Assembly: GCF_002072155.1 (NCBI RefSeq)
Contig: NZ_BDIY01000004.1
Coordinates: 124,001 to 188,000 of the forward strand
Length of the DNA: 64,000 nt
Direction of reading: 5' to 3'
Source: Roseovarius sp. A-2
GTDB taxonomy: Bacteria > Pseudomonadota > Alphaproteobacteria > Rhodobacterales > Rhodobacteraceae
The notes beneath the pieces are model-generated. The model saw only the letters and a list, made by a program, of their open reading frames with translations. It was not told the origin of the DNA and did not search any database. Below are positions 1 to 64,000 of the stretch, one piece after another (position 1 is the stretch's first letter; the number at the start of each line of letters is the position of its first letter). The translations under genes were made by a program, and so were the position numbers.

Positions 1-45
1 GAGCCGCTGATGGCGACGCTCGGCGCAGATATCCGGCGCGGCTGA
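1..45 (+). CDS. C-terminal tail of a gene entering from the left (partial)
   Basis: An open frame runs from base 1 to a TGA at 43-45 and encodes the 14 residues EPLMATLGADIRRG. It would be the last residues of a plus-strand gene that starts outside the window. The tail is too short to assign a family, and it could be chance. Confidence 0.35.
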   Translation, partial: EPLMATLGADIRRG

Positions 46-73
46 CCGCGCCTCCTGCACCCCTTGAACGGCG

Positions 74-454
74 CTATTCCAGTTGCCGTCCCTCCTGCAC
101 CGTGAACGGCTCCAGCCGGTCGCCATTCACCCAGGCGTAGCCGTCCTCATCGGTGCGGACCATGGCATAAGGCGTCCAGCCGGTGCTTCGCCACCAGCTT
201 TCATACTCGTTGGTGTCCGCGTTCACGCGCCATTTTCCCTCGTCGTCTTCCCCGCCATCCGGGACATACAGGGTCGTCCCGTCAGTGGCGAAATACTGAT
301 GATAGGCGGTGCCCGACCAGGTGCCAGAAATCGTATTGCCTGCCAACAGCGTATCTATCTCAGAGGCGCTCAGCCGCTTGGGGGCGGCAACGGCGGGCAG
401 GGCTGTGGCCACTGTCACGGCGGCGATGGCGGCAAGAAGGAAACGGCGCTTCAT
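74..454 (-). CDS. small secreted protein of unknown function
   Basis: This encodes 126 residues. The ATG at 454 is preceded by a good AGGAG ribosome site, so longer upstream frames were discarded. The N-terminus MKRRFLLAAIAAVTVATALPAVAA is a clear Sec signal peptide with an Ala-x-Ala cleavage site near residue 24. The mature part is about 100 residues, acidic and rich in Trp, Tyr, Gly and Thr (for example ESWWRSTGW), with no cysteine. It resembles the many short periplasmic proteins of Rhodobacteraceae, but I do not recognise a named family. It stands alone, converging on the gene fragment at the left edge. Confidence 0.8.
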   Translation of the reverse strand: MKRRFLLAAIAAVTVATALPAVAAPKRLSASEIDTLLAGNTISGTWSGTAYHQYFATDGTTLYVPDGGEDDEGKWRVNADTNEYESWWRSTGWTPYAMVRTDEDGYAWVNGDRLEPFTVQEGRQLE

Positions 455-542
455 GCGAAAACTCCTTTCAAAACAAAGGAAAGTATCGCAAATTCTGGGC
501 ATAATTGCGACTCTAAACTTGAATCCCGTCGCCGACGGCGCG

Positions 543-1802
543 TCAGAGAGGCGCAATCAGGATGGCACGAAAGTCGTTCACATTGGTTAGCGTCGGACCG
601 GGAACAACCTGATCGTCAAGAGCCGCAAAGAAACTGTGCGCGTCGTTCCCGTCGAGTGCCAGCTGCGGATCGACCCCGCGTTTGGCGGCCTCGGTCAGCG
701 TCTCGGGATGGATCACCGCGCCCGCCACCTCTGCCGCACCGTCGACGCCGTCGGTATCGCAGGCGATGGCGTGGATGCCCGGTGCGCCATCGAGCGCCAG
801 TGCCAGCGCCAGCGCGTATTCGGCATTGGGCCCGCCGACCCCGTCGCCGCGCCGCGTCACCGTCAACTCGCCCCCGGAAAGGAGCAGCACGGGCGACGCG
901 CCTGCGCCAAGCGTGGCCTGAACCGCACGTGCCTCGGCGGCGTGCGCGCGCGCCACGTCACGTGCCTCGCCTTCCAGCGCGTCGCCAAGGCTGACCACCT
1001 CGATGCCGTTTTCGTGGGCGATTTCAGCGGCGGCCTCCAGTGATTGGACGGGGGCGGCGTAGATGACGTTCTCGACCCGCGACAGGCGCGGATCATCCGG
1101 TGCGATCACCCCGGTCTGTCCCGCCAGAACCGCCTGCGCCGAGGCGGGCAAATCGATGCCATAGGCCGCGACGATGGCGCGGGCGTCGGCGGGTGTGGAG
1201 GCCTCGCCCACCGTGGGGCCCGAGCCGATCATCGCTGGATCATCGCCCGGCACGTCTGAAATCATCAGCACTCGCATCCGGGCAGGATATGCGGCGGCGG
1301 CCAGTTGCCCGCCTTTCACCCGGCTCAGATGCTTGCGCAGCAGGTTCATCTTGCCGATGGGCGCGCCCGACGCCAGCAGCGCGGTGTTGACCGCCTGTTT
1401 CTCGGTCAGCGTCACCGCACCCGCGGGCTGCACCAGAAGCGAGGATGCGCCGCCCGAGATCAGCGCCAACACCATATCCGCCTCGCCAAGACCTGCCATC
1501 AGATCGAGCATCCGCGCTGTGGCCTGCATGCCTGCCGCATCGGGCACCGGATGCGCGGCCTCGACGATCTCGATGCCTTTGCAAGGCCGCCCATAGCCAT
1601 ATCGCGTGATCACCAGACCCTCGCAGGGGCCGTAGGCAGCCTCGACCGCCTCGGCCATGCGCGCGCTTGCCTTGCCCGCGCCGATCACCACCAGCCGCCC
1701 CTCGGGGCGTGGCGGCAGGTGCGCGGCAAGGCTCTGCATCGGGTCAGCCACGGCCACAGCCTGGTCGAACATCGCGCGCAGGAGGGGCTGAGGATCTGTC
1801 AC
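543..1802 (-). CDS. ttuD: glycerate 2-kinase / hydroxypyruvate reductase-type protein (MOFRL family)
   Basis: The 419-residue product matches the DUF4147-MOFRL glycerate kinase family, often labelled TtuD or hydroxypyruvate reductase. Visible marks are VVIGAGKASARM near residue 37, a Gly-rich LISGGASSLL loop about 80 residues later, and the conserved C-terminal DTDGVDG and GNDAHSFF segments of the MOFRL domain. The expected reaction is ATP-dependent phosphorylation of D-glycerate in cytosolic C3 metabolism. A GTG start at 1802 lies 8 bases after the dapA stop, so the two are probably co-transcribed. An in-frame ATG ten codons later is an alternative start. Family assignment is firm; the exact substrate is inferred. 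Confidence 0.85.
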   Translation of the reverse strand: MTDPQPLLRAMFDQAVAVADPMQSLAAHLPPRPEGRLVVIGAGKASARMAEAVEAAYGPCEGLVITRYGYGRPCKGIEIVEAAHPVPDAAGMQATARMLDLMAGLGEADMVLALISGGASSLLVQPAGAVTLTEKQAVNTALLASGAPIGKMNLLRKHLSRVKGGQLAAAAYPARMRVLMISDVPGDDPAMIGSGPTVGEASTPADARAIVAAYGIDLPASAQAVLAGQTGVIAPDDPRLSRVENVIYAAPVQSLEAAAEIAHENGIEVVSLGDALEGEARDVARAHAAEARAVQATLGAGASPVLLLSGGELTVTRRGDGVGGPNAEYALALALALDGAPGIHAIACDTDGVDGAAEVAGAVIHPETLTEAAKRGVDPQLALDGNDAHSFFAALDDQVVPGPTLTNVNDFRAILIAPL

Positions 1803-1810
1803 CGGGCGGC

Positions 1811-2686
1811 CTAGTTGATCAGGCCCGCATGGCGCATGCCGTCCTCGACCAGCGCCTTGACCGGATCGCTCAGCCCGACCAGCGGCGTGCGCACCTCTTC
1901 GCTGCACAGCCCGAGCCGTGACATAGCGTATTTGACGCCGACCAGCCCCGGTTCCGTAAAGATCGCGCTATGCAGCGGCATCAGCCGGTCCTGCAATTCG
2001 AGCGCGGTGGCATAATCGCCCGCCAGCGTCGCCTCCTGCACCTGCGCCACCAGTTTCGGCGCGACATTCGCGGTCACCGATATGACACCGACGCCGCCCT
2101 GCGCGTTGAAGCCATGCGCGGTGGCGTCCTCGCCGGAAATCTGGATGAACTCCTTGCCGCAGGTCAGCCGCTGCGCGCAGACCCGCGCCAGATCACCGGT
2201 GGCGTCCTTGACACCGATGATGCGCGGCAGCCTGGCCAGTTGCCCCATAGTGTCGGGCATCATGTCCACGGCGGACCGACCGGGAATGTTGTAGATGATG
2301 ATCGGCAGATCGCAGCATTCGTGCAGCGCGGTGAAATGCGCGATCATGCCGTCCTGCGTGGGCTTATTGTAATAGGGCGTCACGACAAGCGCAGCATCGG
2401 CCCCGACCTTTTCGGCATGCTGCATGAAGCGGATCGCCTCGAGCGTGTTGTTCGATCCCGCCCCGGCAATCACCGGGATACGGCCTGCGGCGGCGCGCAC
2501 AACCTCTTCGACGACGGTCTCGTGTTCGCGGTGGGTCAGCGTCGGGCTCTCGCCTGTGGTGCCCACGGGCACAAGGCCGTGGCTGCCTTCGCCGATATGC
2601 CACTCGACGAGTTTCTTGAGCGTGTCCAGATCCAGTTCGCCGTTCTTGAACGGCGTGACCAGGGCAGGAAAAGATCCTTTGAACAT
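1811..2686 (-). CDS. dapA: 4-hydroxy-tetrahydrodipicolinate synthase
   Basis: The 291-residue, full-length DapA condenses pyruvate with aspartate semialdehyde, the first committed step to diaminopimelate and lysine. Conserved features are GTTGESPTL near the N-terminus, [10 protein letters not shown], the Tyr in IIYNIPGRS, and [10 protein letters not shown], which contains the Schiff-base lysine. The ATG at 2686 has an AAGGAG site; a longer frame to 2827 lacks coding support. It precedes the glycerate kinase gene by 8 bases on the same strand and diverges from the lytic transglycosylase gene. DHDPS relatives act on other keto acids, but length and motifs fit true DapA. Confidence 0.92.
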
Positions 2687-2835
2687 GACACGCTCCTTTC
2701 GTCCTGTGCGGGTCGGGCCCGCGGTGATCCGGTTGGCCATCAGCGGCGTATCGCGCAGTGTCGCGTGCATCATCAATGGACGCGGGCGCGCAAGCCCCCT
2801 AGGCTGGCGTCGTCTATCCTTCGCCATGGCGGGAA

Positions 2836-4770
2836 ATGCAAGAGATGTTGCGCGTACTCACGCTGGTTTTCGGGCTGATTACTCCGCTTTTCGCCGCACA
2901 GGCGGCGGATCTGCCGCGCATCGCCCCGCGCCCGCTGGCCAGTGCGCTTGACGCGATGCAGGGTGGGCGATGGAAAGTCGCGGCGCGGCTGGCGGCGCGT
3001 GACGGTCGGGCGGCGGCCGATCTGATCGAGTGGTATCGCCTGCGCGCGGGACTGGGAGAGCCACGCGAGATCCTCGCCTTTGTGGAGCGCAACGCGCACT
3101 GGCCCGGCCTCGACTATCTGCGCCGCCGGAGCGAGGCGGCGATGACCCATGCCGATTTCGATAATGTGCTCACGTTTTACGATGGCTACCGCCCGCAGAC
3201 CGGCACCGGCGCGCTCAACCTCGCACGCGCCCTGCTGGCACGCGGACGGCAGGGCGAAGCGGAGGTGGGCGTGGTCCTGGCCTGGCGCACCCTCGATCTG
3301 AGCACGGCGGAGCATGACGATTTTCTGCGCGACTTCGGCGATCTTTTGCGCCCGCATCACGCCGCGCGGCTTGAGATGGCGCTCTGGCGGGGTTTGCGCG
3401 ATGTCGAGGACATGCTGCCGCTGGTCAGTGCCGAGGCGCGCGCTTTGGCGGAGTTGCGGGGCAAGGTGAAGCGTGGCGAGGCGCAGGACCTGACCGAGGC
3501 ACAAGAGATCAACGCGGGTATCGCGTTCGAGCTGTTCACCCGCCACCTGAGCAACGCGCCCGAGGAGGCGATTGCCGTGCTGCTGCGTCAAAGCCGGATC
3601 GAGGGTGGTCTGGGCGAGCCCGAGAGATGGGCCAGCTGGCGCCGCGCGCTCGCCCGGCAGAAGATGCGTGCGGGCGAACCACGTTTGGCCTATGAGATCG
3701 CGGCGGTCCACCAACTGGTTGATGGGGCGAATTACGCCGATCTGGAGTGGCTGTCGGGTTATCTGGCACTGCGGTATTTCGATGCGCCGGAACTGGCGCT
3801 CGATCACTTTCAGCGCTTCCGCGTGGCGGTCGGCACACCGATCTCATTGGGGCGCGCCGGCTACTGGATCGGGCGCGCGCAGGAGGCTTTGGGCGACACA
3901 GAGGCCGCGCAACTCGCCTATGCCGAGGGGGCGGCGTATCAGACCAGCTTTTACGGGCTGCTCGCGGCGGAAAAGGCGGGGCTGCCTGTCGATGACAATT
4001 TGCGCGGCACCGAGGCGTTTCCGCCTTGGCGCGGCGCTGCGTTCGCGCAGAGCGATCTGCACGAGATCGCCATATTGGCGCTCAGAATGGGCGATCTGGG
4101 GCTAGCGCGGCGGTTCTTTATTCATTTGGCGGACAGTCAGGATCGCACCGGGCTGGGCCAGATGGGCAGGATGCTTGCCGAGTTGCAGAACCCCCATTTG
4201 CAGGTGATGCTGGGCAAGGCGGCGGCGGAGCGCGGGATCGTGGTCGAAGCCCCCTATTATGCACTCCATCCGATGACCGGAATGGACCTGCCCGCCCCGA
4301 TGGAACTGACCCTCGCCATCGCCCGGCGCGAGAGTGAATTCAACCCGGGGGTGGTCAGCGGTGCCGGGGCGCGTGGCCTGATGCAACTCATGCCCGGCAC
4401 CGCGCGCGACATGGCGCGCGATCTGGGGCTTGGCTACGACCCGGCGAACCTGCTGAACGATCCGGTGTACAACGCGCGGCTTGGCACGGGGTATCTCGCG
4501 CAGCTTCGGGCGCGGTTCGAGGGCAATATCGTGCTGGTCTCGGTGGGCTATAACGCGGGGCCGGGTCGTGCCGGGCAATGGTTGGGGACGCAGGGCGATC
4601 CGCGCGGAAAGGGCGCGCATGAGATCGTCGACTGGATCGAGCATATCCCGTTCCGCGAGACCCGCAATTACGTGATGCGCGTGGCCGAAAGCCTGCCCGC
4701 CTATCGCGCCCGGCTGGACAAGTCGGTCCTGCCGGTGCCGTTTTCCCAGGAACTTGCCGCACGAGAGTAA
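2836..4770 (+). CDS. slt: soluble lytic murein transglycosylase (Slt type)
   Basis: The 644-residue periplasmic enzyme cleaves the MurNAc-GlcNAc bond of peptidoglycan, forming 1,6-anhydro ends. A signal peptide covers about residues 4-23 ([20 protein letters not shown]). A long alpha-helical superhelix domain follows, then a C-terminal SLT domain from about residue 490. The domain carries the catalytic-glutamate motif [22 protein letters not shown]-like segment and later [10 protein letters not shown]. Start could be the ATG at 2836 or at 2845. It is divergent from dapA, which also serves wall precursor supply. Confidence 0.9.
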
Positions 4771-4782
4771 GTCGCCGGAGAC

Positions 4783-5199
4783 CTAGGACGGCACCCGATC
4801 GGCGATCGGCGTCGCAATTTCGATCAGGTTGCCATCCGGATCGCGAAGATAGAGTGACAGGATCGGCCCCATCGCCCCGGTCCGCCGCACCGGTCCCTCC
4901 TCGACCGTGACACCGCACGCCGCCAGATGCGCCTGCCACGCCATCAGCGGCACATCGCTGAGAAAACACAGATCCGCCGTGCCTGGCAGCGCGTGCGCTG
5001 CCTTGGGCTCGAACTCGGCCCCGGCGGGGTGCAGGTTGATCTTCTGCCGCCCAAAGCGGAGCGCCCAACGGCGCGTGCCATCCGCCGGGCGAAACGCCTC
5101 GGCCCGCATCCCCAGCGTCCCCTCGTAAAAGACGATCGTGGCCTCGATATCCGCCACCGTCAGCACCAGATGATCCAGCCCGCTCAATTCAGGTCGCAT
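4783..5199 (-). CDS. VOC-family protein (glyoxalase/bleomycin-resistance fold)
   Basis: The 138-residue single-domain protein of the vicinal-oxygen-chelate superfamily shows the opening DHLVLTVADIEATIVFYEGTLGM and the ending SLYLRDPDGNLIEIA. The His near residue 10 and the Glu of NLIEIA are the usual metal ligands. The subgroup resembles proteins loosely annotated as virulence-associated or glyoxalase-like, whose substrates are unknown. It converges on the transglycosylase gene (12 bases between stops) and follows the FAD oxidoreductase gene with an 82-base gap. Family is certain, function is not. Confidence 0.85.
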   Translation of the reverse strand: MRPELSGLDHLVLTVADIEATIVFYEGTLGMRAEAFRPADGTRRWALRFGRQKINLHPAGAEFEPKAAHALPGTADLCFLSDVPLMAWQAHLAACGVTVEEGPVRRTGAMGPILSLYLRDPDGNLIEIATPIADRVPS

Positions 5200-5281
5200 C
5201 GCGATACACCCTCGTCACATGATCTGCCTGAGGCACCGCCAGGCGTTTTCGAGATCGCGCGAGCAAGGGTCTTGCCCCCGC

Positions 5282-6310
5282 TCACAATGATGCCTCCGGT
5301 CTGAACCCATCCGGGATGCGGTCCACCCCGTCGAGCATCAGGTCGGCCATCACCTCGCCCACCTTGGGTGCCATGCCGAACCCGATCTTGAAGCCGCCAT
5401 TGGCGATGAATGCGCCCGCGTGCAGCGGATGCGCCCCCAGCATCGGCGCGCGAGAGCGTGTCCGCGGGCGCACCCCGGCCCACCGCTCCAGCACCCGCGC
5501 GCCGCTGATCGCGGGCACCACCGCGCGAGCCCGCGCAATCACCGCGTCCAACTGCGCATCGGTGCTTTCCGGATCGTCATAGTCGCGCTCCGAGGTCGAG
5601 CCGATCGCCGTGGTGCCGTCCTCATGCGGCACGATATGCACCGCATCGGCAAAAAGCTGCGGCAAGTCGCGCGCGTCGAAATCGAGCACCGCGCCCTGCC
5701 CCTTCACGCCGTTGCCCACCTGCCGGGTATGACCCGTGTTCAACGCCTCCAGCCCCGCCACCCCCGTGGCCCAGAGCACGCGGCCCGCATCCGGCCCCTC
5801 GCGCAGCACCTCGCAACCGCGCGCGCGCAGCGCCGCCACCAACGCCGCGCAGGCCCGGCGCGGATGCAGCCGCGCGCTCAGCGTGTCGCGGATCACATAC
5901 CCGGTGGGGCTCTGCGGGCACCACGCGCCGTGCACAGGCTCCACGCGCCACTCCGCCTGCCCCTGCCACAGCGTCGCCGCCCCGGCCTCTCGCGCCCGCG
6001 CCAGCGCCAACGCCGCCTCATTCATAACCGGCTGCACCCGCCCCAGCCGCGCATAGCCCGGCGAGAGGCCCCCGGCATCGGCCACCTCGGCCCAGAACGG
6101 CCCCGCCATGATCAGGCCCTCAAATTGAAACGCCTTCTTGTCATTCCAGTTTTCCGGCACATGCGGGGCCAGGGCACCAACCACTCCGCCCGAGGCCCCG
6201 GCACCGGGGCCATGCGGGTCGATCACCCGCACCCGTGCCCCGCGCCGCGCGCAGGCCCAGGCCACAGACAGCCCGAAAATTCCCGCACCCCTGACCGTGA
6301 TATCGACCAT
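5282..6310 (-). CDS. FAD-dependent oxidoreductase (DAO family), possible MnmC oxidase half
   Basis: The 342-residue protein has the N-terminal dinucleotide-binding motif GAGIFGLSVAWACARRG and a C-terminal FIANGGFKIGFGMAP segment typical of the DAO fold (D-amino acid oxidase, ThiO, MnmC C-terminal domain). The ATG at 6310 has AAGGGG upstream; an in-frame TTG at 6316 is weaker. It is divergent from mnmD with 63 bases between starts. In enterobacteria this oxidoreductase and that methyltransferase are the two halves of MnmC, so it may convert carboxymethylaminomethyl-uridine to aminomethyl-uridine in tRNA. A general amino-acid oxidase is the alternative. Confidence 0.75.
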   Translation of the reverse strand: MVDITVRGAGIFGLSVAWACARRGARVRVIDPHGPGAGASGGVVGALAPHVPENWNDKKAFQFEGLIMAGPFWAEVADAGGLSPGYARLGRVQPVMNEAALALARAREAGAATLWQGQAEWRVEPVHGAWCPQSPTGYVIRDTLSARLHPRRACAALVAALRARGCEVLREGPDAGRVLWATGVAGLEALNTGHTRQVGNGVKGQGAVLDFDARDLPQLFADAVHIVPHEDGTTAIGSTSERDYDDPESTDAQLDAVIARARAVVPAISGARVLERWAGVRPRTRSRAPMLGAHPLHAGAFIANGGFKIGFGMAPKVGEVMADLMLDGVDRIPDGFRPEASL

Positions 6311-6373
6311 TGCCAATCCCCTTGCCGCGCGCCATGGTTGCGCGCATTCGCCCCTGTTCTAGAGGATCGCCGC

Positions 6374-7051
6374 ATGCAGGACCATCCCGCAGACCTCAGC
6401 TGGCGTGACGGCGATGTGCCTGTCTCGGCCCGCTTCGACGATCCCTATTTCAGCCTCGAAAACGGGCTCGCCGAGACCCGCCATGTCTTTCTTGCAGGCA
6501 ACAGCCTGCCCGCCCGGTTCCGCGACGGCTTCCATATCGCCGAACTCGGCTTCGGCACCGGGCTGAACCTTCTGGCGACGCTTGCGGCCTGGCGCGCCGC
6601 TCGGGCCCCCGGCCGGCTGCGTTTCACCTCCTTCGAAGCCTTCCCGATGCCGCCCGCCGACATGCGCCGCGCGCAAAGCCGCTTTGCGGAGCTTGCACCG
6701 ATCGCCGCCGACCTTGCCCCCTACTGGCAGGGCCAGGCGCAGGAAATCATCCTGCCGGACCTGCATTTCACGCTGATCGTCGGCGATGCCCGCGACACGC
6801 TAAAGCCTTGGCCGGACATGGCGGACGCGTGGTTTCTCGACGGCTTTTCCCCCGCCAAGAACCCCGAACTCTGGCAGCCCGAGTTGATGGCCGAAGTCGC
6901 CCGCCACACCAAACCGGACGGCACGGCAGCCACCTACACGGCGGCCGGTTTCGTGCGCCGGGGGCTTGAGGCGGCGGGATTTTCTGTTACCCGTCAGGCG
7001 GGATATGGCCGCAAACGGCACATGACCGTGGCGGCGAAAGGCAAGGCATGA
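6374..7051 (+). CDS. mnmD: tRNA 5-aminomethyl-2-thiouridine methyltransferase, stand-alone (MnmD/MnmC2)
   Basis: The 225-residue protein corresponds to the N-terminal methyltransferase domain (DUF752) of MnmC. It has the SAM-binding motif AELGFGTGLNLLA near residue 58 and the typical WFLDGFSPAKNPELW acceptor-site motif. It would methylate the aminomethyl group of tRNA wobble uridine using SAM. The ATG at 6374 follows GAGGA; the open frame extends much further upstream but that part is antisense to the oxidoreductase gene. Its stop overlaps the next start as ATGA, suggesting coupled translation with the transporter gene. Confidence 0.85.
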   Translation: MQDHPADLSWRDGDVPVSARFDDPYFSLENGLAETRHVFLAGNSLPARFRDGFHIAELGFGTGLNLLATLAAWRAARAPGRLRFTSFEAFPMPPADMRRAQSRFAELAPIAADLAPYWQGQAQEIILPDLHFTLIVGDARDTLKPWPDMADAWFLDGFSPAKNPELWQPELMAEVARHTKPDGTAATYTAAGFVRRGLEAAGFSVTRQAGYGRKRHMTVAAKGKA

Positions 7052-7914
7052 CGCTCCAGAATACCCGGCTCGGCATCTGGCTGATGGTGCTGACCACCTT
7101 CATCTTCGCGGTGCAGGATGGCATCTCTCGGCATCTGGCAGACGAATACAACGTCTTCATGGTGGTGATGATCCGCTACTGGTTCTTCGCCGCCTTCGTG
7201 ATGACCATCGCCGCGCGCAAGGCCGGTGGCCTGCGTAGCGCCGCCGCCACCACCCAGCCCCTGATGCAGGGCTTTCGCGCGGTGCTTCTGGTGGCCGAGA
7301 TTTGCGTAATGGTCTACGGCTTCACCCTCCTCGGGCTGGTCGAGAGCCACGCGGTCTTCGCCTGCTACCCGCTGCTGATCGCCGCGCTTTCCGGCCCGGT
7401 TCTGGGCGAAAGCGTGGGCTGGCGCAGATGGACGGCAATCGCCGTCGGTTTCGTCGGCGTAACCATCATCCTCGAGCCCGGCTTTGGCGTGTTCCAGCCC
7501 GCCGCCATCATCCCCTTCATCGCGGCGCTGATGTTCGCGCTCTACGGCCTGCTCACCCGCTATGTCGCCCGGCGCGACACAGCGGCCACCTCGTTCTTCT
7601 GGACCGGTACGGTGGGCTCGGTCGCGATGACAGCAGTTGGCGCCTGGTTCTGGGAATCGATGACCGGCCCCGACTGGGTCTGGATGGGCGCGCTCTGCAT
7701 CACCGGCGCGGCGGGACATTACACGCTGATCAAATGCTACGAGGTCGCCGAGGCGAGCGCGGTGCAGCCTTTCGCCTATCTGCAACTGGTCTTTGCCAGC
7801 ACCCTGGGCATCCTGGTGTTTTCCGAAACCATCCGCCTCAACGTGGCGATTGGCGCGGCGCTGATCGTGGGGGCGGGGCTGTTTACCCTCTGGCGGCAAC
7901 GCCAAAAGGGCTAG
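7048..7914 (+). CDS. EamA/DMT-family transporter
   Basis: The 288-residue inner-membrane protein has about ten hydrophobic segments arranged as two EamA repeats, for example LGIWLMVLTTFIFAVQDGISR at the N-terminus and VAIGAALIVGAGLFTLW at the C-terminus. The family exports metabolites such as amino acids; the substrate cannot be read from the sequence. The start overlaps the mnmD stop by four bases. The C-terminal RQRQKG matches the cytosolic positive tail usual for the family. Confidence 0.85.
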   Translation: MTLQNTRLGIWLMVLTTFIFAVQDGISRHLADEYNVFMVVMIRYWFFAAFVMTIAARKAGGLRSAAATTQPLMQGFRAVLLVAEICVMVYGFTLLGLVESHAVFACYPLLIAALSGPVLGESVGWRRWTAIAVGFVGVTIILEPGFGVFQPAAIIPFIAALMFALYGLLTRYVARRDTAATSFFWTGTVGSVAMTAVGAWFWESMTGPDWVWMGALCITGAAGHYTLIKCYEVAEASAVQPFAYLQLVFASTLGILVFSETIRLNVAIGAALIVGAGLFTLWRQRQKG

Positions 7915-8039
7915 CACGTGCCGCGCAGGCTTGACAGAAATTCCATCGCTGGCTAACTTTTTCCTGCGCGGTTCCTGCATTACTCGCTCCCGCGCTTGAT
8001 TTTTGACCAGTCCGGCCATTCCGGCCCGGAGATTTTGTT

Positions 8040-8489
8040 GTGCTGAGCATACGCGCACTCATGGCAGGCTTGCGAAAGGTCGGTGTCGCACCGGCCCTTC
8101 TGATCGTGCTACTCAGTGTGCGCGTCGCCACCGCCGCCGCCGTCGACTGTCAGCACGAACTGGCCGATGCTGCCCGCGCCGCCGAGCGTGCGCAAGAGGC
8201 GCTGCGCATCGAGGCACTGGCACTGGGCGGCGAGTTGTGCCTCGTCGAGGAGAATCCGGCACAACCCGCCCCGACCGAGGCCGCGCATGATCACGACGGC
8301 CCGCATCTCGGCACGCCCTGCCCGTTCTTCAAATCACCCGCCGCGCTGACCGACATTTCGGTCGATCCGGCAGCTCGGATCGTCACCTTTTCCTACATCT
8401 CGGCGCGCACGGACGTGCCCGGCGCCGCCGCGCAGATCCCTTGCGCGGCCTACAGCCCGCGTGCACCGCCCCTGACTGCCCAGGGATAA
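8040..8489 (+). CDS. small exported His-rich protein, unknown
   Basis: The product has 149 residues from a GTG at 8040, which has GGAG eight bases upstream; the ATG at 8061 is an alternative. A hydrophobic segment VGVAPALLIVLLSVRVATAAA suggests a signal peptide, followed by a helical stretch and then AHDHDGPHLGTPCPFF, a cluster of His, Asp and Cys that could bind metal. No family is recognised. It lies 303 bases before the beta-barrel gene on the same strand and may belong with it, but this is inference from position and the metal-like residues only. Confidence 0.6.
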   Translation: MLSIRALMAGLRKVGVAPALLIVLLSVRVATAAAVDCQHELADAARAAERAQEALRIEALALGGELCLVEENPAQPAPTEAAHDHDGPHLGTPCPFFKSPAALTDISVDPAARIVTFSYISARTDVPGAAAQIPCAAYSPRAPPLTAQG

Positions 8490-8792
8490 CTGGCATGCGC
8501 GCCTGACGGGCCCACCCGTGCATCCGTTCCCCACACAGGACGGCATGCATTTCCAGCGGGACATCCGGTGCGGGGCTTTCCCCATTCAGGTTCTCGGTCG
8601 TGACACCCTCTCCAGCGGGCAGGCACGGCGGAACGAGATCCGGGATGACAGGCCCGAACGGCCCATGCCAGCCCCCCACGGCCAGTCCATCCGACAAGTC
8701 TTCAATAGGATTTCCGCAGGCGCCAGCCGGGCCGACCACATAACCCCACGCGCCTCACCGACGGACCCCACAACAAAAAAGAGACCAAAACC
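8490..8792. other. 303-base intergenic region without a gene
   Basis: Reading all frames shows only short open frames with no conserved features. No convincing hairpin terminator or promoter hexamer was found. It may hold the promoter of the beta-barrel gene at 8793, which has only a weak AAGAGA ribosome site. Confidence 0.5.
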
Positions 8793-9917
8793 ATGACACA
8801 GGTTTTCCTGCGCGCAGGTGCATTCTGCGCGACGCTGGCGCTTTGCCTTACGACTCAACCGGCAACCGCTCATGACGACGCGCCCGCAGCACCGGGTGAC
8901 GACACGCCCTTCACCGTCACCGACCTGCCGCCGCTGCGCGCCGACGGCCATGCGCCGATCGGCGTGATGGGCGATCACCGCCACAAGACCGGCGAGGTGA
9001 TGCTGTCCTATCGTTTCATGTACATGGACATGCGTGGCAACCGGATCGGCGACAACAGCGTCGATCCCGCCACCATCGTCACCACCGTGCCCAATGGCGG
9101 CGGCGGCGCGCCGCCCACCCTGCGCGTCGTGCCCACCGACATGCAGATGCAGATGCACATGTTCGGCGCAATGTACGCGCCCAGTGACCGCATTACCCTC
9201 ATGGCGATGCTGCCCTATATCGACAAGAAGATGGACCACATCACCTTCCAGGGTGCCGCCGGGGCAACCGAACTCGGGCGGTTCCGCACCCGGTCGGAAG
9301 GTATCGGCGATCTGAAGATCTCCTCGCTGATCGGCCTGGCCGAGCATGGCAATCACAAGCTGCACCTCAATCTCGGGCTGAGCCTTCCGACCGGCTCCAC
9401 CTCGGAGCGCGGCACCATACTCACGCCGACGGGAGCACGGCCCACCGTGCGGTTGCCCTATGCGATGCAGATCGGATCGGGCACCTATGATCTCCTGCCC
9501 GGCATCACCTATAACGGCCGGTCGGGCAATCTCAGCTGGGGGGCGCAGCTTGCCGGGGTGATCCGCACCGGGAAGAATAATGGCTACCGCCTCGGCGACG
9601 AAGCCAAGCTCACCACGTGGGCGAGCTATCAGCCGACCCCGGGACTGAGCCTGTCCGGCCGGATCGAGGCCAAGACCGCTGGTGATATCAGCGGCCGCGA
9701 CCCGCTCATCTCAGCCCCGGTACAGACGGCGGACCCGAATAATTACGGCGGCGACACGGTCATGCTCTGGGCCGGAATCAACCTGACGGGACAGGAGGGA
9801 GCGTTGCGCGGCCACCGCCTCGCCGCCGAGATCGGTCTGCCGGTCTACCGCGATCTCAACGGCCCGCAGATGGAAACCGACTGGATCGCCACGCTCGGCT
9901 GGCAATACGCGTTTTGA
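8793..9917 (+). CDS. probable outer-membrane beta-barrel protein, Met/His-rich (phenol-degradation MetA-like or transporter family)
   Basis: The 374-residue protein has a signal peptide (FLRAGAFCATLALCLTTQPATA). The mature protein has alternating amphipathic strands and ends in WQYAF; a terminal Phe is the outer-membrane assembly signal. Segments such as MYMDMRGNR, MQMQMHMFGAMYAP and HRHK are unusually rich in Met and His, as seen in proteins of copper-containing loci. The layout resembles the MetA-pathway barrel family. Role in metal handling is inference. A decayed relative lies 150 bases downstream (10067-10282), so the gene was probably once duplicated. Confidence 0.7.
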   Translation: MTQVFLRAGAFCATLALCLTTQPATAHDDAPAAPGDDTPFTVTDLPPLRADGHAPIGVMGDHRHKTGEVMLSYRFMYMDMRGNRIGDNSVDPATIVTTVPNGGGGAPPTLRVVPTDMQMQMHMFGAMYAPSDRITLMAMLPYIDKKMDHITFQGAAGATELGRFRTRSEGIGDLKISSLIGLAEHGNHKLHLNLGLSLPTGSTSERGTILTPTGARPTVRLPYAMQIGSGTYDLLPGITYNGRSGNLSWGAQLAGVIRTGKNNGYRLGDEAKLTTWASYQPTPGLSLSGRIEAKTAGDISGRDPLISAPVQTADPNNYGGDTVMLWAGINLTGQEGALRGHRLAAEIGLPVYRDLNGPQMETDWIATLGWQYAF

Positions 9918-9968
9918 TCTTCGGCGCGCGCGGGGCCTGCCGTCGCGCGCGCCTGACCTGCGGCAAAA

Positions 9969-9988
9969 GGGGCCACCGGTGTGGCCCC
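9969..9988 (+). terminator. stem-loop after the barrel gene
   Basis: GGGGCCAC and GTGGCCCC form a perfect 8-bp stem with a CGGT loop, 51 bases after the stop codon. No T-run follows, so it may be a Rho-assisted terminator or an RNA-stabilising 3' hairpin. Confidence 0.5.
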
Positions 9989-10066
9989 GACTTCACAAAT
10001 TCGTAATCACGCATGTAACTGGCCCGAGCAAGTGACGGGCAGGCTTGCGGTTTATTGCCCACATCG

Positions 10067-10282
10067 GGACAGCGTGGGCACGCGGCATTCAACCTCGGGC
10101 TCAGCCTGCCCACTGGCTCGATCACCGAACCGGCGGATGCTCAGCCCGATGCCCCCATGCGGCTGGCCTATTCGATGCAGCTTGGCTCGGGCACCTGCGA
10201 CCTGCATCCCAGCCTGACGTGAGAGACCGAACGCGGTGCGGTCAACTGGGGCGGACAGGTGCGCGCCGCTTTCCGGTTAGCT
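10067..10282 (+). pseudogene. remnant of a second copy of the beta-barrel gene
   Basis: Translated in frame from 10088, the segment reads FNLGLSLPTGSITEPADAQ, then MRLAYSMQLGSGTCDLHPSLT, a TGA at 10220-10222, and in the same frame ETERGAVNWGGQVRAAF. The intact protein upstream has NLGLSLPTGSTSERG, VRLPYAMQIGSGTYDLLPGIT and NGRSGNLSWGAQLAG in the same order. It therefore keeps about 70 codons of a paralogue, with a nonsense codon where the intact gene has Tyr, and both ends are missing. No ribosome site or signal peptide precedes it. Confidence 0.8.
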
Positions 10283-10359
10283 CAGCTATTCAGGACGCGC
10301 TGAAATGCGCCACGAGAACCGCGTCCATGGGTGCGACGCACAGATCATGGGTTTGCGGC

Positions 10360-10953
10360 TCAGCCCATCTCGGCCATCAGTGCATGATGTCGTGCGGTAT
10401 AGGCGGCACGCGTCTCGGTGGGGGGGCGCAGGGTGATGCTCAGATCGCGGATCATCTCCGCGTCGGGCTTGCCGAAGAAGCGTTCCGCCTCGGCGATGGT
10501 GAAACCGGCGATCTCCGTGGATTCCATCCAGGCGCTGATCTTGTCGGCGGTCTTGATCTGCTTCTTCACCGGGGCAGGAATGGCGGCGGGCAGGCCGAAC
10601 CGGATATGCACCGCCGCCGCAAGCCGCTTGTCGAGCGCGTCATAGCCCGGCCCGACGGCGTTTTTTACCGGCGAGATCATGTCCCCGATCACGTATTCGG
10701 GGGCATCGTGCAAAAGTGCCGCAAGCCGCCATTTGGCGGGCGCGCGGGGATTGAGCCGGGCAAAAAGCCGCTCCACCAGCAGTGAATGCTCGGCCACGGA
10801 ATAGGCGAAATCGCCCAGCGTCTGCCCGTTCCAGCGCGCGACAAAGCTGAGACCGTGGGCGATATCCTCGATCTCGATATCGACCGGGGTGGGATCAAGC
10901 AGGTCGAGCCTGCGACCCGAGAGCATCTTTTGCCAGGCGCGGGGGGTGTGCAT
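10360..10953 (-). CDS. HD-domain phosphohydrolase (YfbR-like)
   Basis: The 197-residue cytosolic protein has a metal-binding HD domain. EHSLLVERLF near residue 55 gives a His, and LLHDAPEYVIGD near residue 81 gives the HD pair. The length and the ALLHDAPEY motif resemble 5'-deoxynucleotidase YfbR and related HD hydrolases, but the substrate is not fixed by sequence. It lies 30 bases downstream of the FkbM methyltransferase gene on the same strand. Confidence 0.8.
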   Translation of the reverse strand: MHTPRAWQKMLSGRRLDLLDPTPVDIEIEDIAHGLSFVARWNGQTLGDFAYSVAEHSLLVERLFARLNPRAPAKWRLAALLHDAPEYVIGDMISPVKNAVGPGYDALDKRLAAAVHIRFGLPAAIPAPVKKQIKTADKISAWMESTEIAGFTIAEAERFFGKPDAEMIRDLSITLRPPTETRAAYTARHHALMAEMG

Positions 10954-10983
10954 GGGGCCTCCGGGGTCAGGTTATGGGCCTGA

Positions 10984-11901
10984 CTAACGCGACTGCGCCG
11001 GATTTGCAAAGCCCTGCGCGATCCGCGCCAGAAGCGGCGAGTCCGCTCGCGCGGCGAGAAAATTGTAGCCCTTGTAGGCGTCGGTCTTAAGGGCACGGAT
11101 CATGCCCACATCCCGCATCGGTTCAAACCCGTGCTCGATGGAACAGAGCCGCATATCGGGGTCCGACAGCAAATGCGCGCTGACCGAACAGGCGGGATCG
11201 TTGCCGTGATCCTCAAAGATCAGCACCGCGCCATCTGTCAGGGCGCGGGCGGCGCCCTCGATCGCGGCGATCTCGGCCCCTTCGACATCCAGCTTGATCA
11301 AGGCGGCGACGCCCTCGGGCACCAGATCGTCGATGGCCAGTGTCTCGACGGTCTCGACCCGGTCTTGCCCGCCCACGGGCTGATCGGATTGAAGACGGGC
11401 CGAGGCATGGCTGAGATGGGTGTTGACGAAACGCATCTCTTCGCCCGAGCGGGCATGAATGGCCGCGCGGTGGAGGGTCACGTTGCACAATTCACCGGCG
11501 TTCCTGTACAACTCGGCAAAGGTTCTCGCCGAGGCCTCGACCGCGATCACCCGGTCAAACAGCGGCACGGCGCGCGTCGTCCAATAGCCCTTGTTCGCCC
11601 CCATGTCGCAGAACAGCGGCGTGGCGCCCCTGGCCGCGCGTAGCACGCGGGCAACCTCCGGCTCGTAGGGCGCGCGGTAAAGCGCAAAGCGGGTCCAGTA
11701 GCCGTCATTCAACGCGATGCGGTAGGGTGGTGCGCCATTCTCATGCAAAAACACCGCCCCATCCGGGCCAAAGACGCGCCCCAGCCCGCGTGCGAAGCGA
11801 CCATAGAGCCCGCGTGTCACCGCCAGCCGGAATAGCCCCATCAAAAGCACATATTGTAGCCGCGCGGCGGGGCCGGAGAAGGTCAAACGCTGGTCGCTCA
11901 T
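10984..11901 (-). CDS. FkbM-family methyltransferase
   Basis: The product has 305 residues from the ATG at 11901. It has SAM-binding FCDMGANKGYWTTRA, the acidic strand VIAVEAS, and the family motif LIKLDVEGAE with the following IEGAARAL. FkbM enzymes O-methylate sugars or secondary metabolites; the acceptor is unknown. The open frame extends to 12087 but the added residues look non-coding, and a Cys/Trp-rich segment there is antisense-like. No strong ribosome site precedes 11901. It is divergent from the small secreted protein gene at 12059. Confidence 0.82.
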   Translation of the reverse strand: MSDQRLTFSGPAARLQYVLLMGLFRLAVTRGLYGRFARGLGRVFGPDGAVFLHENGAPPYRIALNDGYWTRFALYRAPYEPEVARVLRAARGATPLFCDMGANKGYWTTRAVPLFDRVIAVEASARTFAELYRNAGELCNVTLHRAAIHARSGEEMRFVNTHLSHASARLQSDQPVGGQDRVETVETLAIDDLVPEGVAALIKLDVEGAEIAAIEGAARALTDGAVLIFEDHGNDPACSVSAHLLSDPDMRLCSIEHGFEPMRDVGMIRALKTDAYKGYNFLAARADSPLLARIAQGFANPAQSR

Positions 11902-12058
11902 ATCCGCAGAGGTAGACAGGATGCGCGCGCCATGCCAGCCCCAAACACATCTCCCACACGCGCTTGTGTCGCGAGTTTTAATGCGGCACGGGACCACACC
12001 CCCCAGATTCAATGAATGAAACCGGCGCAACCGCGCCCCCGATCCGAGGAGAAACCCC

Positions 12059-12373
12059 ATGTTCAAACGTCTTTGTTCCACCGCCATGATCTTTGGTGCC
12101 GCCGCCCTTGCGCCGCCGCAGCCTGCGCAGGCACAGGCGATGACCTGCCTGCCACGCGCGGCATTGGTCGAACGGCTGGAAAATCGCTACAAGGAACATC
12201 GCGCCGGTGGCGGGCTGCAAAGCCCGCAGCAATTGCTGGAGGTCTGGGCATCAGACGAAAGCGGCAGCTTCACGGTTTTCGTGACCCGTCCCAATGGCGT
12301 GAGCTGCATTCTCGCGACCGGCCAGAACTGGACCGGAGCAGCAAGATCCCGACCTGACGGCGTGGCCGGGTAA
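12059..12373 (+). CDS. small exported protein, unknown
   Basis: The 104-residue protein has a signal peptide MFKRLCSTAMIFGAAALAPPQPAQAQA and an AGGAG ribosome site. The mature part holds two cysteines (TCLP and VSCIL) about 75 residues apart, which could form a disulfide. Similar short proteins with LLEVWASDESGSFTVFVTRPNG-type cores are common in Rhodobacteraceae and have no assigned role. It lies 72 bases before ahcY and could be read into it. Confidence 0.75.
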   Translation: MFKRLCSTAMIFGAAALAPPQPAQAQAMTCLPRAALVERLENRYKEHRAGGGLQSPQQLLEVWASDESGSFTVFVTRPNGVSCILATGQNWTGAARSRPDGVAG

Positions 12374-12393
12374 TCGTGCATTGCCCAATCGGG

Positions 12394-12440
12394 GGGTGAG
12401 TGCTAATTGCCTTGCAAAATTCTCATGCAAGGAGCCACCC
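12394..12440 (+). promoter_or_regulatory. possible RNA structure over the ahcY ribosome site
   Basis: CCTTGCA (12410-12416) and TGCAAGG (12426-12432) form a 7-bp stem that buries the AAGGAG ribosome site. The outer GGGTG (12394-12398) can pair with CACCC (12436-12440), and TGAG (12397-12400) can pair with CTCA in the loop (12422-12425), giving possible alternative folds. It does not match SAM or SAH riboswitch consensus sequences that I know. It could be a translational control element or chance. Confidence 0.35.
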
Positions 12441-12445
12441 TCAAG

Positions 12446-13834
12446 ATGGCAAAGGATTACATCGTCAAGGACATCAGCCTCGCCGCGTTCGGGCGCAAGG
12501 AACTGGATATCGCGGAAACTGAAATGCCGGGGCTGATGGCGCTGCGCAAGGAATACGGCGAGACCAAGCCGCTCAAGGGCGCGCGGATCGTCGGCAGCCT
12601 GCACATGACCATCCAGACCGCCGTGCTGATTGAGACGCTGGTCGATCTGGGTGCCGATGTGCGGTGGGCCTCGTGCAACGTCTTCTCGACCCAGGATCAC
12701 GCGGCCGCGGCAATCGCCGAAGGTGGCACCCCGGTCTTTGCGATCAAGGGGCAGAGCCTTGAAGAGCATTGGGATTATCTCGACAAGTCCTTCATGTTCG
12801 AAGACGGGCCCAACATGATCCTCGACGATGGCGGCGATGCCACGCTCTATATCCTGCTCGGCGCGCGCGCCGAAGCCGGCGAAGACATCATCCCGGTGCC
12901 CGGCTCGGAAGAGGAAGAGGTGATCAAGGCGCAGATCGCCAAGCGCATGGCCGCCAGCCCCGGCTGGTTCACACGCGTGCGCGACCAGATCAAGGGCGTG
13001 TCCGAGGAAACCACCACCGGCGTGCATCGTCTCTATGATCTGCACAAGAAAGGCTTGCTGCCCTTCCCCGCGATCAACGTCAACGACTCGGTCACCAAGT
13101 CGAAATTCGACAACAAGTACGGCTGCAAGGAAAGCCTTGTCGACGGCATCCGCCGTGCCACCGATACGATGATGGCGGGCAAGGTCGCCGTGGTCATGGG
13201 CTATGGCGACGTGGGCAAGGGCTCGGCGGCAAGCTTGCGCGGTGCGGGCGCGCGGGTCAAGGTGACCGAGGTCGATCCCATCTGCGCGCTTCAGGCGGCG
13301 ATGGACGGGTTCGAGGTAACCACGCTGGAGGATGTGGTCGATAGCGCCGATATCTTCATCACCACCACCGGCAACAAGGACGTGATCCGCATCGAGCACA
13401 TGCGCGCGATGAAGGACATGGCCATCGTCGGAAATATCGGCCATTTCGACAATGAAATTCAGGTCGCAGCACTCAAGAACCACAAGTGGACCCACATCAA
13501 GGACCAGGTGGACATGATCGAGATGCCCTCGGGCAACCGCATCATCCTGCTCAGCGAAGGCCGCCTGCTGAACCTCGGCAACGCCACCGGGCATCCGTCC
13601 TTTGTGATGTCGGCCTCCTTCACCAACCAGGTGCTGGCGCAGATCGAACTATGGACCAAGGGAGATCGGTACAGCAACGAGGTCTATGTCCTGCCCAAGC
13701 ATCTCGATGAAAAGGTCGCGCGCCTGCATCTGGATCGCATCGGCGTCAAGCTGACCGAACTCAAACCCGATCAGGCCGCCTATATCGGCGTCAGCCCCGA
13801 CGGCCCGTTCAAGCCCGAGCATTATCGCTACTAG
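12446..13834 (+). CDS. ahcY: adenosylhomocysteinase
   Basis: The 462-residue enzyme hydrolyses S-adenosylhomocysteine to adenosine and homocysteine, removing the inhibitor of methyltransferases. Start at 12446 (MAKDYIVKD) follows AAGGAG; 13 further upstream codons exist but lack support. Clear marks are [15 protein letters not shown], the [13 protein letters not shown] segment, the NAD-binding [13 protein letters not shown], and the C-terminal [12 protein letters not shown] with the conserved Lys/Tyr tail. The gene has its own downstream terminator and appears monocistronic, apart from possible read-through from 12059. Confidence 0.96.
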
Positions 13835-13856
13835 ATATCGCATCACGCGCGAGGAC

Positions 13857-13890
13857 ACGCCCGTTGACCACATGGCCAGCGGGCGTTTTT
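13857..13890 (+). terminator. Rho-independent terminator of ahcY
   Basis: ACGCCCGTTG and CAGCGGGCGT form a 10-bp stem with one G-U pair and a 10-base loop. The right arm runs into TTTTT. It begins 22 bases after the ahcY stop. Confidence 0.88.
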
Positions 13891-14034
13891 CGTCGTGGCT
13901 CCGCCGAGGGGGAGTGCCCAGGCAAATTTCCCTTTGAGAGCATAAAAACAGCCGCTATCGTGCCCAAAGCGCCATTCTAGGGGCTTGGGTGAAACACGAG
14001 ACCAGTAAAAAGGTCGGGTATTCTGGAGGAATTC

Positions 14035-14376
14035 ATGGGAAAGCGTGACGATCTGATCGCACAATATGCAGATGACCTGCGCAACAAATGCGGCATGCAG
14101 CCGGATATGGATCTGCTGACCAAGGTGACCATCGGCTGCGGCCCGGCGATCTACAACGCGGATGCCTCGACCGTGGCCGCCAGCCAGCCGGAGGAGTTGG
14201 AGACGGTGAAAACCAATTTCCTGGTCAAGAAGCTGGGTCTCGCGGACAGCCCCGCGCTGATGGATGCGATCAACCAGGTGCTCGAGACCTATGGCCGCTC
14301 TGAACGCAACAAGTATCGCGCCGTGGTCTACTACATGCTGACCAAGCATTTCGGCAAGGAATCAGTCTACGGCTGA
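14035..14376 (+). CDS. DUF2853 family protein
   Basis: The 113-residue soluble protein starts with a GGAGG ribosome site. The sequence MGKRDDLIAQYADDLRNKCGM and the ending RNKYRAVVYYMLTKHFGKESVYG match the DUF2853 family, which is small, all-helical and of unknown function, common in alphaproteobacteria and Bacteroidetes. It contains one conserved Cys-Gly pair (IGCGPAIY). It is flanked by its own terminator and converges on ectR. Confidence 0.85.
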   Translation: MGKRDDLIAQYADDLRNKCGMQPDMDLLTKVTIGCGPAIYNADASTVAASQPEELETVKTNFLVKKLGLADSPALMDAINQVLETYGRSERNKYRAVVYYMLTKHFGKESVYG

Positions 14377-14401
14377 TCCGCCTGCAACGGCAATGACGCC
14401 G

Positions 14402-14430
14402 CGCCCGCCCGATGATGTGGCGGGCGTTTT
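14402..14430 (+). terminator. Rho-independent terminator after DUF2853 gene
   Basis: CGCCCGCC and GGCGGGCG pair perfectly around a 9-base loop and are followed by TTTT. It lies between two converging genes; the T-run favours plus-strand termination. Confidence 0.88.
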
Positions 14431-14440
14431 CTTACGCGGC

Positions 14441-14914
14441 TCACGCACTGCGCAAATCCCCGGTATCCAGCACCGGCGACGCGTCGATGCCCTCGGCGTC
14501 GAGCATGGTGGCGACGCGTTCCAGCGAAGCCACGAGCTGCGCCTGCTCCCAGTCCTCCAGCGCCTCGAACTTCCGCACGTAACGCTGTTGTAGCGCGTCG
14601 GGGGCGTGGAGGATGATATCGCGGCCTTCCTTTGTGATGATGATATTCGTCTGACGCCGGTCGGTTTGCGATTTCTCGCGCGTGACGACACCGTGTTTCA
14701 CCAGCTTGTCCACCAGCGAGGTCACCGTCGCCTGGCTGACGCGCATCTGCTGGGCGATGAGTGTCGCTGTGCAACTGCTACGCTCTGCCACAATCTGCAG
14801 CACGCGAAACTGCACGGCTGTCAGCCCGGCGGCATTAGCTAGCTTGCGCCCATAGATTTCAGTGGCGCGCAGGATGCGCCGCAGCGCGATAAGGCTTTGG
14901 TCGGTGCGATCCAT
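14441..14914 (-). CDS. ectR: MarR-family regulator of the ectoine operon (EctR)
   Basis: The product has 157 residues from the ATG at 14914, which has GAAGGGA six bases upstream; an 18-codon longer version is less likely. The winged helix is seen in SCTATLIAQQMRVSQATVTSLVDKLVKHGVVTRE and the wing DRRQTNIIITKEG. Known EctR proteins are MarR repressors encoded next to ectABC, and this one is divergent from ectA with an AT-rich 237-base space that contains a 20-bp palindrome. The role as repressor that responds to osmotic state is inferred from that position. Confidence 0.85.
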   Translation of the reverse strand: MDRTDQSLIALRRILRATEIYGRKLANAAGLTAVQFRVLQIVAERSSCTATLIAQQMRVSQATVTSLVDKLVKHGVVTREKSQTDRRQTNIIITKEGRDIILHAPDALQQRYVRKFEALEDWEQAQLVASLERVATMLDAEGIDASPVLDTGDLRSA

Positions 14915-14992
14915 TTTCGTCCCTTCGTTAATCGAAGTAATGGTCGCAAAGCTGTCGCTCAATTGCAATTTTATTCCTCCCGAGCCAAATTA

Positions 14993-15012
14993 ATTTAGTT
15001 AGCTAATTAAAT
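14993..15012. promoter_or_regulatory. candidate EctR operator palindrome
   Basis: ATTTAGTTAGCTAATTAAAT is a 20-bp inverted repeat with one mismatched pair, centred on TTAGCTAA between 15002 and 15003. It sits in the AT-rich divergent region, 78 bases upstream of the ectR start. Size and symmetry fit a MarR dimer site. Binding by EctR is inferred. Confidence 0.5.
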
Positions 15013-15088
15013 ATATAACGCATATTACCTATGAATTTAAGGGTATTTTGGAATTTATTCGTCTATCACGGCGAATGATGCTCTAAGG

Positions 15089-15115
15089 TTGATTTTTGGA
15101 ATCGCCTGATATATT
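15089..15115 (+). promoter_or_regulatory. possible ectA promoter
   Basis: TTGATT (15089-15094) and TATATT (15110-15115) resemble -35 and -10 hexamers, but the spacer is 15 bases rather than 17. TATTTA at 15112 gives 17 with a poorer match. It lies 37-63 bases before ectA. Confidence 0.3.
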
Positions 15116-15151
15116 TAGATAGTCAAAGCAAATAGAGAGGTCATTGATCCT

Positions 15152-15682
15152 ATGCGACATGCGATGGAAATGTTTCACAAAGCCCTTCCCACCCTGCGCA
15201 AGCCGAGCGCGGAGGATGGCGCTGCGATCTGGGAACTGATCCAAGCGTGCAAGCCGCTGGACGAGAACTCGATGTATTGCAACCTGATCCAGTGTGATCA
15301 TTTTCGCGATACCTGCATCATTGCCGAGCTGAATGGCGAGGTGGTCGGCTGGGTGTCGGGCTATGTCTTGCCCGACGATCCCGAAACGTTCTTTGTCTGG
15401 CAGGTTGCCGTTTCGGAAAAAGCACGCGGCACCGGGCTTGGCACGCTGATGCTGCGCGCGCTGCTTTCGCGTGAGAATTGCAAAGGCGTGACCCGGCTCC
15501 AGACCACGATCACGCGTGACAATCCCGGGAGTTGGGCGCTGTTTCGCAAGTTCAGCGATTACACCGACGGCGAGCTGTCAAGCACACCCTACTTCTCGAA
15601 GTCGCAGCATTTCAACGATCTGCACGATACCGAATACATGGTGACCATCACCATGAAGGCGCGGACGAAGAAGGCGGCCTGA
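15152..15682 (+). CDS. ectA: L-2,4-diaminobutyrate N-acetyltransferase
   Basis: The 176-residue GNAT enzyme makes N-gamma-acetyl-diaminobutyrate, the second step of ectoine synthesis. The acetyl-CoA site is VWQVAVSEKARGTGLGTLML (Q/R-x-x-G-x-G/A type), and CNLIQCDHFRDTCIIAE and TITRDNPGSWALFRKF are EctA signatures. The first ATG has GAGAGG about 12 bases upstream; ATGs at codons 5 and 7 are possible. It is the first gene of ectABC-ask, with ectB 51 bases downstream. Confidence 0.93.
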   Translation: MRHAMEMFHKALPTLRKPSAEDGAAIWELIQACKPLDENSMYCNLIQCDHFRDTCIIAELNGEVVGWVSGYVLPDDPETFFVWQVAVSEKARGTGLGTLMLRALLSRENCKGVTRLQTTITRDNPGSWALFRKFSDYTDGELSSTPYFSKSQHFNDLHDTEYMVTITMKARTKKAA

Positions 15683-15733
15683 TCCCAGGCCCCCTCTGCC
15701 CGCCCTCACCCAAATCACATGAAGGAACATACC

Positions 15734-17026
15734 ATGCCGACTGACATGTCAGCCGATCTTGCCATCTATGAACGCCGCGAATCGCAGGCGCGCAGCTATT
15801 GCCGCAGCTTTCCCACGTCTTTCGTCAAGGCGCAGGGCTCGGAGCTGACCGACGCATCGGGCCGCACCTATATCGACTTTCTCGCCGGGTGCTCGTCGCT
15901 CAACTACGGCCACAACGACCCGGACATGAAAGCCGCGCTGATCGAGCATATCAATGCCGATGGGATCACCCACGGCCTTGATATGCACAGCGGGGCCAAG
16001 GCAGACTTCCTGACTGCGTTCGAGGACATCATCCTCAAACCACGGAACATGGACTACAAGGTGATGATGACCGGCCCGACCGGCACCAACGCCGTCGAGG
16101 CCGCGATGAAACTCGCGCGCAAGATCACGGGCCGCCGCAACATTATCGCCTTCACCAACGGCTTTCACGGCATGACCATGGGCGCGCTCAGCTGCACCGG
16201 TAACGCCGGCAAGCGGGCGGGTGCCGGTGGCGGGCCGCTCTGCGGCACCACGCATATGCCCTTCGAGGGCGCGTTCGGCGATGGCATGGACAGCCTCAAG
16301 ATCATCGAAGAGATGCTCTCCAACCCGTCGAGCGGCGTCGATGCCCCTGCGGCCTTCATCATCGAGCCGGTGCAGGGCGAGGGCGGGCTCAATGCGGCGT
16401 CGCCCGAGTTCATGCGCGGCATCGCCAAGCTTGCCAAGGAACACGGCGCGCTCTTTATCGTCGATGACATTCAGGCCGGCTGTGGCCGCACCGGCACCTT
16501 CTTCAGCTTCGAGGAGATGGGCATCGAGCCCGATCTCATCCCGATGGCCAAGAGCTTTTCCGGCATGGGCCTGCCCTTCGCCGCCCTGCTGATCAAGCCC
16601 GAGCATGATATCTGGGGCCCGGCCGAGCATAATGGCACCTTCCGGGGCAACACCCATGCCTTTGTCACCGCGCGTGTGGCATTGGAGAAGTTCTGGAAAG
16701 ACGACACCTTCCGCAAGGAGATCGCGACCAAGGCCGAGATGCTGCGCGAGGCGCTGGAGCTTATCGCCGACGACACCCCCGGTGCCCGCCTCAAGGGGCG
16801 AGGCATGATGCGGGGCGTCGATGTCGGCAATGGCGATCTGGCGGGCGATATATGCGCGCGCGCCTTCGAAAAGGGTCTCATCATCGAGACTTCGGGCGCG
16901 CATGACGAGGTGGTCAAGGTTCTGGCCCCCCTCACCACACCCGAGGCCACGTTCCGTAAGGGGCTGGATATCCTCATCGAGGCCGCGCGCGACGTGACGG
17001 CTCAAACCAAATTTGCAGCGGAGTAA
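15734..17026 (+). CDS. ectB: diaminobutyrate-2-oxoglutarate transaminase
   Basis: The 430-residue PLP-dependent class III aminotransferase converts aspartate semialdehyde and glutamate to L-2,4-diaminobutyrate. Motifs are [19 protein letters not shown], the [13 protein letters not shown] turn, [14 protein letters not shown], and [17 protein letters not shown], which holds the PLP lysine. Start at 15734 (MPTDMSAD) is preferred because AAGGA lies seven bases before it; the frame is open to an ATG at 15719. ectC follows after five bases. Confidence 0.95.
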
Positions 17027-17031
17027 CAGGA

Positions 17032-17424
17032 ATGATTGTCAGAGACTTCAACAAGATCATCGAAGACGAACGCAACCGCGTCGTTTCGAACGCGCAATGG
17101 TCGAGCGTGCGGATGCTGCTCGCCGATGACGGGATGGGGTTTTCCTTCCACATCACGTTTCTGGAGCCGGGATCCGAGCACACGTTCGAGTACAAGAATC
17201 ACTTCGAGAGCGTCTATTGCATGCAGGGCAAGGGCTCGATCACCGATATCGCCACCGGCGAAACTCATGAGATCAAACCGGGCGTCATGTACGCGCTCGA
17301 CCAGCACGATCGCCACATCCTGCGCGCCGAGGAAGAGCTTGTGATGGCCTGCTGCTTCAACCCGCCGGTAACCGGCAAAGAAGTCCATCAGGCCGACGGT
17401 TCCTACGCGCTGGAAGACAGCTAA
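17032..17424 (+). CDS. ectC: L-ectoine synthase
   Basis: The 130-residue cupin cyclises N-gamma-acetyl-diaminobutyrate to ectoine. It matches EctC along its length, with [19 protein letters not shown] at the start, the cupin strands [31 protein letters not shown], and [18 protein letters not shown]. The metal and substrate ligands Glu57, Tyr85 and His93 in characterised EctC correspond in position to the ESVYC and LDQHDRH segments here. It lies five bases after ectB, and the ask gene follows after 37 bases. Confidence 0.95.
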
Positions 17425-17461
17425 CAAAGGCTCGGGGGTGTGCCCCCCCGGGAAGAGGGAT

Positions 17462-18898
17462 ATGACATTTCCAACCCATACCGTCGAAAAGATCGGCGGC
17501 ACATCCATGAGCCGCGTGAACGAATTGCTCGACACGCTCTTCATCGGCGGCCGCGAGGGCCAGCGACTCTATCACCGCGCCTTCGTGGTCTCGGCCTTTG
17601 GCGGGATCACCAACAAGCTCCTGGAGCACAAAAAATCCGGCACGCCGGGGGTCTATGCCCTCTTTGCCAATGCCGATGATGATCACGGTTGGCTCGACGC
17701 GCTGACCGAGGTGGGCACCGCGATGCGCGCCGCACATGGCGAAATCCTCGAACATCCCGGCGACCGCAGCATGGCGGATGAATTCGTGCGTGAGCGGATT
17801 GAGGGCGCGCGCTCGTGCCTCTTCGATCTGCAGCGGCTGTGTTCCTACGGGCATTTCCGGCTCAGCGATCACATGCTGGTCATCCGCGAATTGCTGTCGG
17901 GCCTGGGCGAGGCGCATTCCGCCTTTGTCACCACGCTGCTGTTGCAGCGCGCAGGTGTAAACGCACGCTTCATCGACCTCAGCGGCTGGCGCGATGAGAC
18001 CGAGCACACCCTCTCGGAGCGTATCGCACAGGGTTTGGGCGACGTGGACCTCGCCACCGAGATGCCGATCATCACCGGTTATGCACAATGCACCGAAGGG
18101 CTGATGCGCGAATTCGACCGTGGCTATTCCGAGGTGACCTTCGCCCGCATCGCCGCCTACACGAGCGCGACCGAGGCGATCATCCACAAGGAATTCCACC
18201 TATCTTCGGCTGATCCGAAACTCGTCGGCGAAGAGGCCGTGCGCAAGCTGGGCCACACCAATTACGACGTCGCCGATCAGCTTTCGAATCTCGGAATGGA
18301 GGCGATCCACCCCAAGGCGGCCAAGACCCTGCGCCAGGCCGAGGTGTCGCTGCGGGTGACGAACGCCTTCGATCCGGGCGACCCTGGCACGCTGATCGAC
18401 GATCAGCCCGCCAAGGAGGCCAATGTAGAGATCGTGACCGGCCTCAAGGTCGTGGCATTGGAGTTGTTCGAACAGGATATGGTCGGCGTCAAGGGCTATG
18501 ACGCGGCCATTCTCGAGGCGCTCAAACGGCACAATGTCTGGATTGTCTCCAAGACATCGAACGCCAACACGATCACCCACTATGTGCACGCTTCGCTCAA
18601 GGTCGTGCGCCGCGTGGCCCGCGATCTGGAAGAGCAGTTCACATCGGCCACGGTTTCGGCACGCACCCTGTCGCTCGTGTCGCCCATCGGCCGCGATCTG
18701 AGCGGGCTCAAGGTACTCAGCCGGGGCCTCTCGGCGCTGGAAGAGGCGGGCATCGAGGTAATCGCCGCGCATCAGACGCCGCGTGGCGTGGATGTGCAAT
18801 TCGTGCTGTCGGCGGCGGACATGGAGGCCGGGATCACCGCGCTACACCGTGCGCTGATCGAAGGCACGGTGGCGCAGGTCCCTAAAAAGGCCGCCTGA
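17462..18898 (+). CDS. ask: ectoine-specific aspartate kinase
   Basis: The 478-residue aspartokinase supplies aspartyl phosphate for the ectoine branch. The N-terminal HTVEKIGGTSMSRV is the aspartokinase K-x-G-G-T-S motif, and the C-terminal part (from about residue 375) has two ACT domains for allosteric control. The dedicated Ask_Ect paralogue is usually linked to ectB or ectC, as here. The ATG at 17462 follows GAAGAGGG; a GTG 24 bases upstream is disfavoured. It is the last gene of the operon and is followed by two hairpins. Confidence 0.93.
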   Translation: MTFPTHTVEKIGGTSMSRVNELLDTLFIGGREGQRLYHRAFVVSAFGGITNKLLEHKKSGTPGVYALFANADDDHGWLDALTEVGTAMRAAHGEILEHPGDRSMADEFVRERIEGARSCLFDLQRLCSYGHFRLSDHMLVIRELLSGLGEAHSAFVTTLLLQRAGVNARFIDLSGWRDETEHTLSERIAQGLGDVDLATEMPIITGYAQCTEGLMREFDRGYSEVTFARIAAYTSATEAIIHKEFHLSSADPKLVGEEAVRKLGHTNYDVADQLSNLGMEAIHPKAAKTLRQAEVSLRVTNAFDPGDPGTLIDDQPAKEANVEIVTGLKVVALELFEQDMVGVKGYDAAILEALKRHNVWIVSKTSNANTITHYVHASLKVVRRVARDLEEQFTSATVSARTLSLVSPIGRDLSGLKVLSRGLSALEEAGIEVIAAHQTPRGVDVQFVLSAADMEAGITALHRALIEGTVAQVPKKAA

Positions 18899-18905
18899 CC
18901 CGGGA

Positions 18906-18926
18906 TCATCCGGTCAAGCCGGATGA
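18906..18926 (+). terminator. stem-loop after the ectoine operon
   Basis: TCATCCGG and CCGGATGA pair over 8 bp with a TCAAG loop, 7 bases after the ask stop. No T-run follows; it may protect the 3' end or slow transcription ahead of the terminator at 18972. Confidence 0.5.
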
Positions 18927-18971
18927 GACGTGATGCCTGTGTCAGTCGGCCCATGACAATTTGAAGCGAAT

Positions 18972-19007
18972 GCGCGGCACTCTTGGTTAGGAGGGGCCGC
19001 GCTTTTT
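18972..19007 (+). terminator. Rho-independent terminator of the ectoine operon
   Basis: GCGCGGC and GCCGCGC pair perfectly over 7 bp around a 17-base loop and are followed by TTTTTG. It lies 73 bases beyond ask. Confidence 0.78.
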
Positions 19008-19089
19008 GTGTATGGTCAAGAGGTCGAGGCCAGGATGGCCGGGACCTTCAGACAGTAACACGTGTGGTGCGTAGGGAGCACGTGGGGTG

Positions 19090-19133
19090 ACGGAGGGTGT
19101 CGGCGATATGGCTGGCATCCTCCGTTCTGTTTC
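19090..19133 (+). terminator. hairpin that could end a short RNA
   Basis: ACGGAGG (19090-19096) and CCTCCGT (19119-19125) form a 7-bp stem that can be extended by TG/CA past a mismatch. It is followed by TCTGTTTCG on the plus strand. It sits just past the stop of the minus-strand Anbu gene, but the T-richness points to plus-strand termination. Confidence 0.4.
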
Positions 19134-19135
19134 GT

Positions 19136-19876
19136 CTATCCGTTCGGCTCTGTAAACTCCGGCAGGCTGTTCAGCGCGTCTTTCAACGCCGCGCCCCAGG
19201 CTTCGGAGATATGGTGAAAATAGGGATCATCCCCCTGGATGCGCCCCGTTCGCCCCCGGCTCAGGCTGTCAGCGGCGTAGAAATGATAATCAAACGGTGG
19301 TGCCACCCCGAGATTGGCCTTGATCGTCGAATCAAAACTCACCAGCAACAGTCGCATCGCCTGTTCGAAACTCAGATCCTTATCATAGGCCCGCACCAGA
19401 ATGGGCTTGCCGTACTTGGTCTCGCCGATCTGGAAGAACGGCGAATCCTCGGTGGTCTCGATGAAATTGCCCTCGGGGTAGATCAGGAACAGGCGCGGCG
19501 GCCCGCCCGCGATCTGCCCGCCAAGGATCAGCGTGGCGTGAAATGCCGAGTCGGCCTTCATCCCGCCGGTTTCATGCACCGCCACCACCTCGTGCAGTGT
19601 CTGTGCGATGATCCGCGCGGCTTGAAACATCGACGGCACCGACAACAGATCGGGATTGCGTTCGTCATGCGCCTTGCCGCGTTCTTCAAGCTGACTGATC
19701 ACCGCCTGCGTGGTGGCAAGGTTGCCCGAGGACAAAAGCGTCAGGCAAAGCCGCCCCGGCACCTCCCAGATCATCATCTTCCGATAAGTCGAGATATTGT
19801 CCACGCCCGCATTGGTGCGGGTGTCGGACATGAACATCAGGCCCTCTTTCAGGGCCATACCCACGCAATAGGTCAT
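19136..19876 (-). CDS. anbu: Anbu proteasome-type peptidase subunit
   Basis: The 246-residue protein is an ancestral beta-subunit homologue of the 20S proteasome. It begins MTYCVGMALKEGLMFMSDTRTNAG; after Met removal the N-terminal Thr is the expected nucleophile, with Asp17 (SDTRTN) and Lys32 (YRKMM) as partners. Anbu assembles into helical or ring-like oligomers and has no proven native substrate. It is the last gene of a four-gene minus-strand run with a transglutaminase, an Alpha-E protein and an ATP-grasp protein, the classic Anbu neighbourhood. It lies nine bases after the transglutaminase stop. Confidence 0.9.
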   Translation of the reverse strand: MTYCVGMALKEGLMFMSDTRTNAGVDNISTYRKMMIWEVPGRLCLTLLSSGNLATTQAVISQLEERGKAHDERNPDLLSVPSMFQAARIIAQTLHEVVAVHETGGMKADSAFHATLILGGQIAGGPPRLFLIYPEGNFIETTEDSPFFQIGETKYGKPILVRAYDKDLSFEQAMRLLLVSFDSTIKANLGVAPPFDYHFYAADSLSRGRTGRIQGDDPYFHHISEAWGAALKDALNSLPEFTEPNG

Positions 19877-19885
19877 CTCGTGCCT

Positions 19886-20683
19886 TCACTGCTGAACAAC
19901 CTTGATCTGCACGCCGAGCGTCTCCGACAGCCCGCCGATCCGCATGCCAGTTATCGGGGACGCGTCGGAATAGTCCAGCCCCGTGGCGACGCGCACATAG
20001 CGCGCATCCGGCGAAATCCCGTTCGAGACATCGAACCCGACCCAGCCGATCCCGTCCAGATAGGCCTCGGCCCAGGCATGCATCGCGGTCTGGTCCGTGG
20101 TGTCGTCCATCATCAGATAGCCCGACACGTAGCGTGCGGGCAGATCGAGATGCCGCGCGCAGGCAATGAAGATATGGGCGTGATCCTGACACACGCCGCG
20201 CCCGTCGTTCAGGGCGTCCTCGGCGCTCCATGTGGGTTCCGATGCACCGGTCTCATAGGCCACCGCCTCGCGGATCAGCCCGCAGAGCGCGTGCAGCCGG
20301 TCAAGATCGTTGCCCGGTGCCAGACGGCCGGTAAGGCCGCGCACCTGCTCGCGGGCCTCGGTGCGCGGCGTGGCACGACAATAAAGCCACAGCGGCGCCG
20401 GGCCGCGATGCGCCCCGACGATACCGTGGGTATCGCTCACCTCGATCTCGCCCTCGCTCAGCACGTCGAGGATCTGCGTGTCCCGATCAAGGCTGATCAG
20501 TTCGGTGGTGTTGTGATGGTGGTCCTCGAAACTCAGTTCCTTCTTGCCGCCGGTGATTGCGGTGCGCCAGCTGATCACGCTCTGATGCGGCGTGGTCTTG
20601 GGCGTCTTGCGCACCTGTTGCAGGCCGAACCGCACCGGTTCGGCAAAGCGATAGCTGGTCACGTGGTGAATGGTCAGGCGCAT
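19886..20683 (-). CDS. transglutaminase-like cysteine peptidase of the Anbu cluster
   Basis: The 265-residue cytosolic protein (no signal peptide) has an N-terminal bacterial transglutaminase domain (MRLTIHHVTSYRFAEPVRFGLQQVR) and a papain-like core. The triad is Cys165 in GRGVCQDHAH, His202 in AMHAWAEAY and Asp218 in WVGFDVSNG. It may cleave or form isopeptide bonds, and its partnership with the ATP-grasp protein suggests a peptide ligase and hydrolase pair. The ATG is four bases beyond the Alpha-E stop, so the run is tightly coupled. Confidence 0.9.
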   Translation of the reverse strand: MRLTIHHVTSYRFAEPVRFGLQQVRKTPKTTPHQSVISWRTAITGGKKELSFEDHHHNTTELISLDRDTQILDVLSEGEIEVSDTHGIVGAHRGPAPLWLYCRATPRTEAREQVRGLTGRLAPGNDLDRLHALCGLIREAVAYETGASEPTWSAEDALNDGRGVCQDHAHIFIACARHLDLPARYVSGYLMMDDTTDQTAMHAWAEAYLDGIGWVGFDVSNGISPDARYVRVATGLDYSDASPITGMRIGGLSETLGVQIKVVQQ

Positions 20684-20686
20684 GAA

Positions 20687-21628
20687 TCACTCATAAAAGC
20701 GATAATCCAACTCGATCTGCCTGGCGAGGCCGGAGAATGCGCCCAGAAGCTCGGTGATCATCTCGTGCAGACCAAACTCGAAAATCTGGTCCAGATCATG
20801 CGAAAGATACTGCTGTTCGATCTGCGATACCAGCCGCAACGATGGCCCCGGCTCGCGATTGCCGCGATTGAGATAACTCAGGTTGTCGCGGATCTTGGCC
20901 GTGCAGAACGCAAGGCTACGCGGCATCCGCTTGTCCAGCACCAGAAAATGCGTGATCTCGCGCGGAGCCAGCTTGGAGCCGTATTCCATCCGGAACCCGC
21001 CCTTGGCCGACAACGAGCGCAGGATGCTCTCCCATTGCACATTATCGATGGAACTGCCCACGGCGACGGTTGATGGCAGCAGCACGTAGTACTTCACGTC
21101 CAGAATACGCGCGGTGTTGTCGGCCCGCTCTATAAAGGTGCCAAGCCTCGCGAAATCGTAGATCTCGTTGCGCATCATTGTGCCGTGGGTCATCCCCCGC
21201 ACCAGCGCCGCCTGCTGCCGCAGCGCGCGCAGGACATTGGGCAGGTCGCGTTCCCCGACCTTGCGCGCCAGCGTCTCGCGCGCATGCATGTAGGCGGCGT
21301 TGATCGCCTCCCAGACATCGCCGGTCAGCGCGGTGCGCACCATGCGCGCATTCTGGCGCGCCTGCTCGATGCAGCACAGCACCGAGGACGGGTTTTCGCG
21401 CGAGCGCAAGAGCCAGTCCACGGCAGCATCCTTGGTCACCGTTTCGTTGGCCGCCAGATAGGCATCCAGCACCGAGGCCGATTGCAGCACCGGCCGCCAC
21501 TCCGCGTCAGGCTCATTCAGCCGGGTCAGCGCGATGCGCTGGCCGGTCTCGATCAGGCGTGCGGTGTTCTCAGCCCGCTCCAGCAGGCGATACATCCAGA
21601 AGATCCCATTCGCGGTCTTGCCCAGCAT
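20687..21628 (-). CDS. Alpha-E domain protein (DUF403)
   Basis: The 313-residue all-alpha protein starts MLGKTANGIFWMYRLLERAENTARLIE and contains SYLNRGN and DLDQIFEFGLHE segments typical of DUF403. The family is always found with, or fused to, circularly permuted ATP-grasp proteins and transglutaminases and has no demonstrated activity. It lies four bases after the ATP-grasp stop and three before the transglutaminase start, fitting a single transcript. Confidence 0.9.
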   Translation of the reverse strand: MLGKTANGIFWMYRLLERAENTARLIETGQRIALTRLNEPDAEWRPVLQSASVLDAYLAANETVTKDAAVDWLLRSRENPSSVLCCIEQARQNARMVRTALTGDVWEAINAAYMHARETLARKVGERDLPNVLRALRQQAALVRGMTHGTMMRNEIYDFARLGTFIERADNTARILDVKYYVLLPSTVAVGSSIDNVQWESILRSLSAKGGFRMEYGSKLAPREITHFLVLDKRMPRSLAFCTAKIRDNLSYLNRGNREPGPSLRLVSQIEQQYLSHDLDQIFEFGLHEMITELLGAFSGLARQIELDYRFYE

Positions 21629-21632
21629 CGCC

Positions 21633-23051
21633 TCAGTCCTCCAGCACCCATGTGTCCTTGGTGCCGCCCCCCTGAGAGGAGTTGACCACGAGCGATCCCT
21701 TCTTCAGCGCCACCCGCGTCAGCCCCCCCGGGGTAATCCGGATGCCCTCTGGGCTTACCAGAACATAGGGCCGCAGATCGACATGCCGGGGCGTCAGCCC
21801 CATGCGCGAAAAGATCGGCACGGTCGACAGGCTGAGGGTGGGCTGGGCGATGTAATTACCGGGCCGCGCCTTGAGCTTGCGGCGGAAGGCGGCGAGGTCG
21901 GTCTTGCTGGCGGTCGGCCCCACCAGCATGCCGTAACCGCCCGACCCATGCACCTCCTTCACCACCAGATCGGTCAAATTCTCGAGCACATAGGCCAGCG
22001 AGTCTGGGTCCGAGCAGCGCCATGTCGGCACGTTCTGCAACAGCGGCCGCTCGCCGGTATAGAACTCGACGATCTCGGGCATGTAGGAATAAATCGCCTT
22101 GTCGTCGGCGATGCCGGTACCCGGTGCATTGGCAATCGTGATACCGCCGGTGCGGTAGACATCCATGATGCCAGGCACTCCAAGCTGGCTTTCGGGGTTG
22201 AAGTTGAGCGGGTCTATAAACTCGTCATCGACGCGGCGATAAAGCACGTCAATGGCCTTGTAACCACAGGTGGTGCGCATCGCCACGCGCCCGTCCACCA
22301 CCCGCAAATCATGCCCCTCGACCAGTTCCACACCCATCTGATCGGCCAGAAAGGCATGCTCGAAATAGGCGGAATTGAAGATCCCCGGCGTCAACACCGC
22401 GACCACCGGATCAATCCCCGCCGCAGGTGGCGCGCAGGCCGCGAGCGAGCGGCGCAGGTTGGCCGGGTAATTCTGCACCGGCTGCACCCGGTTGCGCGAG
22501 AAAAGTTCCGGGAACATCTGCAGCATCGTCTCGCGGTTTTCCAGCATGTAACTGACCCCCGAGGGGGTACGCGCATTATCCTCAAGCACGTAGAATTCGC
22601 CCTCGCCTGTGCAGACAAGGTCGATGCCGACGATATGGGTATAGATCCCGCCCGGCGGCGCGACCCCGATCATATGCGGCAGAAAGGCGTCGTTGCGCGC
22701 GATCATCTCTTGCGGGATGCGCCCCGCCTTCACGATTTCCTGGGTGTGGTAGATGTCGTGCAGGAAGGCGTTGATCGCGCGCACCCGCTGCTCGATGCCG
22801 CGCGACAGGCGGTGCCACTCGGCCCCCGACATGATGCGCGGCACGATGTCGAACGGGATCAGCCGTTCCTCGGCCTCGGCGCGGCCATAAACGTTGAAGG
22901 TGATGCCGGTGAGGCGGAAGATTTCCTCGGCCTCACGCTGCTTGGCGCGCAAACGCTTTGGGTCTTCCTCGGCGAACCAGTCGTGAAAACCGCGATAAGG
23001 CGCACGCAAACCGCCCGTAGAGCCCCACATTTCGTCAAAACACTCGGTCAT
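21633..23051 (-). CDS. circularly permuted ATP-grasp protein (DUF404/DUF407 type)
   Basis: The 472-residue protein belongs to the predicted peptide-ligase branch of ATP-grasp enzymes. Conserved segments include FNVYGRAEAEERLIPFDIVPRI, GIDLVCTGEGEFYVLEDNARTPSGVSYMLENR, and LVVKEVHGSGGYGMLVGPTAS, followed by YIAQPTLSLSTVP and the acidic FVVNSSQGGG-type end. Start ATG at 23051 is preferred over a GTG at 23063. It heads the Anbu operon (ATP-grasp, Alpha-E, transglutaminase, Anbu). The amide product is unknown. Confidence 0.9.
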   Translation of the reverse strand: MTECFDEMWGSTGGLRAPYRGFHDWFAEEDPKRLRAKQREAEEIFRLTGITFNVYGRAEAEERLIPFDIVPRIMSGAEWHRLSRGIEQRVRAINAFLHDIYHTQEIVKAGRIPQEMIARNDAFLPHMIGVAPPGGIYTHIVGIDLVCTGEGEFYVLEDNARTPSGVSYMLENRETMLQMFPELFSRNRVQPVQNYPANLRRSLAACAPPAAGIDPVVAVLTPGIFNSAYFEHAFLADQMGVELVEGHDLRVVDGRVAMRTTCGYKAIDVLYRRVDDEFIDPLNFNPESQLGVPGIMDVYRTGGITIANAPGTGIADDKAIYSYMPEIVEFYTGERPLLQNVPTWRCSDPDSLAYVLENLTDLVVKEVHGSGGYGMLVGPTASKTDLAAFRRKLKARPGNYIAQPTLSLSTVPIFSRMGLTPRHVDLRPYVLVSPEGIRITPGGLTRVALKKGSLVVNSSQGGGTKDTWVLED

Positions 23052-23404
23052 CCATCGTCCCACGTTTAAGGAAGATCAGCTTACCCCGATATTCTCACAC
23101 CGCAACGGGGCCATTTTTGAACAGAAAATGCACATGAAAGGGCGTGTTCGCGTCTTTGGGTGGCGTTAAATGCGACGACTGCCCAATTATTAGGCAAATC
23201 CGACGATGCCATCCAGTCAGCGAACGCGCCGCGCCCGGGTCATGGAAGCGGCGCGCCATCGCAGTTGGCGGTCATCGGCGTCCCCGCCTGTACCGCAGCC
23301 CAGGTTGTCAGGATGAACAAACCCTTACCATCAGACGTGTAAAAAAATTTCGGTGGAGTCGCCGCGAGCGGTGACGGGGGCCGCGCCCCCATACCCGGCA
23401 GCGG
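23052..23404. other. 353-base intergenic region between two minus-strand genes
   Basis: The part nearest 23051 should hold the promoter of the Anbu operon. On the minus strand, the sequence after the permease stop holds a GGGGGC/GCCCCC hairpin (23376-23390) and, farther on, a second weak hairpin ending in AAATTTTTTT (complement of 23341-23350), a plausible terminator. No gene was found. Confidence 0.5.
23341..23390 (-). terminator. probable terminator of the permease gene
   Basis: Read on the minus strand, a GGGGGC-type 6-bp hairpin (23376-23390) is followed by an imperfect GC-rich stem and a run of T residues (the A-run at 23341-23347). The T-run is well separated from the first hairpin, so assignment is tentative. 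Confidence 0.4.
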
Positions 23405-24454
23405 TCATGCGATGCTCCACAGGTGAAACAGAAGCCCGGCGGCAAACGCCCCGCTCAGCGACAATGCGATATAAAGTACGAAGACCCGCGGTTTCACGAG
23501 CGCCCAGACCGCGATGGCGGCGGGCAGCGAGGTCACGCCACCGGCCACCAGAAAGGCCAACCCGGCACCCGGCGCCATGCCCTGCGCGATCAGCCCGCCC
23601 ACCAGCGGCAGCGCGGCATAGCCGTTAAGATAGGCGGGCACCCCGACCAGTGTGCCAAGCGCGATCGGTCCAAGCCCGCTGCCGCCCAGCACCGACGTGA
23701 CGGTTTCCGCCGGAACAAAGGCCAGCATCAGGCTTTCGAGCAGAAAGGCCAGCGTCAACCATTTGGCGAGAAACAGCGTCACGTTCAGCGCCTCGCGTCC
23801 GAATTTCGCGCGCCGCTCGGGCTCTTGCCAGAACCGCCAGACCACCGGTTTGGGCGCGCGCAACTTGGCCCCGCCGCAGCCGCCATTGCCGATCCCCTCG
23901 CGCAGCGGATCGCTCAGCCCACCGGCGCGGGACATGACATGCACCACCGTGCCGCCAAGGACGCCAAGCCCCACCGCCGCCAGCGTTTTGGCGAGCGCAA
24001 ATTCCAGCCCCAGAACACCGGTGGTCAACACGAACATCGACGGGTCCATTACCGGCGAGGCCAGCCAGAACGCCATCACCGCCGAGAGCGGCACCCCCAT
24101 CGCCAGAAGCGCCGCAATCAGCGGGATCACCCCGCAGGAGCAGAACGGCGACAGCCCCCCGGCCAATGCCGCCAACCCGATCATCACAACCGGCGCGCCG
24201 GTAAAGGCGCGCGCAATCAGGTTATCGGCCCCGGTTGCCGTGGCCCAAGCCGCCACACCGATCGACAAGATCAGGAAGGGTGCGGTATTCAGCAGCGATT
24301 GCGCTGTAAAGCCAAGGCTATCGCGCGCCTGCACGGGGTCGAGCACTGCGAGCACCATGAGGATCAGCGCCGAGGCCAGCCACACCCGGTGAGTCCGCCA
24401 GAGCGTGCGGAGCCATGCGGCGGGGCCGGTCGGGGAAAGGCTCGTGTCTGTCAT
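23405..24454 (-). CDS. permease of the UPF0718/ArsP-like family
   Basis: The product has 349 residues from the ATG at 24454, which has GGAG eight bases upstream. It has about eight to ten membrane helices and the family signature GLSPFCSCGVIPLIAALLAMG near residue 110, with paired cysteines. Relatives such as ArsP export organoarsenicals; others are of unknown substrate. A Cys/Gly insertion GIGNGGCGGAKLRAP lies in the middle cytosolic loop. It follows an ArsR-type regulator gene by 43 bases, so metal- or metalloid-responsive expression is likely. Confidence 0.82.
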   Translation of the reverse strand: MTDTSLSPTGPAAWLRTLWRTHRVWLASALILMVLAVLDPVQARDSLGFTAQSLLNTAPFLILSIGVAAWATATGADNLIARAFTGAPVVMIGLAALAGGLSPFCSCGVIPLIAALLAMGVPLSAVMAFWLASPVMDPSMFVLTTGVLGLEFALAKTLAAVGLGVLGGTVVHVMSRAGGLSDPLREGIGNGGCGGAKLRAPKPVVWRFWQEPERRAKFGREALNVTLFLAKWLTLAFLLESLMLAFVPAETVTSVLGGSGLGPIALGTLVGVPAYLNGYAALPLVGGLIAQGMAPGAGLAFLVAGGVTSLPAAIAVWALVKPRVFVLYIALSLSGAFAAGLLFHLWSIA

Positions 24455-24497
24455 GTCTATATCTCCGGAATTTTGGTTATTTAAGGACCTAAAAATC

Positions 24498-24815
24498 TCA
24501 CGCCGCATCGCCCTTGGTCTGCAGGGTGACACCGGCACAGCATTCCGAGGTCAGAAACCCCAGCACCCGCTGCATCGCCGCGTAATCCACGCTGTTGAAC
24601 ACCTCGCGCCCCTCCTTGATTTGCACCACCAGCCCGGCCTCGACCAGCGTCGAAAGGTGATGCGCCAGCGTCGAGGGCGCGAGCCCCAGATGCGCACCGA
24701 TATCGCCGACCCGCAGCCCGTCATGCCCCGCCTTGACCAGCAGGCGAAAAATCGACAGGCGGGCGTCATGGCCAAGGGCTGCCAGCGCGCGGGCATTGGG
24801 GCTTGTTATACTCAT
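24498..24815 (-). CDS. ArsR/SmtB-family transcriptional regulator
   Basis: The 105-residue winged-helix protein has the helix-turn-helix in VGDIGAHLGLAPSTLAHHLSTLVEAGLVVQIKEGREVFNSVDY. A C-terminal ECCAGV gives a Cys-Cys pair of the kind used by several ArsR proteins to sense arsenite or other soft metals. Start at 24815 (MSITSPNARAL) lacks a strong ribosome site; the frame is open to 24884. It precedes the permease gene on the same strand, and they are likely co-transcribed and self-repressed. Confidence 0.88.
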   Translation of the reverse strand: MSITSPNARALAALGHDARLSIFRLLVKAGHDGLRVGDIGAHLGLAPSTLAHHLSTLVEAGLVVQIKEGREVFNSVDYAAMQRVLGFLTSECCAGVTLQTKGDAA

Positions 24816-24824
24816 GAGATAAAT

Positions 24825-24844
24825 ATAACTAACATTCCGGTTAT
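24825..24844. promoter_or_regulatory. possible ArsR operator
   Basis: ATAAC (24825-24829) and GTTAT (24840-24844) form an inverted repeat with a 10-base gap directly upstream of the arsR-type gene. The arms are short, so the assignment rests mainly on position. Confidence 0.3.
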
Positions 24845-25166
24845 GTCGAGTCTTTTCCGCAGACGCGGCTCGGTGAGGAAGCACGCGCCTATCGCTGATG
24901 ATCCAGCAGCAGCGCCCGCAAGCCCTGCCCCCTGTCGGCCAGCCCCTGCTGCGCCCAGCGGCCAGATCACCCTCCGCAGGTTGTTTTCGACAAGCATTGG
25001 CCGGAGAAGGATCAGGAAATTGCCACGATTCCGATCACTGGCCGCATAATATTGCCTTGTTCCAATGGCACATTGTCCGCAGATCGGCAATAATGACGCA
25101 ATCAGGCTAAGTCGACCTTAAAAGTTTCCCGATACAGCGGGAGGGCAGTTCAACCGGGGGCATTTG
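24845..25166. other. 322-base intergenic region without a clear gene
   Basis: Divergent spacer between the ArsR gene and the capsule-export ATPase gene. Open frames here are short, with proline- and cysteine-rich translations that look non-coding. The stretch just before 25167 is relatively AT-rich (around 25045-25110) and likely holds the export operon promoter; no clean hexamers were found. Confidence 0.45.
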
Positions 25167-25826
25167 ATGCTCGAATTCGAGAATGTCAGCAAATCCTTCT
25201 GGACGGGCACCCAGCACAAGGTAATTCTCGACCGTGTCTCGTTCCGCGTGGAGCTAGGGAACAGCCTCGGAATCCTCGCGCCGAACGGCACCGGCAAGAC
25301 TACCGTCATAAACATGATGGCCGGGCTGGAAAAACCCGACGAGGGCACGATACGCAGGGGCTGTCGTATCTCCTTTCCGCTGGGGTTCATGGGCGGCGTC
25401 ATCAGCCGCCTGTCGGCGCTGGAAAACGCGCGCTACATCGCCCGCCTTTACGGGCTCGACCCCGATTACATCGAGTCCTTCTGCCGCTGGCTGTGCGGGC
25501 TCGGCGAATATTTCGACCAGCCCATCGGCACCTATTCTTCGGGCATGCGGGCGCGGTTCAGCTTTGCCTTGATGCTGGCGCTGGATTTCGACATGTATCT
25601 CATTGACGAGGGCATGCCCGGCTCCACCGATGTGGAGTTCAACCGCAAGGCCGGCGACATCCTGCGCGAACGGCTGAGTACCACCACCATCGTTATCGTG
25701 TCGCATGACCCCAAGGTGCTCGAGAAATTCGCGCGCTCCGCTGCTGTCCTGATGGGCGGCAAGCTCTACATGTTCGACACCTTGGAAGAGGCAAGAGAGC
25801 TTTATGACTACGAAACCCAAGGTTAG
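25167..25826 (+). CDS. kpsT: capsular polysaccharide ABC export ATPase (KpsT-like)
   Basis: The 219-residue ATP-binding subunit energises export of capsule or similar polysaccharide across the inner membrane. Walker A is GILAPNGTGKTT (residues 35-46), the ABC signature is YSSGM (123-127) and Walker B is MYLIDE (143-148). The short length and Gly-Pro-rich N-terminal loop are typical of KpsT. Start ATG at 25167 has GGGGG upstream. Its end overlaps the next gene by 23 bases. The permease subunit KpsM is not in this window. Confidence 0.87.
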   Translation: MLEFENVSKSFWTGTQHKVILDRVSFRVELGNSLGILAPNGTGKTTVINMMAGLEKPDEGTIRRGCRISFPLGFMGGVISRLSALENARYIARLYGLDPDYIESFCRWLCGLGEYFDQPIGTYSSGMRARFSFALMLALDFDMYLIDEGMPGSTDVEFNRKAGDILRERLSTTTIVIVSHDPKVLEKFARSAAVLMGGKLYMFDTLEEARELYDYETQG

Positions 25827-27438
25827 GAAGTTCCGCATCCGGCGCAGCGCGCCCGGCCCCGCCGTGGCGGCGCAGGACGGCAATGCCGCGCGCCAATACG
25901 AGGAGGCACCGAATCTCGCGCCCGAACCCGAGTCGCAAACTGCCCATAGCGGCGAGGTGTCATCGGCCAGAGAAACCGGCACGGCCCAGAACATCGACGA
26001 GATCCGCCGCGAGGGGCTGACCGGGCGCCAACTGCGCATGGCACGGCGCATGGCGCAAAAGCACGGGCTGGCCCCAACATCGGACTTCGACGCCGTCCGG
26101 CTGCTGCGGGCCCGTGGCATCGATCCGTTCCAGCGCGCCAACATCCTCGAGCTTGTGGCCAACAAGACCGACGGCGGGGCGGAACGGACCCAGGACGCGC
26201 AGGCCAATACCCGTGTGCAACTGCCGCAGACCGTTCCGGCGGGCCACCATGGCAACCTGCCCGCCACCGACATGAGCCCGGCCGACCGCCGCGCCATGGA
26301 AATCCAGGACATCCAGCGCGATATCGGGCGGCGCCGTCGGCGCAAGCTGGCGCTTTTGTTTTCCCGGCTGATGGCGTTCGTGATCCTGCCGACGATTGTC
26401 GTGGGCTATTACTACATGTCCATCGCCACGCCGATGTACGCCACCAAATCCGCCTTTCTGATCCTGTCGGCCGATGGCGGCAGTGGCGGGGGCGGCGGCG
26501 GACTCGGTGGACTTTTGCCCAGCCAGTTCGCCACCGGGCAGGACGCCATCGCCACGCAGGAATATCTCGAATCCAAGGATGCGATGCTGCGCCTCGATGC
26601 CGATGTCGGCTTTCGCGCGCATTTCAGCCAGCCGCATATCGACCCGCTGCAGCGGCTCGATCCCGATGCCTCGAACGAGGCAGCCTACAGCCTCTATCGC
26701 AAATACGTGAAACTCGGCTACGACCCGACCGAAGGCGTCATCCGAATGGAGGTCTCGACCGCCGATCCGGCCATCAGCGCGCAATTCTCCGAACGCCTCA
26801 TCGCCTATGCCGAGGAACGTGTCGACGAGCTCAGCCAGGAAAAGCGACAGGATGCGGTCAAGACCGCAATCGAGAGCTTGGATCAAGCCAAGGCCGAACG
26901 CCGCGAGGCGCAGGAGCGGCTTGTTACGCTACAGGAGGGCAGCATTCTCGATCCCGAAGGCGAGATCGCGGGCATCCGCAGCCTGATCACAACGGTGGAA
27001 TTGCAACTCCAGGAAAAAGAGCTCGATCTCAGCATCCAGATGAACAATGCCCGGCCCAACCGCGCGCGGGTCGAGGCTCTCGAGACCGAAATTCGGATTC
27101 TACGCAGCGAATTGGATCGACAGAAGGCGCGGCTCACCGAGGCGACCGAAGGCGAAAGCTCGCTGGCCTCCAAGACGGCCGCGATCCAGATGGCGCAGGC
27201 CGATCTCGCAACCGCCGACCTGGTGCTGCAATCGGCGCTCGAAGCCAAGCGCCAGTCCGAAGTCGAGGCCAACAAGCAGGTGCGTTACCTGACCGTCAGT
27301 GTCCGCCCCCTGCCCTCGCAGGATTCCACCTATCCGCGGGTGTTCGAGAACACCGTGCTGGCCTTCCTGATCTTTTCTGGTATCTACCTGATGATCTCGC
27401 TCACGGCGTCCATTCTGCGCGAACAGGTATCGTCCTGA
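25804..27438 (+). CDS. kpsE: capsule export inner-membrane/periplasmic adaptor (KpsE-like)
   Basis: The 544-residue protein has a long, charged, low-complexity N-terminal extension (about residues 1-180), a membrane helix around 184-206 (LMAFVILPTIVVGYYYMSIA), a large coiled-coil-rich periplasmic part (about 330-480) and a second membrane helix near 515-535. This is the PCP/KpsE topology. A Gly-rich loop GGSGGGGGGLGG follows the first helix. It overlaps the ATPase gene and is followed two bases later by kdsA. It is expected to bridge the ABC exporter and an outer-membrane channel. Confidence 0.82.
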   Translation: MTTKPKVRKFRIRRSAPGPAVAAQDGNAARQYEEAPNLAPEPESQTAHSGEVSSARETGTAQNIDEIRREGLTGRQLRMARRMAQKHGLAPTSDFDAVRLLRARGIDPFQRANILELVANKTDGGAERTQDAQANTRVQLPQTVPAGHHGNLPATDMSPADRRAMEIQDIQRDIGRRRRRKLALLFSRLMAFVILPTIVVGYYYMSIATPMYATKSAFLILSADGGSGGGGGGLGGLLPSQFATGQDAIATQEYLESKDAMLRLDADVGFRAHFSQPHIDPLQRLDPDASNEAAYSLYRKYVKLGYDPTEGVIRMEVSTADPAISAQFSERLIAYAEERVDELSQEKRQDAVKTAIESLDQAKAERREAQERLVTLQEGSILDPEGEIAGIRSLITTVELQLQEKELDLSIQMNNARPNRARVEALETEIRILRSELDRQKARLTEATEGESSLASKTAAIQMAQADLATADLVLQSALEAKRQSEVEANKQVRYLTVSVRPLPSQDSTYPRVFENTVLAFLIFSGIYLMISLTASILREQVSS

Positions 27439-27439
27439 T

Positions 27440-28273
27440 ATGACACACATCGACCTGAACGGGCTTTGCATCGGAAACGATCAGGCCCTGACCCTGATCG
27501 CCGGGCCCTGCCAGCTCGAATCCGCCGATCATGCGCAGATGATTGCGGGCCAGCTTCAGCAGGCCTGCCGCGCCGCCGGGGCGGGGCTCATCTTCAAAGG
27601 TAGTTTCGACAAGGCCAACCGCACCTCGCTCGGTGGACAGCGCGGGCTTGGCCTCGACGCGGGGCTCAAGGTGCTGCAATCGGTCAAAGACACGCTCAAC
27701 CTGCCGGTTCTGACGGATGTGCACCTGCCCGAGCAATGCGCGACGGTGGCCGAGGTGGCCGATGTGCTACAAATCCCCGCCTTCCTGTGCCGGCAGACAG
27801 ATCTGCTGATTGCCGCCGGTGAAACCGGGGCTGTGATCAATGTGAAAAAGGGCCAGTTTCTCGCCCCCTGGGACATGCCCAATGTCATCTCCAAGATCGA
27901 GAGCACGGGCAATTCCCGCATAATGCTGACCGAGCGCGGCACTTCATTCGGCTACAACACACTGGTCGCGGATATGCGCAGCCTGCCGCAGATGGCCGCC
28001 ACCGGCTATCCGGTGGTGATGGACGCCACCCATTCGGTGCAGCAGCCGGGCGGTCGAGGCGGTTCGTCGGGCGGGCAGCGCGAGTTTGCGCCGGTGATGG
28101 CGCGCGCCGCCGTCAGCCTCGGCGTGGCCTGCGTGTTCATCGAAACCCACGAGGATCCCGACAGCGCGCCCTCGGACGGCCCCAACATGATCCCGTTGGC
28201 GCAAATGCCTGCGCTGATCGACACGCTGATGGCGTTCGACCGTCTGGCCAAGGCAAATCCGATTACCCTCTGA
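27440..28273 (+). CDS. kdsA: 3-deoxy-D-manno-octulosonate 8-phosphate synthase
   Basis: The 277-residue cytosolic enzyme condenses arabinose 5-phosphate with phosphoenolpyruvate to give Kdo-8-phosphate. Family motifs are TLIAGPCQLES, IFKGSFDKANRTS, PVLTDVHLP and VMDATHSVQQPGG. It starts immediately after the kpsE stop, so it shares the capsule-export transcript. Kdo is needed for lipopolysaccharide core and also for the poly-Kdo linker of ABC-exported capsules, which explains the location next to the exporter genes. Confidence 0.95.
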   Translation: MTHIDLNGLCIGNDQALTLIAGPCQLESADHAQMIAGQLQQACRAAGAGLIFKGSFDKANRTSLGGQRGLGLDAGLKVLQSVKDTLNLPVLTDVHLPEQCATVAEVADVLQIPAFLCRQTDLLIAAGETGAVINVKKGQFLAPWDMPNVISKIESTGNSRIMLTERGTSFGYNTLVADMRSLPQMAATGYPVVMDATHSVQQPGGRGGSSGGQREFAPVMARAAVSLGVACVFIETHEDPDSAPSDGPNMIPLAQMPALIDTLMAFDRLAKANPITL

Positions 28274-28294
28274 CCCAAGAAACACGAGTATTTC

Positions 28295-29791
28295 ATGACC
28301 AAACCACTGCCGACCGTTACCCCCAACACCTGGGAATTCCTGCGCGACGCGATGATCGCGCCCACCGGCTTTCGCGAATATGACGCGCGCTGGAAATATC
28401 CCGATGAGATCAACCTGCCCGGCATCACCGCGCTCGGCCTAGGGCTTGGCACGCAGATCCGCGCGCGCGGGATCGAGCCGGTGATCGCGGTCGGGAACGA
28501 TTATCGCGACTATTCGCTCAGCATCAAGAATGCGCTCATCCTCGGGCTGATGCAGGCGGGCATGGCTGTCAAGGATATCGGCCCCTGCCTGTCGCCGATG
28601 GCCTATTTCGCACAGTTCCACCTGGACGTGCCCGCCGTGGCGATGGTCACCGCCTCGCATAACCCGAATGGCTGGACCGGGGTCAAGATGGGATTCGAGC
28701 GGCCCCTGACCCATGGCCCCGACGAGATGGCCGAGCTCAAGGGTATCGTGCTGGAGGGGCGTGGTCGGACGCATCAGGGCGGCACCTATGAATTCGTCCC
28801 CGGCGTGCGCGAGGCCTATCTCGACGACCTCGCCGCCGACTTCAAGATGACCCGCAAGCTGCGCGTGGTCTGCGCCACCGGTAACGGCACGGCCTCGGCC
28901 TTCGCACCCGAGCTGTTCGAGCGCATCGGCGTCGAGGTGATCCCCTCGCATAACACCCTCGACTACACCTTCCCGCATTACAACCCCAACCCCGAAGCCA
29001 TGGAAATGCTGCATGACATGGCCGACACGGTGCGCGCCACGGGGGCCGACTTCGCGCTTGGATTTGATGGGGACGGTGACCGCTGCGGCGTGGTCGATGA
29101 CGAGGGCGAAGAGATTTTCGCCGACAAGGTGGGCGTCATCATGGCGCGGGATCTTTCCAAGATTTACCCTGATTCAACCTTTGTCGCGGATGTGAAATCC
29201 ACCGGGCTTTTCGCGTCCGACCCCGAATTGATCAAGAATGGCGTGACGGCGGATTACTGGAAGACCGGGCACAGCCACATGAAACGCCGGGTCAAGGAGT
29301 TGGGCGCGCTCGCCGGATTCGAGAAATCGGGGCACTACTTCCTCGCCGATCCGGTGGGACGCGGCTATGACTGCGGCATGCGCGTGGCGGTGGAAATCTG
29401 CAAGCTGATGGACCGCAACCCCGAAATGTCGATGTCGGACCTGCGCCGCGCCCTGCCGGTGACTTACTCTACGCCCACCATGTCACCCTGGTGCGCGGAT
29501 ACCGAGAAATACGCAGTGCTCGACCGGATCGTGGAACGGCTGGTCGCCAAGCACGAGGCGGGTGATCTGGTGGCAGGACGTGCGATCAAGGAGGTGGTGA
29601 CGGTGAACGGCGCGCGCGTCATCCTCGACAACGGGTCGTGGGGTCTGGTGCGGGCGTCGTCGAACACACCGAACCTGGTAGTGGTCTGCGAAAGCAGCGA
29701 CAGCGAGGCCGAGATGCGGGCGATCTTTGCCGATATCGACGCCGTGATCCGCACCGAACCGGACGTTGGCGACTACGATCAGTCGATCTGA
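28295..29791 (+). CDS. phosphomannomutase/phosphoglucomutase
   Basis: The 498-residue enzyme of the alpha-D-phosphohexomutase family interconverts hexose 1- and 6-phosphates for sugar-nucleotide synthesis. TASHNPNGWTG holds the catalytic phosphoserine (Ser121), FDGDGDRCG binds Mg2+, and GEKSGHYF-type ALAGFEKSGHYF is the sugar-binding loop. The ribosome site is weak. It is 21 bases after kdsA, so it likely belongs to the surface polysaccharide operon, making precursors for the exported chain. Confidence 0.9.
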   Translation: MTKPLPTVTPNTWEFLRDAMIAPTGFREYDARWKYPDEINLPGITALGLGLGTQIRARGIEPVIAVGNDYRDYSLSIKNALILGLMQAGMAVKDIGPCLSPMAYFAQFHLDVPAVAMVTASHNPNGWTGVKMGFERPLTHGPDEMAELKGIVLEGRGRTHQGGTYEFVPGVREAYLDDLAADFKMTRKLRVVCATGNGTASAFAPELFERIGVEVIPSHNTLDYTFPHYNPNPEAMEMLHDMADTVRATGADFALGFDGDGDRCGVVDDEGEEIFADKVGVIMARDLSKIYPDSTFVADVKSTGLFASDPELIKNGVTADYWKTGHSHMKRRVKELGALAGFEKSGHYFLADPVGRGYDCGMRVAVEICKLMDRNPEMSMSDLRRALPVTYSTPTMSPWCADTEKYAVLDRIVERLVAKHEAGDLVAGRAIKEVVTVNGARVILDNGSWGLVRASSNTPNLVVVCESSDSEAEMRAIFADIDAVIRTEPDVGDYDQSI

Positions 29792-29846
29792 GGGAGTTTG
29801 TGCTGCAAATGGACTGGAGCGCGGACCTTTGGTGTTAACTAGATAA

Positions 29847-29878
29847 GCCGCGCAGCGCCCGACCGCCGGGTGGGCGCG
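29847..29878 (+). terminator. GC-rich hairpin after the phosphomannomutase gene
   Basis: GCCGCGC and GCGCGGC can pair around the inner GCGCCC/GGGCGC arms, giving a stable structure between the stop at 29791 and the folC end. No T-run follows. Boundaries are approximate. Confidence 0.45.
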
Positions 29879-29896
29879 GCAACCTCTGTGGACCGC

Positions 29897-30001
29897 ACTT
29901 TATGCCAGCCAGCCACTCCCGCGTTTTCAATGGCTTGAAACATTGCAAAAGCGCCCGCCCGAGGGGGCGGCCGGGCGCTGCGCGGCGGTGCCTGCGGCAC
30001 C
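29897..30001. repeat. intergenic structured repeat, copy 1
   Basis: This begins with ACTTTATGCCAGCCA (29897-29911), has ACATTGC 43 bases later (29940-29946), then a GC-rich stem (GCGCCCG 29951-29957 with CGGGCGC 29972-29978), GCGCGGC (29980-29986), and a perfect GGTGCC-TGC-GGCACC hairpin (29987-30001). A related block with the same order lies at 56895-56995. It sits between converging genes and codes for nothing. It could be a dispersed repeat unit or a small-RNA-like element. Confidence 0.6.
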
Positions 30002-30062
30002 TTGATTCCGCGCATCGGTTCTAGACTTCAACGGCAGATCGAGACCAAACCCCCTGCCCCGC

Positions 30063-31337
30063 TCAGCCGTTCTCGCGCAGGATGCCACCTGCCAGATAGA
30101 GCGAGCCGCAAATCAGGATGCGCGCCTGCGGAGCGCTAGCCGCGATGCACTGAACGGCCTCTAGCGCGCTTTCGGCGGTTTTGGCGCGCAACCCCACGGC
30201 TTGCGCCGCCTCTGCCGTGGCCTCGGCGGGCAGGGTGTTCGCCTCGCCGGGAATGGAGAGCGCGATCAGCTGGTCGGCCTGCGCCGCCAAAGGCCCGAGA
30301 TAGCCGCCGATATCCTTGGTGTTGAGCATGCCGCAGATGAGATGCGTCGGACGCTTGGGCAAGCCCGCCAGATGCCGCCCGAGCGCCTGACCGGCGGCGG
30401 CATTATGCCCGCCATCGAGCCAGATTTCCGCCTCTGGCGCGGCCTCGACCAACGGTCCACGCACAAGCCGTTGCATCCGCGCGGGCCAATGCGCGCGCGT
30501 CACTGCCGCCTCATACCCTGCATCACCCGTCCCGAGGTGGCGTAACGCAGCGAGAGCGGCTCCCGCATTCTCGATCTGATGCGCGCCGGGCAGGTTCGGC
30601 AGCGGCAGATCGCACAGCCCGGTCTCGTCCTGATAGATCAGCCGCCCGCGCTCCTCGAAGGCGTGCCAGTGCTGGCCGTGGGCCAGAAGCGGCGCGCCAA
30701 GGGCCGTGGCGCGCGCCTCGATCACCGCCGTCGCGTCATCCTGCTGCGGGCCGACCACGCAGGGGACACCGCGCTTGAGGATCCCGGCTTTCTCGCCCGC
30801 GATCCTGGCGAGCGTGTTGCCGAGATATTGCTCATGGTCGATCGAGACGGGGGTAATCACCGTCAGCGCGGGCCGGTCCACCACGTTGGTAGCATCGAGC
30901 CGCCCGCCAAGCCCGACCTCTAGCAGCGTGTAATCCGCCCCGGCCCGCGCCATGCCGAGTATCGCGGCACAGGTGGTGATCTCGAAATACGTGATCGCCT
31001 CATTGCCATTGGCGGCATAGCATTCATCGAGAATGGCGGTCAGGTGATCTTCGGAAATCAGCGCGCCTGCCAGCCGGATACGCTCGTGAAACCGCGCCAG
31101 ATGCGGCGAGGTATAGGCGTGGCAAGTCTTGCCAGCCGCCTCGAGCCCGGCGCGGATCATCGCGAGGGTCGAGCCCTTGCCGTTGGTTCCCGCGATATGG
31201 ATCACCGGGGGCAAGTCGTTCTGCGGATTGCCCAGGGCGTCAAGCAGGCGCCAGACCCGATCGAGCGTGAGGTCGATGATCTTGGGATGCAGCGCCATCA
31301 TCCTTTCAAGGATGAGGTCGGATGTCGGCGCGCTCAT
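30063..31337 (-). CDS. folC: dihydrofolate/folylpolyglutamate synthase
   Basis: The 424-residue Mur-ligase-family enzyme adds glutamate to dihydropteroate or folates. HIAGTNGKGST is the P-loop, YTSPHLARFHERIRL the folate-binding loop, and LEVGLGGRLDATNVV and the DGGHNAAAG segment are family landmarks. Start is the ATG of the ATGA overlap with accD, at 31337, so it is translationally coupled. The open frame runs far upstream but that part is the antisense frame of accD. Confidence 0.93.
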   Translation of the reverse strand: MSAPTSDLILERMMALHPKIIDLTLDRVWRLLDALGNPQNDLPPVIHIAGTNGKGSTLAMIRAGLEAAGKTCHAYTSPHLARFHERIRLAGALISEDHLTAILDECYAANGNEAITYFEITTCAAILGMARAGADYTLLEVGLGGRLDATNVVDRPALTVITPVSIDHEQYLGNTLARIAGEKAGILKRGVPCVVGPQQDDATAVIEARATALGAPLLAHGQHWHAFEERGRLIYQDETGLCDLPLPNLPGAHQIENAGAALAALRHLGTGDAGYEAAVTRAHWPARMQRLVRGPLVEAAPEAEIWLDGGHNAAAGQALGRHLAGLPKRPTHLICGMLNTKDIGGYLGPLAAQADQLIALSIPGEANTLPAEATAEAAQAVGLRAKTAESALEAVQCIAASAPQARILICGSLYLAGGILRENG

Positions 31338-32269
31338 TCCTTGGACTCGTCCTTGGCCGCGGTCTCGGGCACGACCGGTTCGGGCGCTGCGGGCGCGGGC
31401 AGGTCGCCCCTCACGGCGGGGGGCAGGCCCATCAACATGCGGGTGATGGTAATGAGTTCGTCGCGCATCTTCGCGCGCGGTGTCACCCGGTCGAGCATGC
31501 CGTGCTCCAGCAGGTATTCGGCACGCTGAAAGCCCTCGGGCAGCTTCTCGCGGATGGTCTGTTCGATCACGCGCGGCCCCGCAAAGCAGATCAGCGCGCC
31601 CGGTTCCGCAATCTGCACATCGCCCAGCATCGCATAAGATGCGGTGACGCCGCCTGTGGTGGGGTGGGTCAGCACCACGATATAGGGCAGCCCGGCCTCG
31701 CGCAGCATCTGCACCGCGACGGTGGTGCGCGGCATCTGCATCAGGCTGAGAATCCCCTCCTGCATACGTGCGCCGCCTGCGGCGGAAAACAGGATCAGCG
31801 GGCGCTCGAGCTTTACCGCCTCCTGGGCGGCGGCGATGATGGCGTTGCCGACATACATGCCCATGGAACCGGCCATGAAACTGAAATCCTGCGCCGCCGC
31901 GACAATCGGCGTGCGCCCCATCTCGCCAGTGGCGACCAGCATCGCTTCTTTTTCGCCGGTTTCCCTCTGTGCTGCGCGCAGCCGGTCGGGATATTTCTTC
32001 TGATCGCGGAAATGCAGCGGATCGGGGGTCGGCAGCGGCACCTCGACCTCGGTGAATAGGCCGCCATCGAAGAGCGCGGCAAAGCGCGCGCGCGGCGTGA
32101 TTCCCATATGGTGGCCGCAATTGGTGCAGACGTTGAGATTACCCGAGAGTTCGCGGTGAAACAGCATGGTCCCGCACTCGTCGCATTTGGACCAGAGGTT
32201 CTCCGGAATTTCGCGGCGCGAGAAGATCGAATTGATCCGCGGTCGCACGTAATTGGTGATCCAGTTCAT
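31334..32269 (-). CDS. accD: acetyl-CoA carboxylase carboxyltransferase beta subunit
   Basis: The 311-residue subunit transfers the carboxyl group from biotin to acetyl-CoA. The N-terminal zinc ribbon is complete: Cys29, Cys32, Cys48 and Cys51 (CDECG and CTNCG). FMAGSMGMYVGN and LILFSAAGGARMQEG form the carboxyltransferase core. The C-terminal tail is a Pro/Ala/Glu-rich extension. Start at 32269 (MNWITNYVRP) fits the family start. The accD-folC order is a common alphaproteobacterial arrangement. Confidence 0.95.
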   Translation of the reverse strand: MNWITNYVRPRINSIFSRREIPENLWSKCDECGTMLFHRELSGNLNVCTNCGHHMGITPRARFAALFDGGLFTEVEVPLPTPDPLHFRDQKKYPDRLRAAQRETGEKEAMLVATGEMGRTPIVAAAQDFSFMAGSMGMYVGNAIIAAAQEAVKLERPLILFSAAGGARMQEGILSLMQMPRTTVAVQMLREAGLPYIVVLTHPTTGGVTASYAMLGDVQIAEPGALICFAGPRVIEQTIREKLPEGFQRAEYLLEHGMLDRVTPRAKMRDELITITRMLMGLPPAVRGDLPAPAAPEPVVPETAAKDESKE

Positions 32270-32329
32270 CGGGCGGGCCCCTGCCTTGACGTTGCGCCAC
32301 CACATAAGCGGGGCGCACGGGAAATGCAA

Positions 32330-33217
32330 TCAGCCGTGCAGGGCGACACGGATGGCGAGCCAGCCGCAGATGAGGATGAGCAGGTCGACCGGCATCATCG
32401 CCGTGATCATCGCCGTGTCATCCATCCCGAACGGATAGACATAGAGCGCCATCCCGTCGAACTGCCCCTCGGGTGCGGCGATCAGGATGGCGCTGAAATT
32501 GTTGATGAGATGGAGCGCGGTGGCGGGACCGAGCGTGCCGAAGCGGGCCGTCAGATCGGCCGCAACGAGGCCGAAAGCCCCGGCCCAGAGCACGACGAGC
32601 CAGGCCGTGCCGCCATAGCTCATCGCGTTGAAATGCAGGAGGGCAAAGCCGACCGAGGGCAACACCAGCCAGACCAGCGGCGAGGCGAAGCGCGCGGCAA
32701 GCTGGCTTTGCAGGTAGCCGCGAAAGATCAGTTCCTCGGCGAAGACCTGACAGAAGAGGGCGAATAGCGCGGGCAGCAGAAAGAGCATCCAGATGCCCGG
32801 TTTGAGATTTGGCTCGGGTGCGACGCCCTCGGGCATCGGGATCAGCATCACGGCCCCGTAAAGCAGCAGCATCGCCGCCAGCGCCCGCCCGAATTGCCGC
32901 AGCGCCAGCGGCAGCGGCCCGATCAGCGAAGCAAGGCCGCGCCGGTGCACGATTAGCAGGATCACCGCCAGCGCCACGATCAGCAGGGCGAAGGCCAGCA
33001 GGTTGATCAGCACCCCTGCCGGGGTGGTGGCCGCGGCGATCCCCGGCTGGATCTGCGCCCATGTCTCGGGGCCGAAGATCACCGGCAGCAGGGCCGCATA
33101 ACCGAAACTCAGGCCCAGAAAGAGCGGCACCAGCAGGACGAAACCGCCGACAAGGCGCGGCAGGGCGGCAGAGGCGCGGGCGGGGGCAACAAGCCGTTCA
33201 TGGGCGTGGTATCGCAT
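32330..33217 (-). CDS. CPBP-family intramembrane glutamic endopeptidase-like protein
   Basis: The 295-residue membrane protein has about eight helices. The Abi/CPBP motifs are present: EELIFRG (Glu161, Glu162, Arg166), HFNAMSYG (His195) and HLINN (His236, Asn240). These fit the CAAX-protease-like active site. It starts at the ATG 33217 with no clear ribosome site and lies 60 bases upstream of accD on the same strand. Substrate is unknown; a role in membrane protein processing is a family-level inference. Confidence 0.85.
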
Positions 33218-33317
33218 GGGCGCGACGCTATCCCGGGCAGCCACGCGTTGCAATCCGGCTTGCCCCGCCCGCAGCTCTGGCCTAGACCGAATGCCAGCTA
33301 ATTCCGGGAGGCCCCTC

Positions 33318-35075
33318 ATGACCAAGTTCGACAAATCCAGACTGCCCAGCCGCCATGTGACCGAAGGCCCAGAGCGCGCGCCGCATCGCTCGTACTACTA
33401 CGCGATGGGCATGACCGACGCGGAAATTCATCAGCCCCTGGTCGGTGTGGCAACCTGCTGGAACGAGGCCGCCCCTTGCAACATCGCCCTCAGCCGTCAG
33501 GCGCAGGCGGTCAAGGGCGGCGTCAAGGAGGCGCATGGCACCCCGCGCGAGTTCACCACCATCACCGTCACCGATGGCATCGCCATGGGGCATGAGGGCA
33601 TGCGCAGCTCATTGGCGAGCCGCGAGGCAATCGCCGATACGGTTGAACTGACCATGCGCGGCCATTGCTATGACGCGCTTGTCGGGCTTGCGGGCTGTGA
33701 CAAGAGTTTGCCGGGGATGATGATGGCAATGGTGCGGCTCAACGTGCCGTCGGTGTTCATCTACGGTGGCTCGATCCTGCCGGGCAAGGCACCGCAGATC
33801 GACGAGATCCCCGAGGATTTCCGCACCCGCGACCTGACGGTGCAAGACATGTTTGAGGCCGTCGGCTGGCACCAGAACAAGCAGATGTCAGACAAGGCGC
33901 TCGACGCGCTGGAGCGCGTGGCCTGCCCCTCGGCTGGTGCCTGTGGCGGACAGTTCACCGCCAATACCATGGCCTGTGTGTCCGAGGCGATCGGCCTCGC
34001 GCTGATGAATTCGTCGGGCATGCCCGCCCCTTACGAGAGCCGCGATCAATATGCCGAGGCGTCGGGCCGCGCGGTGATGGACCTGCTGGAGAAAAACATC
34101 CGTGCCCGCGACGTGGTGACGCTCAAGAGCTTGCAGAACGCCGCGCGCGTCGTGGCATGCACTGGCGGGTCGACCAATGCGGGGCTGCACCTGCCTGCGA
34201 TTGCCCATGAGGCAGGGATCGACTTTTTCCTTGAGGATGTCTGCGACATCTTCCGTGACACGCCCTATTTCGTCGATCTCAAACCGGGCGGGCAATTCGT
34301 CGCCAAGGACCTTTACGATGCGGGCGGCATCCCGGTGGTGATGAAAGAGCTGCGCAAGGCAGGCCTCATCCACGAGGATTGCATGACCGCGACCGGGCGC
34401 TCTATCGGGGAAGAACTCGACCTGATCGAGCGCGAGGCTGATGGCCGCGTGATCTATCCCATCGACGCCCCGATCACCAAGACCGGCGGCGTGGTCGGCC
34501 TCAAGGGCAATCTCGCCCCCACCGGTGCCATCGTCAAGGTGGCGGGCATCGCCCCTGAACATCAGGTGTTCACCGGGCCCGCGCGCGTCTTTGACTGCGA
34601 AGAGGATGCCTTTGCCGCCGTGCAGAACCGCGAATACGAGGAAGGCGAGGTGATCGTCATCCGCAACGAGGGGCCAGCAGGCGGGCCCGGCATGCGCGAG
34701 ATGCTGTCGACCACGGCGGCGCTTTCGGGACAGGGTATGGGCAAGAAGGTGGCGCTGATCACCGATGGCCGGTTCTCGGGTGCGACGCGCGGGTTCTGCG
34801 TCGGCCATGTCGGCCCCGAGGCGGCGCATGGCGGGCCGATTGCGCTGATCGCGACCGGCGACATGATCACCATCGACGCCATCAAGGGCGAGTTGTCGGT
34901 GGACCTCTCGGACGAGGAACTGACCAAGCGCAAAGAGGCATGGCCCGGCCCGCGCGAGACGATCTATGCCTCGGGTGCGCTCTGGAAATATGCGCAATTG
35001 GTGGGCGAGACCTACAAAGGGGCCGTGACCCATCCCGGCGCGACCTCCGAGCGGCATGTGTATATGGACCTCTGA
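33318..35075 (+). CDS. ilvD: dihydroxy-acid dehydratase
   Basis: The 585-residue iron-sulfur enzyme of valine, leucine and isoleucine synthesis removes water from 2,3-dihydroxy acids. Cluster ligand motifs are [10 protein letters not shown] and [16 protein letters not shown], with a third Cys in [15 protein letters not shown]. The GGAAGAC-type Mg2+ site falls in the middle and [19 protein letters not shown] near the C-terminus. Start at 33318 follows GGGAGG. The lipoprotein gene starts two bases after its stop. It is divergent from the CPBP gene. Confidence 0.96.
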
Positions 35076-35076
35076 A

Positions 35077-35742
35077 ATGGCATCGGCCCGGCACCGGGTC
35101 GCGGCGCGGGCCGGTCTTCTGCTCGCCTTCCTGCCGCTGGTGGCCTGTCTCGAAGTGACGGGCGAGTCCGGGCCGGGCGACGCGTTGAGCGCCGTGGCGT
35201 TTTACGATGGCGACGTCACGGTGACCGGCCCGCGCGGCTATTGCATCGACCGCGGCAGCGTCAAGCGCAGCCCCGGCGGGCGGTTCGCGCTCCTTGCCAG
35301 TTGCGAGAGCCTGACGGCACAGGCTGGCATCGCGGTGGAGCCTGCGGTGATGACCGTCGCGGTCTTGCCGCGCGCGGGCGGTGCCGAACAGCCCTCGGCC
35401 GCAGCCATGGCCGAGGCGCTCGGCCCCGAGGCGGTGCGCGGTGCCGAGGACGGCGATGGCCTCGCGCTCGTGCATGTGGCGCGGGGCGGGGACAAGGTTC
35501 TGCCCGGCGGCGACCCGTCCCACTGGCGCGCCAGCATGGTGATCAACGGCCACCTTGTCGGGCTGGCCGCCTACGGGCCCGAGGGCGGAACGGTGGCAGG
35601 CACCGGGGGCCGCGTCCTGCTGCGCGACTTGGCCGAGGCGATGCGCGACGCAAGCCCGGCACCGGGAACCGCCAGTCAGACGGCCATCCACCCCGCTGGG
35701 CGCGGCACTCTATTCGGCGGATTGTTTCCTGTTTCGAATTAA
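35077..35742 (+). CDS. predicted lipoprotein, unknown function
   Basis: The product has 221 residues with a signal peptide ending in a lipobox: AGLLLAFLPLVAC, with lipidation at Cys24. The mature part is about 195 residues, acidic, with three further cysteines (GYCIDR, LASCESL). No family is recognised. The start is two bases after ilvD, with no separate ribosome site, so expression may depend on translation of ilvD. Confidence 0.75.
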   Translation: MASARHRVAARAGLLLAFLPLVACLEVTGESGPGDALSAVAFYDGDVTVTGPRGYCIDRGSVKRSPGGRFALLASCESLTAQAGIAVEPAVMTVAVLPRAGGAEQPSAAAMAEALGPEAVRGAEDGDGLALVHVARGGDKVLPGGDPSHWRASMVINGHLVGLAAYGPEGGTVAGTGGRVLLRDLAEAMRDASPAPGTASQTAIHPAGRGTLFGGLFPVSN

Positions 35743-35814
35743 TGCTATGCAAAGACAGTCATTACATAAAACGGGGCCTTCTCGCCTGAAAAGCTTGGCA
35801 AAGGTGCGGTCTGC

Positions 35815-36573
35815 ATGAAGATTCTCGATGTCGCGATGCACCGGCGCAGTATGCGCAAATGGCGGCAGGCCGCGCGCAACGCCCCGATGATGAACATCAG
35901 TGCCCTGCGCCGGGCACGGGCGCAGGCACGCAAGCTGATGTATTCCCTCAACGAGGTGATCTCGGTCGCCGACAATCGCCTGGCGCTGCCGATGATCGGC
36001 TCTAACGCCTTTCCGCGCCCGCATGGCACCGATTGGGCCTGGCGCCCCGAGATCTGGCGCGAACCGCTGCCGACGCCCGGCATGGCCTCGGTGCAGTCGA
36101 AATCCATGCTCGGGCGCGAGGTGACGCTGTTTCACGACTGCGCCCATTCAGAACTGTCGCTGCGCCAGCTGCGCAACAGCCGCGAGGCCGATCTTGCGCC
36201 GTATGGGCTGCGTATGGATGTCTTCGCCTTCGACGGCTCGTTCCTGTCGCTGGTGCTCGATTTCCCGCAGCAGGCCATCGACGGACTGACCCGGCGGCAC
36301 CTCATTCGCATGGACACCATCGTCGAGCTGGAAAAGCCGCTCGAAATCTTTGCACGGCTCAATATCAAACACGGGCCCAACACCCAGCAGATCGTGCGCG
36401 AACTGCCGCTCAACGAGGAAGAGATCATGGTCGAGTTCGACCTTGCCTATTCCACGCTGAGCGAAAAGCGGGTGGAACGGGCCTGGATCGACCTGATCTT
36501 CGAGAACCCGCAGATGAGCCAGGTCGTGCTGCGCGACGTCACCTTCAGCCGCCGCCCGCGTGCGGATCTCTAG
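35815..36573 (+). CDS. conserved Rhodobacteraceae protein (resembles DUF6478)
   Basis: The 252-residue soluble protein has basic N-terminal helices and a mid-region FHDCAHSELSLRQLRNSREADLAPYGLRMDVFAFDGSFLSLVLDFP. The ending is rich in beta-strand (QVVLRDVTFSRRPRADL). I believe it matches DUF6478 of Rhodobacterales, but this is from memory. No signal peptide and no catalytic motif are evident. It is followed 13 bases later by a small acidic protein gene, and the two are probably an operon. Confidence 0.65.
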   Translation: MKILDVAMHRRSMRKWRQAARNAPMMNISALRRARAQARKLMYSLNEVISVADNRLALPMIGSNAFPRPHGTDWAWRPEIWREPLPTPGMASVQSKSMLGREVTLFHDCAHSELSLRQLRNSREADLAPYGLRMDVFAFDGSFLSLVLDFPQQAIDGLTRRHLIRMDTIVELEKPLEIFARLNIKHGPNTQQIVRELPLNEEEIMVEFDLAYSTLSEKRVERAWIDLIFENPQMSQVVLRDVTFSRRPRADL

Positions 36574-36586
36574 GAAAGGACCGATC

Positions 36587-36964
36587 ATGAGCGATCTGAC
36601 ACTGACCAAGACCCGGCTTTTCGAGGGCGTTTGGGAGGGGGTGCTGAGCGGCGAGAGCGGCGGCGGTGCCGCCCCCGAAATCGAGGTGACCCACCAGCAG
36701 GAACCGATTGCAGGCGTCGAGGTGATCGCCCGCGCCGAGACTGGCGATTGGGTGGTGCGCGTGCCGGTGCCGCCCGAGAAACTCGCCGACGGGGTGCAGA
36801 CTTTCGTCATCCGCGACCGGATGAGCGGCGCGGTTCTGGACAGCTTCGCGCTGCTGGCAGGGGATGTACTGACCTATGATATCCGCGCCGAAATGGCGCT
36901 CCTGCGCGAGGAGCTCGATCTCTTGAAACGCGCGTTCCGGCGACATTGCCTGGAGACGATGTAG
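36587..36964 (+). CDS. small conserved hypothetical protein
   Basis: The product has 125 residues from the ATG at 36587 (GGAAAGGA upstream). A Gly-rich N-terminal part is followed by beta-strands GVQTFVIRDRMSGAVLDSFALLAGDVLTYDIR and a helix MALLREELDLLKRAFRRHC. The fold looks like a small beta domain with a C-terminal coiled coil. Only Rhodobacteraceae-type neighbours suggest a link to the upstream DUF6478-like gene. Confidence 0.65.
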   Translation: MSDLTLTKTRLFEGVWEGVLSGESGGGAAPEIEVTHQQEPIAGVEVIARAETGDWVVRVPVPPEKLADGVQTFVIRDRMSGAVLDSFALLAGDVLTYDIRAEMALLREELDLLKRAFRRHCLETM

Positions 36965-37092
36965 AGCGGAATGCCGCGTCGCAGGGCTCGGGGTATGGCG
37001 GCCCGGATGAGGGGCTGTATCGCGTCGGTATTCCGTCGGTATTGCGCCGGTGGAGAGTGCAGGGGCCTTTGAGACCTTGCTGGTCCTGTCCC

Positions 37093-37539
37093 CTACAGGG
37101 ATTTCGACAGGATCGCAGCGTTATCTTTTCCTTGCGTGTACCCACAGCTTTCATAGAAACACCGGGCCGTCATCGTGCTTTCGAGTTCGCAGCGGGGGAC
37201 CTTGCAAGACCGCAAATCCCGCTCCATCGCGGCCAAGACAGCTTTGCTGACGCCAGAGAATCGCGCGTCAGGGTGGACATAGTTCAACAGGATTTCGCCC
37301 CGTAGCGCAGCCATGCCAATGCCGACAACGGTCTTCTCTCGCAGCGCCACCAACAGAACCGCATCGTCTCTTGCGACCCACCTTTCCCATGCGCCGACGG
37401 TCTTGTTTCCCAACCAGGCTTCGATTTTCTCTGCATCGTTTTCATGATCAGCGACACAGAGTTCAGTGATCGAACGATGGAGTGTGCAGATTGCGCCTGC
37501 CGCATCCGACGCGGTTGCCGTCCTTATGAGGGGTGTCAT
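37093..37539 (-). CDS. GNAT-family N-acetyltransferase
   Basis: The product has 148 residues from the ATG at 37539 (AAAGGTG nine bases upstream). The GNAT core is VVGIGMAALRGEILLNYVHPDARFSGVSKAVLAAMER and CFYESCGYT near the end, where GVSKAVL fits the acyl-CoA loop. It has more cysteines than most GNATs (Cys near CKVPRCELE and CFYESC). The substrate is unknown. It stands alone, converging on the small conserved protein gene. Confidence 0.78.
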   Translation of the reverse strand: MTPLIRTATASDAAGAICTLHRSITELCVADHENDAEKIEAWLGNKTVGAWERWVARDDAVLLVALREKTVVGIGMAALRGEILLNYVHPDARFSGVSKAVLAAMERDLRSCKVPRCELESTMTARCFYESCGYTQGKDNAAILSKSL

Positions 37540-37884
37540 CCAATTCACCTTTCAGGGTCCAAGCCTATTGAGGCGACAATCTGCGTCAAGCGATTGCTTC
37601 GACCGCAAATCTGCGCGCCCATTGCGCCGCACACGGTATAGCTGTTCAAGGTCGGCTTTGATTTGGGCGATGCAAAATGGGTCGTGACGATTCTGTGCGG
37701 GCATTGCCCCACCCACGCGGAACAAGGCGTGCTTGCACGCCGGGGCGTCAGCGACCGATCCTCCCCGACGCTCCCAAGGGGGTGACCAAAATGGCTCATC
37801 CCCCGCGCCCCGGCGCAAAGAGGTTTTGGAATCACTGCCGAACCCCTATATGACGGGACATTCCCTCAGACGCGCGAAAGAGCC
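37540..37884. other. 345-base leader region of rlmN with three hairpins
   Basis: Three stems lie in a row: GGGGCGTC with GACGCTCC (37742-37774, one G-U), GGGGGTGACCA with TGG/TCA/CCCCC (37778-37804, two bulges), and GCGCC with GGCGC (37805-37816). No T-run follows any of them. It could be a structured mRNA leader. Open frames in this region look non-coding. Confidence 0.5.
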
Positions 37885-39063
37885 ATGACACAGACCGCCC
37901 CGATCACGCAGGACGTGATGACCATCCCCCGCAAGCTGCCCGACGGGCCGATCAATCTGGTCGGGCTGACCCGGGACCGGCTGCGCGAGGTGCTGATCGA
38001 GCACGGCACGCCGGAGAAACAGGCCAAGATGCGGGTGAACCAGATCTGGCAATGGATTTATGGATGGGGCGTGCGCGACTTTGACGCGATGACCAATCTT
38101 GCCAAGACCTATCGCGCCGATCTGGCCGAGACGTTCGTGATCGAGATTCCCGAGGTGGTGAGCAAACAGGTCAGCGCCGATGGCACGCGCAAATATCTTG
38201 TGCGGATCGCGGGCGGGCATGAGGTTGAGGTGGTTTATATTCCCGAGACGGATCGTGGCACGCTGTGCATCTCGTCTCAGGTGGGCTGCACCCTGACCTG
38301 TTCGTTCTGCCATACCGGCACGCAAAAGCTGGTGCGCAATCTGACCGCCGGAGAGATCATCGGTCAAGTGATGCTGGCGCGGGATGATCTTGACGAATGG
38401 CCGCGCCCCGGCGAGGGCGCGGGCGAGCGGCCGCGCCTGATCAGCAATATCGTGCTGATGGGCATGGGCGAGCCGCTCTATAATTTTGACAATGTGCGCG
38501 ACGCGATGAAAATTGCGATGGATGGCGAGGGCATTTCATTGTCGCGCCGCCGGATCACACTGTCGACAAGCGGCGTTGTGCCGGAGATCGCCAAGACGGC
38601 GGAAGAGATCGGCTGTCTGCTCGCTGTCAGCTTTCACGCCACCACCGACGAGGTGCGCGACCGGCTGGTGCCGATCAACAAGAAATGGAACATCGAGACG
38701 CTGCTGGGCGCCCTGCGCGAGTATCCGCGCCTCAGCAATTCCGAGCGCATCACGTTTGAATATGTCATGCTCAAGGACGTGAACGACAGCGATGCCGATG
38801 CCCGCCGTCTGGTGCAACTGATCAAGGGTATTCCGGCCAAGATCAACCTTATTCCGTTCAACGAATGGCCCGGCGCGCCGCATCAGCGCAGCGATTGGGA
38901 GCGGATCGAGCGCTTTGCCGACATCATCTACAAGGCGGGCTATGCGAGCCCCATCCGCACCCCACGTGGCGAGGATATCATGGCCGCCTGTGGACAGTTG
39001 AAATCGGCGACCGAACGCGCCCGCAAGCCACGCCGCGATATCGAGGCCGAGGCGGGGCTCTGA
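37885..39063 (+). CDS. rlmN: dual-specificity 23S rRNA A2503/tRNA A37 C2-methyltransferase
   Basis: The 392-residue radical SAM enzyme methylates A2503 of 23S rRNA and A37 of some tRNAs. The [4Fe-4S] motif is Cys135, Cys139, Cys142 in [27 protein letters not shown] follows, and a C-terminal MAACGQL segment holds the cysteine used for methyl transfer. The start follows GAAAGAG. It is followed by the amidoligase gene three bases later. Confidence 0.96.
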
Positions 39064-39066
39064 TCC

Positions 39067-40020
39067 GTGGCGGAGTTCGCGCCCCTGCCGCAGCCGCTCA
39101 ACTCCAAAGGTGATCCGCGCCTCGTGGGCGTGGAAATCGAGCTTGGTGGGCTGCCCGAGGCCGAGGTGGCGCGGCTCTGTGCCGAGGCTGTGGGCGGGAC
39201 GCCCAAGCAGGTCGATAGCCATATCTGGCATATCGAGGACAGTCGCATCGGGCGGCTTGAAGTCTATCTCGATATCTTTCTGCGCAACGCGCAGAAGAGC
39301 AAGCTGCGCGATCTGGCGCTGGATCTAGGGCGCGAGGTGGTGCCGGTCGAGATCGTGAGCGAACCGCTCGACATGGACGGGCTGGCGCGGCTTGATGCGC
39401 TGCGCGAGGTGTTGCGCGAGGCCGGGGCGTTGGGCAGTCGCGCGGGCTGGTTTTTTGGCTTTGGTCTGCATCTCAATATCGAGATCGCAAGTGACGAGGA
39501 CGCCGATATCGTGCGCCCGCTTCTGGCCTATGCGCTGATCGAGGACTGGCTGCGCACCGATGACCCGATTGACGAGTCGCGCCGCCTGCTGCCCTTCACA
39601 GATCCCTACCCCACCGATTTCGTGCGCGCCCTGATCGGGGCCGGGCCGGGGGCCACGCGCGACCATGTGACGGGCCTCTATCTGGAGCATACGCCGAGCC
39701 GTAATCGTGGCCTCGACATGCTGCCGGTTTTTGCGCATTTCGAACCGGACCGCATTGCGGCGGCGATTGCCGACAAGACATCAGCGCGTCCCACGTTTCA
39801 TTTTCGCCTGCCCGATTGCCGGATCGACGAGGCGGGATGGTCGATCGCGTGGGAATGGCGGCGTTGGCGCACGGTCGAACGGGTGGCCGCCGATGCGGCG
39901 CTGCTCGACCGGTTGGCGCGGGCCTGGGAGGACGATCATGGCCTGCTGACGATTTCCCGGCAAAGCTGGGCCCTGCGGGCGGGGCGTATTTTGCAAACGG
40001 CGGGGCTGGCCGGGACATGA
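39067..40020 (+). CDS. putative amidoligase enzyme (PF12224-type)
   Basis: The 317-residue cytosolic protein starts with GTG. The N-terminal VGVEIELGGLPEAEV is the conserved VExE-like opening of the amidoligase domain, with HLNIEI later providing the second metal/ATP motif. These enzymes belong to the glutamine synthetase-like COOH-NH2 ligase fold and are predicted to join amino acids to small molecules or to peptides. It ends in an ATGA overlap with a class I amidotransferase-like gene. No substrate is known. Confidence 0.8.
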   Translation: MAEFAPLPQPLNSKGDPRLVGVEIELGGLPEAEVARLCAEAVGGTPKQVDSHIWHIEDSRIGRLEVYLDIFLRNAQKSKLRDLALDLGREVVPVEIVSEPLDMDGLARLDALREVLREAGALGSRAGWFFGFGLHLNIEIASDEDADIVRPLLAYALIEDWLRTDDPIDESRRLLPFTDPYPTDFVRALIGAGPGATRDHVTGLYLEHTPSRNRGLDMLPVFAHFEPDRIAAAIADKTSARPTFHFRLPDCRIDEAGWSIAWEWRRWRTVERVAADAALLDRLARAWEDDHGLLTISRQSWALRAGRILQTAGLAGT

Positions 40021-40739
40021 CCCGATCCAACCGCCCCGTGATCGGGGTCACCGTCTCGCGCCGCTCGGGCTGGCGCATCTATCCGCTGATTGCGCTCAAT
40101 GTCTGGCTCTCGGGGGGCTGCGCGCGGCGCTGGCAAGCCGGGCGCAGGGCGGATATCGACAGTGTGGACGGCATTATCATCGGCGGCGGCGACGATATAT
40201 CGCCCGATCTATACGGTGGGCGGATCGTCACCTCGGCCCGGCTCGATCCGGCGCGCGATGCGCTGGAGCGGGGCGTGTTGCTGGGGGCCTTCGTGAAATC
40301 CAAGCCCGTGCTGGGCATCTGCCGGGGCAGCCAGATGCTCAATATCGCATTGGGCGGGACGCTGCATCAGGACGCCTATTCGACCTACGCGGCCAGCGAC
40401 CATATCCGCACGGTGCTGCCGCGCAAGACGGTGCATATCGAGCCGGGCACCCGGCTGGCGCGTCTGGCGGGTTTGCGCCCGATGAAGGTCAACGCGCTGC
40501 ACACCCAGGCGGTGGACCGGCTGGGTGAAGGATTGCGCGTGGCGGCGCGCGATCAGGGTGGCATGATCCAGGCCATCGAGCGGGTCGAGGAGCCGTTTGC
40601 CCTGGGCGTGCAGTGGCACCCGGAGCATCTGTTCTACGCGCATCGGCAAATGGGCATTTTCCGCGCGCTGATCGCGGCCGCGAAGGCCCGTCAGGCACAT
40701 ACGGCGCAACTCGCGGGGGTCGATGCCGCCAGCGGCTGA
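40017..40739 (+). CDS. class I glutamine amidotransferase-like hydrolase (peptidase C26)
   Basis: The 240-residue protein has the triad Cys102 (GICRGSQMLN), His201 and Glu203 (QWHPEHLF). The FPGGDD-type IIIGGGDDISPDLYGG is typical of gamma-glutamyl-GABA hydrolase PuuD relatives. It overlaps the amidoligase stop, so they are translated together. A ligase paired with a hydrolase suggests a cycle that adds and removes a gamma-glutamyl group, but the substrate is unknown. Confidence 0.87.
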   Translation: MTRSNRPVIGVTVSRRSGWRIYPLIALNVWLSGGCARRWQAGRRADIDSVDGIIIGGGDDISPDLYGGRIVTSARLDPARDALERGVLLGAFVKSKPVLGICRGSQMLNIALGGTLHQDAYSTYAASDHIRTVLPRKTVHIEPGTRLARLAGLRPMKVNALHTQAVDRLGEGLRVAARDQGGMIQAIERVEEPFALGVQWHPEHLFYAHRQMGIFRALIAAAKARQAHTAQLAGVDAASG

Positions 40740-40842
40740 GCCGTCGCGACATTTCCCCGACCGCGCCACAATTCGGCACGATTGACGCCACAACCGTTAA
40801 CTATCCCTTGAATATCGGAAAACCGTAACAGGGATGGAAACA

Positions 40843-41031
40843 ATGAACCTGAACCAGTGTGAACCCAACCGCGAAATCCACGATCTTGTCCTGCGTGAGC
40901 GTCACCTCGCCGTGTCCGAGCGCGAATGGAAGCACCGGCTGCGCGGCTATGGCTACGCGATCCGCGATACCGCCGAGGGGCGTTTCGTCACCTCGCTTCT
41001 CAAGGGTGCGCCGCTCTGCCGGTTGAGCTAA
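40843..41031 (+). CDS. small conserved-looking protein, unknown
   Basis: The product has 62 residues from the ATG at 40843 (MNLNQCEPNREIH) or 65 from 40834. It is charged and helical, with LRERHLAVSEREWKHRLRGYGYAIRDTAEGRFVT. The codon use is like its neighbours. There is a possible TTGACG -35 at 40782-40787 but no good -10. The stop lies 13 bases before the end of purD, which converges on it. No function can be assigned. Confidence 0.55.
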   Translation: MNLNQCEPNREIHDLVLRERHLAVSEREWKHRLRGYGYAIRDTAEGRFVTSLLKGAPLCRLS

Positions 41032-41044
41032 GAGTGCGCGCCGT

Positions 41045-42307
41045 TCATAGCGCGCGCCAGCCGATATCGCGGCGGCAGAACCCGTCCGGCCAGTCGATCC
41101 GGTCGACGAGGGCATAAGCCCGGTCCGCCGCCTCGCGCAGGCTGGTCCCGCGCGCCGTCGCCGCCAGAACGCGCCCGCCGCTGGCCACATACCGCCCGTC
41201 GCGGCGTGCCGTGCCGGCGTGAAACACCTGGTGAAAGCTGTCCTCGGGGGCGTCCTCCAGCCCGTTGATGACACTTCCCTTGTCATAGTCGCCCGGGTAC
41301 CCCTTGGCCGCCATCACCACCGTCAGCGCGTGATCCTCGGCCCAGTTGACCGCGCAATCCGCCAGCCGTCCCTCGGCTGCCGCCTGCATCAGGTCGAGCG
41401 CCTGACCGCCCAAGCGCATCATCAGCACTTGGGTCTCCGGATCGCCGAAGCGGACGTTGAACTCGACCAGCCGGGGCTGTTCGTTCTCGATCATCAGCCC
41501 GACGAAAAGCACCCCCCGATAGGGCGTGCCGCGCCGCATCATTTCCGCCAGAACCGGGCGCACGATCCGGTCCAGCGCCTTTTGTGTGACCGCCTCGGTC
41601 ATCACCGGCGCGGGCGAATAGGCCCCCATGCCGCCGGTATTGGGGCCGGTGTCGCCCTCGCCTGCGCGCTTGTGATCCTGCGCGGTGCCGATGGGCAGGG
41701 CGGTTTCGCCGTCGCAAAGGACGAAGAACGACGCTTCCTCGCCGGTCATGAATTCCTCGATCACCACCTCGGCCCCGGCGGCGCCGAATTCACCGCCGAA
41801 CATGTCGTCGAGCGCGGCCAGTGCCTGCGCCTCGGTCTCGGCCACGATCACCCCCTTGCCCGCCGCCAGCCCGTCAGCCTTGACCACGATCGGCGCGCCC
41901 TGCGCCTGCACGTAATCACGCGCCGCCGCGTGGTCGGTGAAATGGCCATAGGCGGCGGTGGGCGCCCCCGCCATGTCGCAGATTGTCTTGGTGAAACTCT
42001 TCGAGGCCTCCAGTCGCGCGGCCTCGGCCCCCGGCCCAAAAACCAGCAGACCCGCCTCGCGCAGCCGGTCGGCGACCCCTGCCGCAAGCGGGGCCTCGGG
42101 GCCGATGATCACGAAATCAATCGCCTCGGCCTCGCAAAACCCGGCCACGGCACCACCATCGAGGATATCGAGCGTCGCGCAATCCGCAATCTCGGCGATC
42201 CCGGCATTGCCAGGGGCCACGATCAGCCGGTCGCATTTAGGGTTCTGCAACACGGCCCAGGCAAGGGCGTGTTCACGGCCACCGCCGCCGAGGATCAGGA
42301 TATTCAT
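41045..42307 (-). CDS. purD: phosphoribosylamine-glycine ligase
   Basis: The 420-residue ATP-grasp enzyme makes glycinamide ribonucleotide in purine synthesis. The start ATG at 42307 gives MNILILGGGGREHALAWA, the family hallmark. Further marks are VVKADGLAAGKGV, TGGMGAYSPAP and LVEFNVRFGDPETQ. The longer frame to 42460 is antisense to xseA. It is divergent from xseA with 73 bases between starts. Confidence 0.96.
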   Translation of the reverse strand: MNILILGGGGREHALAWAVLQNPKCDRLIVAPGNAGIAEIADCATLDILDGGAVAGFCEAEAIDFVIIGPEAPLAAGVADRLREAGLLVFGPGAEAARLEASKSFTKTICDMAGAPTAAYGHFTDHAAARDYVQAQGAPIVVKADGLAAGKGVIVAETEAQALAALDDMFGGEFGAAGAEVVIEEFMTGEEASFFVLCDGETALPIGTAQDHKRAGEGDTGPNTGGMGAYSPAPVMTEAVTQKALDRIVRPVLAEMMRRGTPYRGVLFVGLMIENEQPRLVEFNVRFGDPETQVLMMRLGGQALDLMQAAAEGRLADCAVNWAEDHALTVVMAAKGYPGDYDKGSVINGLEDAPEDSFHQVFHAGTARRDGRYVASGGRVLAATARGTSLREAADRAYALVDRIDWPDGFCRRDIGWRAL

Positions 42308-42380
42308 GGCGCATAACTCCGGCTTGGCCTCGCTTGGCATGCGTTCTAGGGTGGCGCGCAGGCAGACACAAGGCAGCAGC

Positions 42381-43883
42381 ATGTCCGATCTAATCGACGA
42401 TCCCGATCCCGGCGAGAACGCCCCCGAATTCTCGGTCTCGGACCTCTCGGGCGCGATCAAGCGGGTGATCGAGGGCGAATTCAGTCATGTCCGCGTGCGC
42501 GGCGAGCTGGGGCGGATTTCGCGGCCGCGCTCGGGGCATATCTATCTTGACCTCAAGGATGATCGCGCGGTTCTGTCGGGGGTGATCTGGAAGGGGGTGG
42601 CGGCGCGCCTCTCGGTCGAGCCCGAGGAAGGGATGGAGGTCGTAGCCACCGGGCGGCTGACCACCTTCCCCGGCCAGTCGCGCTATCAGATCGTGATCGA
42701 GGATATCAAACCGGCGGGCATGGGCGCGCTGATGGCGATGCTGGAAAAGCGCAAAGCGGCGCTGGCGGCCGAGGGGCTCTTTGCGGCAGAGCGTAAGCGG
42801 CCCCTGCCCTACCTGCCCGAGATCATCGGGGTTGTCACCTCGCCCTCGGGCGCGGTCATTCGCGACATCCTGCACCGGCTGCGAGAACGGTTTCCGCGCA
42901 AGGTGCTGATCTGGCCAGTCGCCGTGCAGGGCGAGCGTTGCGCGCCCGAGGTCGCCCGCGCGATTCGCGGTTTCAATGCGCTGACCCCCGGCGGGGCGTT
43001 GCCGCGCCCGGATTTGATCATCGTGGCGCGCGGGGGCGGGTCGGTCGAGGACCTTTGGGGCTTCAATGACGAGGCTGTGGTGCGCGCCGCCGCAGAGAGT
43101 GACATACCGCTGATCTCGGCCGTCGGGCATGAGACCGACACGACGCTGATTGACCACGCCTCGGACAAGCGCGCGCCGACGCCGACGGCGGCGGCGGAAC
43201 TCGCCGTGCCGGTGCGGCTCGACCTGCTGGCCTGGCTCGATACTCAGGCGGCGCGACTCAGCCATGCGCTGGGCCAGGCGATCACCCTGCGTGGTCAACG
43301 CCTGCGCGATCTGGCGCGCGCCCTGCCGCGTGTCGAGACACTGCTAGAAACACCGCGCCAGCGCTTCGACACCTGGTCGGACCGCCTGCCTGCCGCGCTG
43401 ATCCGTTCGGTGCAGGTGCGGCGCGTGGCGCTGTCGGATGCTGCGGGTGCGTTGCGCCCGTCGCTGTTGCGGCGCGCGGTCGATGGCGATCGGCGGCGTC
43501 TGGCGGGCACCGCCGCGCGGCTCAACATCCATGCGCTGACGCGGGATATCGACCACAAGAGGCACGAGTTGGATCGTTTGACTGCGCGGTTTTCGGATGC
43601 CGCAGGGCGACAGACCAAGGGCTTGCGCGAGCGGATCGACGCGCTTGACCGGCTGCGCGAGACGTTGGGTTACAAGGCGACGCTGCGGCGCGGCTATGCG
43701 GTGGTGCGCGGCGATGGCGCGCTTGTGACCACGCGCGACGCGGCGGCGGCGGCCAAGGCGCTGGAGATCGAATTCACCGACGGGGTTCTGGGCGTATGTG
43801 ATGCCCCAAGTGCCCCCCGCAAGACCGCAAAGCCCGCGCCAAAGCCGACAGACCCGCCCAAGGGGCAAGGCAGTCTGTTCTGA
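42381..43883 (+). CDS. xseA: exodeoxyribonuclease VII large subunit
   Basis: The 500-residue catalytic subunit of ExoVII degrades single-stranded DNA. An OB-fold domain (FSHVRVRGELGRISRPRSGHIYLDLKDD) is followed by the catalytic core with GVVTSPSGAVIRDI, IIVARGGGSVEDLWGFNDE and VGHETDTTLIDHASDKRAPTPTAAAELA. The C-terminal part is a long coiled coil. It starts at ATG 42381 with AAGG nearby. The xseB small subunit is not present here. Confidence 0.94.
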   Translation: MSDLIDDPDPGENAPEFSVSDLSGAIKRVIEGEFSHVRVRGELGRISRPRSGHIYLDLKDDRAVLSGVIWKGVAARLSVEPEEGMEVVATGRLTTFPGQSRYQIVIEDIKPAGMGALMAMLEKRKAALAAEGLFAAERKRPLPYLPEIIGVVTSPSGAVIRDILHRLRERFPRKVLIWPVAVQGERCAPEVARAIRGFNALTPGGALPRPDLIIVARGGGSVEDLWGFNDEAVVRAAAESDIPLISAVGHETDTTLIDHASDKRAPTPTAAAELAVPVRLDLLAWLDTQAARLSHALGQAITLRGQRLRDLARALPRVETLLETPRQRFDTWSDRLPAALIRSVQVRRVALSDAAGALRPSLLRRAVDGDRRRLAGTAARLNIHALTRDIDHKRHELDRLTARFSDAAGRQTKGLRERIDALDRLRETLGYKATLRRGYAVVRGDGALVTTRDAAAAAKALEIEFTDGVLGVCDAPSAPRKTAKPAPKPTDPPKGQGSLF

Positions 43884-43969
43884 GGCGGCCCGGACATCGG
43901 CTTGCTGCGTGAATGAGTTGACGGGGCGGCCAATCCGAAGCCGCCGTCGGCACCACATCACGCGGCCTC

Positions 43970-44536
43970 TCAGCCCAAGCGCGCCACGCGCTCGTGACAG
44001 GGGCAGGTGACGAGGTGGTCATTGACCATCCCCACCGCCTGCATGAAGGCGTAGACGATGGTCGGGCCGCAGAACTTGAAGCCGCGTTTCTTCAAATCTT
44101 TCGAAATTTTTATGGAAAGATCGGTTTGCGCGGGCACCTCCGAAAGGGTCTGCCAACGGTTCTGGAGGGGCCGCCCGCCGACATGCTCCCAGAGGTAGCG
44201 GTCAAAGCCGTGTTCGGCCTCGATCAATTGCCACGCGCGGGCATTTCCGATGGTCGCCTCGATCTTGCCCCGGTGCCGGATGATGCCGGGATCAGCCAGC
44301 AGGCGGACGACCTCCGCCTCACCCCATCCGGCGATGGCATGCGGGTCAAACCCCTGAAATGCATCACGAAAACTCTCGCGCTTGCGCAGGATGGTGATCC
44401 AGCTCAGACCCGCCTGAAAGCCGTCGAGGATGAGCTTCTCCCACAGCGCACGGCTGTCAAATTCGGGCACGCCCCATTCGTGGTCGTGATAGGATTCGTA
44501 GAGCGCATCCGCCCCGACCCAACCGCATCGTTCCAT
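43970..44536 (-). CDS. tag: DNA-3-methyladenine glycosylase I
   Basis: The 188-residue enzyme removes 3-methyladenine from DNA. The zinc-binding and base-stacking signature is seen in CGWVGADALYESYHDHEWGVPEFDSRALWEKLILDGFQAGLSW, and KRGFKFCGPTIVYAFMQAVGMVNDHLVTCPCHE provides the C-terminal Cys/His zinc ligands. It converges on xseA, with 86 bases between stops, and is divergent from the EAL gene. Confidence 0.94.
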   Translation of the reverse strand: MERCGWVGADALYESYHDHEWGVPEFDSRALWEKLILDGFQAGLSWITILRKRESFRDAFQGFDPHAIAGWGEAEVVRLLADPGIIRHRGKIEATIGNARAWQLIEAEHGFDRYLWEHVGGRPLQNRWQTLSEVPAQTDLSIKISKDLKKRGFKFCGPTIVYAFMQAVGMVNDHLVTCPCHERVARLG

Positions 44537-44629
44537 GGCCTGTCCCCGCGATTTCGTTCAAATTTGCCCTTTAAACTGTCCTTAAGGGATCTGCCCCAGT
44601 TTGGGAACACGTCAGTCTCGGAGGGCAAG

Positions 44630-45466
44630 ATGGGCAAGACACGCAAATGGGCCGATGTTCCGGCTGGACATGACAACCCGATATCCTATGCGGTCTCGGC
44701 ACGGGATCGCTCGGTGATCGAGATGGTCGATCAGGCGGTGCGGCACAAACAGGTGATGCTGGCCTATCAGGCCGTCGTCACCGCCGGACAACCGGATAAA
44801 CCCGCCTTTTACGAGGGGCTGATTCGCGTCATGGACGCGACCGGGCGGGTGATCCCCGCGCGCGACTTCATCAACCAGATCGAGGTGACGGAAACCGGCC
44901 GGGTGATCGACTGCCTTGCACTGGAAAAGGGGCTTCGCACGCTGCATGACTATCCCGACCTTCGCCTGTCGATCAACATGTCAGCGCGCTCCATCGGCTA
45001 TGCGCGCTGGATGCGTATCCTGAAAAAGGGGCTGTCGGGCGACCCTACAATTGCGGAACGGCTGATCCTCGAAGTCACCGAAAGCTCTGCCATGCTGGTG
45101 CCGGAACTGGTCACCGGATTCATGACCGAGTTGCAACGCAAGGGCATCGGCTTTGCGCTCGACGATTTCGGCGCGGGCTATACATCCTTTCGCTTTCTCA
45201 AGGAGTTCTATTTCGACATCCTCAAGATCGACGGGCAATTCATCCGCGGCATTGCACGGGATGCCGACAACCAGGTACTGACCGCCGCGCTGCTGAGCAT
45301 CGGGCAGCAATTCGACATGGTGACCGTCGCTGAAAGGGTCGAAAAACCAGAGGATGCGGCCTATCTCACCGCGCTCGGGATCGACTGCCTGCAGGGCTAT
45401 TACTACGGGGCACCCACGATCCGCCCGCCCTGGCTTGACGAGACCCTTGACCGCGCAAGCGCGTGA
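44630..45466 (+). CDS. EAL-domain cyclic-di-GMP phosphodiesterase
   Basis: The 278-residue single-domain protein lacks GGDEF and sensor domains. The signature is YEGL instead of EAL (Glu62). The other catalytic and Mg2+ residues are in place: Asn116, Glu148, Glu151, Asp178-Asp179 (LDDFGAGYTSF), Lys199, Glu235 and Gln255 (CLQGYYYG). It should linearise c-di-GMP and be active, though EGL variants are slightly less common. Start at 44630 follows GGAGGG; the longer frame is spurious. Confidence 0.87.
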   Translation: MGKTRKWADVPAGHDNPISYAVSARDRSVIEMVDQAVRHKQVMLAYQAVVTAGQPDKPAFYEGLIRVMDATGRVIPARDFINQIEVTETGRVIDCLALEKGLRTLHDYPDLRLSINMSARSIGYARWMRILKKGLSGDPTIAERLILEVTESSAMLVPELVTGFMTELQRKGIGFALDDFGAGYTSFRFLKEFYFDILKIDGQFIRGIARDADNQVLTAALLSIGQQFDMVTVAERVEKPEDAAYLTALGIDCLQGYYYGAPTIRPPWLDETLDRASA

Positions 45467-45607
45467 ATGTGACACTCCGTCCGTTGCCGGAGCGCGGCTT
45501 CTACGATATTACGCCACGTAACGGCAGAGGAAACGGCGGGGCGCGCATTCCCATGCGGCGACCCCGCTTACATCCTCGGCCCGGGCAAATCCTGGTGGAG
45601 GACACTA

Positions 45608-46783
45608 ATGACCAATGTAGTAATCGCATCCGCAGCACGCACCGCTGTCGGGTCTTTTGGCGGCGCGTTCGCCAACACCCCCGCGCATGATATGGGCGCG
45701 GCCGTTCTGGAGGCTGTCGTCGCGCGCGCAGGCGTGGACAAATCCGAAGTCAGCGAAACGATCCTCGGTCAGGTCCTGACTGCTGCACAGGGTCAAAACC
45801 CGGCACGTCAGGCGCATATCAATGCCGGGTTGCCGATTGAATCGGCGGCCTGGGGGATCAACCAGGTCTGCGGGTCGGGCCTGCGGGCCGTGGCCCTAGG
45901 CGCGCAACATATCCAACTGGGCGACGCCAGCATCATCTGCGCCGGCGGGCAGGAAAACATGACGCTCTCTCCCCATGCCGCGCATTTGCGGGCCGGCCAC
46001 AAGATGGGCGACATGAAATATATCGACACCATGATCCGCGACGGGCTGTGGGATGCGTTCAACGGCTACCACATGGGCCAGACCGCCGAGAACGTCGCAG
46101 AGAAATGGCAGATCAGCCGCGATCAGCAGGACGAATTCGCCGTCGCCAGCCAGAACAAGGCCGAAGCCGCGCAGAAGGCGGGCAAGTTCGACGATGAGGT
46201 GATCGCCTTCACCGTCAAGACCCGCAAGGGCGATATCGTCGTAGACAAGGATGAATACATCCGCTTTGGCGCGAATATCGACGCGATGTCCAAGATGCGC
46301 CCGGCCTTTACCAAGGACGGTTCCGTCACCGCCGCCAATGCCAGCGGCCTCAATGACGGGGCCGCCGCCACCCTGCTGATGAGCGCCGACGAGGCCGAGC
46401 GCCGCGGCATCGAGCCGCTGGCGCGCATCGCCTCCTATGCCACCGCCGGGCTCGACCCCTCGATTATGGGCGTGGGCCCCATCCATGCCAGCCGCAAGGC
46501 GCTGGAAAAAGCCGGGTGGAGCGTCGGTGACCTCGACCTCGTGGAGGCGAACGAGGCCTTTGCCGCGCAGGCCTGTGCGGTGAACAAGGAAATGGGCTGG
46601 GACCCGTCTATCGTGAACGTCAACGGCGGTGCCATCGCGATCGGCCACCCGATCGGGGCCTCGGGCTGCCGGGTTCTGAACACGCTCTTATTCGAGATGC
46701 AGCGCCGCGGGGCCAAGAAGGGCCTTGCCACGCTCTGCATCGGCGGCGGCATGGGCGTCGCCATGTGCATCGAGCGTCCCTGA
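45608..46783 (+). CDS. phaA: acetyl-CoA acetyltransferase (beta-ketothiolase)
   Basis: The 391-residue thiolase condenses two acetyl-CoA to acetoacetyl-CoA. The acyl-enzyme Cys is in INQVCGSGLRAV, the His in NGGAIAIGHPIGASG and the second Cys in LCIGGGMGVAMC. The ribosome site GGAGGA precedes the ATG. It is followed by a strong terminator and then phaB, the standard polyhydroxybutyrate precursor pair. Confidence 0.94.
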   Translation: MTNVVIASAARTAVGSFGGAFANTPAHDMGAAVLEAVVARAGVDKSEVSETILGQVLTAAQGQNPARQAHINAGLPIESAAWGINQVCGSGLRAVALGAQHIQLGDASIICAGGQENMTLSPHAAHLRAGHKMGDMKYIDTMIRDGLWDAFNGYHMGQTAENVAEKWQISRDQQDEFAVASQNKAEAAQKAGKFDDEVIAFTVKTRKGDIVVDKDEYIRFGANIDAMSKMRPAFTKDGSVTAANASGLNDGAAATLLMSADEAERRGIEPLARIASYATAGLDPSIMGVGPIHASRKALEKAGWSVGDLDLVEANEAFAAQACAVNKEMGWDPSIVNVNGGAIAIGHPIGASGCRVLNTLLFEMQRRGAKKGLATLCIGGGMGVAMCIERP

Positions 46784-46803
46784 CCCGGGGCATGGCGGAT
46801 GAC

Positions 46804-46831
46804 AAAAAGGGGCGCTCCGGGCGCCCTTTTT
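46804..46831 (+). terminator. Rho-independent terminator between phaA and phaB
   Basis: AAAAAGGG-CGC pairs with GCGCCCTTTTT around a TCCGG loop, with one bulged G. The right arm ends in TTTTT. It lies 21 bases after phaA, so phaB may have its own promoter or depend on read-through. Confidence 0.87.
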
Positions 46832-46863
46832 CATGCCGCACCCCGCATCGTCGAGATTCTATC

Positions 46864-46880
46864 GCGCAACAATGTTGCGC
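46864..46880. promoter_or_regulatory. perfect palindrome upstream of phaB
   Basis: GCGCAACA, a central A, and TGTTGCGC form a 17-base inverted repeat 58 bases before phaB. A PhaR- or similar repressor site is possible. A CTTG-CTGCAT-CAAG repeat follows immediately (46880-46893). Confidence 0.4.
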
Positions 46881-46937
46881 TTGCTGCATCAAGAGGATAA
46901 CCAAGTTACCAAAGCATTAGCCAGATTGGAGGATACC

Positions 46938-47660
46938 ATGGCAAGAACTGCACTCGTCACCGGAGGATCGCGCGGAATCGGCGCCGCCATTTCAAAGGCG
47001 CTCAAGGCCGACGGCTATACCGTCGCCGCGACCTATGCCGGCAACGATGAGGCCGCCGCCAAGTTCACCGAGGAGACCGGCATCAAGACCTACAAGTGGA
47101 ACGTCGCCGACTATGATAGCTCCAAGGCCGGGATCGAACAGGTCGAGGCCGATCTGGGCCCAATCGAGATCGTCGTCGCCAATGCCGGCATAACCCGCGA
47201 CGCGCCCTTTCACAAGATGACGCCGGACCAGTGGAATGCCGTGATCGACACCAACCTCACCGGCGTGTTCAACACCGTGCACCCGGTCTGGCCTGGCATG
47301 CGCGAGCGCGGCTTTGGCCGAGTCGTGGTGATTTCCTCGATCAACGGTCAGAAAGGACAGTTTGCGCAGGTCAACTATGCCGCCACCAAGGCGGGCGATC
47401 TGGGCATCATCAAGAGCCTGGCGCAGGAAGGCGCCGCCAAGGGCATCACCGCCAACGCGATCTGCCCCGGCTACATCGCCACGGAAATGGTGATGGCGGT
47501 GCCGGAAAAAGTGCGCGAATCGATCATCGGCATGATCCCCACCGGTCGTCTGGGCGAGCCCGAGGAAATCGCCCGCTGCGTGAGCTTTCTCGTCTCGGAC
47601 GACGCAAGCTTCATCAACGGCTCGACGATCTCGGCCAATGGCGGTCAGTTCTTCGTCTGA
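46938..47660 (+). CDS. phaB: acetoacetyl-CoA reductase
   Basis: The 240-residue short-chain dehydrogenase makes (R)-3-hydroxybutyryl-CoA with NADPH. TGGSRGIG is the cofactor motif, the catalytic Ser is in VVISSINGQKGQ and Tyr/Lys in NYAATKAG. The start at 46938 follows GGAGG; a longer frame starts in the terminator region. It ends in GGQFFV, the usual PhaB end, and is followed by a terminator. Confidence 0.94.
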   Translation: MARTALVTGGSRGIGAAISKALKADGYTVAATYAGNDEAAAKFTEETGIKTYKWNVADYDSSKAGIEQVEADLGPIEIVVANAGITRDAPFHKMTPDQWNAVIDTNLTGVFNTVHPVWPGMRERGFGRVVVISSINGQKGQFAQVNYAATKAGDLGIIKSLAQEGAAKGITANAICPGYIATEMVMAVPEKVRESIIGMIPTGRLGEPEEIARCVSFLVSDDASFINGSTISANGGQFFV

Positions 47661-47683
47661 TCCGACCCGCGACAGACCACGAA

Positions 47684-47716
47684 AAAGGGCCGGTCCATGG
47701 TGACCGGCCCTTTGTT
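47684..47716 (+). terminator. Rho-independent terminator of phaB
   Basis: AAAGGGCCGGTC and GACCGGCCCTTT pair perfectly over 12 bp with a six-base loop, then GTT. It lies between phaB and the converging DUF465 gene and could act for both. Confidence 0.9.
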
Positions 47717-47740
47717 ATCCACGTCTATCTGGCTGCACTG

Positions 47741-47911
47741 TCAGGCATTTTCCGACAGGCGCTCGATCTCTTCCTTGATCTTCAATTTCTGTTTCTTGAG
47801 GTCCGCGATTTCCAGCGTACTGCTGCCCGGCGCGCGCTGCGCCTCTTCCACCTTTTCCGAGAGCGCGTTATGTTTCTTCTTCAGTTCTTCAATATGCGAA
47901 CTCAAGCTCAT
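47741..47911 (-). CDS. DUF465/YdcH-family small coiled-coil protein
   Basis: The 56-residue protein starts at 47911 with AGGAG upstream; a longer frame to 47965 is unlikely. The sequence MSLSSHIEELKKKHNALSEKVEEAQRAPG and SSTLEIADLKKQKLKIKEEIERL is a helical hairpin typical of YdcH/DUF465. Function is unknown across the family. Confidence 0.85.
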   Translation of the reverse strand: MSLSSHIEELKKKHNALSEKVEEAQRAPGSSTLEIADLKKQKLKIKEEIERLSENA

Positions 47912-48033
47912 GGGCAGTCTCCTCTGATATGGATGCGTCTCCATCCGACATGGGAAGTGCAGCATACTTTTACAATACTGTCACGCCGCGCCTGCGAGAT
48001 GGGCGGGAGTTTTCCGATTGCATTTGACACGAC

Positions 48034-48807
48034 TCAGTCAGGAAACGGCAAATCTGCCGCACCCCTGAGCACGGCGGAGATCGCAGGTGTGTAATCCTCG
48101 CCGTCGCGCCCGTGCCTGGCCCCGGCGTGCAGACATGGCCCGTCATGCAGTCGAAATTCCGCGCGCCCGCCCTTGCGCCCGCGCATCAGGACTAGGCGAG
48201 CGGACCGCCCCTGCCGGGGGATGAGCGGCAAAACCTCAAGCGATCCCAGATGCGCGGCCATGGCGGCGATCAGGTCGGGCAGGCGGTCGGCGCGTTGCAC
48301 GAAGGTCACCTGCCCCTTGGGGGCGGCGCGGCGCGCGGCGGCGGCGACCCATTCGGCAAGGGCGCAGGTTTCGCCCATGCCGTGCTCGCGCCCCGGATCA
48401 CGGGCCGGGGTGCTGGCCGCCCGGTCGAAATAGGGCGGGTTGGCGAGAACGTGGTCGAATTGGCGCTGCCGCAGGGGGGGCGGCATGTCGGTCAGATTGC
48501 CGGTGACGACCTCGAGGGCCTGATCATTCTCTGTGGCATTACGCTGCGCCAGATCGGCATAAGCGGGCTGTATTTCCAGCCCTGCGAGGATGAGGCCCGG
48601 CACCCGCGCGCCCAGGCAGAGCGCCGCGATGCCCGAGCCGCAGCCAAGGTCGAGCACATTCTGCCCGGCCCGCGCCGGGATGCTCGCGGCCAGAAGCACC
48701 GGGTCGATGCCCGCACGATAGCCCGCGCGGGGCTGCGCGATCCGCAGCCGCCCGCCGAGAAAGGCATCATGGCTCAGCTCTTCTTCGGCAAATCGCTCAG
48801 TCCTCAA
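48034..48807 (-). CDS. tRNA1(Val) A37 N6-methyltransferase-like protein (TrmN6/YfiC)
   Basis: The product has about 257 residues. Motif I is LDLGCGSGIAALCLGARVPG and the adenine-N6 motif is VLANPPYFDRAAS. The opening RFAEEELSHDAFLGGRLRIAQPRAGYRAGIDPVLLAA matches the alphaproteobacterial YfiC-like family. The best start is a TTG at 48807 that overlaps the end of the DUF2007 gene. The upstream ATG at 48858 would place most of its first codons antisense-like in another gene. Substrate tRNA is inferred. Confidence 0.82.
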   Translation of the reverse strand: MRTERFAEEELSHDAFLGGRLRIAQPRAGYRAGIDPVLLAASIPARAGQNVLDLGCGSGIAALCLGARVPGLILAGLEIQPAYADLAQRNATENDQALEVVTGNLTDMPPPLRQRQFDHVLANPPYFDRAASTPARDPGREHGMGETCALAEWVAAAARRAAPKGQVTFVQRADRLPDLIAAMAAHLGSLEVLPLIPRQGRSARLVLMRGRKGGRAEFRLHDGPCLHAGARHGRDGEDYTPAISAVLRGAADLPFPD

Positions 48808-49012
48808 GCGAGAACCCGTTGTCGATGAGCGCCACGCGAGCGTCCTCGTAATCGTCATCGGCGACCATCAGGCGGCGCGGGAAGATCCCGATGGAGCCTT
48901 CGAGGATGCTCATATTTACGTCCATTTCAAAGCAGTCTATACCCTCGCCCTGAAGCAGCGCGTGAGCGAAGGCCATGGATGCAGGATCATTGGTGCGAAG
49001 TAGCTGTTTCAT
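48797..49012 (-). CDS. DUF2007-domain small protein
   Basis: The 71-residue protein matches DUF2007: MKQLLRTNDPASMAFAHALLQGEGIDCFEMDVNMS and ending RRLMVADDDYEDARVALIDNGFSLED. These are single-domain proteins with a ferredoxin-like fold, often involved in signal or PII-like binding, without a defined role. Its stop overlaps the next gene by 11 bases, and it is divergent from the polyprenyl synthase with 56 bases between starts. Confidence 0.85.
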   Translation of the reverse strand: MKQLLRTNDPASMAFAHALLQGEGIDCFEMDVNMSILEGSIGIFPRRLMVADDDYEDARVALIDNGFSLED

Positions 49013-49068
49013 AAGGCTGACATAAGGGCACCGCGGGCTATTTGTCGAGCAGTGTTGACGGGAGTGTT

Positions 49069-50070
49069 ATGGGATTGGACGAAGTCGCCACCAAACCGCA
49101 TGAAGCCCTTGCCGCGCATCTGGCGGACAAGATGGACGCGGTCAATATGCTGATCCGCGCGCGCATGGCCTCGCGCCACGCGCCGCGCATTCCCGAGGTC
49201 ACGGCGCATCTGGTCGAGGCGGGCGGCAAGCGGCTGCGCCCGCTCTTGACGCTGGCAAGCGCGGATCTGTGCGGCTATGCGGGCGGATATGACGTGCATC
49301 TGGCGGCGACGGTGGAGTTCATCCACACCGCGACCCTGTTGCATGACGACGTGGTGGACGAGAGCGCGCAGCGCCGGGGGCGGCCGACGGCGAACCTGCT
49401 TTACGACAATAAATCCAGCGTTCTGGTGGGCGATTACCTATTTGCGCGCGCCTTTCAGTTGATGGTCGAGACCGGCTCACTCCGGGTGCTTGATATCCTT
49501 GCCAATGCCTCGGCCACGATTGCCGAGGGCGAGGTGCTGCAACTAAGTGCGGCGCGCGACCTGCGCACCGGTGAGAGCATCTATCTTCAGGTGGTGCGCG
49601 GCAAGACGGCGGCGCTCTTCTCGGCGGCGACCGAGGTGGGTGGCGTCATCGCGGGCGCGCCCGAGGATCAGGTGCAGGCGCTTTTCAATTACGGCGACGC
49701 GCTTGGCGTCGCGTTCCAGATCGTCGATGACCTGCTCGATTACGAGGGCGACGCCAAGGCCACCGGCAAGAATGTCGGCGACGATTTCCGCGAGCGCAAG
49801 CTGACCCTGCCGGTGATCAAGGCGGTGGCGGCGGCCTCGGACGAGGAACGCGCGTTCTGGAAGCGGTGCATCGAGAAGGGCGATCAGCGCGAGGGTGATC
49901 TGGAGCATGCGCTCGATCTGTTGCACGCGCATGGCGCGCTCGATCAGACGCGCGCGGATGCAAGGGCCTGGGTCGCCAAGGCGCGCATGTCTTTGGAGAC
50001 GCTACCCGCCCATCCGGTGCGCGACATGCTGGACGGGCTGGCGGATTACGTGGTGGCGCGGATCAACTGA
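49069..50070 (+). CDS. long-chain polyprenyl diphosphate synthase (ubiquinone side chain)
   Basis: The 333-residue trans-prenyltransferase extends farnesyl diphosphate to the octa- or decaprenyl chain used in ubiquinone. Two Asp-rich motifs bind Mg2+: DDVVD (93-97) and DDLLDYEGD near 220. GGKRLRPLL is the substrate Lys/Arg segment. Start at 49069 has GGGAG upstream. The chain length is not readable; most Rhodobacteraceae make Q10. It ends in an 8-base overlap with ispE, which is on the opposite strand. Confidence 0.92.
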
Positions 50071-50893
50071 GCCGGGCCGGCATGACCCACCAATCGGGGT
50101 GGTCGCGGCGCAGCACGTCGGCGGCCTGTTGTGCGGAGTGTGGATCGGGGTAGAGCCCGAAACAGGTGGCCCCCGATCCTGACATGCGGGCCAAGGCACA
50201 GCCCTCTGTCGCGGCAATCTTTGGCAGGACTTCGGCAATTACCGGGGCCTCTGCGATGGCAGATTCCTCCAGATCGTTGCGCTGCGTGGTCAACCAACGA
50301 ATCAAGTTCTCGGCCGTGTGCCAGCCCGGCAGCCGTTCGGGCATGGGGGGATTGTCACGCCGCGCCAGCCGCTTGAAGATCGCGGGCGTCGAGACGGCGA
50401 CACGCGAATTGACCAGCACCGCGTGCAGGAGCGGCACACGCGCCAGCGGCGTGACCTCTTCACCGATGCCGCGCATCCGCGCGGCGCGGGCCAACAGGCA
50501 GACCGGCACATCGGCCCCGAGGCGTGCCACGTCATCGGGCAGGCGCGCGCCGGTGAGACGCGCAAGCGCGCGCAGGCAGGCCGCCGCATCGCTTGATCCG
50601 CCACCGATCCCGGCGGACGCGGGCAGGTGTTTGTCCAAGGTGATTTCAGCCTCTGCGTTCATCAGCGCGGCGGCGCGCAGCACGAGGTTTTCCGGTCCCA
50701 CCGGCACAGCCGCCGCCATCGGCCCAAGCACCCGCAGACATGATGCACCGGGTCGCACGGTCACGCGGTCGCCGATATCCGCAAAGACGACGAGCGAGTC
50801 GAGCAGGTGATAGCCATCCGCCCGGCGGCCCGTGACATGCAGCGTCAGATTGACCTTGGCCGGGGCAGGTTCAGTTATTGGCCGGGACGGCAT
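50063..50893 (-). CDS. ispE: 4-diphosphocytidyl-2-C-methyl-D-erythritol kinase
   Basis: The 276-residue GHMP kinase of the MEP isoprenoid pathway phosphorylates CDP-methylerythritol. [25 protein letters not shown] is the substrate site, [21 protein letters not shown] the ATP-binding GHMP motif and [15 protein letters not shown] motif 3. It overlaps the end of the polyprenyl synthase (8 bases) and the end of the TPR gene (23 bases), so it is in an unusually tight spot. Both neighbours on the isoprenoid side are functionally related. Confidence 0.93.
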
Positions 50894-52592
50894 TCACGGC
50901 CCTCAGCGGCTCGGCCCCTTCGTCCTCCAGCACCTGATCGAGCCCGACCTTCAGCTTGCGGCGCACGCGATCGGCGTCGAGATCGGGTGAGGGCTCGCTT
51001 TCATGCAATGATAGCGCGCGCCGCCATTGAAACCGCGCCTCGGCCTTGCGATCCACCGCCCAGAACACATCGCCCAGATGGTCGTTGACCACCGGGTCAG
51101 TCGGCATCAGTTCGGCGGCGCGTTCCATCTGGACGATGGCCTCGTCATAGCGACCCAGACGGTAATAGACCCAGCCGAGGCTGTCGACGATGTAGCCGCT
51201 GTTGGGCTGCGTCGCGACGGCGCGCTCGATCATGCCCAGCGCCTCGTCGAGATTGATGCGCTTTTCCACCATCGAATAACCGAGATAGTTGAGCACCTGC
51301 GGGTGATCCGGGTTCAGCTCCAGCGCGCTGCGGAAATCGGCCTCGGCCTCGGGCCAGTGATCCAGCCGTTCATGGCTGATCGCGCGGGCGTAATGCACGA
51401 ACCATTGCGGATTGTCGCGCGCCTCCAGCAGGGTGATGGCACGGTCATAGGCGTCGACCGCCGCCGCGTAATCCTCCTGCGCGCGATGCAGATCCCCGGC
51501 GGCGACATGCACATTCGCGAGATCCGGATAGGATTGCGCCAACTGGTCGAGCACCTCTGCCGCGGCATCGGGTTTCTCGGACCGGCGCAGCGCCTCGGCG
51601 CGGCCAAGCTCGGCCAGGTGATAGGACGGATCATCGCGCGGCACCTGCTTGTAGGCGGCAATAGCGAGATCGAATTGCCCCATATCCTCAAGCAGTTCCG
51701 CCACGGTGATGACAGCGTCGATATGGTCGGGCTTGATCAGCTCGGCGGTGCGTGCGTAGATCAGCACGAACTCGTCATTGGCCTCTTGCATCAGGGCACG
51801 GGCGAGCGAAAAGAACACCTCCGCCACCCCGTCCTGCGGACCGGAAATCAGATCGAAGGGCACGGTTTCGCCATCCGCCAGCGGGCCCCGCAGCGCCGCG
51901 ATTCCGGGGTCGGGATCGGTGCCGAACGTGTCGTCAATGATGGCAAGTGCGCGCTCCTGTTCGCCCAGCTGGCTGAGCACCTGCGCCCAGGCGATGACAC
52001 CACGCCGGGTGGGTTGGAGCGGGCCGTCCTCATCGCCCGAAAACACCTCGTCGGCGCCTTCGAAATCGCCGACAGAGGCGAGCGCCAGGGCCTTTTGATA
52101 TAGCGCGAAGCTGCGCAGCCCGCGTTCCTCGGCGACCGTGTCGAACCGCGCGAGCGCCTCGGTCATGTCGCCCTTGCCAAGATAGGCCCAGGCGGTGATC
52201 AGCCCATCCGCCAGATCGCCCGCGCCGCGCCCATCCTGAAGCCGGGCAAGCAGCGCGTCCCACTCCGCGTTGCGCGTCTCATTGGCCAACAGCGCGATCT
52301 GCGCCACCTGGCTGCGCAGCCCGTCCGCCTCGATCTTGCCGGCGACGGCGTCGGCGCGGTCAAGCTGGCCGAGCGCCAGATAGGCAATTGTCGCGTTCTC
52401 CAGCATCGCGGGGTTCGAGCTGTCCTGCGCGAGCGCCTGCGCGTAGTACTGCGCCGCCGCCGCGAAATCGCCCGCAGCCTGCGCCTGCCGCGCCGCAAGA
52501 TAGGCGCCGGACGGCTCCTGCGCCGTGACCGGCAGAGGGGCGACCTGCAAGAAAACGCCGAATGCGAGGGCCGAAAGGGTTCTGATGCTCAC
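50871..52592 (-). CDS. tetratricopeptide-repeat protein, exported
   Basis: The product has 573 residues from the GTG at 52592 (AAAAGG upstream). A signal peptide ([25 protein letters not shown]) is followed by many TPR helices, such as [27 protein letters not shown] and [37 protein letters not shown]. This is the large TPR family of alphaproteobacteria, expected to bind partners in the periplasm. Its last codons overlap the ispE start. Confidence 0.85.
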
Positions 52593-52704
52593 GCTGACCT
52601 GCCTTTTATCGCGGAAATATCCGGTAAAGGTAATATGGCTGACCTGCCAAGGCAATGCGGCGTGGCCCATCTTGCCGCGCCCCACCGCCGATCTCACGGG
52701 ATGG

Positions 52705-54354
52705 TTACATGTTCGGATAGTTCGGACCGTCGCCCCCCTGCGGTGTCACCCAGTTGATATTTTGGCTGGGATCTTTGATATCGCAGGTCTTGCAATGCAC
52801 GCAATTCTGGAAGTTGATCACAAAGCGCGGCTCCTTGCCCTCTTCGTGCACCACCTCGTAGACACCCGCCGGGCAATAGCGCTGCGCGGGCTCTGCGTAT
52901 TTCGGCAGATTGACGCTGATCGGCACATTCGGGTCCTTGAGCGTCAGATGTGCGGGCTGGCTTTCCTCGTGATTGGTCATCGAGAAGCTGACATTGGTCA
53001 GCCGGTCAAAGCTCAACTTGCCGTCCGGCTTGGGGTAGTCGATCTTCTTGTGGGTCTCGGCCAGCCCGGTCGCCTCGGCGTCGGTCTTGCCATGCTTGAG
53101 CGTGCCCAGCAGGCTGAAGCCTGCGGTATTGGTCCACATGTCGAGCCCGCCCACGGTGAGCGAAGCCAGCAGGCCGTATTTCGACCAGAGCGGCTTGACG
53201 TTGCGGACCTTTTTGAGGTCCTTGCCGATTGCGCCGGTGCGCACCTCGGTCTCGTAGTCGTTGAGTTCGTCGCTGGTGCGACCCGCCGTGATCGCCGCAT
53301 GCGCTGCCTCCGCCGCCGCCTTACCCGAAAGCATGGCGTTATGGTTGCCCTTGATGCGCGGCACGTTGACCATGCCGACCGAACAACCCAGAAGCGCCAC
53401 GCCCGGGGCTACCATCTTGGGCATCGACTGATATCCACCCTCGGTGATGGCGCGCGCGCCGTAGGCCACGCGCTTGCCGCCTTTCAGCAGCTCCGCGACC
53501 ATCGGGTGATGCTTGAACCGCTGGAATTCCATGTAGGGGTAAAGATGCGGGTTCTGGTAGTTCAGATGCACCACGAAGCCGACATAGACCTGATTGTTCT
53601 CAAGATGATAGATGAACGAGCCGCCGCCTGCGTTGCTGCCCAGAGGCCAGCCCATCGTATGGGTGACGCTACCCTCGCGATGCTTGGCGGGGTCGACCTC
53701 CCAGATCTCTTTCATGCCGAGGCCGAATTTCTGCGGCTCGTGGCCATTGGAGAGGTCGTATTTGCCGATCACCTCCTTCGCAAGGCTGCCGCGCACACCC
53801 TCTGACAGGAACACGTATTTGCCGTGCAACTCCATCCCCGGCTCATAGCTCGGGCCGGGCGTGCCGTCCTCGTTGCGGCCGAATTCACCGGCAACCACGC
53901 CTTTCACCTCGCCGTTGTCGCCATAGACCATTTCCGAACAGGCCATGCCGGGGAATATCTCGACGCCCAGGGCCTCGGCCTGTTCGGCCATCCAACGGCA
54001 GACATTGCCCATCGAGACGATGTAATTGCCGTGGTTGTTCATCAGCGGCGGCATCGGCCAGTTGGGGATGCGGACCTTGCCGCCTTCCCCCAGCATGTAG
54101 AAATTATCCTCACGCACAGGCGTGTTGATCGGCGCGCCCTTGTCTTTCCAGTCGGGGATCAGCGCGTCGAGGCCGCAAGGATCGAGTACCGCGCCCGACA
54201 GGATATGCGCGCCCACCTCGGAGCCCTTTTCCAGCACCACGACCTGACAGTCGGCATCGAGCTGCTTCAGCCGGATCGCAGCGGAGAGCCCGGCGGGTCC
54301 GGCCCCCACGATCACGACATCGTATTCCATCGCTTCGCGCGTCACATCCGTCAT
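52705..54354 (-). CDS. electron transfer flavoprotein-ubiquinone oxidoreductase
   Basis: The 549-residue, membrane-associated flavoprotein carries electrons from ETF to ubiquinone. VVIVGAGPAGLSAAIRLKQL binds FAD, and HTMGWPLGSNAGGGSFIYHLENNQVYVGFVV is the quinone-site region. The C-terminal INFQNCVHCKTCDIKDPSQNINWVTPQGGDGPNYPNM is the cluster domain: cysteines of FQNCVHCKTC bind [4Fe-4S]. Start chosen at 54354 because AAGGA lies about 10 bases upstream; MSM and MMSM starts are possible. Confidence 0.93.
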   Translation of the reverse strand: MTDVTREAMEYDVVIVGAGPAGLSAAIRLKQLDADCQVVVLEKGSEVGAHILSGAVLDPCGLDALIPDWKDKGAPINTPVREDNFYMLGEGGKVRIPNWPMPPLMNNHGNYIVSMGNVCRWMAEQAEALGVEIFPGMACSEMVYGDNGEVKGVVAGEFGRNEDGTPGPSYEPGMELHGKYVFLSEGVRGSLAKEVIGKYDLSNGHEPQKFGLGMKEIWEVDPAKHREGSVTHTMGWPLGSNAGGGSFIYHLENNQVYVGFVVHLNYQNPHLYPYMEFQRFKHHPMVAELLKGGKRVAYGARAITEGGYQSMPKMVAPGVALLGCSVGMVNVPRIKGNHNAMLSGKAAAEAAHAAITAGRTSDELNDYETEVRTGAIGKDLKKVRNVKPLWSKYGLLASLTVGGLDMWTNTAGFSLLGTLKHGKTDAEATGLAETHKKIDYPKPDGKLSFDRLTNVSFSMTNHEESQPAHLTLKDPNVPISVNLPKYAEPAQRYCPAGVYEVVHEEGKEPRFVINFQNCVHCKTCDIKDPSQNINWVTPQGGDGPNYPNM

Positions 54355-54531
54355 CGACATCATCCTTTTTCCGGGGCGCGCCACGGGCCAGTGCCGCCAC
54401 GCAACAATCTTGCGATGAGTGACTAGCCCGCCCGCGCGGCAAGCGTCAATTAAAACACGACGTTAAAACCGCATGAAACCGGCAATTTTTCACGGGCCTG
54501 CGCCCGAATTCGCCTGTCCGCGCGATCCCCT

Positions 54532-54560
54532 ATTGCAATCGAAGCCCGGCTTCGTGCAAT
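54532..54560 (+). promoter_or_regulatory. bulged hairpin in the greA leader
   Basis: ATTGCA (54532-54537) pairs with TGCAAT (54555-54560), and GAAGCC (54541-54546) pairs with GGCTTC (54548-54553) inside it. It lies 74 bases before the greA ATG and has no T-run. E. coli greA has a leader structure (GraL) with autoregulatory roles, so this hairpin may have a similar purpose. Confidence 0.4.
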
Positions 54561-54634
54561 CTGATCGAAATCCTGAAACGAGACCGACGGGGCCAGCAGA
54601 TGCGCGGCCCCGCTTCTGACAATGGACGCGAGAT

Positions 54635-55105
54635 ATGGAAAAGATCCCGATGACGGCAGGCGGCCATGCCGCGCTGGAGAAAGAGCTCAAGCAGCTCAAG
54701 TCGGTCGAACGCCCCGCCATCATCCGCGCCATCGCCGAGGCGCGCGAGCATGGCGACCTGAGCGAGAATGCCGAATATCATTCGGCCAAGGAAAAGCAGT
54801 CCTTCATCGAGGGCCGGATCAGGGAGATTGAAGGCGTGCTGAGCCTTGCCGAAGTGATCGACCCCGCGAAACTCTCGGGTTCCATCAAATTCGGCGCCAC
54901 GGTCACGCTGGTTGACGAGGATACCGACGAGGAAAAGACCTATCAGATCGTGGGCGAGCATGAGGCCAGTATCGAAAAGGGCCTGTTGAACATAAAATCG
55001 CCGATTGCACGGGCGCTGATCGGCAAGGAAGAGGGCGATAGCGTCGAAGTGCGCACTCCCGGTGGTGATCGCGCCTACGAGGTGATAAAGGTGGCCTATA
55101 TCTGA
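54635..55105 (+). CDS. greA: transcription elongation factor GreA
   Basis: The 156-residue factor rescues backtracked RNA polymerase by stimulating RNA cleavage. The N-terminal coiled coil carries the acidic tip [27 protein letters not shown], and the C-terminal domain includes [27 protein letters not shown] and [14 protein letters not shown]. It is followed by a membrane protein gene 13 bases downstream. Confidence 0.96.
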
Positions 55106-55118
55106 CAGGCCGCATATC

Positions 55119-56123
55119 ATGCCCAAGAACACGCGAAACGCCCCCTTGTCGGGGCGTCCCGACAGGCCGACACAGGACCGTCTCAGTGCTATCGAGGTGA
55201 TCGCGCTGGCGGTGTCTGTAGCGTGGCTGGTCGGCGCGGGTCTGTTTTTCCTCGTCCTGGCACCGCAGGACCCGACCGGCAGCGCATTGCAATTCGTGAT
55301 CGTGCTGGTGGCCGTGTTCCTTCCCGTGGCGATTCTCTGGGTCGGGGCCATGACGGCCCGGGCAAGCCGGGTGATGCGCGAGGAAAGCGCCCGGCTCCAT
55401 GCCGCGATCGACGCGATCCGCGAGGCCTATCTCAAGCAGAACCAGTCGCTTGGCCAAACCGTGGACAAGACGGTGAGCCAGAAGCTCGACGAGATCGTGG
55501 CGGCGCAGCGCAAGACCGAGAGCACGCTGGCGACATTCTCCTCGGTGCGCAATCACGAAAGCGAGCCGCGCCCGGTGCTTGCCCCGGCCCCCTCTCCGAC
55601 CGAAGATCAGGTTGCGCTGCCCCTTGGCACTTCCGCCGAGGAGATCCAGCCGCCGCTGGAGCGGTCGGATTTCATCAGCGCGTTGAATTTCCCCGACAAT
55701 CCCGATGATAAGGCCGGGTTCGCGGCACTGCGCCGGGCGCTCAAGGACCGGCCCACCGCGCAGCTTGTCCGGGCCGCGCAGGACATTCTCACGCTGATGT
55801 CGCAGGATGGCATCTACATGGACGACTTGCGCCCCGACATGGCCCGCCCCGAGATCTGGCGCCGTTTCGCGGGCGGCGAGCGCGGGCGCACGGTGGCCGC
55901 GCTTGGCGGGGTGCGGGACCGCTCGTCGCTGGCGCTGACGGCGGCGCGCATGAAGCAGGACACGATCTTTCGCGACGCGGCGCATCACTTCCTACGGCTC
56001 TTCGACCGAATGGTCTCGCAATTCGCCGAAACCGCGAGCGATGCCGAGATTTCGGCGCTTTCCGAGACCCGCACGGCGCGCGCCTTCATGCTGCTCGGCC
56101 GGGTCGCGGGCACCTTTGACTGA
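55119..56123 (+). CDS. conserved membrane protein of unknown function
   Basis: The 334-residue protein has two membrane helices near the N-terminus: VIALAVSVAWLVGAGLFFLVL and LQFVIVLVAVFLPVAILWVGAM. A coiled-coil stretch (VMREESARLHAAIDAIREAYLKQNQSLGQTVDKTVSQKLDEIVA) and a Pro-rich linker follow, then a soluble helical C-terminal domain. I do not recognise a family. The codon use is normal. It is directly downstream of greA and lacks a strong ribosome site, so it may be read through from greA. Confidence 0.75.
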   Translation: MPKNTRNAPLSGRPDRPTQDRLSAIEVIALAVSVAWLVGAGLFFLVLAPQDPTGSALQFVIVLVAVFLPVAILWVGAMTARASRVMREESARLHAAIDAIREAYLKQNQSLGQTVDKTVSQKLDEIVAAQRKTESTLATFSSVRNHESEPRPVLAPAPSPTEDQVALPLGTSAEEIQPPLERSDFISALNFPDNPDDKAGFAALRRALKDRPTAQLVRAAQDILTLMSQDGIYMDDLRPDMARPEIWRRFAGGERGRTVAALGGVRDRSSLALTAARMKQDTIFRDAAHHFLRLFDRMVSQFAETASDAEISALSETRTARAFMLLGRVAGTFD

Positions 56124-56250
56124 CTGCGCGAGAAGGCGACAAGCCCCTGCTTCTTTTTGGCAAAAATACTCAAACCCGTGCGCATGCACGGGCTCTATTG
56201 CCCCATCCGGATTTCCACGTCATGATGCGCGCCTGAAGGAGATATGAGCG

Positions 56251-56706
56251 ATGCGCAAGTTTCTTGTTGTCTTGGATGACAGCCGCGAATGCCTGAATGC
56301 GATGCGCTTTGCGGCGATGCGGGCAGCGCATACGCGGGGCGGGGTCGAGATCCTTGCGGTGATCCCGCCAGAGGAATTCAACCACTGGATCGGCGTCGGT
56401 GACATCATGCGCGAAGAGAGCCGTGAGCGCATCGAGGCGCATTTCGAGGTTTTCGCGAAATGGATGCGCGACAAGCAGGGGGTCGATCCCGAACTGGTCA
56501 TTCGCGAGGGCGAACCGGTGTCGGAGATCATTTCACAGGTCCATGACGACCCCGATATCGGCGTGCTGGTTCTGGGCGCGGGAACCGGCAAGAAGGGACC
56601 CGGGCCACTGGTGACGCAATTGACCAAGAATTCGGGCAGCCTGCCCATTCCGATCACCATCGTGCCCGGCGACCTGAGCAAGGAACGGCTGGAATCGATC
56701 ACCTGA
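56251..56706 (+). CDS. universal stress protein (UspA family)
   Basis: The 151-residue single Usp domain has KFLVVLDDSRECLNAMRFAAMRAAH at the N-terminus, and ends in LVLGAGTGKKGPGPLVTQLTKNSGSLPIPITIVPG, close to the ATP-binding G-2x-G-9x-G(S/T) motif. The start has AAGGAG. It is likely induced under stress or starvation, but no promoter is clear. Confidence 0.88.
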   Translation: MRKFLVVLDDSRECLNAMRFAAMRAAHTRGGVEILAVIPPEEFNHWIGVGDIMREESRERIEAHFEVFAKWMRDKQGVDPELVIREGEPVSEIISQVHDDPDIGVLVLGAGTGKKGPGPLVTQLTKNSGSLPIPITIVPGDLSKERLESIT

Positions 56707-57168
56707 CGGGCGCGGATGAGTGATTTCGGCGTCAACTGTAAGGCGCGCAAAGGCTGGATAGGCGGACCCTGAGAATCAGGACAACGCGATGGTAAGGCAT
56801 GTGCCATGTTGGCCGTTAGCGGACATAGTGCCCCGTCAGGAGGTGCCGCGTGATCGCAGGGCCGGGGACTGGCGATGCAGCGTGTGTTGCTGGTACTTTA
56901 TGCCAGCCAAGTCATTGTAGCCTCGACACATTGCGCTCACCCTCAAATCGCCAGGCCGCGGGACGGCCCGGCGATCGCGCGGCACCTTCGGTGCATTTCG
57001 CGCGGGATGCGGCAACGACAGCTTCAGGCCAATCAAGGCGTGTGGCGCTGACCCAGGCCTGCACCCCTCTGCCCCAACCAGAGCGCTGCGCAGTTTAGAA
57101 TCGTTCCAATCCTTGACTTGCGCCGACGTGGGGCGCATATCTGGGAACAAGCACGAAAGGGACGCGCC
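56707..57168. other. 462-base intergenic region containing a structured repeat
   Basis: No gene was found. The first half holds no recognisable feature. From 56895 it contains copy 2 of the intergenic repeat (see that entry), then the nfu leader. Open frames overlapping it are short and lack conserved motifs. Confidence 0.6.
56895..56995. repeat. intergenic structured repeat, copy 2
   Basis: ACTTTATGCCAGCCA (56895-56909) is identical to copy 1; ACATTGC follows 33 bases later (56928-56934), GCGCGGC lies at 56977-56983, and GCACC-TTC-GGTGC forms a short hairpin. The order of elements and the hairpin ending agree with 29897-30001, while the spacers differ in sequence and length. It sits between two plus-strand genes. 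Confidence 0.6.
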
Positions 57169-57732
57169 ATGTTCATCCAGACCGAATCCACTCCCAATCC
57201 CGCCACGCTGAAATTCCTACCCGGGCAGACCGTGCTCGATACCGGAACCGCCGACTTCCCGACCGCCGAAGGCGCGGAAGTGTCGCCGCTGGTCGAGCAC
57301 ATCTTCAAGGTGCCGGGTGTCTCCGGGGTCTTTCTCGGCAATGACTTCGTGACCGTGACCAAAGGCGACAGCACCGAGTGGGACCATATCAAGCCCGCGA
57401 TTCTCGGGGCCATCATGGAGCACTACCAATCCGGTCAGCCGGTGATGATCGGCGAGGGCGGCGGCGCGTCGGGCCATGCCGATCATAGCGGCGAGGATGC
57501 CGAGATCGTCGGTCAGATCAAGGAACTGCTCGACACCCGCGTGCGCCCAGCCGTGGCACAGGATGGCGGCGACATTACCTTTCACGGGTTCGAGCGCGGG
57601 GTGGTCTATCTGCATATGCAGGGAGCCTGCGCAGGCTGTCCGTCCTCTACCATTACGCTGAAGATGGGGATCGAGAACCTTCTGCGCCACTATATCCCCG
57701 AAGTGACCGAGGTGCGCCCTGTCGGTGTCTGA
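57169..57732 (+). CDS. nfu: NfuA-type iron-sulfur carrier protein
   Basis: The 187-residue protein has an N-terminal Nfu_N domain (MFIQTESTPNPATLKFLPGQ) and a C-terminal NifU-like domain with the [4Fe-4S] CxxC motif at Cys154 and Cys157 (GACAGCPSSTITLK). It delivers Fe-S clusters to apo-proteins. Start chosen at 57169, with GAAAGGGA upstream. Its stop overlaps the tsaB GTG start. Confidence 0.92.
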   Translation: MFIQTESTPNPATLKFLPGQTVLDTGTADFPTAEGAEVSPLVEHIFKVPGVSGVFLGNDFVTVTKGDSTEWDHIKPAILGAIMEHYQSGQPVMIGEGGGASGHADHSGEDAEIVGQIKELLDTRVRPAVAQDGGDITFHGFERGVVYLHMQGACAGCPSSTITLKMGIENLLRHYIPEVTEVRPVGV

Positions 57733-58300
57733 GCCGCTTATCCTGGGGTTCGACACATCGGCCGCGCATTGCGCGGCCGCTTTGCTGTGCGGTGACCGGG
57801 TTCTGGTGGTGCGCGCCGAGGACATGGGGCGCGGGCAGGCGGAACGCCTGATGCCGCTGCTGGAAGAGGTGCTGGCCGAGGGCGGTGTACGCTGGCGCGA
57901 TCTGGCCCGGATCGGCGTCGGCATCGGACCCGGCAATTTCACCGGCATCCGCATATCGGTGGCCGCCGCGCGGGGGCTGGCGCTGAGCCTTGGCATTCCC
58001 GCAATCGGGATCAGCACGCTGGAGGCGATCCGCGCAGGCCATGAGCGCGGAACGCCCTGCGTGCCCGCGCCGCGCGATCAGGGCTATGTGCAGCGCGCGG
58101 GCCACATGCCAGACTTGGTGGCGATGGCAGATATCGCCGATGCCGTGTTGCCCCCGGCCCCCGCACGGCTGGCCGAGCGGATCGCGCGGCTGGCCACCCT
58201 TGCACCCGGCGAAGGCCCCCCCCCGGCACCGCTTTACGTGCGACCTGCCGACGCGGCCCCCGCAAGGGATGCGCCGCCGGAGATTCTGGATGACGCCTGA
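57725..58300 (+). CDS. tsaB: tRNA N6-threonylcarbamoyladenosine biosynthesis protein TsaB
   Basis: The 191-residue inactive kinase-fold partner helps TsaD and TsaE make t6A37 in tRNA. Marks are ILGFDTSAAHCAAALL, and IGPGNFTGIRISVAAARGLALSLGIP. It starts with GTG, overlapping nfu by 8 bases, and its stop overlaps rimI by 11. It is shorter than the E. coli protein (about 230 residues), which is usual for this group. Confidence 0.88.
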   Translation: MSEPLILGFDTSAAHCAAALLCGDRVLVVRAEDMGRGQAERLMPLLEEVLAEGGVRWRDLARIGVGIGPGNFTGIRISVAAARGLALSLGIPAIGISTLEAIRAGHERGTPCVPAPRDQGYVQRAGHMPDLVAMADIADAVLPPAPARLAERIARLATLAPGEGPPPAPLYVRPADAAPARDAPPEILDDA

Positions 58301-58730
58301 AGAGATGGCGGCCTGCCACGCGCGGGCCTTTGCCGGTCAGGGGCGGGCCTGGACGGTCGTGGAATTCGCCAGTCTGCTGGAAAGCCCGCTGATCTTTGCC
58401 GTGGGAAACGCTCGCGCCTTCGCGCTTGGCCGGGTGATTGCGGATGAGGCGGAACTCCTGACGCTGGCCTGCGATCCGGCGCAGCGGCGCAAGGGGTTGG
58501 GGCGGGCCTGCCTCGCCAGTTTCGAGGCCGGGGCACGGGCGCGTGGCGCGGTGACGGCGTTTCTGGAGGTTGCGGCGGACAATATGATGGCCCGGGGGCT
58601 CTATGACACCGCAGGTTATGCCGAGATCACCCGGCGCGCGGGCTATTACGCGCGCGCAGGAATCACTGCGGTGGATGCCATCGTGATGCGCAAGACGTTT
58701 GGGACCGGGCGCACCGTGATCGCCCCCTGA
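58290..58730 (+). CDS. rimI: ribosomal protein S18 alanine N-acetyltransferase (RimI-like)
   Basis: The product has 146 residues, a GNAT enzyme with the CoA loop DPAQRRKGLGRACLASFEAGARARG and the conserved Asn/Tyr end EVAADNMMARGLYDTAGYAEITRRAGYY. The ATG at 58290 lies inside tsaB. tsaB-rimI is a recurrent pair. The target ribosomal protein is family-level inference. Confidence 0.85.
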   Translation: MTPEEMAACHARAFAGQGRAWTVVEFASLLESPLIFAVGNARAFALGRVIADEAELLTLACDPAQRRKGLGRACLASFEAGARARGAVTAFLEVAADNMMARGLYDTAGYAEITRRAGYYARAGITAVDAIVMRKTFGTGRTVIAP

Positions 58731-58955
58731 GCGCACGGCCTGCTGCCATAACGGTCGGCCCCGCCGCGTTTCCTCGAAATAGTGAAAGCCGGTGATGTCT
58801 GGGCGCGCCGCGATACCCTTGATCACCGTCAGCAACAATGTCCCGCCCAGAGGATAATCGGTGCGGATCGGCCCGGCGGCGGTGAGCGCCGAAAAGTTCG
58901 CGTCGTCATAGAACGCGGCGGGCAGCAAGTCGTCATCTCTCTGGACCGGGCCGCG
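58731..58955 (-). pseudogene. C-terminally truncated gene fragment, unknown family
   Basis: On the minus strand from a TAG at about 58958 downward, the frame reads GPVQRDDDLLPAAFYDDANF, later PIRTDYPLGGTLLLTVIKGI and DITGFHYFEETRRGRP, then runs antisense into rimI. The third-codon-position GC bias strongly resembles coding sequence. The upstream end is cut by a stop and the downstream end by rimI, so it is a remnant. I do not recognise the family. Confidence 0.6.
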
Positions 58956-59030
58956 CTACTCGTGCCGCCGCAGGTTCTGCGCGACCCGTTCGGTGGGGCT
59001 GTGGCTGACACAGTTGGCGAGCGTCGAGGT

Positions 59031-59165
59031 GGCGGCATGGACTTCGTCAGGGGTCACGGTGCCGTGGGTCGAGTGGGGCCGCTCGGCATTGTAATAGGCC
59101 AGCCGTTTCCCGATACCTTCCCGGGCCTGTACCCCGATCTCGAAGGCGCGCAGGTAGGGCACGGC
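59031..59165 (-). pseudogene. remnant of an IS3-type transposase (integrase-core C-terminus)
   Basis: The minus-strand frame reads RAVPYLRAFEIGVQAREGIG followed by KRLAYYNAERPHSTHGTVTP and DEVHAAT. The YYNAERPHSTHG and TPDEV pattern is the DDE-integrase C-terminal signature of IS3 OrfB. No IS ends or full ORF remain. It shows that a mobile element once sat here. Confidence 0.8.
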
Positions 59166-59240
59166 TCGGTTGACGATCTGCGCCGCGTTGTGAAGATGGG
59201 GTGCAAATGTTTTCATGATCGGGGCAGGAACACAGCTCAG

Positions 59241-59384
59241 GTGTCTGATACAAACCCCGCAAAAGTCGAGATCGTCGCGGTTGCGAAGACCGCAGGCATG
59301 TCGCCCTCCACCGTATCGCGCAGCTTCAATCATCCCGCGCTGATCACCGGAGCCACCGAGGAGCGTTCCGGATTAGGTGCCGCT
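59241..59384 (+). pseudogene. remnant of a LacI-family regulator N-terminus
   Basis: The frame from GTG at 59241 reads VSDTNPAKVEIVAVAKTAGM then SPSTVSRSFNHPALITGATE, which is the LacI helix-turn-helix (VxxxAGVSxxTVSRxxN). After TEERSGL the reading frame shifts to a different one (PLERILRGTTRA in +2) and then loses similarity. The gene body, ligand-binding domain and a good ribosome site are missing. Confidence 0.8.
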
Positions 59385-59502
59385 CGAACGCATCCTGCGC
59401 GGCACGACGCGGGCGGCGCGTTGACTTGCCGGTGGACAATTCCGGGGGCCGCTGCAACATTACCGAGCAGAGCGCATCGGGGCACCGTCCGCGCGCCCTG
59501 TC

Positions 59503-59536
59503 CCCTCCCGGCACCGGCCAGCCGGTGCCGGGAGGG
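59503..59536. repeat. perfect 16-bp palindromic hairpin
   Basis: CCCTCCCGGCACCGGC pairs with GCCGGTGCCGGGAGGG around CA. It lies at the end of the fragment region, four bases before an in-frame ATG of the quinone reductase gene. No T-run follows; it may be a transposon end, a protein site, or a terminator that has lost its tail. Confidence 0.6.
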
Positions 59537-59572
59537 CGCATGAAATTTTGCCACCTGATCGGATACACACCC

Positions 59573-60562
59573 ATGCACGCCATAAGTTACAGCCGTTTCG
59601 GCCCGCCCCACGAGGTTCTCGCCCCCTGCGAGATACCGACGCCCAACCCGGGCCCGGGCGAGGTTCTGGTGCGGTTGCATGTCTCGGGGGTGAACCCGTC
59701 GGATGCCAAGGCCCGCGCCGGGGCGCGCCCCGGTGTCACCAAACCCGCCTATGCTCGCATCGTTCCACATTCCGATGGGGCCGGGGTGATCGAGGCGGTT
59801 GGCGACGGCGTGCCCGCCGCGCGCATCGGCACGCGCGTCTGGATCTGGAACGGCCAGTGGCAGAGAGCCCTCGGCACGGCGGCGCAGTATATCGCGCTGC
59901 CCTCCGCGCAGGCCGTTGCGCTGCCCGAGGGGGTGGATTTCGACATCGGGGCCTGCCTCGGCATCCCGGGCCTGACCGCGGCGCATACCGTCTTTGGCGG
60001 TGGTGACGTGGCCGGGCAAAGGCTGCTGGTGTCGGGCGGCGCGGGGGCTGTCGGCCATAATGCCGTGCAGCTTGCCAGCGCGGCGGGGGCCGAGGTCATC
60101 GCCACCTGTTCGGCCCCGGCGATGGAGCGGGTCCGCGCGGCGGGGGCGGCACAGGTCTTTGACTATTCCGATCCGGAACTGGCCGAAAAGATCCTCGATG
60201 CGACCGGCGGGCAAGGCATCGACCGTGCCGTCGAGGTGGAATTCGGGGCCAATGTCGCGCTGCTGCCCGAGGTGATGGCCCCGAATGGCACCATCGCCAC
60301 CTATGGCTCCTTCAAGGACATGACCCCGCAGATCCCGTTCGGGCCCTATCTCTTCAAGGCGCTCAAGATCGACATCGCGCTGATCTACATCCTGCCCGAG
60401 GCCGAGCGGCAGGCCGCCATCGCGCAACTCACCAAGGCCATCGAGGCCGGCACGCTGCGCCCCGCCATTCACGCGCGGTTTGCCCTTGAGGACTGTGCGA
60501 CGGCCCATGACACGGTGATGCAGCCGGGGCGCGCAGGTGCGGTGCTGCTCGACATCGACTGA
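59573..60562 (+). CDS. NADPH:quinone oxidoreductase (zinc-independent MDR family)
   Basis: The 329-residue medium-chain reductase shows GLTAAHTVFGGGDVAGQRLLVSGGAGAVGHNAVQLASAAGAEVIAT as the coenzyme fold, with no structural zinc cysteines. The first catalytic domain includes LHVSGVNPSDAKARAG. ATG at 59573 is preferred; the ATG at 59540 is inside the palindrome region. It converges on the GST gene. Probable substrates are quinones; not proven. Confidence 0.85.
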   Translation: MHAISYSRFGPPHEVLAPCEIPTPNPGPGEVLVRLHVSGVNPSDAKARAGARPGVTKPAYARIVPHSDGAGVIEAVGDGVPAARIGTRVWIWNGQWQRALGTAAQYIALPSAQAVALPEGVDFDIGACLGIPGLTAAHTVFGGGDVAGQRLLVSGGAGAVGHNAVQLASAAGAEVIATCSAPAMERVRAAGAAQVFDYSDPELAEKILDATGGQGIDRAVEVEFGANVALLPEVMAPNGTIATYGSFKDMTPQIPFGPYLFKALKIDIALIYILPEAERQAAIAQLTKAIEAGTLRPAIHARFALEDCATAHDTVMQPGRAGAVLLDID

Positions 60563-60568
60563 CCGGCG

Positions 60569-61303
60569 TCAGTCGAAAGACCTGCCCGCCTTGGGCCGCA
60601 GCGACGCGGCGGATTGGCTGAACAGCACGGTGTTGTTGTCGACCCGGTGCCGCCCGCCATTCTGTTCGGATTTGTGCAGGTCGATGGCGCGCTGCACCGC
60701 CGGGCGCGCTTTGATCCGTGCGCGCCAGTCCGCGACGCGCGGGAAGGCGTCGAGCGAGGCCCCAAGCGGCTTGGCGATGAAGGCCCAGGGAAATGCCAGC
60801 ATGTCGGCAATGGAATAGTCGCCCAGCAGCCAGTCGCGCCCTTCAAGGCGGTTCTCCAGCACGGCAATATTGCGGTCGTATTCGCCAAGGTAGCGCTTGA
60901 AGCCGTAGGCGCGCTCGCCCTCGGGCGCATAGTTGCGGAAATGGCTGAGCTGACCCGCCATCGGCCCCTGATTTCCGACCTGCCAGAAAAGCCACTCCAT
61001 TAGGTCCTTGCGGGCGCGCAGATCGGTCGGGTCGGGGGCGAATTGCCCGGTCTTGTCGGCGAGATAGAGCAGCACCGCCCCGGATTCGAACACCGTCACC
61101 GGGTCGTCGCCCCAGCCCGCCCCCGGCGCGTGATCGACGATGGCGGGCATCTTGGCATTGGGGCTGATCGCCAGAAACTCGGGCGTGAACTGGTCACCCT
61201 CACCCAGCCGCATCAGGATCGGGCGATAGGCAAGGCCAACCTCCTCAAGCATAATGGCGGCCTTCCAGCCATTGGGCGTGGGCGCGAAATAGAGGTCGAT
61301 CAT
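60569..61303 (-). CDS. glutathione S-transferase family protein (YfcG/Ure2p-like)
   Basis: The product has 244 residues: a thioredoxin-like N-terminal domain MIDLYFAPTPNGWKAAIMLEEVGLAY, with SPNAKMPAIVD and FESGAVLLYLADK as glutathione contacts, and a helical C-terminal domain. Length and the Asn in TPNGWK are typical of YfcG. Its start overlaps the CoA transferase stop by four bases, so the two are coupled. Confidence 0.88.
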   Translation of the reverse strand: MIDLYFAPTPNGWKAAIMLEEVGLAYRPILMRLGEGDQFTPEFLAISPNAKMPAIVDHAPGAGWGDDPVTVFESGAVLLYLADKTGQFAPDPTDLRARKDLMEWLFWQVGNQGPMAGQLSHFRNYAPEGERAYGFKRYLGEYDRNIAVLENRLEGRDWLLGDYSIADMLAFPWAFIAKPLGASLDAFPRVADWRARIKARPAVQRAIDLHKSEQNGGRHRVDNNTVLFSQSAASLRPKAGRSFD

Positions 61304-62514
61304 GCCGGGCTTTCCTGCGTGTCGGTGGCGATGCCCTCGGCGATCATCTCGTCGATTGCCGCGTCGTCATAGCCCGCCTGCGCGAGCACTGCGCGGGTAT
61401 CCTCTCCCAGACGGCGGGCGGGTTGCGGAGCCTCGGGCGGGGTGGATGAGAACCGCGCCGGTGTACGGGTCTGGCGGATCGGGCCGGCCTGCGGGTGGTC
61501 CTGCTCGATCACGATGCCATTGGCCTGCACCTGCGGGTGGCGGTAAACCTGATCGCGCGTCAGCACCGGCGCGCAGGGCACGTCATGGGCACTTAATCGC
61601 TGCATCCAGTTGTCGGTGGAGTCGGTGCGCAGCGCCGCCTGCGTCAGTTCCAGCCGGGCGGGTTTGTTTTCCTCCCGCGCGGCCACGGTGGCGAAGCGCG
61701 GGTCATCGAGCCAGTCGGGCCGGCCGACCGCCGCCGCGAGGCCCTTCCAGGTGCTGTCGGTATGGGCCGAGACCGCCATCCAGCCGTCGGCGGTCTGATA
61801 GATCAACTCGACAAAGCTCTGCGCCTCGGCACCCGTGTCGGGCGGTGCCTCCGCGCCGACAAAGGTATGGCCCGCCATGTCCGAACTCCACAGGAAGGCC
61901 AGCACGGTGTCGAGCATCGAAACGCGCACATGACTGCCCTCGCCTGTGCGGGCGCGCGCCAGTAGCGCGGCGGTGATCGCCTGCGCGGTCTGAATTGCGG
62001 TCAGCTTGTCGGGCAGGATGGTGCGCACCAACCGGGGCCGCGCCACATCTGCGCCGCCCTGCACACTGGCCAGACCTGACAGCGCCTGGATCAGCGGGTC
62101 ATAGACAGGCTTGCGCGCCCAATCCCCCTCAAACCCGAAACCCGCGATCGAGGTATATATGATATCAGGACGGACCGCGCGCACCGCCGCCTCGCCCAGC
62201 CCGATCCTCTCGGCCACCCCAGGGCGGAAATTCTGCACGAAGACATCTGCCCCCTCGCACAGCCGCAACGCCGCTTCGAGCCCCCGAGGATGCTTGAGGT
62301 TGAGCGTGACCGTTTTCTTGCCCCGGTTGTTGTTGAGATACGAGGCCGAGAACCCGCCCCGCCGCCCGGTGACCTGCCGACTGTGATCACCGCCGTCGGG
62401 ATGCTCGATCTTGATCACCTCGGCCCCCTGATCGGCCAGCGTCATGGTGGCCAGCGGACCCGAGATCATCGTGGTCAGGTCGATGACCCGAAATCCGTGC
62501 AAGGGTCCTGGCAT
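61300..62514 (-). CDS. CaiB/BaiF family type III CoA transferase
   Basis: The product has 404 residues from the ATG at 62514. PLHGFRVIDLTTMISGPLATMTLADQGAEVIKIEHP is the family N-terminus with the CoA-binding loop, and the mid-region has NNNRGKKTVTLNLKHP and the active-site Asp in YDPLIQALSG. It transfers CoA between an acyl-CoA and a free acid; no substrate is assigned. It is followed by a coupled GST gene. Confidence 0.88.
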   Translation of the reverse strand: MPGPLHGFRVIDLTTMISGPLATMTLADQGAEVIKIEHPDGGDHSRQVTGRRGGFSASYLNNNRGKKTVTLNLKHPRGLEAALRLCEGADVFVQNFRPGVAERIGLGEAAVRAVRPDIIYTSIAGFGFEGDWARKPVYDPLIQALSGLASVQGGADVARPRLVRTILPDKLTAIQTAQAITAALLARARTGEGSHVRVSMLDTVLAFLWSSDMAGHTFVGAEAPPDTGAEAQSFVELIYQTADGWMAVSAHTDSTWKGLAAAVGRPDWLDDPRFATVAAREENKPARLELTQAALRTDSTDNWMQRLSAHDVPCAPVLTRDQVYRHPQVQANGIVIEQDHPQAGPIRQTRTPARFSSTPPEAPQPARRLGEDTRAVLAQAGYDDAAIDEMIAEGIATDTQESPA

Positions 62515-62641
62515 GTGGGGGGTCTCCGGTACGGGGGATGCGTGCAGCCGTGCAAGCCTAGCAAATGACGGCCCGGCGTCACAAGACACCGGGCCGGGTT
62601 TGTCGGACATGGCGACAGGCGACGGCCTGTCAGACAGGCGG

Positions 62642-63211
62642 TCAGGCGGCGTCCTTGCGCGCCTTTTCCCAGGCAAAGCCCTTGAATGCCTCGTCCACCG
62701 GCGTCTCGGCCAGGTGGTTGGTATAATTCGACATGACCTTCTGCGATAGGCCGAGGATCACTTCGAGCACCTGACGCTTGGTGAAGCCTGCATCGAGAAA
62801 CGCCTGCAACTCGGCCTCGTCAACATGGCCGCGACCACGCGTGACGGCAAGCGTGAAGCTGCGCAGCGCCTCAAGCCGGGCATTGGGCAGCGGGGCCTCG
62901 TCGCGCAGCGCGTCGTTGATCGCGTCGTCGACCTTCATCCGTTTGGCGATGCCGGTATGTGCGGGCACGCAATAGGTGCAGTTATGCTCGACATTGATGG
63001 TCTGCCAGACCACGGTCAGCTCGTCCTTGTCAAAGCTGGTCTGCTCGGCGAACATCTGGTGCAGCTTCTGATAGGCATCCAGAAGCGCCGGGGCCTCGGC
63101 CATCACGGCATGCAGGCCGGGAATGCGGCCAAAGGATTTCTGCGAGTTTTCGAGCAGCGTGCGGCTCTCTTCGGGGGCGGTTTCGATCGTGTGCAGGTCA
63201 AAGCCGGACAT
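62642..63211 (-). CDS. carboxymuconolactone decarboxylase/AhpD-like protein
   Basis: The product has 189 residues from the ATG at 63211, with AAGGAG upstream. The redox motif is Cys78, Cys81 and His85 in HNCTYCVPAH, as in AhpD-like alkylhydroperoxidases. The N-terminal region covers ENSQKSFGRIPGLHAVMAEAP. It is divergent from the TetR gene, with an operator 33 bases upstream, so it is probably repressed by TetR. Peroxide or organic acid detoxification is a family-level guess. Confidence 0.86.
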   Translation of the reverse strand: MSGFDLHTIETAPEESRTLLENSQKSFGRIPGLHAVMAEAPALLDAYQKLHQMFAEQTSFDKDELTVVWQTINVEHNCTYCVPAHTGIAKRMKVDDAINDALRDEAPLPNARLEALRSFTLAVTRGRGHVDEAELQAFLDAGFTKRQVLEVILGLSQKVMSNYTNHLAETPVDEAFKGFAWEKARKDAA

Positions 63212-63243
63212 GCGGTTCTCCTTGTGAATGGTGGCGTGAATTC

Positions 63244-63259
63244 TTGAGTGATTGCTCAA
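63244..63259. promoter_or_regulatory. TetR operator, copy 1
   Basis: TTGAGTGATTGCTCAA is a 16-bp near-palindrome (TTGAG...CTCAA) 33 bases before the AhpD-like gene start. It is near-identical to the site at 63303. Confidence 0.75.
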
Positions 63260-63302
63260 CTATCTTTCCTACCTTTACTCGAACCAGTATACAAGATAAT
63301 TC

Positions 63303-63318
63303 TTGAGCGATCACTCAA
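63303..63318. promoter_or_regulatory. TetR operator, copy 2
   Basis: TTGAGCGATCACTCAA shares the TTGAG and CTCAA arms with copy 1, 59 bases centre to centre (almost six helical turns). It overlaps a possible TTG start for TetR and lies 21 bases before the ATG at 63339. Confidence 0.75.
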
Positions 63319-63338
63319 TCGAGATCGAGGTGTCAGGC

Positions 63339-63932
63339 ATGGGCAGAACGACCGGCTATGACCGGGACACGGTGTTGCAGTCGGCAATGGAGCTGTTCTG
63401 GGCGCGCGGCTATCACTCCACCTCGCTCAAGGATCTCGAGCGGGTTCTCGACATGCGCCCGGGCTCGATCTATACCGCCTTTGGCTCCAAGGAGGCGCTA
63501 TTTTGCGCAGCACTCGACCGCTATGCCATTAACGGTCAAAGGAACCTCGCCGAAACGCTGGCCAAGGCGCAGTCGCCGATCGCGGGGCTGGCCGCGCATG
63601 TGCGAATGATTGGCCGCCTGATGTCCGGCAATCCGCCATCGCGCGCCTGCATGATGGTCAAGACCCTGTTGGAGACACCCGATGACGATCCGGTGTTGCG
63701 CCGCACGGTCGAGCGCATGATGCGCGAGGTCGAGGCCGGTTTTGCCGATGCGTTCCGCGACGCGCGACGCGCGGGCGAGATCCCCCCCGGTTCGAACCCG
63801 GAGCGATTGGCGGCGCGGTTGCAGGTCTCGATCTTTGGCCTGCGCGCCTATGCACAACGCAGCGATGCAGGCGAGAACACACAACGCCTTGCCGATGATA
63901 TCGCCCGCGAGATCGAGGCGCTGGCCGTCTGA
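63339..63932 (+). CDS. TetR/AcrR-family transcriptional regulator
   Basis: The product has 197 residues from the ATG at 63339, which has GAGG upstream. The helix-turn-helix is TVLQSAMELFWARGYHSTSLKDLERVLDMRPGSIYTAFGSKEALF. A TTG at 63303 is in frame but falls in the operator, so the ATG start is preferred. It is divergent from the AhpD-like gene and almost certainly represses it and itself. The ligand is unknown. Confidence 0.9.
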   Translation: MGRTTGYDRDTVLQSAMELFWARGYHSTSLKDLERVLDMRPGSIYTAFGSKEALFCAALDRYAINGQRNLAETLAKAQSPIAGLAAHVRMIGRLMSGNPPSRACMMVKTLLETPDDDPVLRRTVERMMREVEAGFADAFRDARRAGEIPPGSNPERLAARLQVSIFGLRAYAQRSDAGENTQRLADDIAREIEALAV

Positions 63933-63949
63933 GCGGCCGCCCGTCTGCG

Positions 63950-64000
63950 CTACATCACCGCCCCGATCTGCCACGGCACGAACTCGTCATCGCCCAACCC
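63950..64000 (-). CDS. C-terminal end of a gene entering from the right (partial)
   Basis: On the minus strand the frame reads GLGDDEFVPWQIGAVM followed by TAG at 63952-63950. It shows the end of a gene whose body is outside the window, converging on tetR. The 16 residues do not identify the family. Confidence 0.55.
   Translation of the reverse strand, partial: GLGDDEFVPWQIGAVM

What the first reader, a model, noticed from the sequence alone, without database searches (positions are those of the whole stretch)
39067..40739. Amidoligase and class I amidotransferase-like hydrolase overlap in one operon with rlmN
A PF12224-type amidoligase (GTG start, three bases after rlmN) and a C26 hydrolase with intact Cys102, His201 and Glu203 share an ATGA overlap. 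Amidoligases of this fold are predicted to make unknown amide-linked metabolites or peptide tags, and a partner hydrolase suggests a make-and-remove cycle. The link with a ribosome/tRNA methylase gene is unexplained.
Basis: partly seen in the sequence, partly recalled or inferred. Interest (0 to 1): 0.62.

Follow-up and report, generated by a model that had tools for sequence, protein, structure and literature searches.

The report
Gamma-glutamyl ligase and hydrolase gene pair
Two overlapping bacterial genes encode an enzyme that probably attaches glutamate to an unknown amine and one that probably removes it; this pairing has been in print since 2008, but a link of its relatives to the general stress response is a new lead to what it does.

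Summary
Window 39067-40020 is a PF12224 amidoligase (AmL), 40017-40739 a C26 thiol hydrolase; they share an ATGA overlap and keep their active-site residues. The pair is a conserved unit: C26 lies directly downstream of AmL in 64 of 74 other PF12224-bearing genomes sampled, across 15 families. It is not new: Iyer, Burroughs and Aravind described this neighbourhood in 2008 (PMC2588565). The rlmN link is local: 20 of 29 genus genomes, 1 of 19 family, 0 of 26 beyond. I read the pair as a maker and a cleaver of a gamma-glutamyl amide. New support: one genus of the family lacks this C26 and carries a cyclotransferase-like gene (PF06094) beside AmL in 3 of 3 AmL carriers. New lead: in the wider family the EcfG promoter motif GGAAC-N16/17-CGTT lies within 300 bases upstream of AmL in 8 of 18 loci (359 shuffled controls: mean 0.017, maximum 2), and general-stress regulator genes lie within about 6 kb in 7 of 19. 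The window's own copy has no such motif. Substrate unknown.

The parts
39067..40020 (+). AmL: PF12224 amidoligase (carboxylate-amine ligase of the glutamine-synthetase fold), 317 aa, GTG start
39127..39141 (+). codons of the GhExE motif, residues 21-25 (Mg/ATP site by PMC2588565)
   Evidence: G, E, E in 56 of 56 rows
39469..39477 (+). codons of the HxN motif, residues 135-137
   Evidence: H 47, Q 9, N 56 of 56 rows
39799..39807 (+). codons of the HxR motif, residues 245-247
   Evidence: 56 of 56 rows
40017..40020 (+). ATGA stop-start overlap of the two genes
   Evidence: the commonest spacing among relatives
40017..40739 (+). C26 thiol hydrolase (PF07722), 240 aa
40320..40322 (+). codon of catalytic Cys102
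   Evidence: invariant in 46 of 46 rows
40617..40625 (+). codons of His201-Pro-Glu203 of the triad
   Evidence: invariant in 46 of 46 rows
37885..39063 (+). rlmN, upstream neighbour; context, not part of the conserved unit
40843..41031 (+). 62-aa ORF downstream; context, found with the pair only in genus-clade loci

Best explanation
A two-gene gamma-glutamyl amide unit. Inferred from fold and motifs: AmL uses Mg-ATP to phosphorylate the gamma-carboxylate of glutamate (or of a glutamyl compound), and an amine attacks to give a gamma-glutamyl amide. Inferred from the triad and solved relatives: C26 hydrolyses a gamma-glutamyl amide through Cys102, returning glutamate and the amine, possibly altered in between. 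Shown: both genes are intact, overlapped and conserved as a pair, and in one genus a cyclotransferase-like gene takes the place of C26. That swap points to a product with a free glutamate alpha-amine, which a cyclotransferase needs (established knowledge, recalled). Shown for the wider family by sequence only: the pair often stands behind an EcfG-type promoter motif and near the general-stress regulator genes; that it is stress-induced is inferred. The window's copy lies behind rlmN and has no such motif. The amine is not known.
For: Superfamily motifs listed in PMC2588565 are met: G21, E23, E25, D69, E95, N137, R212, H245, R247 in 56 of 56 rows and H or Q at 135 in 56 of 56. Fold: AlphaFold pLDDT 91.8; Foldseek's only two hits at E <= 0.001 are YbdK-type ligases, 5.0e-4 and 6.9e-4, with plant glutamate-cysteine ligase next at 1.5e-3; VIA Z 12.7 to glutamine synthetase, 216 residues, rmsd 4.0. 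C26: triad 46 of 46; solved relatives include PuuD 6vtv. Pairing 64 of 74. In G083 AmL stands apart, but a C26 of 296.8 bits lies elsewhere in that genome; paired copies score 345-362 and all other C26 members at most 161 in the same call. Genus of G037: AmL in 3 of 5 genomes; a PF06094 gene directly upstream in those 3 and not found in the other 2; pair-type C26 absent from all 5, best 105 bits. G037's AmL groups with two C26-paired AmLs (99/96) inside the 28-row family clade (100/100). EcfG link.
Against: I found no biochemistry for any member in the library searched. Making and removing one bond with two co-translated enzymes is futile unless the steps are separated or the amine changes in between, and no third enzyme recurs broadly nearby (only part of the neighbours were scanned). 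The PF06094 matches are weak (28.7-32.9 bits, cut-off 22.8), the AlphaFold model of that protein failed (pLDDT 48.8), and it bears an N-terminal hydrophobic stretch (by eye), so it may work in another compartment. A clade of amidoligases (L064, L088, L089, L135-L138; 100/99) has no C26 neighbour. Two GCS2 proteins of the own genome gave no profile match, and TM-scores in Foldseek are low, 0.31-0.39. The EcfG motif is absent from the window, from 0 of 15 class and 0 of 8 phylum loci none has it, and of 39 genus loci scanned only L111 has it upstream.
Confidence: 0.6

Rival explanations
1. Two-subunit glutamine-dependent amidotransferase: C26 hydrolyses glutamine and hands ammonia to AmL, which makes a primary amide on some carboxylate, as in MurT/GatD.
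For: C26 also matches class I GATase, PF00117, 55.7 bits; the GS superfamily includes ligases that use ammonia; genes overlap. MurT-GatD amidation of peptidoglycan exists as precedent (listing and abstract starts of PMC5871853 and PMC3267633).
Against: C26 matches gamma-glutamyl hydrolases better than glutaminase subunits. In the genus of G037 the neighbour is a cyclotransferase-like gene, which would not feed ammonia. In G083 the two genes lie apart.
Confidence: 0.13
2. Amine breakdown of the Puu type: AmL glutamylates a polyamine-like amine, an oxidase encoded elsewhere acts, and C26 removes the glutamate from the acid.
For: PuuD is among the solved relatives of C26. Some C26-less PF12224 genes lie beside FAD oxidases: DAO in L080, Amino_oxidase in L049. 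One plasmid pair lies by an aldehyde dehydrogenase.
Against: No oxidase recurs beside the C26-bearing pairs among the clusters and neighbours examined. The own genome's second strong C26 (31% identical) is also a candidate for that step.
Confidence: 0.15
3. Cell-wall modification: the pair makes and trims unusual gamma-glutamyl links in peptidoglycan, as proposed for phage cassettes.
For: Published proposal for phage amidoligase cassettes (passages of PMC5498523, PMC10580990 and PMC11253131).
Against: Those cassettes use other neighbours (class II GATase, ATP-grasp), no phage relative of the window AmL was found, and no cell-wall gene recurs beside the pair in what was examined.
Confidence: 0.08
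4. Functional link with RlmN: the pair modifies the ribosome or tRNA.
For: Adjacent in the window and in 20 of 29 genus genomes.
Against: 1 of 19 in the family, 0 of 26 beyond (the four loci it skipped have no rlmN hit).
Confidence: 0.03

Closest known systems
Ligase plus 'glutamine amidotransferase-like thiol peptidase' neighbourhood of Iyer, Burroughs and Aravind 2008 (PMC2588565; abstract, passages and part of section 5 seen)
   Same: Ligase of GCS2 size with this neighbour in proteobacteria; the paper also notes an Aig2-family cyclotransferase as neighbour in firmicutes and predicts glutathione-like or related peptide metabolites. That its second family is PF12224 is my recollection of Pfam's text plus the matching description.
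   Different: The window is one more member. Not in the parts I saw: the counts, the swap of C26 for a cyclotransferase-like gene inside one proteobacterial family, and the EcfG link.
Puu pathway (PuuA, PuuD)
   Same: GS-fold ligase that makes a gamma-glutamyl amine and a C26 hydrolase that removes glutamate (pathway recalled; PuuD structure 6vtv).
   Different: The only Pfam family over cut-off for AmL is PF12224; no PuuB or PuuC counterpart recurs nearby in what was examined.
Pupylation ligase PafA
   Same: GS-fold ligase with GhExE that uses a gamma-carboxylate.
   Different: No Pup-like protein conserved with the pair; the partner is a thiol hydrolase.
Phage amidoligase cassettes
   Same: PF12224 with a GATase, sometimes a cyclotransferase.
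   Different: The GATase is PF13522, class II, where the Pfam is given; no phage relative of the window AmL found.

Membership tests
PF12224 / carboxylate-amine ligase superfamily | profile score above the curated cut-off | tested here: met
   150.3 bits against 22, residues 17-267
PF12224 / carboxylate-amine ligase superfamily | GhExE, acidic residues on strands 2 and 3, [HD]x[NH] on strand 4, conserved Arg, Ex[RK]x2D-like motif on strand 6 | tested here: met
   56-row alignment against the list in PMC2588565. Variants: Q in place of H135 in 9 rows; strand 6 begins with H instead of E, and its last D is kept in 33 of 56. Residues assigned by motif and predicted strands, not by superposition
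PF12224 / carboxylate-amine ligase superfamily | glutamine-synthetase fold | tested here: met
   pLDDT 91.8; all 50 VIA rows shown are glutamine synthetases or close relatives, Z 11.3-12.7; Foldseek E 5.0e-4
PF12224 / carboxylate-amine ligase superfamily | ATP-dependent amide bond formation | not testable with these tools
   needs purified protein
Peptidase C26 (PF07722) | profile score and Cys-His-Glu triad | tested here: met
   162.9 bits against 20.5; triad in 46 of 46 rows
Peptidase C26 (PF07722) | gamma-glutamyl hydrolase activity | not testable with these tools
   needs an assay
Ligase-thiol peptidase neighbourhood of PMC2588565 | GAT-like thiol peptidase gene adjacent to the ligase in proteobacteria | tested here: met
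   own pair; 64 of 74 other genomes
Puu pathway | oxidase and aldehyde dehydrogenase encoded with ligase and hydrolase | tested here: not met
   none in the window neighbourhood; none recurrent among relatives in what was examined
Pupylation-like tagging | small conserved protein with C-terminal G[E/Q] beside the ligase | tested here: not met
   62-aa ORF only in genus-clade loci, ends CRLS
EcfG regulon, window copy | GGAAC-N16/17-CGTT upstream | tested here: not met
   none within 330 bases of AmL or rlmN and none in the 64 kb
EcfG regulon, relatives in the family | GGAAC-N16/17-CGTT upstream | tested here: met
   8 of 18 family loci with controls; motif from PMC3892343 (passages)
EcfG regulon, relatives in the family | expression dependent on EcfG or PhyR | not testable with these tools
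   needs transcript data

The most novel reading that the evidence does not exclude
A stress-induced gamma-glutamyl cycle of alphaproteobacteria: under general stress (EcfG) the cell caps an amine, perhaps an osmolyte precursor or a harmful amine, with gamma-glutamate and later uncaps it; the uncapping enzyme may be a C26 hydrolase or, in one genus, a membrane-anchored cyclotransferase. The product would be an undescribed stress metabolite.
Probability: 0.25. Interest if true: 0.62.

Novelty: new member of a known kind. Interest (0 to 1): 0.42.

Why it matters
The PF12224-C26 pair has stood without a known reaction since 2008. Two findings here make it testable. The exchange of C26 for a cyclotransferase-like gene narrows the product to a gamma-glutamyl amide. 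The EcfG motif says under which conditions to look for it in the wider family (general stress rather than standard growth), in harmless marine bacteria such as Dinoroseobacter shibae, whose pair carries the motif 33 bases upstream.

Tried and rejected
Functional link with rlmN: rejected on synteny. Pup-like tagging: rejected, no conserved small partner outside the genus clade. Phage origin: tblastn of AmL against 50,697 phage records gave no match; in the viral contigs 6 stretches matched a pattern and none was confirmed. PHROGs gave no family for AmL and a phage glutamine amidotransferase for C26. Defence system: no PADLOC match for either protein. Sequence search of PDB with AmL found no ligase: best rows a carboxyl esterase at E 1.1 and, with the profile, a fibronectin-binding protein at E 0.027; only fold comparison worked. 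Profile comparison with two GCS2 proteins of the own genome failed. Recurrent third gene: besides the general-stress regulators, the families that recur in regional loci occur in a few each; twenty-odd neighbour proteins scanned by Pfam showed no common enzyme. Sigma-70-type scan: no promoter between rlmN and AmL stood out. The AlphaFold model of the cyclotransferase-like protein failed, so its fold was not searched.

What was counted: the 18 family loci of the motif test are the 19 family loci less L049, whose AmL was not found by tblastn; AmL starts are those of the tblastn alignment. In L031 the motif lies inside the 3' end of the upstream kinase gene; in L036 and L037 it starts in the last bases of the upstream gene. 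Without L031 the count is 7 of 18. I first saw the motif with spacers 15-18 (8 strict of 18) and narrowed to 16-17 for the controls. Motif-bearing loci are spread over the family tree, but common ancestry means they are not 8 independent events.

Full report
What is there. Downstream of rlmN (37885-39063) lie two genes on the + strand. AmL (39067-40020, GTG start three bases after the rlmN stop, 317 aa) matches PF12224 Amidoligase_2 at 150.3 bits against a cut-off of 22. C26 (40017-40739, 240 aa, ATGA overlap) matches PF07722 Peptidase_C26 at 162.9 bits against 20.5. Downstream of C26 come a 62-aa ORF (40843-41031) and purD on the other strand. The ten closest named relatives are all Roseovarius, Roseovarius tolerans at 91% identity, so the genome is most likely a Roseovarius. 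It holds one PF12224 gene and a second strong C26 elsewhere, 31% identical over the matched part.

Is the ligase intact? [quoted passage not shown] In a 56-row alignment, G21, E23 and E25 (GhExE), D69, E95, N137, R212, H245 and R247 are in 56 of 56 rows; position 135 is H in 47 and Q in 9; the last D of the strand-6 motif is in 33 of 56. The AlphaFold model (51 rows) has a mean pLDDT of 91.8. Foldseek's only two hits with E up to 0.001 are YbdK-type ligases (1tt4_A, 5.0e-4; 1r8g_A, 6.9e-4), with plant glutamate-cysteine ligase next (1.5e-3); TM-scores are low, 0.31-0.39. The VIA second look gives glutamine synthetases and close relatives in all 50 rows shown, Z 11.3-12.7. For C26, Cys102, His201 and Glu203 are in 46 of 46 rows, and solved relatives include PuuD.

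Is the pair a unit? PF12224 occurs in 20 of 120 family genomes, 17 of 190 class genomes and 13 of 249 phylum genomes (each count including the own genome and, in the phylum, two others already seen), and in 30 of 60 genus genomes. Leaving out the own genome and repeats, 74 genomes remain. A C26 relative lies directly downstream on the same strand in 64: 16 of 19, 14 of 16, 6 of 10 and 28 of 29, in 15 families by handle. The commonest spacing is the ATGA overlap. The 10 misses: L123 ends at a contig edge; L030, L065, L090 and L091 are PF12224 matches in which tblastn with the window AmL finds nothing, and L091 comes from a genome with four fragmentary matches; L064, L088 and L089 fall in a clade of their own with four plasmid copies (100/99); L013 and L027 are treated below. 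Of 11 plasmid records with an AmL relative I opened 6: two carry the pair (D. shibae pDSHI02 and strain SC52), four show no C26 gene nearby in the listed features.

Two informative exceptions. In G083 AmL (L013) has no C26 beside it, but a C26 scoring 296.8 bits against the pair profile lies on another contig; paired copies in the same call score 345-362 bits and all other members at most 161. In G037 (L027) a gene matching PF06094 GGACT (32.9 bits, cut-off 22.8) lies directly upstream of AmL on the same strand. In its genus, 3 of 5 genomes have AmL. In those 3 the GGACT gene is adjacent, in the other 2 it is not found (these two are 91% and 68% complete), and pair-type C26 is absent from all 5 (best 105 bits). 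G037's AmL groups with two C26-paired AmLs (99/96) inside the 28-row family clade. I read this as replacement of the cleaving enzyme by one of another fold. Both enzyme kinds cleave gamma-glutamyl amides (established knowledge, recalled), so the swap supports a gamma-glutamyl amide as the product and argues against C26 as an ammonia donor. Cautions: the PF06094 scores are modest, the model of that protein failed, and its hydrophobic N-terminus (by eye) may place it at or across the membrane.

The rlmN link. rlmN lies directly upstream in 20 of 29 genus genomes, with one more at 897 bases, in 1 of 19 family genomes, 0 of 16 class and 0 of 10 phylum genomes (four loci that this call skipped show no rlmN). 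It is a clade's local arrangement.

The stress link. In 7 of 19 family loci, fetched to about 6 kb on each side, genes of the general stress response lie near the pair: PhyR, EcfG and the sensor kinase in L031, L036, L040, L043, L045 and L048, EcfG alone in L047 (NepR was matched in L036). Arrangements differ: in L031 and L036 the kinase is the next gene upstream on the same strand, in L047 ecfG is, in L043 and L045 the group lies downstream on the other strand. PMC3892343 (passages) gives the EcfG promoter of Rhizobium etli as GGAAC-N16-CGTT. In 18 family loci, GGAAC-N16/17-CGTT lies within 300 bases upstream of AmL in 8 (spacer 16 in five, 17 in three); all other spacers from 10 to 23 give none; 359 pairs of shuffled half-motifs give a mean of 0.017 and a maximum of 2; other ORFs of the same loci have it in 3 of 162, two of these being ecfG and phyR themselves. 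One of the 8 (L031) lies inside the upstream gene. The genes upstream differ between loci, so the motif is not simply carried along with a shared flank. Against a wider claim: 0 of 15 class loci and 0 of 8 phylum loci have it; of 39 genus loci scanned only L111, which lacks rlmN directly upstream, has it; the window has none at all. So the window's copy appears to have left this control and joined rlmN, or never had it.

What it is, and how new. [quoted passage not shown] The fuller 2009 paper by Iyer and colleagues is not held, so I cannot say what more it contains. No paper in the library holds both 'amidoligase' and 'general stress response'. I file the window as a new member of a known kind; the swap and the EcfG link are what I did not find in print, within these searches.

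Mechanism. Most likely AmL joins the gamma-carboxylate of glutamate to an amine with ATP, and C26 takes it off again, perhaps after the amine has been altered or when stress ends. The steps rest on fold, motifs, neighbourhood and the swap; none was assayed. The substrate is open: the Pfam-scanned neighbours show no common enzyme. Interest is set at 0.42: the pair itself is known, but the stress link makes an old orphan testable.

Noticed in passing
L031, L036, L040, L043, L045, L047, L048: General-stress regulator genes (phyR, ecfG, kinase; ecfG only in L047) lie within about 6 kb of the pair in 7 of 19 family loci; used in the report.
   Followed up: partly
window 40843-41031 (+): 62-aa ORF downstream of the pair, 58-90% identical in the relatives found, all of them Roseovarius or genus loci, 20 of 29 genus loci among them; no Pfam family. 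Its occurrence without the pair was not tested.
   Followed up: partly
L134 (Dinoroseobacter shibae pDSHI02): A gene annotated dihydroneopterin aldolase lies directly upstream of the pair (FolB match for the same locus L044), and four EcfG-type motifs lie within 7.6 kb.
   Followed up: no
L140 797-821 and 897-1073: In the window's own genome, near its second strong C26 gene, a stretch 52% identical to a 64-aa D. shibae protein encoded behind the pair follows an EcfG-type motif.
   Followed up: no
L064, L088, L089, L135-L138: A supported clade of PF12224 proteins (100/99) without C26 neighbour; in L136 (Azospirillum) the gene overlaps a response-regulator gene.
   Followed up: no
L080 4603-5733 (-); L049 7094-8374 (+): FAD-dependent oxidoreductase (DAO) and amine oxidase genes beside PF12224 genes that lack C26.
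   Followed up: no
L039, L040, L047: A phospholipase D-like gene recurs beside the pair in three family loci.
   Followed up: no
G517 contig C114 (L091-L094): Four fragmentary PF12224 matches within about 4.6 kb on one contig.
   Followed up: no
window 35815-36573 (+): DUF6478 protein, 426.8 bits, of unknown function, a little upstream.
   Followed up: no
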